Source: Tetrahymena thermophila SB210
Lineage: Eukaryota > Ciliophora > Oligohymenophorea > Hymenostomatida > Tetrahymenidae
Length of the DNA stretch: 64,000 bases
Assembly (NCBI RefSeq): GCF_000189635.1
Contig: NW_002476334.1
Location: 310,001 to 374,000 of the forward strand
Direction of reading: 5' to 3'
Shown: positions 1 through 64,000 of the stretch, one piece after another
How positions within the stretch are numbered: position 1 is the stretch's first letter
How the letters are laid out: each line of letters begins with the position of its first letter
The notes under the pieces: generated by a model
The model's input: the letters and a program-made list of their open reading frames with translations, nothing else
Database searches by the model: none
Told to the model about the DNA's origin: nothing
Program-made: the position numbers and the translations under genes

Positions 1-1
1 A

Positions 2-1912
2 ATGAACTAATAGAACAGGATTCCTTCTCCAAATATTAGTTTTTTGCTTGGAGATCAAATAAACATGAGTGAAATAAGAAAGAAAAATAACTAGGATGAC
101 GATATTTAACAAATTTCTACAATTAATGATGGATTTGCAAATAATATACAAATATTGTCTCGCGATGAAAAACTATTTAACGATAGTAAAAATAATTTAA
201 GCGAATTTTTAGATTAATTTAATTCAAACAATGAAAATCACAAAAATAATATTAATGTTTAAATGAATTGTGCTAATTTGGCTATCACAAATGGTGAGCA
301 TTAGGAAGAAGCTAAGAGACATTATACCAACGTTTTAGACCATCTATCAAGCATCAGTGACTAAGAATTTAATGAATAAAACTCTTTAAAGAGTCCACTT
401 AAAGAAACAGTTCACCTTAGATTCGATATTTTTGATAACAAATAACCTATTAACTTCATAGATCTTTTTAATTGCAAAAATGATGAAATTGAGTAAGAGT
501 TTCACTTAGAAGGAAATCAAAATACTATAAGCAACAGAAGTAATTAAGAATAAGGTAAAGTGATATCTATTACTCCTGAATAAGATAATGAGCAAACAAC
601 ATAGAGGTAATTGCAATCAAACCAAATATCTGCAACAAAGTTAAAGTGTAGCTATTCCGTTTCTCCTTCAAATAAGTAAATACCATTAAAGAGATTTGTA
701 TCAGTCCATGAAAAATCTAATTCTAATTATGATGTGCATGAATTTGAAAAGTAAACATCCTTATAAAATTTATTTACTGAAAACAATAGCATTATAAAGC
801 TTTTAAAGCACCAAATATAAGCTGATATGATTGCAGCAGCTGGTTTCAAAAAAGAAAGAGAGGCAGAAATTTAAAAAATTAACACTCCGAAAGAAACACA
901 AAAGCTTACGATTCAAAAAATATTTTCATCAGCAACTTCTGCATCTTCTCCTATTTAATAACTTAAAAAAAATAATTCTGTACCCTTCCTTGAAGACGAT
1001 AGCTAAAACTTAGCTCAGTATTAAAAAAAGTAAGACTCTAGCCCTCTAAAGAGACTAATAAAAAATAATCTATATTTCAAGAATGGCATATATTCTCGTC
1101 CAACAGAACTAAATTACTTACATAAGCCTGCTGAGTTAGCAAAATCATTACAATCTCAATCACCAACTTTTGAAAAAAAGATTAAATAAGATTCACCTTA
1201 AACTCCAAATAAAATTCTGCCTATTAAATTAGAAAAAGATCAAGAAACATAAAATAACTGTATTTAGTATTCTTCGATCAAAGAATAAAATTCATCTTCA
1301 TAAAAATTATTAGAAAATAGCTAAAATTCAGAACAGAAAAATTCTTTAAAATACATGTAGAAATACCCTTCAAATTATGAAGGTTCATATCACCAATACA
1401 TTAGAAAGTCGTTTAATTAAAGTAGTTCTGAAACTAAATTTTCTGAGGAGAAACAAAAAATTTTACATATTATATAAAAAAAATTAGATATAGCTTAAAC
1501 TCGTGAATTTCATCCAAACATACAGTAATTAAATGAGTATAAATAAAGTAAAATATTAATGGGAAATCCTTTTCACAGAAGACAAAGAAATGGGTTTAAT
1601 GATTAACAGTCTGCTATATCTTTTTCTCAAAGATCCTCTATGTAATCATTAAGTAATATACCTATTACAACAAATCAAAGTAGTTGCTAAAATTTAGCAT
1701 AACCAAACAATTAAGAACTACCTCTTAATCTCAAAGAAAAATTACTGTAAAATTATTCTGAATCCGTCGTTGAAGCAGCCAAAAGAAAACTCACAAATAG
1801 CCCATCTAGAAAGCTGCTAACTTAAATGAAATCTTACAAAGTAAAAGATTCACCTCTTCTTTAGGCAATTTAAAAACTTAAATAACAATCCTCTATTGAA
1901 TAGCAAAACTGA
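2..1912 (+). CDS. Q/N/S-rich hypothetical protein, 5' end possibly outside window
   Basis: With TAA/TAG read as Gln, one frame is open from the left edge to a TGA at 1910-1912 (637 codons if counted from the ATG at 2). A second in-frame ATG lies at 65. Because the frame is open at the edge, the true start may lie outside the window. The protein is hydrophilic and rich in Q, N, S and K, with no membrane segment, no cysteine pattern and no domain I recognise. Several Ser-Pro and Thr-Pro pairs (SPLK, TPEQ, SPSQ-like) could be phosphorylation sites, which is inference only. No intron is needed. It looks like a long disordered protein, and its function is unknown. The gene on its right lies on the opposite strand, tail to tail, about 560 bp away. 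Confidence 0.75.
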
Positions 1913-2470
1913 GTTTTGCATTGATTTTTTGAATGAAAATTGTAGTTATATATTTCAAACAAAAGAAAACAAACATCAATCATCTCATAATTTAAAAATT
2001 TTTTGTACAGAGTAAAAATAATTTTCCAAAACTCTTAAAGACTAATATTTAATAAATATATATATAAATATATAAAAATATAAATAATATTTGTTTACCT
2101 ACATAAATAATTGTAGTAACTTAATTATAAAGATAAAATAAAAATATATTGATAGATAGATATATATATAACTAAATGTTTCAACTCTATAAATGAAGAT
2201 ATAATTACTGACAAACTTATATGTATATATAAATAAATATAAAACTAATGCTTAAGAATTAAGAAGCATTTTTTTAATAATATAATTTATTTTGAAAAAT
2301 GGAAGATATTTAATTTCTTTTTGTTAATTTCAAAGGGTAATTAATTAATTGATTGATTGATTGATTGATCATTTGGTAATTAATTAAAATTTTAACTTAT
2401 CATTTTTATTCATTATTAATATTTTATATTTAAATAAATAAAGATATTGAGATTCAAAGATTTTCTTTGC
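1913..2470. other. intergenic, convergent 3' ends
   Basis: AT-rich spacer between two convergent genes. It holds TA-rich runs and a short GATT tandem repeat. I see no further gene or RNA. Confidence 0.6.
2349..2370. repeat. (GATT)n microsatellite
   Basis: About five copies of GATT in the spacer between convergent genes, flanked by TTAA-rich sequence. Confidence 0.8.
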
Positions 2471-5400
2471 TCAATACAAACTCTTCAACATGCTATCCAT
2501 AAGTGAGGGATTATCTATTAAGTCAGAAATATCAGTTTTTGGATCATCTTTTTACATATTTATTTTGTTTGGATCATAAATATTTTCTTCTTAGTATTAG
2601 TTGTCTTCATCATGTTCATATCTGTGTTGTTATTAACCTTTTTTACCATTATATTTTGATGTATCTTGTAAGATAGATGTAGGATCATAAATCATATTAT
2701 CTTCTTCGTCATCCTCATGTGAATCATTCAAAGCAGCTTTTTATCTTGCTTACAATTTTTCATCATACTTTCCTTCTTTCTTTGATAAATTCCCTCTGAT
2801 AGAGTCTTGGTTGTGACATAGAGCTAAAATATTTCCTTCTTTGAGTTGAGGGTAGAATTTTAAGGCTTACTCATTAGATGGGAACATATAAATTATAAGA
2901 TTTTTAGTGTGAATTACACCAGCTTAATTAGGGTTGCTATTCAAAAATGTTTTAACATCTTTGAAAGGTTTCTTTTCTGTTTCGTTTGAAGGTCTAAATA
3001 TAAGTACTGAATAAGGGGGATATCTCAAGGGCTCAGAAAGCTAACATTTAGTAGTCATCACGAGATTATAAGTATCAAGATCTAATTAGCCTTGGCTTTA
3101 GATTACTTTTGCATCCATACCACATCTACCCTTTTTATTAATCTGTTAAAAGATTTTTAAATAAATTTAGTTTATTAAAGTTTTGAAAAAATAATTACTG
3201 AAATGAAACCAGACCAAATGAAATTTTCATCATCGTCGTCTTCTACAAGTAATTCTGCATCTTACTCATCCGGATTATAACCTTAATCCTAGCTTGTATT
3301 TAAAGAACTTTGCTTGAATTAATTATAAGTACGTTTTTAATTTATTTCAGCATCTTTTTCAGGAGAAAACTATCTTCCTTTGGACTAAAGTTACTTTTAA
3401 ATTCGAATACCAGCTATATCTGATAAAGCATTATTAGCGTTTTCATTTATATTAATAGGTTTTCTAGCTAAAGGCTTTTACTAAATGAAAGTAGTTGTTG
3501 GTGCTTACCCAGGTAATACAGTAGGTTTGATTTTTTCTTTGAGTTTTAAATTGTTTTCTTTAACAAACTTTTCAGAATTGAGCAAAATTGCAAATTCACA
3601 TTTAGGATGCATCTTATCATGATCTTCTCTCATATGTTTGAAAGCAAATTTAGCATCTTTTAAATCCTAGAATTCTACTAAAACACTGGAAGTTTATTTA
3701 GGATCTTCACTTCTCTTCAAAGTAACGTTTAATACTGTTCCGTAGTCACTGGCAATTTTTTAGATGACACTTTTTTTCACTTTGAAACCATAAGGGAAAC
3801 TGATATACAAAACAGGAGATAAATTTTCATCTCTCATATAATCTTCGTGATCACCAATGATATTTTTTCTTCTAGAAGGATCAGAGTATGTTAATTTTAC
3901 TTAATCTATATTTTAATTTATATTTTATAATAGTTAAATTATATTTTTATAATTTAAATTAAATTCATCCAACAATTGGTTGTGTGTGTTATTTGATTTT
4001 AGGTAAATTATTTTTTATTTTTGTAACTATGGATTTTCATATTGATTAATTAATTAATAAATATCACACTTAAAGTTTTATTATTTTATTAATATTTTAC
4101 TTAAGAAAATTATCACATTTCTGTTATTTAATTTTACAAATCATGTTTGTTTGTTATCTTTTTATAAAGTCTTTTTAACAAATTTGATTTAAATTTCATT
4201 TAGTTTTATTTAAAAATTTTTGAAAGTAAAATTCTAATGTAAAATTTTTATTTTTGTTGATGATATTTTTTATCTTTTGTAAAACTTTATATAAATGATC
4301 TTTTTTAAATTTAGTATTTATTAGATTTTATTATTCATAAATGATTCCCCCGTTTGTCTTTATTTTTTTGTTTATTTATTTATTTATTTATTTATTTATG
4401 GTTTGATATTCCCCAATATTTTTCTTTTGATTGTCTTTTAAATTTCAGATAAGAGTTTTATTTATTATTATAATTATTATTATTATTATTATTTCTTTTT
4501 TATAGATTTATGATTTACTTTCTTATTATTTTTAATTTATTTTATTACGCGCGAATTTTAGATTTGATTTATTTTTTCTTTTCTTTTTAATTTCTTATCT
4601 TTATATTTTTTGAATTTTATTTTGATTTTTTAATAGGGATTTTTATTTAGGATAGATAGATATTGAAATGGTGAAAAAATCAAATTTGTTTGAATTTTTC
4701 AGATTCATAAAAATAAAATAATATGTTATGAAGAATAAATATTTACCTGTCTCAAGAAGTTCTGCAATTTTTTCCTTATTTGTAAAAGCTAAATAAGCAG
4801 TTTAAACCATAAAAAATTTTATAAATGCAAAAGAGTCTTTGCCTCTATCAAAGAACTCTACCTCTTCTATACCTCCAAAGAAGTCTTCAATAATTTCTCT
4901 AATATAAGGCTTGCACTTTTCATCTATGTTGCTCACCCAGATTTCTCTAACTAAGATAGTTTAGTTAATTTAAGTTTTATGGTTGGAAAGAACTTCTCCT
5001 AAGTTATTATGACCATTTGCATTATTATCATTGAAATTACTGATATTTTAAAGAATTTTTTCCCCATTAGATGATTCATACTAGTTTTGGCTAAAGTTGG
5101 TGCCTGCAGATTTTTCATATCTTGGATTTGGATGTTGGTTTTGTATGTTAGGATTTTATTAATATTTATTAAATGGCTTTTTGAAATGAGGTGGATTTCC
5201 TGCAGGATTATTATATTTGCTTGTGCCTGTATATGGAGGATTAGGATTTTAACCATCTTATTCGAAAAGTGTTGATCTTTGATACTGCATAACTGTGTTC
5301 TTTGACTTAGCTAATGATACTGTCCAATTAGGTTAGGGAGAAACATCATTAGTTGCTCTGAAAGCGTCTTCGTACTTCTCAAAAATAACATAAGCATAGT

Positions 5401-6190
5401 TTTACCCATTTCTGTGGAATACTTTTAAATCATTGATCTTTCCATAAGGATCAAAATAGTGGTGAATTTCTTCTTAGCTCACAGTGGGTTCAATATTATT
5501 TATAAATATCTTTGTACCTTCAATATGAATACCACCTGCTGACTTTTCTCCTTAGGGGAATGTATTTGAATGACCATGATATTGTTATCCTTGCTATTGC
5601 GAATTTTGGTTGTTAAATTGGTTCTAATGATGAGCATTAAAAGCGCCTGGAGGTTTTTAACCTTGATATTTTGCTCCTTGTGAAAAGTTTCTTTCATTAG
5701 GAATATAGTTTTATCCTTAATAGCCAGTTTGCTAGCCTTGATATCTGTTGTAATTAGATACTCTTTAACCTTGATAACCATTAGTGTGACTTTAAGCAGC
5801 TTAGTTATAAGATTATGGATTATTATACTATCTATGACTACCTTGGGTACCTTCATAGTTATTTTTATAGTAAGGCTTTTAAGAACTCTAAAATCCTGCA
5901 CCCTATTATTGCTACTTATAGATTTATCTACTTTGATACATCTAGTTAAGTTATTCATGAGGGTCGTTCACATTCTAGAATTCAAAATGCTCTGGCTCAG
6001 GAGAATCCTCAAGATAATGAAGATTCTACTCATCTTGTGTAAGATAATTGCTGTTGTAGGTATTTTTTTATTTATGCATTTAATTGTAAGGATCAGCATT
6101 CTATTACTAAAAGTATGCTAGAGATTGACTGTTTTTCAAGCCTTCCAATGCGGCAGATAAGCTTTTGAAAGTTTCTTCGCCTTAACTCAT
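2471..6190 (-). CDS. Spen/FPA-like RNA-binding protein: three RRMs plus SPOC
   Basis: Three exons (6190-4747, 3905-3199, 3142-2471) give 940 aa; summed length is a multiple of three. Start ATG is at 6190-6188 and TGA ends at 2471. Residues 1 to about 215 are a Q/N/Y/G-rich, prion-like region. RRM1 (about 223-300) begins TKIFINNIEP and has an RNP1-like NYAYVIFEKY. RRM2 (about 413-480) begins ILVREIWVSNI. RRM3 (about 500-570) begins SPVLYISF. From about 712, FIWSGFIS and then LIIYMFPSNEQALKF match the SPOC fold as in plant FPA (family knowledge). Spen/FPA proteins bind nascent RNA and use SPOC to recruit factors in transcription, 3'-end choice or silencing, so a nuclear role is inferred. The tail is acidic. 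The first intron is long (841 bp) and T-rich on the + strand; the second is 56 bp. The assignment of SPOC rests on residue pattern only. Confidence 0.85.
3906..4746 (-). other. long intron of the RRM/SPOC gene
   Basis: An 841-bp intron running from GTAAAT at 4746 to TAG at 3906, joining codon phase 1 to 2 between RRM2 and RRM3. It is extremely T-rich on the + strand, with a TTTA repeat (about 4371-4399) and an ATT repeat (about 4473-4493). A small CGCGCG cluster near 4549 is unusual for this base composition. No nested gene is seen. Confidence 0.75.
4371..4399. repeat. (TTTA)n microsatellite in intron
   Basis: About seven copies of TTTA inside the long intron of the RRM/SPOC gene; a shorter ATT repeat follows at about 4473-4493. 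Confidence 0.8.
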
Positions 6191-8779
6191 TTTTTAGCAC
6201 TATTTTAATATTGAGATATACAAGTGTTTGTTTTAGAATAAAAATTTAGTTTTTAGCTACCTCTTTAACTCTTTTTTTTTTTGAAATATAGAAATTCAAC
6301 TACTTGATTTGTTTTTGTATTATATTTATATTATCTCTAATGATTTAATTTCCTTGTTTTTAAGCTTAACTTTAGATTAAATAATATTGAATATTATTAT
6401 GAAATTTAATCTAAACTCCCTCATAATATAAAACATTTAATTAATAAATTTCTCTATAGAAATCTAATTAATGCTCATGAATATAAAATTTTACCTCCTT
6501 ATTTATTTTTATATAATCTCTATAATATTTAAGCATAATCTCTATCTGTAATTTAAAAAAATATCTGTCTACAATATTTTTATTATTTAAATTTGAATTT
6601 GTAAAGTTATTCAACTTTTAAATTATAAAACAAAAAAAATTTAGTATAAATTACAAACTCAGAATTCCTTTTTTTTAAATATTTAAGATGAAACAAATCC
6701 CTATAAATAATTAAGTATCAAGAATATATCATTTATTATTAAAATTTGGAAAGATACAAAATACTAAATTAATATTTTGATTTATGAAAATAATTAGTTT
6801 CTAAATCTTATAATTAATTAATTTTACAAAGATTTAATACCAAAAAAACTAAAAAAAAACATCTAAATAAACAAAAAATCAAAAATAATTTCCCTACAAT
6901 GAAAGATTTTTACAAATAATTGATTTTTATTTTCCTTCCCTTATACGTAATAGATTCACATGCTTTTCTCCGTATTCCCGTTACCCTTCCCGCAGTTTTT
7001 AAGCAAGTAGTTACTAAGTATGCAAAAATAATCGAAAGCATATTTACACTACCCAAGAGAATACATAAAAAATAGAAATCAATTATTTTTGAGGAAAAAA
7101 ATCTTTCATTATTATAGTTATTGGGGTGGCAGATCTATCTTTAGGGAAAAAATGAGATAGCTAAACCATACCCTCGGCAGGCGAAATTGAGCATAAATCA
7201 GCAATTTAAAATTGTCTGTAGTTCAAAAAAATAATTCTATATTAACCATATATAATTAGTATTTTTTTAAAAATTAGCATACAGTTCATCTCTAGAAATG
7301 CCTTCACAACATCTCGTGCTCTAAGAAAAATAAATAAAGAAATAAATAAATTAATTAAAAAATAAAAATAAAAAATATTAAATTATAAAAAAATGAAAAA
7401 ATGAAAAACTTATGAAATAAAATACATTAAAAAATAAAATACAATAAACAAACATTAAATGAAATAAAAATAAAATATAAACAACATTTATAAGCATTTA
7501 ATAAAAAAAAGGATTGCTTGAATTAAAATAAAATTAAAATGCATTTTTGTGAAAGAAATGAGCACTGTAGAATAAATAAATAAATTTTCAATTTTTAATT
7601 TTTGGTGGTAAAAGAATTATTTGAATTTATTTTTTTGAAATGCAAATATACGAATCGTTCCTTTATTTAATCTTATTTGATTTAGAGCAAAGCTATTTTT
7701 TTAATTAAAAATAAAAATTTTTCTAATAAATATTTATTGACTATTTAATTATCTCATGAAATTTGTTCTAAGTAGGTTCATTCAAGAAAAAATTTTCTTT
7801 TCTTTAGTTTATTATATTATAAAAATCTTAACTCTTATCTTATTTTACAAATTAGTTTTTTTTAGATGTAAATTTGAAAATAAAAAAGTATATTTAGTTT
7901 AATGTAATAACTTTTGATGAATAATATTTATAAACTTCTTTCTAATTAGGTATAAATTTTTGATATAACCTTTGTAAAGAAATTAATTCTTTTCATTTTT
8001 TTCAGTAAAATTTTTATTTAATTATATTAAGGTTAATTAATGCGAATTTCTATTCTTAATTCCTTATTTATGAATTTAATGTTTTTATTTAAAAAATAAA
8101 TGGAACATTTTTTTTACAACTCTCCTCCTTTGTTAGTAAAACTAATCAAAAGATAATATTTATTTCATTCGAAAAAATAAATTATGAGTATGTTAAATTC
8201 AAAAAAATTTATTTCAGGCTTTACAATAAATTGTTTGATATTCATTCTTCATGCTTTTTTTGACAAATCAGAATTTTTATTTTGATTTAGTTTTGAATTG
8301 AAAATATAAACCGTATAATCTACATTCATAAAAAAATTAGATTATTTCAAGTATAACTTTTTAATTTTATAACATTTTTAATTTTTAATATTTTAGTTTT
8401 CTAAAAACAAATTGTTTAAACATTATCTGAAAAATAAGTAAGTAAATTTTTTCAAACTCCATTTTCAATAATTATATATATATATTTCTATTTTTCAACT
8501 ATAAAAAATAAATATATTAAATAGATTCCAATCATCTAAAAAAATAATCCTACCTATTATATATTTATTTATTTATTTTCTAAAATAAATATAGTGCATA
8601 ACTTTTAAAGAAATAACTGAATTTTTGATAGTAAAATTAAATATGATGAACTTATAATATTAAGCAATAAAATAAACATTAAGGCAGATAGATAAATAGA
8701 TATAGAGCATTTCATAAATATCTAATAATATTATTTATCAATATACTTCTACTTATTTTGTATTAATATAAAACATTTT
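6191..8779. other. 2.6-kb gap with a GC-richer island near 6.94-7.33 kb
   Basis: Upstream of the RRM/SPOC gene and downstream of the ES1-like gene. Most of it is over 80% AT with no sustained coding frame. The exception is about 6940-7330, where GC rises sharply, with stretches such as CGTATTCCCGTTACCC (near 6971) and ACCCTCGGCAGGCGAAA (near 7171). No tRNA boxes and no recognisable U1, U2, U4, U5, U6, U3 or SRP signature could be assigned. The island could be an unassigned RNA gene or a control element. Confidence 0.5.
7115..7225. ncRNA. candidate structured RNA or control element (unassigned)
   Basis: This is the core of the GC-richer island. It contains GGGGTGGCAGATCTATC near 7130, a CTATCT...AGATAG pair and an AGGG...CCCT pair that could form nested stems, then CTCGGCAGGCGAAA. 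In a background this AT-rich, that density of G and C without a reading frame is typical of non-coding RNA genes, but no family motif was recognised and the strand is unknown. This is an inference only. Confidence 0.2.
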
Positions 8780-10173
8780 TCATTATTATTCGTGATGATG
8801 GTGTTATTCGTGATTTTCGTTGTTGTTTTCTCTAGGTCTTCTGTTGTTGTTGTTTCTATTATATTAACCTCTAGGTCTTCTTTCACCATCGAAATTTTCA
8901 TGCTTCTTTTCACCAATTGTATCAAGCTTAATGGAGTTACCTTAGACGATTTGATCAATAATGTTAACTAAGTGACCAGCTCCATCGAAAGTAGTAGAAA
9001 ATTTGGTGAAACCGTTAAACATCATAGCAGGAGCAGTGACTATTTTATTTTCGAAATCGACTTAGAATCTATCGGCATTTCTTTGGAAATGTTGAGCACC
9101 TAATGTTTCAGCAGCATTGATAGCTTCACTATGAGGCCAGTATTTATTAGGGGTGTCTTGGTTATCAACTCTACCCATGGTGATTTTAGGTTTTTCGTTT
9201 TGTAAAACCTTAGCTAAAATTAAAGGACTAATGCACATAGCACCAATAGGCTTCTTTTGGCTGTGGAATTCCTATTTTTTAACAAATGTAATTTAGAATT
9301 TTATGTCAATGCTTTTATTATCTAATTTAAATCCTTAGATATTATGAATGAGCTTATATTATATATTTTTAATAGCCATAACTTTAGGCTAATATAAAGA
9401 GAATTTATATGTAAAATTACCCTAAGGACTCTTTCGACTTCAGAGTTAACTGTGAAGTTAGTACCATTAACAGCGTAATCAGAAAGATTCTTAGCAGCAC
9501 CGAAACCACCGGGAAGGAGGACAGCTTGATAGTCTTCACCCTTAAGTTAAGTGATATCCTTGACCTCTCCTCTAGCAATTCTAGCAGATTCAACTAAAAC
9601 GTTTCTAGTTTCAGTGGTAGTTTCACCAGTAATGTGATTAACAACGTGCAATTGGTCTTAGTTAGGAGCGAAACATTAGAAGGAAACATGACTCTTATTC
9701 AAGTGAACCATCAAAGAAACAACTTCAGTAACTTCAGAACCTATATAAAATTGAAATATACTTAGATGTTAGCTTTTACATTCATTTTTTATAAAAAATA
9801 GTATTTCTGCATTCTGTTTGTTTATTTATTTATTATTTGATATACTTTTCTCTTGTCAAAATATCGTTAAACCTAAAAGAAATAAAGTATTCTACCATCA
9901 TAAACACCACAACCGGAAAGGATGATAGCAACCTTTTTGAATCTGGGCTTTTGGACTCTTTAAGGTCTGTTTTCGTTGTGATTGAAAGAAGATTCAGTTT
10001 CATTGAATTCAGAGAACTATTAAATAATTAAATAAAATAAGATAAATTATAATTTGAATAAATAATCTTAAAAATAGGATTTTTCAAGTGAAAATTAAAA
10101 CAAAGATATTTACTCTGAAGAAAGGAGTAGTCTTGGCGAGATTTTATAATTTTAAAATATGTCTGGCGATCAT
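8780..10173 (-). CDS. GATD3: mitochondrial ES1/ElbB-type DJ-1 superfamily protein (GATD3-like)
   Basis: Four exons (10173-10114, 10016-9896, 9740-9421, 9271-8780) give 330 aa; phases fit exactly. Exon 1 encodes MIARHILKLQNLAKTTPFFR, basic and lacking acidic residues, a good mitochondrial presequence. The core reads VAIILSGCGVYDG, then VNHITGE, RNVLVESARIARGE, LLPGGFGAAKNL and KPIGAMCISP. These are family hallmarks of ES1/ElbB (vertebrate GATD3), glutamine-amidotransferase-like proteins with a nucleophile-elbow cysteine, here in AMCIS. Vertebrate ES1 is mitochondrial; reported activities (glyoxalase, protein deglycase) remain debated, so the substrate is not assigned. The last roughly 35 residues are an extra tail rich in Arg, Pro, Asn and His with repeated RRPR and a HHHH run, absent from bacterial relatives. 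Three introns of 97, 155 and 149 bp. Confidence 0.92.
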
Positions 10174-10785
10174 TTCTTGAATATTTTACTTTTTTAAAGG
10201 GTATCTATCTATCTGCTTTTTAAAACGAGAGAATAATTTATTTTTTAGTGTTTAATTAATTTATATTAATTAGGGAGATTGATTTAAATTTTGTTCTAAA
10301 AGTTTCTTAATACTTCTTGATTTATTTATTAAATGTATAATGGCACTTCATATCTAAAAAAGAAAGATATTTTATTAATTATATATAAACAAACAAGCAA
10401 ATAAATTAAATTAAAAGGATTTTTAGATACAATCAGATGAGTTCTTTGATTTTAATTTATATTCTTTTTTTGTTTTGTTCAAAAATTTTAATCGTTTCTC
10501 AAAAAATACCATAAATTAAAATTTAATTATATCTTCAAAAAGATAAATATACTTTGTTTATAAATGACAACTTGAAATATTAAACAGTTTATAACATAGA
10601 ATCAATCATGTAGGCTTAATTCTTACATAAGCATGATACTGAATCAGTGTTTATACAAAATTAATATAAAATGAAGTGAAAGAAAAAGATTTCATCAATT
10701 AGACATTTGATTTTATATTTTAATAGCTATCAGTACTTACTAATTTCATTTATAAATTATTGACAATTCTTTTTAATAATAAATT
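10174..10785. other. intergenic (upstream of ES1-like gene)
   Basis: An AT-rich 0.6-kb spacer between the 5' end of the ES1-like gene and the 3' end of the hydrolase gene on the same strand. I see no coding or RNA signal; it presumably holds the ES1-like promoter. Confidence 0.6.
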
Positions 10786-11684
10786 TCAATTTTACAAGAA
10801 ATTTTATATCACATCCAATTTCTAGGGAAGTATTTTATATTCATGATCACCACCTTCGTAAATATCTTTATGAGCCTATGGCAATTTTTGTAAAGCAACG
10901 CGATAATCCAAAATTTCATCTTATGTTGTTAGCATCAACAAATACTTGGTTTAGTCTTTTATATTTTTAACTTCATATTGATGTAAAGAATCTGTATGAT
11001 TTGTATTCCATTCATACAAAGATTAATCATAAAATGATTTATTCATTCCAATATAGTTTTTTGCAGTTAAGTATGGCTAAATAGAAGGATTTATCAAAAT
11101 AGTTTTTAAGTTATACTTTTCACCTATATAAATTGAATAAAATCCTCCAAGTGAACTTCCAACTAAAACAGGATCATATTCCTTCTTATCCATATACTAA
11201 ATAAACTATTCTAAATTATGAATCGCTAAATTTGGAATTTAAGGTAAAGAAAGGGAAGCAACATTTTAAAAACGGGAACGTAGGATTTATCCCTTGTTTG
11301 AAAAACCACTACCCCCAAATCCGTGAACATAGATTAATAATTATTTTTTGATTGCCATTTTCCTCTACAAATTTCTGATATTTAAAAAAATTTAATTTAA
11401 TTTTATAAATGCGTTTAAAGTTATATTAGTTTTCAATATTAATATCTTTTATTGTTAGATAAATATCTCAAAAAATAAAATGCAAATAAAATCTAGAAAA
11501 CATATTTATTTCTATTTAAATATGTATTTTAATTAAATTAATTTTAAAATAATTTAATAATATTTTCAGCTCTTGCTAATTAATATAGAAGTTTAAAAAT
11601 AATTAAGAAAACTTACATTCACTTGCTTCTAATTTAAGAATATAATTAATTGTAAATCTTGAATAAAATGAAATATCCTTCCAT
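10786..11684 (-). CDS. YqiA-like alpha/beta-hydrolase esterase
   Basis: The main exon (11365-10786) encodes LLIYVHGFGGSG (oxyanion region), then VGSSLGGFYSIY (nucleophile elbow GxSxGG), INPSIQPY, LLMLTTQDEILDYRVA (acid) and EGGDHEY (catalytic His). Order and spacing follow bacterial YqiA (UPF0227), a small esterase of about 190 residues. The nearest ATG (11359) is out of frame with the HGFGGSG motif. A consistent model adds exon 1 at 11684-11623, beginning MEGYFILFK, with a GTGAAT donor and a 257-bp intron; phase 2 to 2 fits and gives 213 aa. The 5' exon is tentative; the enzyme identity is firm. The family is mainly proteobacterial, so bacterial origin is possible. Substrate unknown; presumably a soluble cytosolic protein. 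Confidence 0.8.
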
Positions 11685-13977
11685 AATTTCTTAAAGAAGT
11701 ATAAATTTAATTAAATATATTTCAGTAGACTCTTATTACTTAAAATACAAATTTAAAAATCTGAGGATAAAAAAATAAGAAGAGTTGTCTGAATTGATGT
11801 AAATAATTGTAAACAATAATTTTTTTAATCTTAGAAGTAATATTTAAAAACCGAATAAAATTGGTCTTAACTTTACTTTTATATTAAAAAAGATTAATTT
11901 TTTAGAATTGGTTTCTTTATACTTACAAAAAATTAAACTTTGTAAAAGATTTGAAATTAATTGTAAGCAAAGAATTTTGCTTTTGGTGCAAAATATGATT
12001 AATAAATAATTTTTTATTATTATATTATTTCATAAGATGGAATTTTTAAGATTTTCAAAATATAAATTTATTTATTTTTACTAAAGATAATTACTTAAAG
12101 TAGAAATAACATATTTTTATTTCAGATTTTTAAAATCTAACAAATAAGTTTTGTTTTATTCTTTTTAATAGAATAAAATAAAACTTTGATTAAACAATTT
12201 AAATAAAAAAAAAATCAAAAATGTTGATTGAATTATTAACGAATAAAATACTATAAATTTATTCCCTTTAATAGATTTTAAATTATTTTCTATTAATTAA
12301 AAAATATGTCTTAATTAAAATAATTTAATAAAATTTTTTAAATAATAAGTCTAAATGAGTATAAAAAGAAATTGTTTCTTAAACTTAGATAAATAATCAA
12401 TTTGTAAAGTAATATTAATTCATTTATTTATTTTTGAGTATAATTGGTTGTAATTAAAAAATTAGAATCTTTCTATTAATCTTATTATTTTCACCGTACA
12501 AAATTTTAGATTATTTTAAATAAGATTTCTTGAATGAGGTTACTAAATTTATTGTTGTGTAATTTCTTTCGTATTAGATGAAATCATCCTTAATTTCGCA
12601 AATACCAAAAAAACATAGATTACACAACATAAAGTATCAAGATAATTTAAAAATAAAAGTGTAATCTGTAATGCCATATTAAAAAAGGCTTTTGTATTTT
12701 TTTTAGAAATATTTTTTAAAAAATTTATTTTTTTCAATAGTGACGATGCAATTTCAATATTTTTTATCTTCTACTCAAAATTATATTTCTATTCATTAAA
12801 TTATTCAATAGGTAAAAAACATCAGACAGCAACTAAAGTGTAAAAATGTAGATTTTTAAATCACAAATAAATTGCCATTGGGCAATACCAAAATAAAATA
12901 TTTAAAATCTCCATATATATGTGCATACAATACATTTTGTATCAAATTTTAAGGCTGATTTTGAAAAAAATTTTAATTCGTTTTATCGTTATTTCTTTTT
13001 TAAGAGTTTTTGAGTAATTGTTTACTTTTTAAAAATTGTTGTTTATTATTATTATTATCTGTTTAGATGTTAGTATAAATTTAAAAACTGTATCTCATCG
13101 GTATTGAAGAAAAAAAGCTAAACTCATTAAACAAACGGTGAAATAAAAATAAACTCATCTCAAAGAATGAAATGATCTATGAAGGATATTCTTAACAACA
13201 GAAAAAACTTAGTTTTACCTTAGGATACATCTATTTTATAGAGGATTAACTTGTTATAGTAAATTTAATAACTGTGATGTAAAAACAACTTTTATAATAA
13301 TCTAAATCGTATTATTTGCGTGGAGAAATTTCAAACAAAACAGATCTTAAAAATAATTTGCATGAGAAGTTCAAAGTTAAGCATCAGTAAAACCTTAAAA
13401 AGTTTTACAATTTAGTTGAGTTTTTTAGATTTTCTAATTTTGGCTGAATTTATAAATATTTAAATCTCATATAATCTGTGTAAAGAGAAAAAACATGTAG
13501 ACATTTTTAAAACTTCTTGTTCTATTTTAATTTGTTTCAAACTCTTGGGTTTAGAACAAAAAAATATATGATTAAATATTTTTTTTAGCTTTTTTGATAA
13601 ATTATACTGGATTTTTATTGAAAAATCATTCAACTTTTGATCATCCTACCTTAAATTTTGAATGAAAAGCATCTTTGAGTATATTTAAACTAAAATATTT
13701 TATCGATTTAGCTCAAAAAAGAGTAATTATTGAAATTAGCTAAATATTGCATCATGTGGAAATTTTTTCACTCAAATAATGATCAAACAAAATTTCAATC
13801 AATCAATTAATTCTTTGCTTTTAGTTTTTGAAATTACCTTTAAAAAACAAACCTAATCTCTTTTCGTCTATAATTAATTTAATCAAAAAAAAAATAAAGC
13901 TTTCCGAAAAGGGGGGGATAAATTGTGTACTACTGCTGTTGTTGCCTAATATAGAAAAGACGCCGCCATTACGTGAG
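11685..13977. other. 2.3-kb divergent intergenic region
   Basis: This region lies between divergent genes (hydrolase on -, amine oxidase on +) and is very AT-rich. Two short frames stand open under the ciliate code: 12420-12737 on the minus strand (105 aa with a hydrophobic segment ALQITLLFLNYL) and 13172-13447 on the plus strand (91 aa). Both are short enough to be chance in such DNA. A run of seven Gs at about 13911-13917, just before the amine oxidase start, is odd for the local composition. Confidence 0.5.
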
Positions 13978-15369
13978 ATGAGTACCAAACGGAAATCTGT
14001 TTTAATTATTGGTGCTGGTATATCTGGTTTAGCTGCTGCTCATTCTTTGCATGAGAATGGATTTGATGTTCAAATTTTTGAAGCTCGAAAGGAGTTTGGA
14101 GGAAGAATACGTAAGGATGATTCATTTGCTGGGTTCACCCTCGAGGTAGGCGGCGAGGAAATCCACAAAGTGAACAGTCCTTATTACCATCTAGCCCTGA
14201 AAATGGGAGCTGATCTTAAACCTGATGACACACTCAATCATTACTTTGAAGACATTGAAAAAGAAGAACTCATTGATAGAGAAGAATTTTTAAACAAGTA
14301 CAATGACTAATACTTCTACAATGAAGTTGTTTAAAATAGAGACATCTAAGACGACTCTCAGTCACTCTAAAATTTCTTTACCAAAAAGGGACTAAAATCT
14401 CAATTTTACCAGTGGTACGAAGCTTTCTGGGGTATTGAAAACGGAGGTTCTCTGAATGAAATTTCTGTAAAAGCATACGGAGATTACGAAAGTGGTAGAA
14501 AGAGTGATCATGACTTAAATTTCATATTGATGAACACTTCTCACTATGAGATCATTGAAAAAGCTTTTGAATCTGTATTACCTTTCATTCATTACTCTAC
14601 TCCTATCACTGAAATCAACTACTTTGGTGAAAAAGAACACCCATTATAAAGAGACGAAGATGATGAAGATGAAGATAATGACGAAGATGACTGTAAAGGA
14701 AAGGATTTCAATAGAGTTATCATTTTCGATAAGTAGGGAAATAGATACGAAGGAGACTATATCATTGTCACAGTTCCTATTTCTTAGTTGTAAAATAAAA
14801 CAATTCGCTTTAATCCAGAATTACCACCTTAAAAGTAAGATGCTATTCGTCGTATGAAGCTCGGAAGAGGAGGTAAAATCCATTTCAAATTTAAGAATAG
14901 ATTCTGGCCTGATAATGCAAGGACAATCTTTTTAAGATCTAAAATCAGTTTCTTGTGGAATCAATACCACGAATAGAAAGATACTGATGAAATTCAAACT
15001 AATGTCTTGGCTGGTCTTTTAGCTGGTGATATTATGGATGAAATGCAAGATCCTGAAAAAAGGTAGGCTCTTATTGATGAAGTTTTAGAAAAAATGACTC
15101 GTGTCTTCAAATACCCAAATGCAAAGGAAGAATTATTAGATGTTATGTGGAATGATTTTACTAATTTTGAATACATCTAAGGTAACTACTCAATGCCAAC
15201 TTTAAATATTGGTAGCTCTCGCTATATTTATTAATAGCCAGTTGATAACATACTATTCTTTGCTGGAGAAGCTTCTCATACTACCGATTCGATGACAATT
15301 CATGGTGCTTATGAGACAGGTTTGCGTGACGCATAGCGCATCATCGATCTTCAGAAGGAAAAGAAGTGA
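13978..15369 (+). CDS. FAD-dependent amine oxidase family protein
   Basis: A single uninterrupted frame of 463 aa from ATG at 13978 to TGA at 15367-15369. The frame is open further upstream, but only from a non-ATG codon. Near the N terminus VLIIGAGISGLAAAHSL is the dinucleotide-binding GxGxxG loop, followed by IFEARKEFGGRIR, the glutamate and GGR motif of amine oxidases. The C terminus has ILFFAGEASHTTDS and HGAYETGLRDA, the flavin-closing motif. An acidic insertion (DEDDEDEDNDEDD) lies near residue 230. The family includes monoamine and polyamine oxidases and LSD1-type demethylases; no SWIRM or tower domain is present, so a soluble polyamine-oxidase-like role is the best guess. No signal peptide is evident. 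The substrate cannot be read from sequence. Confidence 0.9.
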
Positions 15370-16662
15370 AAAAATTGTTCAATATAGTGAAGATTTTACC
15401 TAATATGAAAAAGCTTACCTTTTATAACATATTATTTCTTGAAATTTATTTTTTATTTGCATAATAATTTTGTTGTTTTTTATTTTTCTTTGTAAGCTAA
15501 ATAAAATTTCTATAGGTTTTACACCATTTTCTAACTATCTTTTTCAGAACTTTAATATTTCTGTGATATATTATATCCTGCTAAAAAAATCTGATATAAT
15601 AATTAATTGAAAGTAAATTAATTAAAGAATTTAATAGTAATATTAATTGTCATTTCTAAAATCCTTAAATTATTTATAAAAAAACAAAATTTGTCAAAAA
15701 AATTCATAATATGTATGCTATTAATTCAAAAGCATATAAAATTCATTATGTAAAAAATTCTAATTTATAGACCAAGCTTGAAAGATCAATCAACAAATAA
15801 AAAAAATGATTAAAATTTATTTAATTTTTTTTAATTTTAATTTAAGTCCTATAATTCTTATTATCTAAATTAAAAAGGAATAATTGTTAATAAAATAATC
15901 TCTTACATTAAAAATAAAAACTAAGAAAATTAAAATTAAAGTTTAAGCTTTAATTAAAAAAGCTAGTTTATTAAAATATTTAATCTTCTAAAAAAATTTT
16001 TATTACTGTTACTTATTTTAATTTTATTAAAAAATAATTAATTTTAATTACAAAAATCAGACAAATATAAAAAGTATTTTATAAAAAATAAATTATTTTT
16101 TTTAAGTTTAAATTTTTTGATTTTTTTTTTCTTAGGTACTACCTATTCGTATAAAGCAATTTTAATCAGATATCTTATAAGTATTTTTTGAGTACTTTTA
16201 TATTAACATCTTCATGCTTAGAATATGCCTTTTATATAACTTTTAATAACTATTAGAAGTAAATATTTGGTTACCTGAAATAAAAAATGTCATATTCCAT
16301 TTTTAAATTCGTTGGTGATAATAAATTTTATGAGAATTCTTGATGAAATTTAAAGAAAAAATATAAATAATTATCTTTGTCCACTCACTAAAAATACACA
16401 AATAAATACATATTAATAATAATTAATAAAAGTAATAAGATAAATCTTTGATTAAAAAATATTGGTTATTTTACTAATTATAAGTGTAAAAAATAGCTAT
16501 AGGAGTCAATAGATTAGTTAGTTTTTCTCTAAAATAATCACTTTTGAGATACTTTTTTATAGCTGTTGAAATACCGCATAGATTATAAGAAGAATAGTTG
16601 GTATATAATTTATAAAGTGCCAAAAATTAGACTTAGTTACTTACTCCAATTTTACTTTAGCA
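15370..16662. other. intergenic, no gene seen
   Basis: An AT-rich 1.3-kb spacer between two plus-strand genes, dominated by A and T homopolymers. No frame of note and no RNA motif. It presumably carries the carboxypeptidase promoter. Confidence 0.6.
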
Positions 16663-19600
16663 ATGTAGAATGAAGAAATACAAACAATTTAATAAGATGA
16701 AAAACTAGAATAAACCTCAGAAAATTATGTTAATTCATAAGAATAATAGCAGGGGGAAAGTGTTAATTTGGATAGATTTTAAACTAATATCTCTACAAAT
16801 GAAGGAAGAATAAAATTATAGTTGAAGGAAAATTTGTAAAAAAAAGAAGTTAATTAAAAATTAGAGAGCAATGAAAATGAGGATTCTGATTCGAATAATA
16901 GCGATTACTTACCTCCACCTAATCCTATATTAAATTATAATTAAAATGATGATTTAGTTAAAACAGCTTATAAATTTGTATTTAAGTAAATTTTTAGAAT
17001 TTTTTATTTAATTTTTAAATAGATTTATTGTTCTTTATCAAGTAAGCTTCCATAGTTCAATGAATACAATCAAAATGGTAAATAGTTAGTGTAGACAACT
17101 CCTCAAAACATGAAATTTGTATTATTTAATTTAATGCATACATTTTTTAAAGCAATATTTTTTATTTAAAAGGCTAGTAAAAAAATTGAAGCTGCTTCTA
17201 AAAAAGATAAGGCTAATAAAGAAGGTACTTTATAAGAAATATATGGAAGTATGGAACCTATTTATAGAAAGATGGATAATACAAATTACAATTTTGTTCC
17301 TCTAAATAAGAAAAGATATTTCTCTGGCCTTTTTTGTGATTTAAAAAAATTAGTGAATGATGAAAAAGGAGATGCTCTTACCACTTAATACGATTTAATA
17401 TCATATTTACAAAGAAATTCAAAAATAATTATTCAGTAAGATAATGAAAAAGCTTAAATAATAGAACAGCAATAAAATACTGAATCTCTTAATAAATTAA
17501 AATATAAACATACTCTTAGAATGGATTCGTCTTTTGAGAGTGGAAATTTATTTGCTGCCTATTAAGTAATTTTTACTTTATTTAGGGAAATCTTATGTTT
17601 TTTAAGTAAATATGATCATATTATTAAATTAGATAGGACCAAAAGAGTATGATCTTGTACTTTAGAACGATACTAACTCTAAAGGAAATACTTAATGGTT
17701 TTTCTTTTCAGTTTAAGGGACTTAAAAAAATCAAATAGTTAGATTCAACATTGTCAATTTAGTAAATTAATTTTAATTAAACTTTTGTAATTCTTTTTTT
17801 AGATGAAAAATGATAGTTTGTTTAACTATGGAATGAGACCTGTAGTATTTTCAAAGAAGAAAAATGAATAAGAGTAATAGGGATGGTTTAGAGGAGGTTT
17901 TAATATTTCTTACTTTAAAAATTAAATCTTAAGAGAATCGCAAGAAAAAAAAACATACTACACACTTTAATTCAGCTATAAATTCGAAAACAGTAATGAT
18001 ACAGTTTATTTTGCTCATTGCTATCCTTACACCTACACTGATCTAAATAACTATTTAAGCGGACTACTTTCTTCAAATCCTTCAGAAATGAGCAAAATAT
18101 GCTAAAGAAAAAAACTTTGCTTAACTCTAGCAAAAAATAAATGCGATATCTTAACGATCACTGCTCCAAAATAAGTAAATAAATATTTAATTATTTTATT
18201 CTTTATCGTAATTAATTTTTAGTTAAAATCAAGTGCAAACCAAAAATCTAAATAAGCAATAATCATAATTGCAAGATAGCATCCAGGAGAAACTCCTGGA
18301 TCTTGGATGGTTGAGGGAGTTATTAACTATTTGTGCAATCTAAAAAGTGAGGAAGCTTCATATTTGAGAGAAAAATGTGTCTTTAAAGTAGTACCTATGG
18401 TCAATCCAGATGGAGTGATTCATGGTAATTATAGAACAGATTTAAGTGGTGTAGATTTAAACAGAAATTGGTTAACTCCAGACAAATAATATTTAACAAC
18501 AGTATATGCAATAAAATAATTAATCAGCTCTATTTCTAGGGAATATAAAATTCGTTACATAATTGACTTGCATGGTCACAGCAAAAAGTATGATTAATTT
18601 TGTTAAAATTATTTTTATTCATGTTTTAATTTATACCAGAATGAATGCTTTTTTTTATGGAAATCCTAATGATGATGATGTTGAAGAGTCAAGAATATTT
18701 CCTTTAGTCTGTGCTGAAGAATGTAAATTTATAGATTTTTCAAGCTGCACCTTCAAGCTGCAGTAAAGTAAATCCAACACAGCGAGAATAGCTTTATTTA
18801 ACTAGCTTTTTAAAGTTTATAAAACAAATATTTTAACTTTAGAAGCATCTTTTTATGGTTCAACTAATAAAAATTAAGAAAAGAATCATTTTACTATCGA
18901 ATAATATAAGGAAATCGGATCTGCTATTTGTAAATCTATGTATAAACTTTATAAATAAGAAGAAGAATATGAGATGGAAATTTAAAAATAGCTGGAATAA
19001 TAAAAGGCTGAGTAGCAGCAAAACCAAGGAGAAAATTCATATTCAGATAGAAAATAAATTATAGATGTTTAGATCTATAAAAGCATGAATGTTTATGAAA
19101 GATTATTTAAAAACTTCAAGTGTGATGTGCAGTCAGTTCTGAAAAAGAGTATTAATAAAGACTAGACTAAAACAAATAATGATTCTTCAGGTAGTGATTC
19201 GGATCCAAGCGCAGATGAGCTTAATGTAAAGGAAATTAAATCGATAAATGAAAATTTAGCTAAAGTTAATAAAAATTCTGCTTTAAATTCTGTAATTACA
19301 AACAACGGAGGTAATACAAGCACATCGAAACAATCTTAGAGTAGAAAATAAAATACCAGTTCAATGTATAAAAATGAGAATGCTTCACCAACTACATTTA
19401 AGTCTGCTTTGAAGTAAAGAACATTTGAAGAAGATGAAATAAAATAGAGAAAAAACATGGTTTCTTCATAGTCAGCCTAAAATACTAGTATAGCTATACA
19501 AACTGATTACTAAGAATGGCTGAATCGTGAAAAGAGTTTATCATTATTTAGTATAAAAATATAAGATGAAGAAGAGTCGATAGATATTATAGACATAAAT

Positions 19601-22342
19601 GATATTTCTAAGAAATAAAATAATTACTAGATGGCATTAGATTTATCTTCAAGGAATTCACATCATCATTAGAACTCATTGAGTTTGAATCCTTCTAATT
19701 AATCAAGAGGAAATAACAATATTAAAAGTGAATTAAAATCTTATTAAGAGTGTGTTTATAATTCTGCCCAGCTTAGATAAAGTGGTGCTAAAACAGAATT
19801 ACCTCAGTATAGAAAAAATAGCTATTGGTAGTAGACATATAATTAGAAGGCTTCTAAAATTACAATGGCTAACAGTGAATAAAATTCTTTATAATAATCT
19901 TAAATAGTAACAAATAATGAATTTAAACTTCCTAGTGCAATAAATTCTTCTAATGCTAAATCTATAAGTACAAGTCCTATGAAAAATTTAGAAAATTAGT
20001 CTTTTATATATAACAGTTTGAACTAAGGTCAAAATGTTGCTAGCTAAAGTGAAACTAATTAAAAAACCGATGACTTGTCTTATAATCAAACCTTTAATAA
20101 CAGTGCAAATCCACAATAATAATAATTTTCTCATCTCTATAAAACAATATTTCGTTCACCAAAGGAGGAAAATTAAAACTTTTTAGTATAATTAAGTAGA
20201 AATACTTATAAATTAACAAGGTAAGGATACATAAACTATAGTAATCAAATAGTTGCTATGAAAAAAAACGATGTTGGGCCGTAGGCTACTTAGCTGCAGT
20301 TAACAGTTAGGGATTAAAAAAAGTTAAAAGTAATTGGAAATAATCGAATGCAAAGCAGATAAAATAATATATCAAATTCTTATATTGAAACTATTACAAA
20401 ATAAAATGCTAAAGGATAAAATATTATCCTTAACGATGCTTGCACTTAAACTTTAATAACTTTATAGTCTATATCTAGGTTTTGTAAGACTTAGCCATCT
20501 CGAAACAAGGAATAATCTCCAGAAAGATAACTGAAAAAAGAAATTTTTTCAAAAAGTAAAGAATTAACTGAATCTACGATTATAAAACAATTTAACAATA
20601 ATGTCAATAATTAATTAAGAAGTGCAATAGGTAAATAGGAAAATAATGAAAAGCATAACAAACTTAAAAGTAAAAGATCAGGAAGTTAAGATTTGGTTAT
20701 ACATTATTACGATAATAATTAAGATAAGTTTATTGAGTAAAAAAGCTCTTTTGATGATATTAATGTACTTCCTGAAGAAGTTAAAAACAATTAAATATTA
20801 CTTTCTAATCCTTCAGAAACCAGAGGAGTTCAAAAAAAGAGAAACAAAAATTAAAATTTGACAAATAGAAACTTTATTCATAGTTCTAAAACTTAGTAAG
20901 TATCTCCAGATGATAGATTAAATATGCTATGCTCAGATTTATAACCCTTAAATATACAGCTCACTAAAAATATATCAACTAAAAATACTAAAAAAAATAA
21001 TGAACCGCAATAGGCTAATTCTCAAATTTGTTAAGCAGGTGATAATTTAGGTCATTTAACAAGTAGGTAAAATAGTAAAAATTTATCTAATTCCACTCAT
21101 TTAAATTAAACATCATCTGCCTAGCCTAATGTGTATTTATAGCAAACATAATAGAATTCTCTAAACTAAAGCGGATAATCTGTACTAACGGGGAGTGTAA
21201 ATAATAAAAATGTGGCATCAAATAATATGGTGTCTCTTATAAACAATGAAAGCTAATTAAACAATAAAACTACGGCTTTGGGCAACAATATAATACTAAA
21301 CAAAGCAAAAGTTCTTTAAATAATCAATACTTAATTCGCATCAAATAATTAATCTCATAATTCAAGCAATGAAATCAATGTACAAGGAATTAATATAAAA
21401 TCTAACCCATATTAGAGTATTAACTTATAGGCGTTTGGGAGTTTGACTTCCAATATCTAAACAGTAAATTAAAAACTACAATTGCTTCCTTTGGAAGTTG
21501 AAATAACTTAAAAAGAAAGAAGGAATTCTCTAATTTAAAATAAAAATTCCTTAAATACTAGTTTACCTACTACTTCATATATACAGAATTAAAGTTTACA
21601 AAATAAAGATAGTTTAAATAACAAAATTAATCGTGTGACAAAGAACGCAAGAAGTTTATCTGGATAGAAAGGATATGGAGATTCTTAAGGATAATAATAT
21701 TTATAAAGTACGAATATTTTCAATAACCAAATAAGTGGAGGCTCTATATAAAATTCTTTAATAAACTAAGCAGAATACTATAAGTATGAAATAAATCAAA
21801 AAAAAGATGCTTAGAGAAGAACTTCTACTTAGAATAAATTACAGAAAGATTTAATGGAGTTATCTCAAACATTCTAAAATGATTCATAAGTAAAAATCAC
21901 TTAATCAGATTAAAAAAATAAATTGAATAAGCTTTAATAAACTCATAACTTAAGCTTTGATTCCTACAACGTTTTACAATCTTAAGGAAACTTAAATATA
22001 TCTTGCACTCAAAATGCAAATCAAATCGATTCAAATTTAACTAATGGATTGGATATCAACTCCTAGATGAATAATTCTAAAAATATAAATATTATATCAG
22101 ACAACTTTGAAAATCATGTTAGTAAATTCAAGTCAAACAAAGAAATTATCGAATTTATAAAGCAATAAAAAGCTAATAAATTATAAACTTAACATACAAC
22201 AGCTACAATTAATTCTACTAATGTTAGTAATCCTTTATCTGGAATAAATTAATCAATGAAAATCGCGTTTGTGCAAAGACAATCTAGAAAAGTATATAAT
22301 TCACCTTTTAATTAGAGATTTTTAGAGAAGATACTAAATTGA
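16663..22342 (+). CDS. cytosolic carboxypeptidase-like (M14) enzyme with long disordered tail
   Basis: Exons 16663-17565, 17633-17761, 17803-18174, 18223-18587 and 18640-22342 give 1823 aa; introns are 67, 41, 48 and 52 bp. The N-domain has MDSSFESGNL, EYDLVLQND and the NSLFNYGMRPVVFS-like segment typical of the CCP/AGBL family. Catalytic motifs are present: HPGET (zinc His488 and Glu491), VNPDGV, GVDLNRNW, DLHGHS (zinc His585) and LEASFYG (catalytic Glu658). The CCP family removes glutamate or tyrosine residues from tubulin tails and other proteins, which fits a cilium-rich cell. After about residue 720 the protein is roughly 1,100 residues of Q/N/S-rich low-complexity sequence, far longer than usual. 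Two 3n-length AT-rich stretches (16978-17022 and 17119-17172) could be introns or translated; if introns, the protein is 1790 aa. Confidence 0.9.
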
Positions 22343-22434
22343 GGAAAGATAAATAAATAAATTGATGTTTTTTGAAAATGCTTGATAAAATGTTTATTTC
22401 AATACAAATTTTAATTTAAATTACTAAATAAGAT

Positions 22435-22745
22435 ATTTAATAGTTAAATATATTTTAAGAATAATTTTAGTTTAACAACTTATTAAGTTAATAAATAAAC
22501 AATAATGTAAATGTAAATATTTTATTTATATTTATCATAAAATAAATAGTAATACTTTTATTCCATAAATGTTCAAATATCTATTTATTTAATATATTAT
22601 TAATAAAATATTACATGGATTAATCTATTTTAAGAATAATTTTAGTTTAAAAACTTATTAAATTAGTAAACTAGTAAATAAAGAAATGTCATAACAAATT
22701 AATTTTATATTTATGATAAAATAGTAATACTTTTATTAAAACACG
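22435..22745. repeat. degenerate direct duplication, about 180-bp period
   Basis: The phrase TTTTAAGAATAATTTTAGTT recurs about 180 bp later, and each copy ends in similar sequence around ATAGTAATACTT. A weaker third copy with ATAATATTTTTATTACC follows near 22990. This suggests an old local tandem duplication in the 3' flank. Confidence 0.6.
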
Positions 22746-23612
22746 CGCAATCATAAAATATCTTATTATTTCACTGTTTTTTTCAAGTAAAACTTTAATC
22801 AAATGTTTTTAGAAAATTTTAGATAAAATTGTTTTATTTCAATTAAAAATTTCAAAACAAAATAGAAATGAAAATATTTTATCCTTCACCCTATTTTAGG
22901 TTTTGTTTAAAAATAAATTGGTTAAATTATTAAATAAAAATATAATTAAATAAATCTATTGACTTATTTAATTAATACTTATGATAACATAATAATATTT
23001 TTATTACCTACACAAATCATGCACAAAAAATATATTTATTCCCCTACTTAATTCAAGCAAAAATTTTAATTTAATTCAGTATCTAATCATATCAGAAATA
23101 CTACTGAGCTTAAATCTAAAAATAAATTTAATCTTACATGTTTTTAAAAGTAATTTTTCTTAATTATTTGAAATGATAAAAATTATGAGTACTTACTATT
23201 TTTTTTTGAAGAATTAAACTTATAAAAATTAGATCACCTCGTTAATTTTAATCTTAAGAAATTTATCAAAATATTTACATTAATTATATAGCCTTTATTG
23301 AAATAAAAGTGAAAATTTATTGATTGATTATATTAGAAAGGTTGTGAATTTGATTTAAACTACTCTAGTTTGCTTCTAATGTATAATTTAAATTTTTATA
23401 TTATGATTTTTTTATCAAAAATACTTTTGGATAAAAACCAATTTTTATTTTTGGTTAAGTACTTTGTCGCGCATTATTAAAATTTGATTATAAGATAGAT
23501 ACTATTGACTTAGTCTGCAATAAATAAATGAGATGATACTAAAAAGAAAATCTAAAGGTTAAGATATTCTTTTTCTTTTGTAAATTTTCAGATTGTCTAA
23601 AAGTAAGAATAT

Positions 23613-23788
23613 TTATGTATTTATGTATGTATGTATGTATCACCTTCAATTCGTAAAATAAAGAAAATTAGAAAAGCTATCAAAAAATTTAGAAAAAAAG
23701 AGTGTTGTTGTATTTGATAATTTTCCAAAGTAATCGAACTAAAGATCAAGAAAAATCAAGTGATTTAGCAGGATACATACATACATAC
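23613..23788. repeat. inverted pair of ATGT / ATAC microsatellites
   Basis: A run of ATGT units (about 23613-23640) faces a run of ATAC units (about 23773-23788). They are complementary and could pair as a hairpin with a loop of about 130 bases. Confidence 0.6.
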
Positions 23789-24000
23789 TTAGTTAATAAT
23801 ATAAAAAAATAAAGTAATTAAGATAGAGATCAATAAAAAAGATCAAAAATAGAAGTGTTGAACAAGCGAGTCTTAAGAAAAGGATTAATAAAATATAGTT
23901 TAACTGACAAGAAAAAGGAAGAAGAAAAATGTCATAATAAAATTAGTAATAAACATAAGCTTAGGTTTTCACTAAAGATGAGTTTATTAGATAATACAAA

Positions 24001-27000
24001 ATGTTGTCATAAAGCAATAATGAATATGAAAAAGAAGCAGCAAACTAATATATTTTACAATTTCAAACTTGTAGTGAAGTTTGGATGGTAGCACGTGAAA
24101 TGATTGTTGATCCTCCATCTTAATAGTTATAGGCTCTAGGCGCATAAATATTATGCAATAAATTAAAAAATCATTATTCATAATTGAGTTCACAGTAGAA
24201 GTTGGAGCTTCGCAAATTTTTATTCAATGTCCTTTAGCAGTACTGTTCATTTGGGAATTAAGTTATTTCTAAAGTAGCTAAAAATTAAATAGTTCACAGT
24301 ATTGCTATCCTAGGCTTTACTGGAATTTTTTAAGATTGGTAAACTTTCGTAGAAGATATCTGCGCCTTTATGCGTTTAGGTAAGATTTTAATTATTTTAA
24401 CATATGAAATTTAAATTATAAAAAATGATTTATTTTGGTTTATTTAAGCTGAAATAGGAAATTAAAATACTCTAATAAATTATTTGAACAATGTTTTAAT
24501 ATCTTAAAGTCAAATAATTTTAAACAGCAAAAGATTATCTTAGTTTTTTTCAAAGTTTCATAAATTTTTTATCTAATTATTAATAGAAGGAAGTGATGAA
24601 TATTTTATATGCGGAATTGAAATCCTAGAAAATGTAGCTAATTAAGAAAATATGGAAAAGGTTGTTACAGATATGAAAGCTTTCCAAAGAATTAGATCAC
24701 TATTTTAGAGTTAGGCTTCCTAATTGTCAGGCATTTTCAATACACTTCTTGGACATTAAAATCAAAATGTTGGGTTAAAAACTTTAGATTGCATTGAAAG
24801 TTGGGCAGGAAGCTAATTCAAATATCAAATTTTTTTAGATGAACCTTTGGTTACAAATCTTATTATTTTACTTAATTCAATTGATGAAGAAGTGTTTGAA
24901 AGAGTAGCTAAAATTATGTTAGAAGGAATAAAGCACTCTAACAATGCTGACATACTAGAAACAGCCAACGTTAAGTAGTCACTGAATTTACTTAAAATAG
25001 AGGAAGTGAGATCTTTAAAAACTCTTATAGATGCCTTAGCAATTAGGTTAAATGATTTTTTAACTATGGATTAAGTTAATCCAGAAAGTAAATTTTGTAA
25101 ATATTATGTTGAAATTACAACAGAGATAGCATAAAAATTCTCAATTCTAATACTTGAAAACTCTGAGCACTCTATAAAATTATTGCAATTGATGGTTATT
25201 TGCACTTAACATCCAAACAGAAGCATTTCATACACAACTTTTGAGTTTTGGGTATCATTTTATCGCACACTTAAAACATATGTACCAAATATTTAGGATC
25301 CTTCATCTGATTGGTTGATCTAACCCTATCTAGAAGTTTTTAAAACTGTTCTTGAAAAATCGAAGCTTAAAAAGCTCTCAGCTACATTAGATGGAGACGC
25401 TAAGAAAAAATAAAAGAAGTTTTAACTTCTCAAAAAATATTCTTTATTCTAAGATGCAGATGATGGCAGTGAATTTGGAGCAGATTTTTCTTCTAGCCAA
25501 TATAAATTGGATGATTGTTGTCATAATGACAGTGGAGATGATGATTTCTCAGGTCACTAGCCTTTAAGCTTTGATCTTGACCAGATAGATTCAGCTTTTA
25601 CTAAAATAAGAGTTTAAAATTACAGAATTTATGCACGTGATATTTTTAATGTTGTTTATAATGTTCTCAGCTAATTTAGGGGATAATAAGGAATCAATTC
25701 GTTGCTTTAAATTCTTTACACTTTGATTAACAAAGAGTAGTTTTTAGCTCAAAATAATTTCACTGATGCAAACGAAGCAAACAAAAATTACTATATTTCA
25801 GTGGTAATTAGTCAATCACACACTTTTTAATACAATTCATATTAAAAATAAATAAAAAATATTTTTCTTTTATTTATTATCTAATCAAATTTAAATTAAT
25901 TAAAATCATCTTTCAAATAATTGTGAAAAATTTAAATAAAATAGATTTAAAGATTTCAATTTTCTTAGCTTAAAATTATTAAGAAAAATACTTACATATA
26001 TATAATTTGTTATATTTTTAAATAAATTATTATAGGAAGTTTGCTTATTTGTTGTGTAGACTATGGCTGAAAATATGTTCCCTGGTCCTTTGGAGGGTAA
26101 TGATGAGAATTACACTTACTTCTTTGATTTTATTGTCAATAATAATGAATTTCCTGCTCATTAAAGCACTGTAAGCATGGCTATGCAGTTGTTCTATAAC
26201 GCTTAGGTGGAACTAACCAAAAACCCTTAGCTTTTTGACTCAACAATTAAATTTATTTTAAGATATTTACTAGATGATAATTTAGGGCTTATGTCAGCCC
26301 AAACTTTTAGTGGTATCATTAAAGGAGTTGGCTAGAATAATTATATTGAAACATTCAGATTTGTTGCACAATTTTTTGTTTAGAATATAAATAAGATAGT
26401 AAGATAAGATGTAATGGATGAATTTATTTAAGGTGTATTTGGTTTTGCTCTGAGCCTCAAGACCGAGTAGCATTAATTAGAAGCTATTTAGAACCTTCTT
26501 TAACTCATTTAATAAATGTTAGACAACACTAAAAGCTCTATTGAAAATATCACAGAATAAAAGGAAAAAGAAAGTCTTCTTTTAAGGGCAATAGGAATTC
26601 TCTAGAGTCTCCTAAGCGGCTTTAGTACTGAAGCTATAGGCTTAGATGTTAAAAATAGCATAGCTACTTTCGTATAACAAAACTTTGAGTTTTTAACTCT
26701 AGCATTTGATGTACTCACTATGAAAACTAATGCAGCTCCTTTAATCAGCTAATTCACTAGCATCTTCAGATACGTGACAAAGATATTTAATGATCAAAAT
26801 AATAATTTAGTTTTCTACGACCAATATATTATTTTCCTCAACACCTCCATCAAAATTTCACAGAGAAACCCTATATTATTCTCTGAAACAATGAGCATTT
26901 TTAAATAGATTTTAGACCTTACTAAAAATTCTAGCTATCATCAAAATTTTTTATTATGGCTTGAACAATATTTCAATGAATACAACTAATTTTATATAAA

Positions 27001-27796
27001 ATTTATGACTCAAGCAGATCCTTAATAGCCTGCAGTATTGTATCCACAGATCCAATTATAGCACTAAGTTGCACCTGCAGATAAAAATAAAGACCCAGAT
27101 TTAATTACAAACTTTTATGACATATAGTTCAAGGTGATTACTTAATTTACTCAATATTATCTAAACCACAATAGTTTTAGAGCAGTTATAGAATTATCAT
27201 TTGATGTAATCAAAAGTATATCTCACTATGAAATGACTCGCTCGATAATAATATTTTATTATGAATTCATAAAACATTGTTCGCAATTCCCTTAAACACA
27301 AGAATACGTGCTTAAAATATTAGATACTACTATTGATATTTTAACAAATGTAAATAGCAATCTGATTCACAATATTTCAAATTTATTTATAAAGTTTGTT
27401 GATATCAACAAAGATCATTGCGAATAGCTGAGAGAATATATAATGAAGTGCTTCTAGTAAAAAGAAAAATATTCTTAATTTAATGATAATTAGAAGAAAA
27501 TTCTAGTTGATTGCATCATCAAATTCTCTCTCGAAAACAACAATCTTAATTAATTAAAGTCTCTTCTCAGTGATTTTTATCAAGTCTATAAAGGAATCTT
27601 TTCTGCCAAAGAAATGTTCATGAATTATGAGATGAAACTTAAAGGATTTAATCACAACAACCAAAATAATCAAGCTTCACAAAATGGCGCAATCAATCAC
27701 ATTTCACCTAACTTCTTAAATCAACTATCAAATACACTTTTATTAAGAAATTAACCCATCAAGAACGCAAGTGATCTTGATGACCTATTTAAGTGA
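24001..27796 (+). CDS. transportin-3 / importin-13-type karyopherin
   Basis: Exons 24001-24379, 24449-25803 and 26036-27796 give 1164 aa. The start ATG at 24001 opens MLSQSNNEYEKEAANQYILQ. The N terminus has VWMVAREMI, ALGAQILCNKLKNHY and LRKFLFNVLQQY, the paired-helix pattern of the importin-beta/exportin-1 N-domain (CRIME region). Further on, LLQLMVICTQHPNRS followed by FEFWVSFYR corresponds to the HEAT segment seen in TNPO3/IPO13. The rest is repeating amphipathic helices. Such proteins carry cargo (SR splicing factors, histone-fold proteins) through nuclear pores with Ran-GTP. An acidic, Ser/Asp-rich insertion (about residues 475-520, near 25450-25560) is extra. Introns are 69 and 232 bp. 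Slightly longer than the usual 920-960 residues. The exact family member is uncertain. Confidence 0.8.
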
Positions 27797-28641
27797 GTTT
27801 TAAGTTCATAAAATTAACAACATTTTAAAATAAATAAATTAATTATAAAATAAAAAATTTAGTTTATAATTGCAATAACTTAAATTATTCAAAATTATTA
27901 TAAAATTTGTAAGTATTTTTTAAATTTATCAATTAGTTAAATTCATTTATTTTCAGAATCTTTTAAATTTTTTAATTAAATAATTGAATTTATTTCCTAA
28001 AGATCTTAAAAAATAAATCTAAACAAATTAATTATTTTTATTTCTATATAAAATATAGAATTGTATTATTCTAATATTTTGAAAATTAATTATCCTTAAA
28101 TGCTATTATTGTATTTATGATATTAATCCAGCCAGTTCTTTAAATAGCGATGACGATTCTTTTATTTTGGATTTTCTTTTTCTTTTTTAAATTATTTATA
28201 AGAAACCATTAAGTAATTAATATAAAGTATTCTTTATTACATATTTTATAAATTATAAAATAATGATTGATTTTTGGATAATTATAATTTTTGATATGTA
28301 GAATTTTGTCAGAGAAAATAAATAAATAATTAGGAATTATATAATAATTTTTTCTAAAAATAAGTTAGAGAAAACGAAAGAAAAAAAAAATTTCAGTAAA
28401 ACTTACAGAAAAATATAGAAGGAAATTGCAAATTTACTAAAATATAACCAATAGTATTTAAATATGATATAAAATTGAATTCTCCTAATTATTTTTTTTG
28501 GATTAATTGCAAACCTTTCTTTCAATATATCAATAAAATATAAGTTGTTTAAATTATTTATTTTTTGATGTTTATTTAGATAATGAGCAAGTCATTTCGT
28601 TGATTACTCTTATTTATTTTTTGAGCGAATCAATATTTCAA
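27797..28641. other. intergenic, convergent 3' ends
   Basis: A 0.85-kb AT-rich spacer between the karyopherin and eIF3e genes, which converge. No coding or RNA signal seen. Confidence 0.6.
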
Positions 28642-30679
28642 TCAATTTTATGGAATGATTCTCTTCATATTATTAACAAGTAAAACTGTTCTTGGAACTA
28701 TTTCTCTGAGCTTATTATTAATCTAATTTAATATTAAATAAAGTTTTTATTTTATTTTTAATTCAGTTTTTTTGGGATAAAAAATATTACTGTTTCATCA
28801 AAGTTGTTCTATCTTTTAGTAATGTGAACTATACCATTTTCAGAATCAATCTTAGCATCAATATTTGATACTCTAATAAAGTTAACAATCCATGTTTCAG
28901 CATCGCTAGCTGAACAGTTTAAGAAAGAACTAACCATCCTATATAAATAAATTCATAAAAAATATCAAACATATGTTCAATAAAAAAATAAATTTTTACT
29001 TAATTTCTACAATATCAAAGACTTTGCAATATGATTTGAAGAAAAGATGTTAAGCAGCAGTGATAATTTGTTCTTTTTAGTTTGAAAGGAAATAATCCTT
29101 TGAAAGTTCATTTGAGAGCTACTTAAGAGTTTATTCAGCAGCATTGAATTAGAAATCGATTAAAGTCAACTTCAAGAATTCAATTAAGTTATCTTTATAA
29201 TCAAAAACTCCCTTTTAGAAGCTATTCAAAAACTAAGTGAGGTGGTATTAATTGCTTCTAGTCAATAAAAGAGCACAAGCATGATATCTAATAACTTCTG
29301 AGCAAACCTATTAAAAAAGTAAATAAACAATGAATAAGTTTATAATAAAAAATTAAGCATTTACCATCTAAATAGTAGCAACATACTATTCTCCAGTAAT
29401 TAATTCAATAAAGGCTTCAAAGTCCTAAATTATTTAAAAAAATAATAAATTAACTGTTTATTTTAAAAGCAATGAGAAATTTACTGATTCAGTAGACTTA
29501 GGTTAGAAATAAGCATAAATAGCATGATAAATTAAGTAGGCTCTATTGTAAATCTAAAAGTGGCCAGAAAATTCCTTTTATCAAATAAAATTATAAACAT
29601 CGCTAAATACTAAAATTTATTTTTTTTTACTTCCTTTTCGAGTTCTTTTCTAATGGCTCTAATTGTTTCCTTGGCTTCATCAAACTTTTAAACATAAAGT
29701 TCACAACCCTATTAATTACAAATAAATTAAATAAGTATATGTGAAACTAAAACTAATTTTGGGTTGAGCGAGCAAGAAATGATTATTGATTTTTAAATAA
29801 ATTGAATTTATTGGCTACTACTGATTTTATCTTAAATTTGCTATAATATAAACTTAGCTTTATACTTGGTTAAAGATATTTATTTTTAAACAAATTTAAT
29901 TTATCTATCAATCAATAAGTAATCTAGACCTATTAAATAATGACTAATAAAATGAATCTTAAGTAGTAATTACAATTTTTCCCCATAAAATATTTAGGAT
30001 GCTTTGATCATCTTGATGGTTTTAGAGGAGACTGTAAATGCAGTTGATGATTTTCAAAGAGACATCGTAATTACCAACATCGTATAAGATGAAACTATAT
30101 TATGCCAATTTTCTTAACAAACCAAATTTCTATTATGAATTAAATAAATATTAATTATTAAAAAGGATGAAATGCAATAATAAATAATGAATTTTATTTA
30201 AAAGAAAAACTAAATTTAAATAATATAATAAAATGCTTTATTACAATATCACCACATAACTTTGTAATTGTAGAAGCTTTAAATCTATCCTTTTCGATTT
30301 CATTGTAAAATTTCATAATATCTTCGAAAAATTATTTTGCCTTATCACCTAATGCTTATTCAGCAGTTTCTAATCTGCAAGCTTCAATTTCTAAAATTAT
30401 TTTAATTAAATTAATTTATAATAATTTAACTTTAGCTTTTTTAAGCTAAAAAAATAAAGTCAAATTACGTTTCTTCAAATCAGGCAATTAGTGATTTTTA
30501 AGTTTGAGTACTTCAGCATTTAACTAATCGTATAATCTGGTTTTCAAAAGGGCAGCAATCTTTTCCTTTAAGATCCATTGCTCATCAAAAGTATTTTATT
30601 TAATATAGTAATCGCAAATTTTGACTACGAGGTGAGGTTCTAAAAACTTAACCTATTAGTAAAATAATTCTCCGTTCAT
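28642..30679 (-). CDS. EIF3E: eukaryotic translation initiation factor 3 subunit e (INT6)
   Basis: Nine exons (30679-30469, 30390-30245, 30129-29974, 29708-29631, 29574-29485, 29424-29365, 29307-29000, 28938-28791, 28722-28642) add to 1278 nt, 425 aa; human eIF3e is 445 aa. The N terminus has FLEPHLVVKICDYY and ILKEKIAALLKTRLYD. The middle contains ILYDVGNYDVSLKIINCIY and ILNILWGKI, matching the eIF3e LSSLWGKLA region. The PCI domain ends AETWIVNFIRVSNIDAKID, the clearest signature, and the C terminus reads LREIVPRTVLLVNNMKRII. eIF3e is a core PCI subunit of the eIF3 complex that binds the 40S ribosome in initiation. All eight introns are GT-AG and 56-265 bp. It is the most intron-dense gene in the window, and exon phases agree throughout. 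Confidence 0.95.
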
Positions 30680-31366
30680 TTTATATTTTTTAACTTTCTA
30701 ATTCTTTAAAATATCCTAAATTGTGATATATTGATTAATTTTTGCTTTTATTTATTTATGGATTTTTGTTTTTTAATTGTATCCTTTTTAATTAATTTTC
30801 TCTTTGCTTTCTTAAATTAACAATAAAATCTATGTTTTAGTCTATTTTAGGTAGGTATGTATGTATGTATATAACACTATTAGATGCATCATTGTTTTAT
30901 AATTTAATTTTCATAATAGATTTTTTTTTAATTAAAATTCAATTTATAAAAAAATTTATTTTTTAATTATGTAAAATAATTTCTAAAAAATGAAAGATTT
31001 CTGATTTTAAAAATTATTTATTGCTTTTATAAATTAAAAATATGCTGTTTTACAATTAAATCATAAAATAAAATTTACTTAAAAAAAATAAAAAATTCAA
31101 AAATAATTATTTTATTTTCTTTTTTTATTTTCACTTATCAAAGATATTTTTAACTTATTATTTTATTAAATTAAATATGTATTAATTTTTTCACAAAAAC
31201 TCTATCTAAAATCTAGAAATAAAAATTTATTAATACTGTCATAAAAGTTAATAAAACATATATTAAAGTCAGCGAAATTACATAAAAAATTATTGCTTTA
31301 ACCAATTTTTTTAAGATTGAAAAATAAATAATATTGTCTAAATTCTTAATTAAAAAATTAATTCAT
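30680..31366. other. intergenic (eIF3e promoter side)
   Basis: A 0.7-kb AT-rich spacer upstream of eIF3e and downstream of the propeller gene. A GTAT repeat lies at about 30853-30870. Nothing else seen. Confidence 0.6.
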
Positions 31367-34300
31367 TCATTATTCTTATTCCTCGATTTAAATTAAAACA
31401 TTTTACTAATCTAATACTTTTTCATCTGAATTTTAACCTCTCAAAGATTTAGTCTATTCATCTTTTGTTATAGGTAAAAAGAAATTGGTATTATCTCCCT
31501 GATTATTCTGATTTTAATTAGAATTGCTTTCTTTACTTTGCTTGCCATTATTTGTATTGTTATTATTATCTTGTGAAATAACTTGATTCTCTTATTTGCT
31601 TTAAAGATTAGTTTACTCTAAATCCATTAATTTTTTTTATTTTGTCTTTTAAGATTTAAGCATTTCCATTTGCTTTTGTTTTTTGATCATTACGTTTAGT
31701 GTCTCTACTCCTTCGTTATCATCAAACGATAAATGATCTTACATTTCCTATTTTATATGAGGTTAGAGTAGTTAAGTTTATTATTTATCTCCATCAATTA
31801 TTAAGAGTTTATAATTCATAAGGATAAATTAGCTGATATCTTCTAACCTAATTTAGTAATTCCTCATGTCTTTCTTTTCAGGAGTTCCTTTTAAGTATAT
31901 ACTTCCATTTTACCACTCACAAGTCAACCAATTAGGTAGCTTTCTATTTAGCTGTAATTCTATGTCGTCGTAATCCATACTAATAAACTCTTTTACCTTT
32001 CTAACAAAACCTTAAGAAATAGTTTTTTTCATAGCTTTAATAATATTTATTGTAGAGGGGTCTACATGTACACTGCAACCTCTTGTAGACTATATTAATG
32101 CCTCAAAAAATCCTAGCTATCTAACAATACCTTTTAAAGAAATAATATGATTTTCAAAAATAAATAACTAGATAAAATTATTTTTTAATAAATTTAAAAT
32201 AATGGTAATTTGCTTTACCTAATGAGTAATTTTTTAAGTTTTCAACTAGTAAATGATCGTTGCAACCAGGTATTTTTAAGCTTAATTAACTAGAGAAATC
32301 TTCTTCAATAAAACTCTATTAATCTATTTCGTACATTTTATTATCAAATTCTGATTGGTTATTATATTGTGTCTAATTGTAAATTTTAGTGATTTTAGAA
32401 AAGTTAACTGAAACTTCAGGTAATCTAACTTCGTTTTCTTTGTTGTAGATATCTTCTTCATTAATGTTAATTTTAACAAACTCTAAATACCAGTCAAGTG
32501 AAGAGAAGTATTAATATCTTTCTGATTTATATTTTCTTCTTAAAATTGATTTCTTTTTTAAAGTTTTGAAAACTTCAAAGGTTTTTTTATCAAACTCTGT
32601 CATATACTTGTAATTAAGTAAAGCCGATAATATTTTCTAACTTATGTGAGATTTACTTTTAAACCACTTTTTAGGTACTATTCTATCTTCTGATTTTATT
32701 GTGTTTGTAAATTCTAGCATTAATTCTATTGCTTTTTCCATATTAATTATATTGTAACTTTAAGATTATCCTTATGCCGACTCATCTGTAAAATGATTCA
32801 ACTGCTTTTCTTCAACAAAGTACTCTAAAGGGTGTTTGTACCTCTTAATGCAGAACCTTTTAAAAAATATATTTATTGATGGCATCATAAAAAAAAAATT
32901 AATTACAGGGTTTTCTTAGGTTTAAGTAGCTCTTATTTTTTCCTTGCTTCAATGTATTTTAAGAATATCGAGATAAATTCTGCACATCTGTCTATGTAAG
33001 GAATAACTACAGGTATTTATTTTCTGTATTCTTCACCTATCTTTACTATTTCTGTTGAGTATCTTATCTAGAAGTAAATAAATAAATGGTTTAATCAATA
33101 ATAATAATAATTAATTTAATATAATATTGTATTTTTTAAATTAATAATTTTACCCTCCTTTTACATAGAATCATGTGTATTAGTCCTCTCATTTTCCAAA
33201 CAACAAAAAGACCAGATAAACCAGAGACTGCAGCTATAAAACGATTAAATACAATTTCAAAAGGAATACCATATATTTTGATAATAAATATATCATCTGT
33301 AGAGTAATACCCGTCATTAACTTTAACCTTAATATAAGCTTTACTTCCTAGTTTTGAATAACCAGCAAAACCAGTAAATTTTAAGGTGCTATTGTCAAAA
33401 TGAATCCAACTACTGCTGTCTTTATTTGTTAATAGAATTTCATCATTTCCTGAAAGTAGATAAGCTTCGTAAACTAGGGATTCTGTATCATTAAATGTTT
33501 ATTGATTTAAAGTAAAGATGAAATCTGTTTCTATGTAAATAACTCCACTGCTAAAGCTTTTATATTAAATTTGCAAAATAAATTAAAAATTAGTTGATTA
33601 GTTAACTGATCATTTTTAAAATATTACGATTATTCAAATTGAACTTAAATAGGATTTATAATCTAAGGCTAAGTATTGTAAACTAAAAATTTAACATCTC
33701 TAAACTGGTATTCATTTTAAATTGGTGCATTTATACTATCTTCTATTAGAATCGTTAGTTTAGAAGCTTAAAGTTAAGCGTTCACTATATTTATCCCATT
33801 AAGGAGGGGACTGCTAAAAACTAATTATGATAATGCATTGCTTACTTGCGTAGGATCTCCATTCAATGATATTCTTTGTTAATCAGAGCTAATATCAGTT
33901 TATATTTAATCATATTTTTTATTAACGAATTAGCCAACTGTTTTATCTAAATTTGTTATTGTTATTCTAACTGTATTCGATAAAGTAGATAATATTAAAG
34001 AATTAGTATTATCTTAATTTTAGTTATTAAATGTAATAGAGTTCATAACATTCAGCCTAATTGGAATATAAACTATTTTACTATTAAAAATAGACTCTAT
34101 TTAGTATTTAACATCACTTATTGACTTGCCATTTTCCACATATCTTTCAGCTGAAACCGAAGTCCATAGTCGAAGTGAAGGAATCATATCTGTAGGATAA
34201 TTTTTGCTATCTAGAAATCCTCTCTGTTAAGCATCTGAGAGAATACCTAAGGCATTTTTAGTAAAACCAGCATCAGAGAAAGTCTTCTCACTTATTTAGA

Positions 34301-37160
34301 AAAGGAACTAAATTATAAATAATTTTATAAATACAATTATTATCTTATAACTTAAAACTTTACTTAAGCTACCATCACCATGACTCCCATGTTATCTTTA
34401 TTTAAGGTCAAATTAATTTCATTTACAATTGGATTGAAAGATATGTAATTAGGTATAGATTGTATAATTAAATTTTGTATCAAGTAAAGATTTGAACTAA
34501 GTTGATATACTTAGTCCATTTAAAGATTAATAGGACTCAACTTTAATTTTAAATTTTCTCCTACCAACAAACTGGTTTAATAGGATTACTTAATTTGTGT
34601 ATTAACATCCATAATTTCGTAGAATAAATCAAAAGGCCTTTTCATGTTATAAATTCTAAGTCCTCTAGTAGTTGGCATGACAATAAAATATCCTTAATCT
34701 GTTTTTCTTAAAACAAAAGACTACATTACTTCATTTTATGGACTCATTGTTTGAACTAGAGTTGGATTATACTTTTTTTATAAGGGGTATTTAATTAAAC
34801 TGTTTAATTTTTTTGTCATTAAATAAATATCTTATTGATAATTTTATTTCTAAAAACAAATTTTTAATAACAAAGGTGTAAATAAGTAACTAACTAACTA
34901 ATTAAAGAAATAAAGTACTTACTTTATTAAATACGTCAATAAGAGAAATTAATTTGTTTCCAGTAGACCCAACTAAGATATATCTTTAATCTATTAAACT
35001 CTAAACCATGATAGCTTACCCATCAAGTAGCACTCTTGATAAAATAGTAGGAGTATTAATCAGATTATTTTATTAATCAAATTAAATTGAAATGATAGAA
35101 AATCCATTTAAAAAGTCTGCAACATAAATATATCTATTTAAAAAATAATTATTTAATAAAAGTAAAAAAAATAAAATATTACTTCATATCCTGAGAAAAC
35201 TCAAAATCTTCCCCTCCTGCAGTTCTTATTTTATAAATAGGATCTTGAGAACCTTTTTTTAAATCATAAACTAAAATTCCATATCTTCTAGCACCTGCAA
35301 ATAGGTATTTATCCTGCACTGAGAGGACTTTAACTATTCTTGAACTTTAAAAGTCGTCTTTTAATGGAAAATTTTTTATATCACTACCAAATGAGTTACT
35401 ATTTATGCTATATGTCAAAATTGATGAGCCAAAATTTCCCAAAGCACAAAAAATTGTAATTTATTTTTCAACCGTGTATAAAAATATATCATTTACTTCA
35501 AAATTTGTTTAAGTCATAGAATTTTTTAATTACAAAGTAACTGATTCTGGGTTACTTACATAAATAATATCATAAATTAACATTCCTGCTTTATTTCTAC
35601 CTAAAAAGAGCAAATTATTTACCTCATCAACCTTTAAATTTTAAATAAGTAAATAAGTTTCTAATAAATAACTAATTTGGCGAAAAAAAATTACTGCAAT
35701 TCCATCTATTGTATTTGTAATACCTGGATCAGAACCTATTATTTCTTTACTCATGTCGCATTTAGTAGATGATTAAGGTTATTCTTAAGTAGGAGTAAAC
35801 TTTAAAGATTGTGAATTATTTACAAAAGAATTAAAATCTGTGATATCTATTATATATAAATGAGCATATGGAACAATCAAAAAGTGGTTTTTATATAAAT
35901 ATGAATCCCATGCCACATTCAAATATGAGTTATCTATTGCGTATCTAATTTACTAATGAGTATTCTATAAATTTGGCATTAAATCTATATTTTGAAGGAG
36001 TGGAGAAGTTCTTTAATTAATGTGTACAACATTATTTTTAGTTGAAAAAAGCTCAGTTTCATTAATATCTGTGTAAATGGTTGTAGTATCGCCAACTAAG
36101 ATAATTTCTTAAATCAATTAAAGATTAAATGTTGGTTAATATATCATGTTATATATTTAAACCCCTTTGCCATAAGATGATAAGTACATGTGGTTTCCTA
36201 TTATAAAAATGGAGTAATAGAAATTATTGTTTTGTATAATCTATGATATAGGTTTCTAGATATTTGGATTGGTACCTATACCTAGTTAGGAAATATCAAA
36301 CATATCTACTCCATAAATTGTTAAAGCAGCAAAGGCATATAATCCTTAACTATCTACAGCCATATCAAAAGTTTCACTCTTGCTTATAGAGTACTATTAT
36401 ACTATAGCCTACGATTGTATGTCTATTGCCACTAAACCCTATTGTCCTAAAGTTAAGTAGGCGTACTTTTAAATATAAGATATAATTAATTATTGTTATA
36501 TAAAAATTTTAATTTATTCAAGCGTTTTTACCCACAAAAATAAGAAATTTCTGATATTAATTTTGGGGAGTTTTTAAGCAATAGAAAATAAAATAATATA
36601 AAATAACTTACTGGCTTTCCTCTGATTGTGTATACTCTTATATTGCGAATAAAAGTACCTATAGGAATCGGTTAATTAATTGCATAATTCTCATTTTTCT
36701 TAAGAAAGTATAATTATGTTTGTGTTGCAAATAATATCGTATCTTAATATACATTTATTGTGTTTGCATATAATGACTAAATTTACACCTAAATGCTTGG
36801 TATAGTTTATTTGTTTGATATATTATAAATTACTAATCCACCTAATTCATAAGCTACAATCAGCGCTTAATCGTTTTAGAAAAGACATACTCTCCTTGCT
36901 CTATCAGTGTCACCTTAGAGATCAAAATTATACATTAGTTTTATATTTTGCAAGTCACTGATGTCATATGTATAGACACCGTAGGCCCCGGAAGCAACAT
37001 ACATATAATTTTTATCTAAAGTTGTAGCAACAGAAACAGCTAAATCAGGTACAGTGACTTGATAAGAAGTTGGATCAAATGTAAAGGTGTTATCATCTCC
37101 TACTACATTATAAATGTAAGTTATTACAAATTATATAATGTATATAAATTTCCTTCTCAT
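31367..37160 (-). CDS. large membrane protein: LVIVD-like beta-propeller, cadherin-like domain, TM, cytoplasmic tail
   Basis: Ten exons (37160-36612, 36465-35695, 35631-35183, 35133-34923, 34849-34364, 34307-33628, 33556-33154, 33067-32907, 32856-32219, 32130-31367) give 1703 aa with all phases in register. MRRKFIYIIQFVITYIYNVVG is a signal peptide. Up to about residue 670 the sequence cycles through blocks such as YMYVASGAYGVYTYDISD, LIVAYELGGLVIYNIS and YLFAGARRYGILVYDL, the LVIVD-type propeller pattern. A dystroglycan/cadherin-like or Ig-like module follows (SSWIHFDNSTLKFTGFAG ... KVKVNDGYYSTDDIFIIKI), then a membrane helix near residues 1153-1175 and a basic stop (CKRR). The roughly 520-residue tail contains NWLTCEWQNGSIYLKGTP, resembling another such module. 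Probably a cell-surface or vesicle receptor/adhesion protein; ligand unknown. Confidence 0.8.
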
Positions 37161-37743
37161 ATGACCTCTAGTAAAACCTATTTTTAAGTTATTTCCCTTT
37201 ACTATATTTTGTAAAACACACCTATTGCTTGTTTTATTTAAATCTTTTTGTATGTGATATAAATTTTCTTTTCAATATTTTTTTTAAAAGTTTTTAATTT
37301 CAATCAAAATTGATATATCTAACTATTAAAATTTTTATTACTTCAAATTAATTCATCAAAGAAGTCATGCAAGGAGTTTTATACGATAAATTTTAAACTT
37401 AATTGATCTCATAGATATTGTGAATAAATGTGTAAATAAAAGTAAAAACTTTGAAATTATTTGTTTATTTTGACCACTTTTGTAAAAAAATATTGATTGT
37501 CCTCAAACATATTTATACAATTTAAAAAAACAGATCGGTAAAATTAATATTAATGAATGAATTTTATGTAGACAAATAAAAAACTTTCAATTTCATATAA
37601 AAGTTTTTAATTAGAATACATAGACTTTAGGTTTATTAATTATTTTAATCTATTTATATTATTTATATATTTATTTTTTTATTAATAGTAAAAATTTATT
37701 AATTCATTGATTTTATGCTTTATAAAAGATTATAAATAAAAGA
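37161..37743. other. intergenic (propeller gene promoter side)
   Basis: A 0.6-kb AT-rich spacer between two minus-strand genes. No gene or RNA seen. Confidence 0.6.
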
Positions 37744-39743
37744 TCAAGATTTAGAGCTAATATCTGTATTATTAACATTCTTTTAATATAATTACTCATT
37801 CTGTTTCATCATATTTTACTTTATTTTTCTTCTTCTAAAGTAATAAATTACAATTACAATTAATATAATTACACCTGCACCAACTCCACCAAGTATATAA
37901 TATTTTGTGTAATCTTAATTTTCAGAATCATTAAGATAGTTATCTTTAGGATCTGCAATAGACAATGCAAAACCTTTTTATAAAATAAATTACACTTAAG
38001 ATCAATAAAAAGAGTAAATCTGTGTAATATCATTATGAAATATTTTTTAATTTCTAGTTTCAATTCTTAAACTCAATTTAAACTTAAAAATACTTTAAAA
38101 AACGGCTTAAGAAAATAACTTTAAACTCAAAATAATTTAATATGCTTTAAAATATATCAAAGAATAAAGGGTTTTAATCAAAAGTAAATTCTAAATCCAT
38201 CTATCTATTTATTTTTTATTTTTGAAATTATTATTATAAAATATTTAATTTATTTTTTTGTTTTAGTTGAATAAAGTAGTATTTAAAATATTATTTTTTA
38301 TTATTTATTAATAAACGCTTTTAATTAAAATATTTTTTTATTATGATAATTTGTTAAAATATTTCTTTACCTATTGCATCTTTATTATCTTTGTAATTAT
38401 ACTTGAAATGGGTTACGTATTTTCTCATAAATACTTCTCCAAGAATGTTATTGTTTGGGCACAAATCAATAAGGATAGCACAATCACCATTAAGTTTAAT
38501 AGTATAGTAGTCTGATTCTATAGAATATTTGTATTTTTTTCCATCTGCACTAATTATAGTAAAGTAAATATTTGGAAGAGGTTAGCCACATTTATATGTG
38601 AAGTATAAATCTTTTCTTTAAAGCCCATTTACATTTTACTTTAAAAATTCATATACATTATTGAATGTCTAAGTCTCAAAACATAAGACTGAAGTGCCTG
38701 AGTCGACTATAGTAGTACTAGAGGACATGTCATAAGATTAACTTCCTAAGATTAAGCTCTAAACGCTTATTTCCCAAAACATTGCTTAAATAGGAGGTAC
38801 TAAATAATAAATGAAATTGGAACCAGGATTAACTTTGTCTTGATTTATGCCTCCAAATGTTATTTCTGAATCATCTTTCTTAAAGCCGAGATATACTGAA
38901 AAACTTTAATCGTTAATTATCTTCCTTTAGAACAGTTCTTTAACAAAAGGACTTCTTGTATCTTATCTTTTATAGCTTACCTAGTAAGTCAATCCAATAA
39001 TTCCATCTGCCTTATTGAAATGATAAAAATATATGTGTTTAAATTAATCAAAATAATAATAAATTAGAAGTTAATTATCAATTTAAAATAAATATTTTCT
39101 CAAATAAATAAATATAATTACATCATAGGATTCTAGATCCTTTACATTAGTAATCAAAAGCAAATTGAAATCGAAAGGAGATGCAGAATTATTATTGCTG
39201 AAGTTTACAATGGTACTAGCTAGATATCCATCTACCTAACCTTTTAAATATCTAATTGTCTCTATAGGGTCTCCTGTATACTTACAGCCATTAGTTTCTA
39301 TACAGTCATATAAATTATTTATGCCCTAATTTTTTAAGATAGATAAACAAAATCAGTTATTAGGCAAATAGCTATTCAATAAACTATAAAATTATCTACT
39401 CATTTTGAGTTTATGATAAAAATTAGTTGAAAATTACACTATCTCTACAAGTATTGCAAGTTTTAGATCCTATCCACATCGTATCTGATCCTGAATCAAA
39501 AAGCATTTTCATCTTTTGTTAATTCTTACCAACATATATAGTACCAAAGTATTTCATCTAAAAGTAGTTTTCAAGTGAAACTACTTTATTGCTCTGACTA
39601 GCTTATACATTAGCATCAGAGCTCAGGAATCTTTCATATTTTTAATGTGGCTTATATTCTCTTATTATGCTAACTTTAATTAGCGCAAAAGAAACATGAC
39701 TACATGTTAAAATGAGCAAAATTAATGAAATAACTTTGTTCAT
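37744..39743 (-). CDS. membrane-anchored pepsin-type aspartyl protease (A1)
   Basis: Exons 39743-39438, 39325-39122, 39010-38371 and 37973-37744 give 459 aa; introns are 112, 111 and 397 bp. MNKVISLILLILTCSHVSFA is a signal peptide. After a prosegment, YFGTIYVG and LFDSGSDTMWIGS carry the first catalytic aspartate (Asp83; DSGS rather than the common DTGS). ADGIIGLTYQ follows, and TTIVDSGTSVLCF holds the second aspartate (about Asp273). NILGEVFMRKYVTHF is the usual C-lobe motif. Cysteine pairs (TCNTC) match the first-lobe disulfide. Past the fold, ILGGVGAGVIILIVIVIYYF is a transmembrane helix with a basic RRRK stop, so this is a type I membrane protease of the secretory, lysosomal or phagosomal route. 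The short cytosolic tail is polar. Enzyme class certain; location inferred. Confidence 0.93.
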
Positions 39744-41088
39744 TTTATGTAATATATAATATTTAGACTATCTATATAATTCAAAATTATTAATTAATAT
39801 TTCTGATTATTTTTTTTGTGACAAGAAATTTTTACTTGCATCGATAAAAAATATAATACTATTAAGATTTCCCATAATCCGATGTTTTGATAGAGTCTAT
39901 ATCACCATTAATTATCAAAATTTATATTTATACTTCTTATAAATTCTGGATATTTATTTTAATACTCAATAGCAAATTATAATAGTAAATACACATTAAT
40001 AAAAAGAATAAATTTAGTCTAATTATAAAAAATTTTATTTTTATTAAAAGAATTAATTCCAAGATATCTCTTTTAGTTAAAGTAAACTAAACTTTTTATA
40101 TCAAGGATATTATTTTAATTTTATGAAAAATTATTTATTTCTCTAGGAATAAAAATAAGTGAGTTTTTTTTGTTATAAATCAAATCAACATTTTTAATGA
40201 TAGGCCATTTATATAAGTGAAAACATATATATATCCTTAATTGAATTGACAAATCAATTAAGTTTTCTTTTATATTGGTTTAATTTATTTGTTTAAGGAA
40301 AATTATTATAATTCCAAAATTACATTGTTTAAATATAATTATATAATTAGAGTAATAAATTTTAAGCATCTTTTAAAAAAAATAAAATATTAAGATTTTA
40401 TTAATTTTATTTTAGGTTTTGAATTTTTTAATTTTAGAAATTAAAAAAATAATTTAAAAAAAACATTTATAATTGATTAATTGCTTTAGTTGTTTAGCAT
40501 CCTTTTTAATATATTTCTATAAAGCCATGCATTCTATAATTATTTATTAAAAGCAATTTATTCATAAATAATATATTTTGCTTTAAGAACGAATGGATGC
40601 TATTCAATTTTTTTAATATCGAGCAATATCTTATATGTAGTTTTTCATACTTTACTAGATAAGACATTTATTAATTTCTTTTTATAATTCATATTTTTTA
40701 TAAATAATTTTAGGATTTTAGAAATTCATTGATGAATTATACTTAATAAAAAAACCTGATTCTAAATTATGATTCATTAATTGCGAAAAAAAAATAAGAT
40801 TTTTTAAAAAATTAATGTTTGGCTGGATAAAGGTTAGCAAATTATAAAGTTTAATTGATGATTTTTCTTATTACGATATGTATTGTACATGTATTATTTT
40901 TTATGATTTGCATTTACTGATATATTTGGTTATTATAAATTCAGAAAGAAATGAAGATGAAATGAAAATAGCATTATTGATTTTTTAATTAACAAAAGCA
41001 TGTATTTATTTAATATTTTGATTAGATAATAAAGTGAAAGAAATACAGCTCTATTACATAAAATAAAAAATATATATTAAATTAAGGT
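39744..41088. other. divergent promoter region, no gene seen
   Basis: A 1.35-kb AT-rich region between the divergent protease and histidine kinase genes. It must carry both promoters. No frame, RNA motif or clear repeat seen. Confidence 0.6.
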
Positions 41089-44000
41089 ATGATTGATCAT
41101 TTAAGTAGTTTGAAATTTGATTAGCTTTTCAAGTACAGGATTACATACTAGATCATTATTGCTATTTAAGAAATACTTCTCTTATCTTATTTTTTTATTA
41201 GTAGTTCTACACTATAGCAGAAATTAGCAGGCCTATTTATTTTACTTTCTTTGTTTTTAAGAATTATTTTAACTGGATTCATCATAAAAGAATAATGCTA
41301 TAAAAACTAAAGAAAATATAGTGGTTCTAACGATGAACAGCTGAACAGTAAAAGCTTTTCAATAGAAAAGATAACAAATAATTTGGAAAACTGGAAGTTA
41401 GGAAATAAAATAAATGAGCAGCCTTAAAAGATAAGGAAAGAATGGCTTAAAGTTATTAAATAGCTATTTGTACTGGTACCACAAATTATAGCAAAGATAA
41501 ACTTATTAAATGCTGTAATTTAAGCACAGAACAGTAGTCTGATTCTTTTTTTGAATTATTACTTTGATGAAAAAACATTTTTGCTAATAGGAGCAAGGTA
41601 ATTTTTAAATATAAACCTGCTCATCAGCAATTTGTTAATTAAATTCTTTCCTTTTGGTATTATTTTAGGAACCTATTTGAAAGATAATTCCATATTTAAC
41701 TAGACTTTAAGCCAATCTATCCACTCAAGCGATATGATATGGATAGGCATTGTTATATGTACATATTTTATTGGTGACTAGTTTTATTATATCGCAAATT
41801 AAAAAATGTAAGCAAATAATTAATTAGTAAAGCAATATTTGTTAGATGACAAGTAGAATATTGTGAAAGTTGCTGATTCGTTTATTGTTAGCTTTTATAG
41901 TAAGCACTGGAATTAAAGTGATTTGGGACCATGTGTCTTTAATAATAACAATAACATCAATAACAACAATAACAACAACAATAATAATAATAACAACAAT
42001 AATAATAAATTAAGCATGAATGGCACTAATTCACAAATTTTAGGAATAAACAACAATAGTAATGTCAATATTTTAAAATAAACAAGCCCACAAAAAAAGC
42101 CTTTAATTTTGAAGAGAAATATTTCTCACTCTAAATCAGGCATTTTAGAAAACTGCGATCAGTAATAAGCAAAATCGTACGAGTCTTCTGTTGACGAAGT
42201 TTAAAATTCATTGTTTTTATCAGATGTTATGGATTTAATTCCATATGGTATTGCTATTCTTAATTCATAGCACAGTGTAATTTATAATAATAGTAAAATC
42301 TTAGAATTGCTGGAATGTGATAAATAAAACGTAATAAAAATTATAACAGGGTTATCTACTTCTAACACTTAAGCAAGTTAGCCTTATAATAGTATGCCTA
42401 AATCTTAAAGGCCCAGTACATCTCAATTTGCAAATAAAAAATATGAATCTAGTATAGATAATGTATTAACACAAGCCTATGGAAATGATGATTAAGCATA
42501 GGCTATGAGTAAAAATTCATTTCTATGTAATGATAATTACATGGCTACCTCAGCTAATATGTAATAACACCCTACAAGCAGCATGAGAGGGACAGGAACA
42601 AATGGAAATTAAGCTTTTAATAATAGTTATGTCAATGTTAACGTTAATATGAATAATAGTTAAGTAGGAAATCCTAATGTTAGTAAACAGCAATCTAATT
42701 TAAATGATTCTCAACAAGAAGGAAGTTAATATTCAGGTGATAAAAATTAGTATGATGAAATTATAGAAAATAATTTTGAAAAAAAAAATATGAATAACCA
42801 TCAAGATGACTCAAATAAAAAAGAATAAAATCAATAACAGAATAAGTCTCAGTAAGATAGTTAAAATAAATAATCACCTTTAAGCTCTCCATTATGTAAA
42901 ATTTATTAAGTATATCGAGTTAGCACATAACCTCTATTCAATTTATCAACATTTTCTCTATAAATATTTTAAACTACCCTATAATTTTATTAATTCAATC
43001 ATATAATTACTTAAGAAGTTGATTGATTCCTTTCATTTTAAATTTTAAAATATTTTGAGAAAGAATTTTAAGAAAAAAAATCAATATAAATTTCTTTAAT
43101 TAATCATTTATTTAAAGTTAAACTACTCATTTTAAAAAACAATAAATGTTTTTCTAGTTAGAACTTATTAATTTTTAATAGTTTTTTGTATTAACAATAT
43201 AAATCAAATTCATTAACCTATTTATTATTTTTGATTTTTATCAAGATATTTTATTTTTTTGTCTATCTAAATTAATATTAAGAGGTTTGAAAGCTTAAAT
43301 ATCAAATATTTCAAATCATAAGCTAAGAAATTTATTTAAAAAAAAAGAATCTCATAAAAGCTAAGAAGGCTAGGATCATAGATATAAGTAAAGCACAGGA
43401 AAATTCGGAGGAAGTATTAATGATGTACCTCTTGAGTAGTGGAATTCAAATATGAGGCTTTCAAACAAAGAACAAATAAGTAAATTAACTTAAAAAATTA
43501 ATAACTTTATAAAATTTTTTTACATAAAATAGAATTCAACAAGCAATAAACTTTAGAATCAAAAAATAAAATGATAAATTCATTAACATTCAAAGCTAAC
43601 ACTTATTTTAAGAATGGTAATGGAACCAATAAAAATGTAAACAGTAATTTGGTAAACAAGTACTGCAATTCTGAAAATAATACAGGCTCTCAAGATGAGT
43701 AGGCTTCTCCATTCATATAATCTGAAAAGAATCATATCTAAGATATTAGGAATTTAAATTAAGAATCAAATATTGAATTGAAATTAGCTCATTATTAGGA
43801 ATAAAATGGATTTTTGTAAGAAAAAAATAACCAAGATGAAGAAAACAAGTTTACTGATAAATCTTACATGTAAATTAATCTCAACAAAACATAAGAAGCC
43901 ATGGTTAGTGATATTTCTAGGATAGATGAAAAACACATTTAAAACAATGAATCAATTTCTTGCTTGAAATCAAACTCTGTTACAAATTAAAATCTCGATG

Positions 44001-46972
44001 AGACAAGCAATATTTAGGCTAATTTAGATATCTCTAAGAGTGCATAAGATAAATACTTAGAAGAAAATCATATTCCCCAATCAGAAAATTAATTTATAAG
44101 TTTCACCTTACAAGAAATGAATCAAATTCATTAAACTGGTGGAAAAATTGATAAAGATAAGACTAAGAAGGATAAGGGAAGTAAGATAAAGAGTAAATTT
44201 TCAAAAAAGGTTCCTTCTGCCAATTACATATAGAATTCAGAAGTGAACAAAACAAATTGTAATTAAAAGCACAATGAAGATTCAATTAAAATTCACTAAA
44301 CTGAAAATATAATCTAATCTTAACCTGATGAAAATCACCATAACCACATTCAAAAGAAATAAATTAAAAAGTAAATCAGTATTTTTACACCTCAGCTGAA
44401 GCAAAGGAATATAAAAGTAGGCTAACTAATTTCAAGTATGTTCGATAATTAGATAGATGATACTCGAACATACGGTGGAGTTAAGAAATCAAATTCTAGG
44501 AATATTTTGATTACCTAGTTGAGCGAATAAATAGAATCTAACTATTCTAGAAATCACTCTCTCCTTGGCTAAATTAATAGTTCAAAGAATATAGGTTTTT
44601 ATCAATATAAGAATAATGAAGCAAGCATGCAAGTTGTTTATAAAGGAAAGCAACTAATAGTGAGACTAATACCATGTGAATTTCAATATGATTTTGAAGA
44701 TAATGATAGTCCTCCAACCGTTGATCAAAGGTAAAATTTAAAAATATTATTTTTAAGTAGATTTTTTTCTAGAAAATTTTTATTTTTTATCATTAAAACT
44801 TATTTTTTATATAAATATAGCCTTGTGTTAATACAAGTTGAGCCATTTTGGGAGGAGTTATTTTAAGAAAAAATTGAAGATTTCAGTAAAAGAAAAATGT
44901 AATTGTTTGGTAGTTTGTGTCATGAGCTCAGAACTCCACTAAATTGCTCAATTTCATTTTTGGATTTGTATAAATAACTAAAGGATGGGAGCGAAGACGA
45001 AGCAGATGTAAATGAATTTATTGAACCATCACTTAGATCGAATCAACTCATGTTAAATATGGTGAATGACATTCTAGATTTTGTTCAAATGACTGAAAAT
45101 AAATTTAAATTTAATCCGATTTCTTTTAACTTGATAGAGTTACTGGAAGAATGTCTCTTGCTGATAAAAGTGCATGCAGATATAAAAAATATTAATTTAT
45201 AACTAAAAAAAAATGATTTAGTGCCTAAAACTATTGTCTCAGATCCTAATAGAATTCGTTAAATTATTTTAAATTTTCTTTCTAATTCATTAAAATTTAC
45301 AAAAAATTTTGGGACTATTTCGCTAGAAGCTCAAGGATTAGAATAAGCAAACCCATAATCACAGTAAATCAAATAATCTTCAATAGTAAAGGTCACAGTC
45401 TCGGATACAGGAATAGGAATTTCAAAAAGTAATATTAAAAAGATATTTGAAATTTTTAACAAAACTGATCACAAAGACACTTCAATAAATCCTAATGGAT
45501 GTGGTATCGGTTTACCACTTTCCAATTCCCTAGCCAAACTGGTAGGACCTCTTCAACCAATAATAATTAAAGAAAATAACGGAAACTAAATTTAAGTTTA
45601 AAGTGGCATTTAAGTGGATTCTGTAGAAGGAAAAGGCAGCTCATTTTCATTTCTCATTCAAGATTTAAACTCAAAAATACATTAGGAAAAAGATTTTCGT
45701 GAAAGTTGTGATATCATAGAATTTGGAGAAAATGACCAAATACAAAGTCAGCTAGACTCCAACAACATGAGAATACTTTCTCAGATTAATAATCACATCC
45801 CTCATCTTTATATTAAGCAAGACATTGCTGGTGGAATGAAAATGTTTCATTTTCAACAAAATATAAATACTCCTGCTTAGTATCTATCTGATAATATATC
45901 AGAATCAAAGATTAAAAGCTATCAAAGCTCTTTAATAAAGAGTTCTAACAAAACTATTGATATAAATTCAAGTGGCCCTTTAGAAAAGATTCCAAGCAAT
46001 ATATTGTTAAATAAATAGAGAAGAATAACAGATGGTTTTAAAAAAACAACAACAGAATTTGAAATCAATTTATCAAAACCAGTTATATAAACTGTACCTA
46101 AAACACAAGCGCAGGTATTTAATTTTCCTCAATCTACTAATTTTGTGTCATCTTATGAAAATATAAATCTTAATTCTTCCAATAAATAATAACCTCTATA
46201 AGTTCCTAGCAAAATAAACTCACCCAAGAACAATTACTCTTTATATGAAAAAAGAACTGATTCAAAAAGTATTAATATTAGCAACATGAACAATATAAGT
46301 TCTATAGCTTAGCTTAGAAATATGAACAGTGCAACAATCCAATCGTCAGCTACTTAAGACATGGATATCTAATCATTAAAGGGTAATATTAACTAACAAA
46401 TTACTACTCAAAGTTAAATAGCATTATTCCCCACCTAAATTCCTTCTTAAACGATGCTAAAATAAAATTCTGGGAATATTTAGCCCTAAGCATCAATATA
46501 AAAAGCTTTGCTTGATAAAACAAATAATTTCTCGATTAACTCAAAAGGTGAAGAAACAAAAATTTTAATAGCTGATGACTCTGGATTTAACATTATGGTT
46601 TTAAAAAAGATAATTCAATTATTTCATATCTAAAATATTCATATATGCCATGATGGATAAGAAGCTGTTACTAAAGTTAGAGACATTTTAAATAATCCTA
46701 AAGAGAGATTATATGATATGATATTTATGGATCTGGATATGCCTATCATGAATGGGTATGAAGCATGTAAACAAATAAAGCAATTAATTTAAAATTATGA
46801 AGTATCTGATTAGCTTTATATAATTGCTTGCAGTGCATACGGAGTACAAGTAAAAGAAGAACATGCCTTCCACATCAGTCAGCTTGATGATGCTATAGCC
46901 AAGCCAGTCAAAAAAGACTAAATTTAATATGTCTTATAAACATTTATAAGAGATAAAATAAGAAATAGATGA
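41089..46972 (+). CDS. multi-TM hybrid histidine kinase with C-terminal receiver
   Basis: Exons 41089-42909, 43323-43479, 43533-44730 and 44821-46972 give 1775 aa. Several hydrophobic helices fill residues 25-250 (for example LAGLFILLSLFLRIILTG, MIWIGIVICTYFIGD). A poly-Asn run follows, then a PAS-like segment (about 383-420, IPYGIAILNSQHSVIYNN) and long N/S/Q-rich linkers. The kinase core has the H-box LCHELRTPLN (His about 1093), N-box QIILNFLSNSLKF, G1 VSDTGIGIS and G2 GCGIGLPLSNSLAK. After a second linker comes a receiver: ILIADDSGFN, FMDLDMPIMNG (Asp about 1696), an Ala/Ser position CSAYG and the lysine AKPVK. The protein therefore autophosphorylates and passes phosphate to its own receiver, presumably towards an HPt protein. 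The signal is unknown. Intron 1 (413 bp) has the least certain acceptor. Confidence 0.93.
41945..42010 (+). repeat. AAC/AAT triplet run encoding poly-Asn
   Basis: AAC and AAT codons alternate irregularly and encode an almost pure Asn run in the histidine kinase linker. Mixed codon use points to an old run, not a fresh slippage event. Confidence 0.85.
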
Positions 46973-47750
46973 AATTTAATAAACTCAGCAAAATAAATTT
47001 CAAGCAATCTTTTTGAAAAAAATAAAATGAAAATTTAGATCAAGTATTTAATTTTAATAAAAACCAAAAATTAATTTAAAATTAAATTATTAATTAAATA
47101 AGCATTAAAAAAAATATACATTTTGCAATCATTTTTGTTCAAAAGGTAAAATTTTTTAGAATTTAACCTGAACTCTTTTAAGTAAATTTACAAATATAAA
47201 TTGATAGATAGATATATAAATAAATAAATTAAATATAGATAGTTAAAATATTTAAGTTTTACACTAATATTAAAAATTGTATCTTACTCATAAATAAATT
47301 ATTCTTTAATTGAAAATAATTTTATTCATTTTTTCATCTTTAATAAACATTTTTTTGTTATTTTTTTTAATTATTTTCTCTTTATTAATTGATTTTACTC
47401 ATTTAAAAGATTCTTATTTTTTTTTAAGAGGGAAAACTTGAAGAATCTCCTACACTACTACCTTTCAATTATGTTTTTACATATAATCTTCTATAATCTC
47501 TTTTTGTTTAAAATGTAAAATTTTTTAACCTGAACTCTTTTAAGTAAATTTACAAATATAAATTGATAGATAGATATATAAATAAATAAATTAAATATAA
47601 ATAGTTAAAATATTTAAGTTTTACACTAATATTAAAAATTGTATCTCACTCATAAATAAATTATTCTTAAGTGAAAATAATTTTTTTATTCTTTAATACA
47701 TTTTTTTGTTAATTTTTTAAAATTATTTTCTCTTTATTAATTGATTTTAC
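46973..47750. other. intergenic holding a duplicated copy of the next gene's 3' end
   Basis: This lies between convergent genes. Most of it is the first copy of a roughly 350-bp direct duplication whose second copy covers the 3' end of the zinc-finger/coiled-coil gene. Confidence 0.7.
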
Positions 47751-47853
47751 TCATTTAAAAGATTCTTATTTTTTTTAAGAGGGAGACCTTGAAGAATCTC
47801 CTACACTATTACCTTTTAATTATGTTTTTTACATATAATCTTCTATTTCTTAT
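47146..47853. repeat. tandem direct duplication, 362-bp period
   Basis: Copy 1 is at about 47146-47492 and copy 2 at about 47511-47853. Both run from a TAACCTGAACTCTTTT block (ACCTGAAC at 47166 and 47528), through a GATAGATAGATATATAAATA block, to ACATATAATCTTCTAT. Copy 2 includes the last roughly 25 codons and TGA of the zinc-finger/coiled-coil gene. Copy 1 carries a diverged, no longer in-frame version of the same codons. The copies differ at scattered positions and small indels. Confidence 0.9.
47402..47491 (-). pseudogene. duplicated 3'-exon fragment of the zinc-finger/coiled-coil gene
   Basis: On the minus strand, copy 1 of the duplication repeats the gene's terminal EDYMQK codons, but a run of A is one base shorter, which shifts the frame to an early end. 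The downstream GDSS codons and the TGA remain recognisable as DNA. No upstream exons accompany it, so it is a fragment and not a gene. Start and end are written in minus-strand order. Confidence 0.6.
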
Positions 47854-50052
47854 TGCTTAGCTTATTCAATAAGATCCTTCTGCTATTATTTTAACTCCTA
47901 TTGTAGAATTTTTGTAAATTTTTATATTTAAATTAATGATTTACTTGCATTTGTTAGTTTTTCTACTTTATCAATGAATTGTATTTCAAAAGAATTGCTT
48001 CACATTCACCACACTGAGAATTAAAATATAAAAATCAAGATTCTTCAAAATAATAATCAAATTACTTGCTATTTAGAATAATTCATAAAAATTTAATTTT
48101 TATTTAATTTAAAAAAATTTACCAAATACTCATGAGACTTTAGATAATAATTAAAAAATATTAGATATTCTATAATCATAAAATACTTACAAATAACTAT
48201 TTATTTTTAGTGCCAAAAATTTAAAATAAAATCTTCAGTATTAATCAAAGTTACTCTCCACTTATAATTAAAAAAATAGATTACAAAAATAATTATTATT
48301 AATTTTTTAAACCCAATAAACTATTTTTATTTTCAATGATTTTTTTTTTTTAAATTAAGGAATATAATAAGAAAACTAAAAAGAAATATCTACCCACTAT
48401 TTGATTGTTCATAATAATAAATGTATATTAATCTGAATCATTTATGAATATCAAAATAAACTTACTCCCTATTTTTAAAATATTTTTTGTTAAAAAAAAA
48501 TACTTCCTTTTTAAAAAAATCTTACTCCCTATTTTAAGTTTCATATAAAAGATTATTGAGAGTATTATTTTGAATAAATTTATTTACCCTCTATTTTAAA
48601 AATAAAATTTTATTAATTCAATATAAAATATAATTTATTTTTGTGTATACATGACCATGCTAAAATGCTTCGTAAGCAGCTTAGTCTTTGAGATCCTATT
48701 TATAAAGTCAATAAAGATTAAATCTAAATATTTATTATACTAAAACTTACTTGTATTTCTATTCTTAAAATATCTAAATTGCTTTTTATTGCTTTAAGGT
48801 TCTTTTAAAAATAAATTCAAAATAACATATAACTAAATTATATTTACGTTTTCTCTTAATTCATCTCTTTCTCTCTTTAGCTAGCTTATATCCGATATCC
48901 TTTTCTATATGATATCTTAATAATTATCATAAACTTTATTAAATTATTTTTATTATTCTATCTTACTATTTTTTTTCACTCTGTTCTTTACTAAACTTTT
49001 TGCTTACCTTATCTACTTAAATTGGTTTGTGGCCTCCAAATAATCACTTTCACCTCCTGAAAGTGATGACTAAGGCTTAGAATAATTTCTTCTATTTTCT
49101 TTTGATTAAGTTGGAGGTCTTGATCCAATTTAAACGCTTGTATTGCTTTCACTTTTATCTAAATAACCTTATTTTAAATTATCTACAATACTAAAAAGTC
49201 TACATTCATTAATATGTTCCTCAAATTTTTCTACTTTTATAAAAATTTCACAAAAAGGACAGCACTTCTTATCCGTGTTTGCCTTGTACACTATTTTCCC
49301 CTCTTATAAATCTACCTAATTTTCTTAATGATAGCTTGCACTACTCCGCCTTTTATCTATACTTTAAATCAATTTTTATTTTTTGAGCTCAAGAAGATCC
49401 AAAGGTTTTTCTAATTTATTAAAGGAATTATTCTAAAAGATATCTTTAAGGCTTTCCCTGACATTTTATGGGGTGTAATTGGAGTACCTATCACAAAAAT
49501 AATTAATTGCCTTATTTATTTAGTAGGAATGCAAATTTACCCTCTAAAACCTTTGCAGTCCTTATCATAGTGTTTAAAGAATAATTCTCTAGGCATTGTT
49601 TCTTTGCATTAGTTGCAAACAATCATTTAAGTTCTTGGAGTTTATTTCAACTAATCATTTGCTTAGTAGCTTCTTGTTGAACCACCGCTTACTGGTAAAT
49701 TTTATAATTGATCTAAAATACTAATTGGTCTGGGCTTTCTCTTTGAAAGTTATGACAAAAGGTTTTCTTTATTTACATTTTGCTCCTCTTTTTAATTTTA
49801 TGGAGTATGTCTATCTATTGAACTATATCGAGTATTTCTTTTTAGGCTTTCATTATTTCTCTAATTGTCATATGAGCTATTCAATTTAGATTTTTAGTTA
49901 TCAGAACTAAGATCAATATGAAATGATGATTTGTTATTTTTTACAGGCTTTGCATATAAATTGAACTTTTTCATACTTTTATTTGCAAAATTATTGGATG
50001 CAGTTTTGATAAAGACTTTTTCATCTAACTATGAGACTAATCCTTTATTCAT
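47751..50052 (-). CDS. zinc-finger / coiled-coil hypothetical protein
   Basis: Seven exons (50052-49541, 49487-49008, 48965-48848, 48801-48751, 48695-48651, 48013-47945, 47897-47751) give about 473 aa, in register. Start ATG is at 50052-50050. Residues 1-150 are basic, Ser/Asn/Gln-rich and presumably disordered. Then MIVCNQCKETMPRELFFKHY followed by DKDC, and CCPFCEIFIKVEKFEEHINE followed by C, form two C2HC-type zinc knuckles about 130 residues apart. The C-terminal third (RISDISQLKRERDELREN, ELKQQQKDLIEQAKQQEIED) is coiled coil, ending in SPSQKKQESFK. C2HC pairs with coiled coils occur in centrosomal and ciliary proteins, but I cannot name the family. The intron at 48650-48014 is long (637 bp) and may hide micro-exons. 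The last exon overlaps a tandem duplication. Confidence 0.72.
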
Positions 50053-50545
50053 AAATACTTTTGAATGGTTACTTATTTGATAAAATTAATGAAAATTGTA
50101 AAAATATAAAAAATAATCAATTAGATATGCTTTATATAAAGTAATTTACTAATTGCTATTAAAGTTTTCTTATGATTCTAATTATAAATCATCTTAATTT
50201 ACCATTAAAACTTAACGAATATAATAATTACCATTCATATTCACTTCAAACAAAGTTAGTTTTTTAAAAAACTTTTAAAACGTTTTAAATTATTTATTTG
50301 AAAAATTTACAATAAACCTAAATAAATATTTTTTAAATTCGATAAAATTTCATATTTTTTTTTTAATTTTAAAATTTTGCTTAAGTTTTAAAAAGATTGA
50401 TTTTAATTTTAGATAAAAATTAGTTAAAAAATTAATTTTTGTTGAACGCAATATATAAATATAGAAATAAATTAGTATAATAGTAAATTTAATTATGAGA
50501 TAAGTATTATGGTATTTTAAATTGAAAGAGGATTTTGCTTATTTT
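50053..50545. other. intergenic, no gene seen
   Basis: A 0.5-kb AT-rich spacer between two minus-strand genes. Nothing recognised. Confidence 0.6.
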
Positions 50546-53302
50546 TCAGATTGATAATAATTTTTAGATATTGTCTGAATTTAAGTTTATAGGAATCAGT
50601 TGATCTTTTTAGAAGAGTTATTAGTATTTCATTATTATATATTCAATTTAAAATGACTTTTCTGATTTGATTTAGTGAACAGTTTCATCTTTCATAGTTA
50701 TTATTGTATTTATTTCATCTTTATGAGAAATTTGCTTAATGTCTTTGTAATAGTATTATATGTAAGTCTATTAATCTGAATTTAATATAATAAATGAAGT
50801 AGGTTTAAATATAAGACTACTTTATTAATAATGTTGTTTAGCTGAGTTAAAGCAATATTCTGCAGTAATTTCAGTTGCATCATAGTAAATAGAAGTTTTG
50901 CCAATATTGGTAAAATTATATTTTGATTAGAGCTAGTTGTAATTTTTATTTATCAGTTCATAAATATTTTTAATCATTGGTATTATTTAATCTTTTTGAT
51001 GCTCTGAGAAAAAAATAGGAAGTTCTTAATCAATATTTGAAGATCTTAGAACATTTTAAAGAAAAGCATAAGCTCTAGCTAATTTCTCAATATCTGAAAA
51101 GTATTGAGGGTATATAGTGTAAATATCGTAAAAAATTTAGCTAAAGTTAAGCTTTATTGATATTTAATCATTTTCAGTCATCTAAAATGGAACAATAGAT
51201 TTAATCATTAAAAATTAAAAGTAATCATCATTCCCTTACATTTTTTTCTTGTTTCTGATGTGTTCCCACTCTAACATAATGTCCCAAACATACTCATAGT
51301 CTAGAGCTATTTTCCTTGTTAGGTTATTTTCAAATTTTTCAACATCATATATTATAAATTAGTCTTCATTAAATCTTGTTGAATTTATTTTTAGTTATTA
51401 CAAAATTTTAGTTTTTAGATCAAAGATGGTTTCATATTATTCGATGTGAACTAAAACAATGCTTCCTATTTAATTAAGATAAAACAAAAATTAAAATCTA
51501 TAAATTCTGTATTATTTATTTTTAGTATTTTAAATTTCATAAATAATAAATAGTATTTGATTGAAAATCTAAGAGTGTTTGTTTGCTTGTGGAAAAAACT
51601 AATTTAGTAATGTAAATTGTGTTTCGTTCTAATTAATTTCTAAATGTAAAAGTGATATCTAAAATCCTGAAATAAAATAGAAAGCTTATTAGATCTTTTG
51701 AAAGACTTGGGGTTTTCGAAATTATTAATCACAGTGATGTATTACTAATTTTGATTAAATTATTTAGAACTACATTACTTACAGTTTAATTTAATTTGAA
51801 TATTCCTTTTTTTTGGCTATAAACGATAATTAAATTCGAAAAGGTTTGAGTTGTGATAGATAGATAGAATCCCTTATTGTAAATAAAAGATAATTGAAAA
51901 TTTCTCAATTTTAGGTGGTCATGAATAAATTATTTTTGGTTTTAATTTTCATTAATACGAATCTTACTCAATTTAAATGATTATATTTTAGAAATAAATT
52001 AGTATCTCTCTTCTATATAGAAAATTTAAAAAAATGTTTACCAGTTGAAAAGAAGATTGGAAACATGAGTTATTTGTTGTTAATTATCAAATCTAGGTAA
52101 GGTTTAGATAATGTACTTATTGAGACTGTTTTTTTACATTTGTATTTATCATCCTAGAATCTTCTCAATACCGCGGGAATTACTGTATTTATTTACTTCA
52201 AAACCGGGGTAATGTCTTACCAGGTTTTCTATTTCGGAAATTCAATTAGAAGCACATTTAATAAGCATAATAGGATTTTATCATTTGGAGAGTAGCAAAA
52301 GAGAAGACATTTGAGATAATTGAGAAGATCAAATAATTGTACTTACTGTAAATTGTTTCTCATCTACTTTATCACTTATGTGTACATTTCATTAATAAAG
52401 CTCTCTTTTTTGTTCTCTCCTAGTTAAAGAAGATATTAGATAACTATTTTTTTCATGTTTTTTTCTTTTTCAATTTTCTCTTTATATTTTTGATCGTTCT
52501 CTTAATATTTATCATAAGCATAACAATCAACATCTTTTTTTAAGCACATCTGATGAAACAAAACAGAAAAATGACGGACTGCCTACTTGCTTTCTTATTC
52601 GTTGTTTAAATCAATTAAGCTAGTTGTTGATATTGAGGAATCTTAAAAAGTCATTATATCTTTAAAGCTTTTTTTAAAACCTAAAAGAGTTTTGCGCTTA
52701 TTTAGCTAAAAAATATTTGAGTAAACATATTCTGGAGTGTGTGCCTTGATTAGAGCAAACATTTCTTATGAAATTCCCTAAGAAGTTTCAAATTTTAAAT
52801 CTAAACTATCTTAATCAATAGGTATATTATTAGGTCTTTCCTTTAAATCTAAAATTGTTATTATTTAAGTTGCATTTTCTTTGTATAATTAAACATCTTC
52901 TAGTCTATATTCATAGGTTTGATCAGCGCTTTGGCTCTCAAAAATGTTATAAAACTCATCATTTGGTGCAAAAATACAGTTTTAGGTAAAATTACTCTTC
53001 CTGGTTTAATTAGTTTATTGTTTTTTGTGTAAATGAGGACATTTATTAACATCATATTCAATATCAGATAAGATCTATTTAACATTTTTTTCTAAGGGTT
53101 TATCAATCGAATTTATAGATTCACAATAAAGTTAAGTTTCTTAACTATTTAGTGAATTTATCACACATGAATTATCATTTATAAATTCGAAAATATTTTA
53201 TTTTTGTTAAAAATTTGACTGACTTTCAAAGCAGACTGAAGAAAAACTTGAGAAGTCTCCTTAAGAGTTCAAATTTTTTACAGGAGTGTAAATTTTGCTC
53301 AT
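50546..53302 (-). CDS. MyTH4-FERM protein lacking a myosin motor
   Basis: Two exons (53302-52042, 51465-50546) split by a 576-bp intron give 726 aa. Start ATG at 53302-53300 opens MSKIYTPVKNLNSQGDFSSF, a disordered Ser/Gln-rich head. From about residue 195 a MyTH4 domain follows; its best segment is VIQYLLQLGENKKESFINE and then MYTQVIKQMRNN, equal to the family's DEIYxQxxKQ region. The FERM F1 lobe spans the intron (SIVLVHIEQYETIFDLKTK), then F2 (YPQYFSDIEKLARAYAFLQN) and an F3-like end. MyTH4-FERM pairs bind microtubules, membrane receptors or actin regulators and normally sit at the tail of myosins VII, X and XV. Here no motor or IQ motif precedes it, and a separate ATG and a 1.2-kb spacer divide it from the neighbouring myosin. 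Probably a headless relative; partner unknown. Confidence 0.82.
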
Positions 53303-54544
53303 TGTATGATATTTTTGTTGTAAAATCTAATTATTAATTAATTAATTTGATCATTTAATCTTTAGATTTATTACCATGTATTCTATCAGAAAAATATTGA
53401 TATTCAAAAAATTTATAAATTGATTTATGTTATTTGTTATTATCTTGCAAAAGTTATTCGTGAAATTTAGATTTTTTTTTTCTCTTTTTTAAACCATCAA
53501 AATTGGAAGCTAAACACTTCCATAAAAATTACAATTCTTTTATTGTTCATTTATTGGGTTTTGGATTTGTGTTATAAAAATAATCTTTTATGTTAATCTT
53601 TTTTATTGCTTAAATAGAGTTTGATATAAAAATCATATCAATTTTTATTTAAATCATAAATTAACTAAAATAAAAAAATCTTACTAAATATTTAAAAGAA
53701 TTCATAAGCAAAGTTGTTCAAAAAAGACTATAAAGTTTAAATAAATAGATATTAATTTTTAGATTTTTTTATTAAAATCTACTATTATAAAATCATTATT
53801 ATTTTCTATAAAAAGGATTGATTATCTATCTTGATATCGTTTCATAAATTATATTTAGAAATTTTAGTTATCAATAAAAGATTTAGCATTTTATATGACA
53901 ATTTTTATGTAAATCTTTTAAAAAAAGGTAAAAAAATTAATTAATAATAATTATAATTAAATCTTATTGAGGTAAATAATATTTTGTAATCATTTTTTAA
54001 ATTAATCGCATATACAAAAATAAATTACCTTGTTTTAATAAAGATTTGCATTTTTGATTAGCTATTGGCAAAAATAAATTTTAAAATCTTAGAAAAATTC
54101 TATTTATATTATTTATTTAAATATCTTAGATAGTATTTTTTTTAAAAATTAAGGTAATATTAGCTTAACTAATTAATAAATATATAGTTATAAATCTATT
54201 TTCAGAAAATTAATTCTTTCAGATAAGTGAAGACAATAAATTTTGAATATAATGAGTTTCATTTTGTTTGTAGACAAAAGTAATTTAACATTTCTCAATA
54301 TTTATTTAAGAAAAACCATTTTTTTAATATAATCTAATTAATGATAATGGATTAAATACATTCTAATTTGTTTTTTTAAAAATAGTAAATATTAATAAAA
54401 AGTCTACAAAAATAGATATTTAGGATAAATAAATAAATTGTAAATTCAATAGAAAATTAAGGTTAGGTTGATTTATTTATTTATTTATTGATTGATAAAT
54501 AGCAAACATTATTCCAGAAAAATATTGATTCATTCATTTATTAA
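53303..54544. other. intergenic between the headless MyTH4-FERM gene and the myosin
   Basis: A 1.2-kb AT-rich spacer with an ATTT repeat near 54472-54490. I looked for remnants of a motor domain (P-loop, switch motifs) on the minus strand and found none. Confidence 0.6.
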
Positions 54545-57500
54545 TCAATTAAATTTTTTTTATTAACTAGAAGAGAATAGTTGATTGCTATATAATTTTT
54601 AATATTGTTTAAGAGATTCTGACGTTTTTATATTTTGTGGTATTGAAGCACTTTAAATTGATCTTTAGTTTGTATTAATAGAAGAGTATATGCTTTTCAT
54701 AGATTGATAATATTGTTCGTCTTATTGTTTTACCAACCCTTTGACTTGATTAAAATAATAAACAACTGTTAAAACATACTCAGTATTGATTATATGAGAT
54801 TTATTGTCTTTAGTATTCAGTTTTATAAATTTGTCTTGGACTCCCCAGCTGATTAGCTAGCTGTACTTGTATTGCATTACTAGATGATTATTGTTTGCAG
54901 TTTCGTAGAATGACATCTAATAGGAGTTTAAAACCATCAAATAATTGAGAGGGTCGTTAGTTTGTTTTTGCTCATCACAGTATTTTATAGGTATTTTTAA
55001 TCCCAAAAGATTGACATTATCTTTGGCTAATTATATGTATTCAAATTTTGATTAGAGCCTAGTCATTTTATTTTTTATATTTTTTTCGTATTCCTCCTAA
55101 ATAAGCTGAAAAATGCTCCTTGACTCTTCTTCACTAAAACTTAAAGGTAGAATACTTGTTGGATCTTCAATGTTGGAAATATCTAATATATTAAGTAAAT
55201 GTGAAAGCATCTGTATGTTAGTTTTTTTATCATCATAAACGAGATTTGAAATGTAAGTATCAAAATATATTTAGCTTTAGAGTAAGCTAATACCAACTTC
55301 GTCATTTGGATAAACTGTGTAAACAAAAATAGGTTTAAACATAAATTAGAAAGTCTTCTTTTAATTTTAATTTTTTTTCGTTTCAAAGGCACTTTGATTT
55401 CTATAAGTATCTTATAAATGAATAACATCCCATACTCCTTCTAATGGAAAAAGCATTCTTTCAAATACTTAATTTTCTTTTGTTTGTATTTCGAAGAATT
55501 CAAATAATTCAGGGATCAGACGACGGTGGTTGATATTCAATTATTCCATGACTTTTTATTTCAAATTGTTAAAATTATCATATGGATCTACATTCACAAG
55601 AAAACTGGTCCCTAAATAAAGTTTAAAAAGCAATAAATATTAAAGCAATAATTTAAGTTTTCTTTTCTTTAAATTAAATTAAATTAAATTTGAAAAAGAG
55701 AAATATTCAATTCTCTGAAAAACTCTTATTTTTTTCAATTATTGTTTTTTTAATCGAATAAAAATGAGTTTTTTAAACTTTATTTTTACAATTTTTAGTG
55801 ATGAAATTTGTAAAATGATATTAAAAATTTTTAAACCGAAACAAAAAAATTGATGAAAATTGCTTTAAAAAAATAAAATTAAAATTACCAATTGGATTTT
55901 TTTCAATAATTGTTTTTTCAATTTTTTCAATCGAATAAAAATGAGTTTTTTAAACTTTATTTTTCCAAATTTCATCTAAAATTTGTAAAATGATATTTAA
56001 AATTTTTAAACCGAAACAAAAAAATTAATGAAAATTGCTTTAAAAAAATAAAATTAAAATTACCATTTGAAAGAGTAATTGGAACTTTTATTTGATATTA
56101 AAATATCAAAGCATTAATTTTCATTTCTGTGAGAACATGCTTATTGTAAATATTCTCTCTTTCTTTTAAATAAGTTATAGAGCGAAACAAAGTAGGAATC
56201 ACATATTCTATGTATTTTAATATAGTGCTATGTTAGTGCCAAAATTTCATTAAATTAAAAATTAAGAAATTTATCATAGTCATAGTATACTCTTCATCAG
56301 TTCTGAAGCAATAACAAAATACTACTAAGTAGTGAAGAAGACGGAGAGTGTATAAATCGTTTTTATTACCATTTAACTATTTTAAAATTTAAGTCAAGAC
56401 CTCATTTTTAAATTCTTAAGACCTGTTTTAAGAGTACTTCAAAAGTTTTTAAATTCTAGACTCCTATCCATCATTATACGAACTTTATGTTTAGTATTAT
56501 TATGTCACCGAGTATTTAATAGTATCTGTTTCTTTGATAAATAATAATAATATTTCAAAGTGTGTAAGGGCATGAGCTATATCAGATGAAGGAAGCTTTA
56601 TCAAGCTACCTCCTTTTATGCATGTCTTTTTAAATGTTAAAATTTCTTCTGTTGTTTTCTTACCAAAAAATTTGCTTCGCTCATTTAATCTTTTAGAGTA
56701 AAATTCAATATAATTATATTTCTTTATTTAAATCATATCTTCCTCATCTATTTGTTAAATTTGATAATCCTTGTCAAGTGCATATTAGACTTGCTTCATT
56801 TACTAAATTATTTTATCGTCTATTTCTTAGGAATTCAACAATTTAAGCAAAAGACTTTCTGATTCTATTTCTTCTTAGTCAGGAGGATTCACATAAATTT
56901 CATTTGTATGTTTCTCTGGGATGTGTAATAGACTTAAGTCTCCAGTCTAAAAATCAAAAGCATTCACATTTTAAGAATTTTATTATTTTTCACTTTTTAA
57001 GCTATAAGTGTTAACCTTACTTTATGATTACTCAGTTTAAATTTCATTAACAGCTATAGTATCATATAACAAAGATGCATTAGTTTCATTTATGCTAGTA
57101 TCTTATCTTTGTAAAAATTAATTTGAAACACATGTTGATTCGCTAACCTTTTATTCTTCTTAACTTTGCTCTAATATTTATTTATTATTCTCTATTTAGG
57201 CTTCATTTTTTTCTTTTAATTCTTTCATTTTATCACTATATTCTTTAAGAATTTAAAATGTAGTCTTTGTAAAAGATGCTTTTACTATTTTTAACGTTAA
57301 GGTAATAAGATTTTTTACTTAAGTAATTTTAGCTTTTTACTTAATTAGTTAAAAGCAATGATTATATATATTAAAAATCTTCTGTGCAAAGAAAATATTG
57401 TTTAATTTTTTAATTCCTTCTAATTTTTTCTAAAACCTTTTATGGAATCTAAGGTACCTAACATAAATCTGAATTCTTACTACTTAAGCAGTCCTTTTAC

Positions 57501-60190
57501 GCTTTATTTCTGCATACTTTATCTAATCAATAGCACTTTCAAATTCCTATTTCATGTAGATTTTATTATTACCAAATAGAATAAGAGAGTCACTGTAGTT
57601 TGGATACATCTTTGAAACTAAAGCTTTACATTCATCTTTAAAATTTTTAATTTAATCTATTGCTTTTTTTTCTAATTACTCATCACAAACTCTATACTCT
57701 TTAAAAAAAGTTAAATAATCCCTTCTTTAGGGATAAGTGCTTTTCCTTACTTCTATTGAGTTTATAACACCCAGATACTCTATTTATTGCAATACATAAC
57801 CTTCCAAGAAATAGTCACTTTTTTTAACTTCATTTGTCTATTTTTATAAATTAACTATAATAAATCAAATGTTATTTTTAATTGTGAATTTACCTTAACA
57901 CATCTAACAAAATGAACATCTGAAGAATTTAATTCTTTCATCAACTCTACCATTTAATTACTAAATTTCTCTCCTAAAAATCTTGCTCTATTTTATTATG
58001 TTTATTCTTCATTACCAAAGATAGAAGGTATGTATTTGTTGCTACTTTTACTAATTACATCTTTGAGGGTTTAACTTACTTCATCGATATTCTTTGCTAT
58101 AAATCCTTCAATTTTGTAGCTAACAGGATTCTATGTGTGATTTATCAAAAATGTGCCATTATCCATTTTAGGAAATTGAATGACTTATATTTATTGATTT
58201 TTAAAGTCATTTTTAAGAGACTATAAATATTTTGAATCGTCTTTGGATTATGTTTTGCAACAATCGTTAAGCAGCTTGTAACTTCTATTTAAAGTTTGAA
58301 TGATCATTGAATTATCCTAATAGCTATTCCAAAAAAAATACATTAAATATAAAAAACTTAAAAAGGAATTTACCATAAATTTGAAAGGAAATTCTCTAAA
58401 CCGTCTTCTTTAAAAATTTATTCTTCATTCTTAAAAACATATTAAATGTATAGTTGCTAAAGATTCTCATTTGTATAATTAATGCAAAGCTATTCAAAAG
58501 AATTTTCTTAAAAGTTTTCAAAACCAAAAATATCAAGTAATCCAATCATATTGTTATTAGAGGTGTTTGTTGTGTTATAGTTTACCTGATTATTTTTTAT
58601 AATTTGGTTTAATTTATCAACTAGCCAGTTGAATAAGTTATCATAAAGTGCTTTACTCAGAGTATTTTTTGCATGATGACACTATACTGCATCAGCTGGT
58701 TTATGATATACTTCATTCACTGCTACAATTGTTTTATAAAGAAGTGCTTTCTTAAGATCATCTAAATTAATACCTAGTAAACTACTGACTATCTGTAGCA
58801 CATTTTCATTTACCACTGTGCATGGTGATGAACCCTCAGAAAATGATTAATTTGAAAACTAAATGTTTCCTAAATGTAAAATAGCAGATAGTATTTTAAA
58901 AATAGTATTTTGCAAGTCTTCTTCGAATTTCATAACTTTGAAGGAATTAATAATTCCTTGAAATAATTAAGTGTCATCAATAGTTTCTACAGAGTAGCAG
59001 TCACTCTAACTTAAGTATTAAAACTCAGATGGTTTTTTATTTAAAAGATGAAGTTTTTCCAATAATTAATTATCTTTTGACTCCAATAAGTGATAAAAGA
59101 TATGATAATTTCTCTCTCCTTAGCTTAGATGTATCACTCTACTTTTTTCAAGTAGATATTTAGTGATTGTAGCTCCATTTATTTTCTTTTTAGCTATTTC
59201 AATTTATACATATTTACCAAAACGACTTGAGTTATCATTTCTCACTGTTTTTGCATTTCCAAATGCTTCGAGTACAGGGTTGCAGGATAATATTTTTTCT
59301 TCGATGCTTTCATTTGAGTTATCATGAGTACTAATTTAAGTTAAAAATCTCATCGAATATCTTGCATTCTCTGTCTTACCTTTTAAAATATTAAAAGAAC
59401 ATCAATATTGGTAAGATTTATACTTAATTAAGTAAATAAGTAAGTAATAGTTTTTAGATTTATTTAAGTATTTTTTGGTATTTAATTTCCTTAATAAATC
59501 ATTTTATGAAATTAATATATTTCTAAATAAATCAAAACAAAATTTACCTGCACCACTTTCACCGCTAATAACTATTGCCTACTTTTTATTGAACTTAATT
59601 AAATTTTTATAAGCCATTGCAGAAATAGAGTATATGTGAGGCTATTGCATTTCAAGATCAAACAAATCAAAGTTTTTATTTAAATTTTCTTTTATCATAT
59701 CAATCGTTTGATTAGAAAATAATTCTTTCAAACTTTTGTAAGGATTTAAAACTATTAAAGTAGGGCCGATATAAGTAAAGATATTGTCTTATGCATATCT
59801 CTATTTTAAGTTAGCAATCAATTCTGCCTCATTAAGAACACTCATTTTTACCATGTCGTAAAATGATGTTTGGCTTTGTTCTTCTCTCTAAAATAAATTT
59901 TTAACATTTGTCTCAATCTATTCAGCATTTTAGCCATTTTCCTATTCAATGCTTATGTTAACTATTTATTGTCCGCCTACATTCTTTACTTAATCTGATA
60001 CTATAATTGCTTTTCTAAATATGTATTGCTCTTCTCTATTATTATTTTTCTTATACCAGCATCTAACGTTGCTCATAACCCAAGTGCTATCTGCCTCTTT
60101 GGCTTTTACTGGGTTATTGTTAGCGTTTTTATTTCCTCCCTGCTATTATTAATTTGTAGAAGAATTAGGAAGCTTATTTTAGCTGCTCAT
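54545..60190 (-). CDS. myosin heavy chain with MyTH4-FERM tail (complete)
   Basis: Five exons (60190-59548, 59379-58374, 58323-57894, 57837-56064, 55611-54545) give 1639 aa, in register. The motor (about 60-760) has P-loop [11 protein letters not shown] split by intron 1, switch [12 protein letters not shown] (about 259-269), switch [12 protein letters not shown] (about 492-501) and [11 protein letters not shown] before the reactive-thiol/converter region ([18 protein letters not shown]). The neck is short and basic with one IQ-like stretch ([17 protein letters not shown]). Next come a coiled-coil/Q-rich linker, MyTH4 (about 1080-1270; NEVLTQILKQLNGN) and FERM (about 1285-1600; [20 protein letters not shown] starts F1, [13 protein letters not shown] lies in F3). 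Ciliate MyTH4-FERM myosins are a distinct expansion (general knowledge); roles in phagosome traffic or nuclear elongation are reported for some. Intron 4 (452 bp) contains a tandem repeat. Confidence 0.95.
55735..56065. repeat. tandem duplication inside myosin intron 4, including the splice donor
   Basis: Two copies about 177 bp apart (about 55738-55891 and 55903-56065) share AATCGAATAAAAATGAG, TTTTTAAACCGAAACAAAAA and AAAATTAAAATTACCA. The right copy ends at the real splice donor (minus-strand GTAATTTT at 56063); the left copy ends in an identical donor-like sequence. They are nearly identical, so the duplication is recent. Confidence 0.9.
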
Positions 60191-60798
60191 AAAATAAAGT
60201 AAAAACCTTTAGATTTTTTAATTGAAATCTATCTATCTTTCTAACTAACTATCTATTTATTATCAATATTTGTGAATCAAAATTAAGTATTATAAATTAA
60301 ATAGCAAATTTTGCGTGCAAAAATTAGTAAACTTGATATAAATAATATTTAACATTAAAATACCATACTAAAATATATACTTTATTAACATCCAAGAGTT
60401 TCCTTATTATTAATCAGAGAATTTTTCTAATAAAAAAAATTTGCTGATTAATTTTGAGAATAACAATTTCAATAAATAATTTTATAATTAATAGATATAT
60501 TAAAATAGTTGTTTTCTCATGACTCTGATTTAATTATAAAATATCTGTAGAAATAATTTGACTTTTAATATTTGCAATATTTTTTTTTTACAAAATCTTA
60601 ATTAAAACCTTCTTGTTTTAAAATAAATTAAAAAAATTTTATTTTATTTTTATATTTTAAATTTAAAAAATTTGAATTTTATATTTTATTTACTTAAATC
60701 AATGATAAATTAGAGGTACAAAAAAACATAAAAATATATTAAATCTAGTACTTGCTTTTTTTATCATTACAAATATAAAAATTTATTTATTAATTTTT
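60191..60798. other. intergenic between two myosin genes
   Basis: A 0.6-kb AT-rich spacer between the 5' end of the complete myosin and the 3' end of the next one. Nothing recognised. Confidence 0.6.
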
Positions 60799-63700
60799 TC
60801 ATTATTAATTTTCTTGCTCATTGTTATTTTAATAGTATTCCAAAAATTACTAAATTAATTGATTGTTTGCAAGTCTATTCTCTTCATTTTCATCATCAAT
60901 GATATTATTATAAGCCTATTACATTAAATTTTTGGATTCTTAGAAATAGAATAATATTTAAGCAGAGTATTTTGATTGTATTAAGTGTTTGATTCCTCCT
61001 TTGGTCTAAATAAGGATGTGATCTTAAAGATCATATTTGCTTCTTCCCCACCTTTCTATGTCTTAGTATGAGTATTCTATTATTATCTTTTTGCTTTCAG
61101 ATGTAACTATAAAAAAGTAGGTTGGTTTTAGTACTAATATCACTTCTACATAGCTGCAATTAAATTCGTTTTCAGACTCGGTTTTCAATTTACATTAGTA
61201 ATCCTAAATTTCTATTTCAGGAGGAATATACTTCACTTCGATTTAAAGACCTAAATAGTATTTATTATCTTTTGCAATCATCAAGTACATATATTTTGCT
61301 TGGAGGACATTGAAAAGACCTTTAATTCTTTCGTACTCCTTATTGATAGGTCCAATCACTTCTTGTCTAGATTCTTGTTGCATAATTAATGGAAGAGAGT
61401 TCATAGTTTCTTGGTCTGAGTGGCAATTATTTATAATCTTAAGTAAAGCACTTAATTATATAATTTTTTCTACTTCATCTATGATTTATTTTCCCACGTA
61501 GATATCGAAAAATACCTAGCTGAATTAAAGGCTTATACCTGCTATGTCGTCTGGATAGAGAGTAAAAGGAAATAAAACTTTAATCATAAATATTGATATA
61601 ATATACTGTTCAGATTCTTTCTACTACATTTATTAATTATAATTTCCTTTTTCTTTCATGGATTAAACCTTTTAAATTTGTTTTTGATTTTATAAATATA
61701 AAATATCCCAAATATACTGATCAGGCAAGAGCATTTTTTCAATTGTTTTATTTTCCTCTATAAATTGCAGCTCAAAAAGTTGCAAGTAATTCGGTTTTAT
61801 TCTGTCAGTATTTATCTATACTTGCTTCATGATCTTTTACTTTAATTACTCCACTGTGTCCCAAGAATCTGCACAGACTTAAATGCTTATACCTATTTTT
61901 TATTAATTTTAAGTTTTGATAAAATTTTTTTTATTTATTTTTGATTACCTGTACAAAAAGCAATAGGAAGACAAAGTTTATTCTAAAGAATTAATGCATT
62001 AATTTCGTACTAAGGGATGAGCAATGTAAATAGTTATTTCCTTGGATTCTCTTAATCTATTTTTCTAATAATTGATGGAATTATATAAAGTATGTAGTTT
62101 TTAATTTTCATGTTATCTTTCCATTAGTTTTCATATAAATAAAAAATGAGGAAATGCATTAAAGCCTTTAAAAAATCATCGTCAGGAGTAAAACAATACA
62201 GGAAGACCTTCAAATATTAAAGAATTAAATAACTTTCAGATTCTTTCTTATTTTTATTTAACTACTTTATGATTTGAGTTGTTACTTCGTTATAAAATTA
62301 AGTCGATTTTTTCAGGCTGACTAAATTCAAATCTTAAATGTGGATAGATACTAATTTAGAATCGTCATATTTTTCTAATTTCATTAGTTCTAGCAAGAAT
62401 TAAAAGTGTGAAATGGCTGCCTTTTTCTCTTCATCGTTTACTTATATTAGAGTACCTTTGCTCAGACATTTTTTTTAATAAGAAAGTATTTCTTTTTCAT
62501 CCTTTTTAACCCCAAAATAATTTTTTCTTATATTTAAATGTTGTTTATAGAAGGCTATCATATCAAACTTTTTAATCTCATGGTATTAATCTACTTCAAT
62601 ATCTTCCAGCTTAAAGTAGCAATCATCTGCTTTTTCATCAATTTCTTCTATTGTTTCAGGAGAGTTAGAAGATAACAGTTTAGCCAATTTCTCTGCATTC
62701 TAATTTTCTTCCTCTGTTGGTCTTGGAATGAAAATTGTGTTATCACCAAATTAGTCTGGATCTTAAAAGGCAAACTAATTCCAGTCTTAGATATTTTTAG
62801 TATTATAATTGTTTATGTCAACGTTCTAATTAGTAACATAGAGATTTTATTAATTATCTTGGTAGTAGAATTTGTTAGAATCTATAACTGCTCCATTTGG
62901 TTCAACTTAAGAAGTAAAATAGGCTGAATTGCTCATGTTTGTGGAAAAGTTTTTATCATATTGATCGCTTAATATAATATTGTGGTTCATTGAATTCGAT
63001 TACAAATTATTGCTATTATTTTAAGTCTAGGAAAGTCTTTTTGAGCTTTAATCAGTTGAGTTTGTAAGATTTTATTAAGATTATTACTTTAATTTTATGT
63101 CTTCTTATTATCTATAAATAGATTTTTTCCTTTCTATTTCCTCTACCTATTTTATTATTTTTTTCATAAATAAATTAATTTAAAAAAAAATAATATTTTT
63201 TTACAGCTTTAACTTTGAGATAAAACTCTTTTATAGCATAAAAAGAGATTGCTTTATTAACTTTAAAGAAATAATCTATTTTCTTATAGAATTTTATAAA
63301 AGTTTATTCCTTAGCTTTAGATTTTATCTTCTCAAAACCTTTATACAAATGGTTTAACAAAACTTATTTAAATATTGATCTTATAATTTGAATACTCTTT
63401 CTCTGTTTTTTTTCTAACTGAAGCCTTCTGAATATTTTTTGGATGGATATAGTAGCAGCTGTTTGTTTTTTTTTAATGCAATTTTATTTAAGTTTCTCAA
63501 GTTAAATTTCAAATTCCTGCTTGAGATATATCCTAGACTATCCATATAAAACTTATTTGTCAGAAACGCTTTTAAAGCACTCAATTAAAATTTCTTAACA
63601 TAATTTTTAATAATCTGTTCTTTTTGAAAATTCTAAAACATCTGAGCAAACCCTATATTAAATGAAGAAGGCTTGATAAGTTTTTCTGACTGGATATGTA

Positions 63701-64000
63701 TGTTTTCTGACTTCTATAGACTCCAAAACTCCTAAGTATCTTATTTACTGCATCACATAGCCTTGAATAAGATGATCTTTTTTCTTTTCTTCATTTGGCT
63801 AACAAAAAAATAATAAATGATCAATAATTTTAATCTTTTAAATAAATTTTTTTACTTTTATGCATCTAACAAAGTGTACATCTGAAGAATTAAGCTCACC
63901 CATAAGTTCAGTCATTTATTGTTTAAATTTTGAGCACAAATACTTATTTTTAGCGTTATTAGAAACAAATTTTCCTTATTAACTATTCATACTTTTGTCT
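60799..64000 (-). CDS. second MyTH4-FERM myosin, tail and converter only (runs off right edge)
   Basis: The gene enters from the right edge; exons in view are 64000-63856, 63798-63205, 63146-61949 and 61892-60799. TGA ends at 60799. The first residues ([14 protein letters not shown]) are the end of the motor's lower domain, followed by GYVMQQIRYLGVLESIEVRK (converter) and IQ-like segments (AATISIQKIFRRLQLEKKQR). A Q/N/S-rich linker leads to MyTH4 (KKCLSKGTLIQVNDEEKK ... YNEVTTQIIKQLNKNKK) and FERM (CADSWDTVEQLKQKIMKQ; ERWGRSKYDLQDHILIQTK in F3). The ATPase half lies outside the window. Residue by residue it parallels the neighbouring complete myosin, with introns at equivalent places after VRCIK and at the MyTH4/FERM junction, so the two are tandem paralogues. 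One intron, in the linker (63147-63204), is absent from the neighbour. Confidence 0.93.

Follow-up and report, generated by a model that had tools for sequence, protein, structure and literature searches.

A motorless MyTH4-FERM gene, probably derived from a local myosin tail, in a tandem array of Tetrahymena thermophila

MyTH4-FERM myosins of class XIV have been published for Tetrahymena thermophila (Sebe-Pedros 2014, PMC3942036), and the available part of that paper treats the ciliate MyTH4-FERM myosins as thought to have been acquired separately from those of animals and amoebae. In mammals, headless Myo10 is a motorless MyTH4-FERM tail that exists alongside the full motor, and its membrane targeting is ascribed to PH domains acting independently of MyTH4-FERM (PMC6345916). 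MAX-1/PLEKHH1 of animals is a motorless MyTH4-FERM protein for which a scaffold role has been proposed (PMC6080411).

Here we describe a motorless MyTH4-FERM gene, HL, lying next to two T. thermophila myosin genes, MyoA and MyoB. The class XIV myosins (PMC3942036) combine a motor with MyTH4 and FERM, as do MyoA, MyoB and six further myosins of this genome. HL has the same tail, without the motor or a recognisable neck; MyoA and MyoB possess the myosin motor that defines the class, HL does not, and the available part of that paper speaks of myosins only. The class XIV label of MyoA and MyoB is itself taken from this account of T. thermophila rather than from placement of the motors in a wide tree. 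HL resembles headless Myo10 in being a motorless MyTH4-FERM tail that coexists with full motors. However, headless Myo10 is transcribed from the motor's own gene and uses PH domains, whereas HL is modelled as a separate gene with a start of its own, has no PH match, and encodes a tail 25-31% identical to those of MyoA and MyoB. MAX-1/PLEKHH1 is likewise similar to HL as a motorless MyTH4-FERM protein; in contrast to HL, in which none was found, MAX-1 is described as carrying PH domains before MyTH4-FERM, and HL clusters with the local myosin tails.

The window, meaning the whole stretch of 64,000 nucleotides that was analysed, contains HL, MyoB and part of MyoA (Table 1); MyoA continues 2.3 kb past the window end, to 66295 in window coordinates (C200:376295). 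Gene models built with the ciliate code (table 6) place the three genes in a head-to-tail row, all on the minus strand. A genome scan with the Myosin_head profile gave matches in MyoA and MyoB and none at 50.5-54.5 kb, so that the trio with one motorless member, as originally predicted, is borne out by both approaches. The start and intron of HL were unchanged when the gene finder was retrained without sequence from this contig.

Table 1 Features of the array, in window coordinates
Feature	Coordinates	Strand	Details
MyoA, whole gene	60799 to 66295	-	1642 aa, 5 introns; motor, neck, MyTH4, FERM
MyoA, part within the window	60799..64000	-	gene model and Myosin_head profile match
MyoA intron, MyTH4/FERM join	61893..61948	-	56 bp, phase 1
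MyoB	54545..60190	-	1639 aa, 4 introns; myosin motor, neck, MyTH4, FERM
MyoB intron, MyTH4/FERM join	55612..56063	-	452 bp, phase 1
Spacer, MyoB stop to HL start	53303..54544	.	1242 bp; no motor relic; composition mostly non-coding-like
HL, motorless gene	50546-53302	-	726 aa, single intron
HL exon 1	52042..53302	-	ATG, ~165 aa unmatched N-terminus, MyTH4 region, first strand of F1
HL intron	51466..52041	-	576 bp, phase 1, GTAAAC...AAATAG
HL exon 2	50546..51465	-	remaining FERM F1, F2, F3, TGA stop

HL retains a MyTH4 region together with an entire FERM domain, whose three lobes, F1 to F3, can be aligned with MyoA and MyoB. The original reading of a MyTH4 and an F1 interrupted by an intron therefore described less of the FERM than the gene carries. 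None of the HL domains rises above its own Pfam cut-off: MyTH4 is matched at residues 289-351 (E 1.8e-4, 22.2 bits against a curated cut-off of 27) and F1, as RA_2, at residues 410-506 (E 7.8e-6, slightly under). In the MyoB tail both MyTH4 (E 3.8e-5) and RA_2 (E 2.9e-4) also fall under their cut-offs, and the MyoA tail exceeds that for MyTH4 (E 3.9e-7). Seven columns of the MyTH4 alignment are invariant in all eight rows, HL among them (C60 left out). Pfam returned no Myosin_head match in HL, and no PH domain at a maximum E-value of 10, in a search whose filters can drop weak matches. A comparison of HL residues 1-170 with 13 myosins gave nothing better than E 1.3.

Structure prediction was consistent with the FERM assignment. 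The low-confidence model of the HL FERM (mean pLDDT 53.5, highest over F3) gave 149 Foldseek matches at E <= 0.001, the best at E 2.8e-7 to FERM structures; 49 of the best 50 of the 149 were FERM proteins, counting kindlin and talin among them, and TM-scores of the matches listed were 0.14-0.49. The MyTH4 model was too poor to be used (mean pLDDT 42.3) and found no structure at E 0.001. Profiles of the ciliate tails matched solved structures of MyTH4-FERM tails from myosins VII and X, as well as the head of talin, including talin FERM at E 1e-16, myosin X FERM at E 1e-11 and a Dictyostelium MyTH4 at E 2e-11, whereas HL alone matched no MyTH4-FERM structure by sequence and did so only through its FERM model. 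Polyubiquitin chains ranked top in one of the profile searches, via the ubiquitin-like F1. As aligned and modelled, a three-lobe FERM follows the MyTH4 region in HL, with a weak model for the FERM itself.

The introns tie HL to its neighbours. Its single intron falls early in F1 of the FERM and is identical in aligned position and phase to the MyTH4/FERM-join intron of MyoA and MyoB, which is missing, as modelled, in the other MyTH4-FERM myosins of the genome (6/6); in C398, C437 and C60 a single uninterrupted frame spans the site. The motor genes MyoA and MyoB also share a phase 0 intron after VRC(I/V)K, a phase 1 P-loop intron (168 bp in each, without an in-frame TGA in MyoA) and a phase 2 intron between LSNL and YQDN. 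The VRC-K and MyTH4/FERM-join introns had been predicted to be shared and are real; the other two are additional. The VRC-K intron occurs too in C398, a myosin on a different contig, and is therefore not specific to the array.

Phylogenetic analysis gave the same grouping. The tail trees, which cover the MyTH4-FERM tails of this genome, united HL, MyoA and MyoB with SH-aLRT/bootstrap values of 100/100 for MyTH4 plus FERM (501 columns), 98.7/100 for MyTH4 only and 97.1/98 for FERM only; under a mixture model the bootstrap was 100 and the SH-aLRT 99.7. C398 forms the next branch, and a motor tree orders MyoA, MyoB and C398 in the same way. AU tests rejected both a position of HL outside the MyoA/MyoB clade (p 0.004) and a pairing with C398 (p 0.003). 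Within the clade, MyoA paired with MyoB to the exclusion of HL (support 88.3/81 and 77/86), whereas the MyTH4-only tree weakly paired HL with MyoA (62.3/63), and the AU test rejected neither HL with MyoA (p 0.26) nor HL with MyoB (p 0.059) as the order around the MyoA/MyoB split. The DNA of HL has no match to that of MyoA or MyoB at E 1e-3, which implies that the duplication is old. Against the whole genome, the only non-self matches of the HL MyTH4 were MyoB and MyoA, and the HL FERM retrieved MyoA (E 4.8e-15), MyoB (E 3.5e-14) and one weak site (E 0.045). The weak site, C60:887740, contains two in-frame TGA codons and was taken as a chance match. Since the array-only intron (3/9 MyTH4-FERM tails), the MyTH4, FERM and combined trees and the AU test all agree, HL very probably derives from a tail belonging to one of the MyTH4-FERM myosins of this array, whether it lost a motor later or never had one. 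The tandem duplication of MyoA and MyoB and the local tail origin of HL, both proposed originally, are supported by the same intron and trees, and in the within-genome form of the tree suggested at that stage HL did group with the neighbouring myosins.

At least nine MyTH4-FERM tails are present in the genome, namely HL and eight myosins (MyoA, MyoB and six more). No further motorless MyTH4-FERM gene emerged when six tail sequences of five genes (HL MyTH4, HL FERM, C154, C398, C437 and C60) were used as queries, alongside a MyTH4 profile that recovered 6/9 known tails but not MyoB, HL or C112; the weak C60:887740 site aside, all matches lay in these nine genes. A FERM_M profile hit one site, in C60, under the cut-off; counts from these queries and from both profiles are lower bounds. 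The RA_2 (F1) profile also matched C169 and C278. The FERM piece of C169 (RA_2 E 4.9e-8, over the cut-off; FERM_M E 3e-4, under it) is preceded by a stretch that by eye resembles RhoGEF and PX domains, and visual inspection of the 2.8 kb that was read showed no MyTH4, the profile scan itself covering only the FERM piece.

We consider the best overall explanation, with a probability of roughly 0.6, to be that HL is an intact gene derived from a local myosin tail and encodes a soluble, motorless MyTH4-FERM adaptor. The MyTH4 would engage a partner in the cytoskeleton, the FERM a membrane or cargo peptide, and because of these two contacts HL could anchor or scaffold a structure also visited by the MyoA and MyoB motors. 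An adaptor or scaffold function, argued by analogy, has for us a little under an even chance. As far as its partners still overlap with those of MyoA and MyoB, HL might also compete for cargo with these two motors. As a natural competitor, HL would be a gene-encoded headless myosin that occupies MyoA and MyoB cargo and damps the motors in the manner of headless Myo10. The shared tail lineage and locus favour such a role; however, tails only 25-31% identical do not allow shared partners to be assumed, and the absence of a recognisable neck in the first 170 residues makes neck-mediated pairing with the motors unlikely. Moreover, the PH domains by which headless Myo10 reaches the membrane have no match in HL. 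We therefore regard this reading as unlikely, and would not expect genuine competition with the neighbouring motors. It is similarly doubtful, being drawn from analogy, that HL is a dedicated headless-myosin gene, born of local duplication, that regulates the adjacent class XIV MyTH4-FERM motors, a ciliate parallel to headless Myo10 reached through gene duplication and not through a shorter transcript.

HL could instead be a decaying, 5'-truncated myosin copy, open by chance or just freed from selection. Its branch is longer than that of MyoA or MyoB, and among 14 genes HL has the lowest codon score (0.089; the others 0.150-0.205, on a scale whose non-coding model came partly from 53401-54500, just upstream of HL, and whose coding model came from motor exons). 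With training restricted to the 11 myosins outside the array, introns included, HL again scored lowest (0.171, compared with 0.230 for MyoB, 0.235 for MyoA and 0.250-0.301 for the training genes). However, the frame of HL is unbroken despite ~70% divergence from its nearest relatives: it contains no in-frame TGA, whereas its coding sequence, shuffled by mononucleotide 2000 times, gave 11.9 on average and never fewer than 3, and its two other frames contain 17 and 42. Preservation of the conserved core is also on a par with the motor tails, with 22/38 columns (58%) retained in HL and 43-60% in each of the eight motor tails measured against the other seven. Open frame and kept core residues argue against decay, which we consider improbable, and HL is best read from its sequence as an intact gene.

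Marginally less probable still is that HL forms part of a larger gene, cotranscribed with upstream MyoB or spliced to the downstream gene at 47.7-50.1 kb. The unconstrained gene finder did link HL to the downstream gene with both training sets, across a 586 bp gap. Nevertheless, the link uses an unusual donor, GTCATT, and skips not only the TGA at 50546 but also the last F3 helix, which aligns with MyoA and MyoB; restricted to the HL stretch, the gene finder ends the gene at 50546. On the other side, MyoB has its own TGA stop at 54545, and the spacer that follows has little coding signal (9/10 windows below 0 and one at 0.11, independent training) and no motor relic by tblastn with all 14 models, the best match besides the MyoB C-terminus being E 1.2. 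These findings lend no support to a join of HL with an upstream motor exon. Descent from an old motorless MyTH4-FERM family, set among myosins by chance, is barely credible: such proteins do exist in animals (MAX-1/PLEKHH, PMC6080411), but HL has an intron private to the array, lies inside the MyoA/MyoB clade with C398 next and its exclusion rejected by the AU test, and lacks a PH match.

The available portions of the literature on ciliate myosins and on headless or motorless tails yielded no mention of a ciliate gene for a motorless MyTH4-FERM protein. If its descent is as the intron and trees indicate, HL is a clear case of a motor-protein tail that has become a stand-alone gene. Tetrahymena is genetically tractable, and so whether a free tail antagonises its sister motors or scaffolds them would be directly testable here.

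The array comprises two MyTH4-FERM myosins, MyoA and MyoB, and a motorless MyTH4-FERM gene, HL, on the contig C200 (397,044 bp of the 101 Mb in 445 contigs covered for this genome), of which the window takes in positions 310001-374000. Read with table 11, window positions 48-64 kb hold no open frame of 100 aa; long frames open once TAA and TAG are taken as glutamine. GGGGTT repeats occur at the examined end of C200 and of C99 (one end each), and genetic code and contig ends together fit a Tetrahymena macronucleus. The telomere ending C200 lies about 21 kb past the MyoA start, so the array is subterminal. We modelled all myosins matched by a head profile using a gene finder written for the ciliate code, and key results were repeated with training data taken from other contigs only. 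The profile found motors in 13 genes on 12 contigs, MyoA and MyoB included, and eight of the 13 models carry a MyTH4-FERM tail. In the myosins of C443, C99, C13, C173 and C122 no such tail was seen by eye, and four of these five look RCC1-like. Between the coding regions of MyoA and MyoB lie 608 bp, and between those of MyoB and HL 1242 bp. Both myosins share a P-loop intron of 168 bp that is absent from the other 11 myosin models. At the MyTH4/FERM join the MyoA intron is merely 56 bp, against 452 bp in MyoB, where it consists mostly of a 175 bp unit (1.8 copies, 92% matching).

Positions of the array genes and associated features (window coordinates unless a contig is named)
Feature	Position	Strand	Basis or detail
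MyoA	60799 to 66295 (past window end)	minus	gene model
MyoB	54545 to 60190	minus	gene model
HL	50546 to 53302	minus	gene model; 726 residues, two exons
P-loop intron, MyoB	59380-59547		
P-loop intron, MyoA	65590-65757 (beyond window end)		
Repeat in MyoB join intron	55745-56069		
Gene downstream of HL	about 48800-50100	minus	by eye
C200 end with GGGGTT telomere	C200:392601-397044		
FERM gene on C169	C169:609500-612300		by eye; Pfam
F1-like match on C278	C278:484983-485177		Pfam RA_2

The original prediction of a headless gene that keeps MyTH4 and an intron-split F1, the first FERM lobe, is borne out. After residue 170, HL has a MyTH4 region followed by FERM, alignable with all eight motor tails, and its sole intron lies in the first strand of F1; residues 1-170 gave a best match of only E 1.3 against the 13 myosins. 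Domain evidence is weak from the HL sequence alone: Pfam MyTH4 (E 1.8e-4) and RA_2, the F1 profile (E 7.8e-6), fall under the curated cut-offs, and a structure search with the sequence gave no relevant matches. It is stronger from family profiles built on eight ciliate tails (HL included, C60 excluded), which matched MyTH4 of a Dictyostelium myosin (E 2e-11) and FERM of talin (E 1e-16) and myosin X (E 1e-11); polyubiquitin chains outranked both FERM matches because F1 is ubiquitin-like. The predicted structure of HL exon 2, of low confidence (mean pLDDT 53.5), matched FERM structures (best E 2.8e-7), with FERM proteins making up 49 of the 50 matches listed at low TM-scores of 0.14-0.49. The predicted structure of the MyTH4 region was poor (mean pLDDT 42.3) and matched nothing at E 0.001.

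Across 2000 mononucleotide shuffles of the HL coding sequence, in-frame TGA averaged 11.9 and never fell below 3; the actual reading frame contains none, and its other two frames contain 17 and 42. It agrees at 22 of 38 columns conserved across the eight motor tails (58%), and these tails, each compared with the other seven, range from 26/60 (43%, C398) to 26/43 (60%, C112). Pointing the other way, HL ranks last of 14 genes by codon score (0.089 vs 0.150-0.205; with independent training, 0.171 vs 0.230 for MyoB and 0.235 for MyoA), and its branch is longer than those of MyoA and MyoB. On its sequence, we read HL as functional, perhaps weakly expressed or fast-changing. With both training sets the unconstrained gene finder fused HL to the downstream gene across a 586 bp gap; this join was rejected because it skips a TGA, depends on an atypical donor and loses the last F3 helix, for which MyoA and MyoB have aligned counterparts. 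The downstream gene itself shows two zinc-finger-like C..C..H..C stretches by eye.

The HL intron falls in phase 1 of a glycine codon, and an intron of identical phase sits at the aligned residue in both MyoA and MyoB. The other six MyTH4-FERM tails lack it: C398, C437 and C60 run through the site in a single unbroken frame, and C112 has a different, phase 2 intron about 28 residues upstream. Trees of the nine MyTH4-FERM tails of the genome likewise group the headless tail with the neighbouring myosins, supporting the predicted local origin. SH-aLRT/bootstrap values for this group were 100/100 for both domains together, 98.7/100 for MyTH4 and 97.1/98 for FERM, a mixture model gave bootstrap/SH-aLRT of 100/99.7, and the AU test spoke against a tree excluding HL from the group (p 0.004). 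C398 branches next, and the motor tree gives the identical order for MyoA, MyoB and C398. Since HL is nested among motor-bearing members, it is simpler to suppose that it lost a motor, or that just a tail was duplicated, than that motors were gained repeatedly. Upstream of HL we found no motor relics, and with independent training nine of ten windows there score as non-coding, the remaining one at 0.11. The branching of HL relative to the MyoA/MyoB split varies, the MyTH4-only tree placing it weakly with MyoA (62.3/63). The duplication behind HL is old, because tail identity to MyoA and MyoB is 25-31% and no DNA match at E 1e-3 links HL to either myosin.

Searches of the genome with six tail queries and with a MyTH4 profile that recovers six of nine tails, which work one exon at a time and give lower bounds, returned no second motorless MyTH4-FERM gene. 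The FERM gene on C169 (Pfam RA_2 E 4.9e-8) was rejected as a candidate: by eye, its FERM follows RhoGEF-like and PX-like domains and no MyTH4 is seen in the 2.8 kb read. A weak F1-like match outside the myosins lies on C278 (E 0.003, below cut-off). Tetrahymena MyTH4-FERM myosins are already published (available text of PMC3942036), as are motorless MyTH4-FERM proteins of animals (available text of PMC6080411). A ciliate motorless gene descended from a local myosin tail did not turn up in literature searches on ciliate myosins and on headless or motorless tails.

The MyTH4-FERM of myosin X is described as binding microtubules and also DCC, at its cytoplasmic P3 domain (available text of PMC6080411), so a free HL tail could link cytoskeleton and membrane without movement. 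Headless Myo10 sets a precedent: this free tail may damp the full motor and reaches the membrane via PH domains (available text of PMC6345916), whereas HL apparently has none by Pfam. Nor can a neck be recognised in HL, which makes competition with the motors or scaffolding independent of them likelier than pairing. By analogy, we favour HL as an adaptor whose partners may be partly separate from those of the motors.
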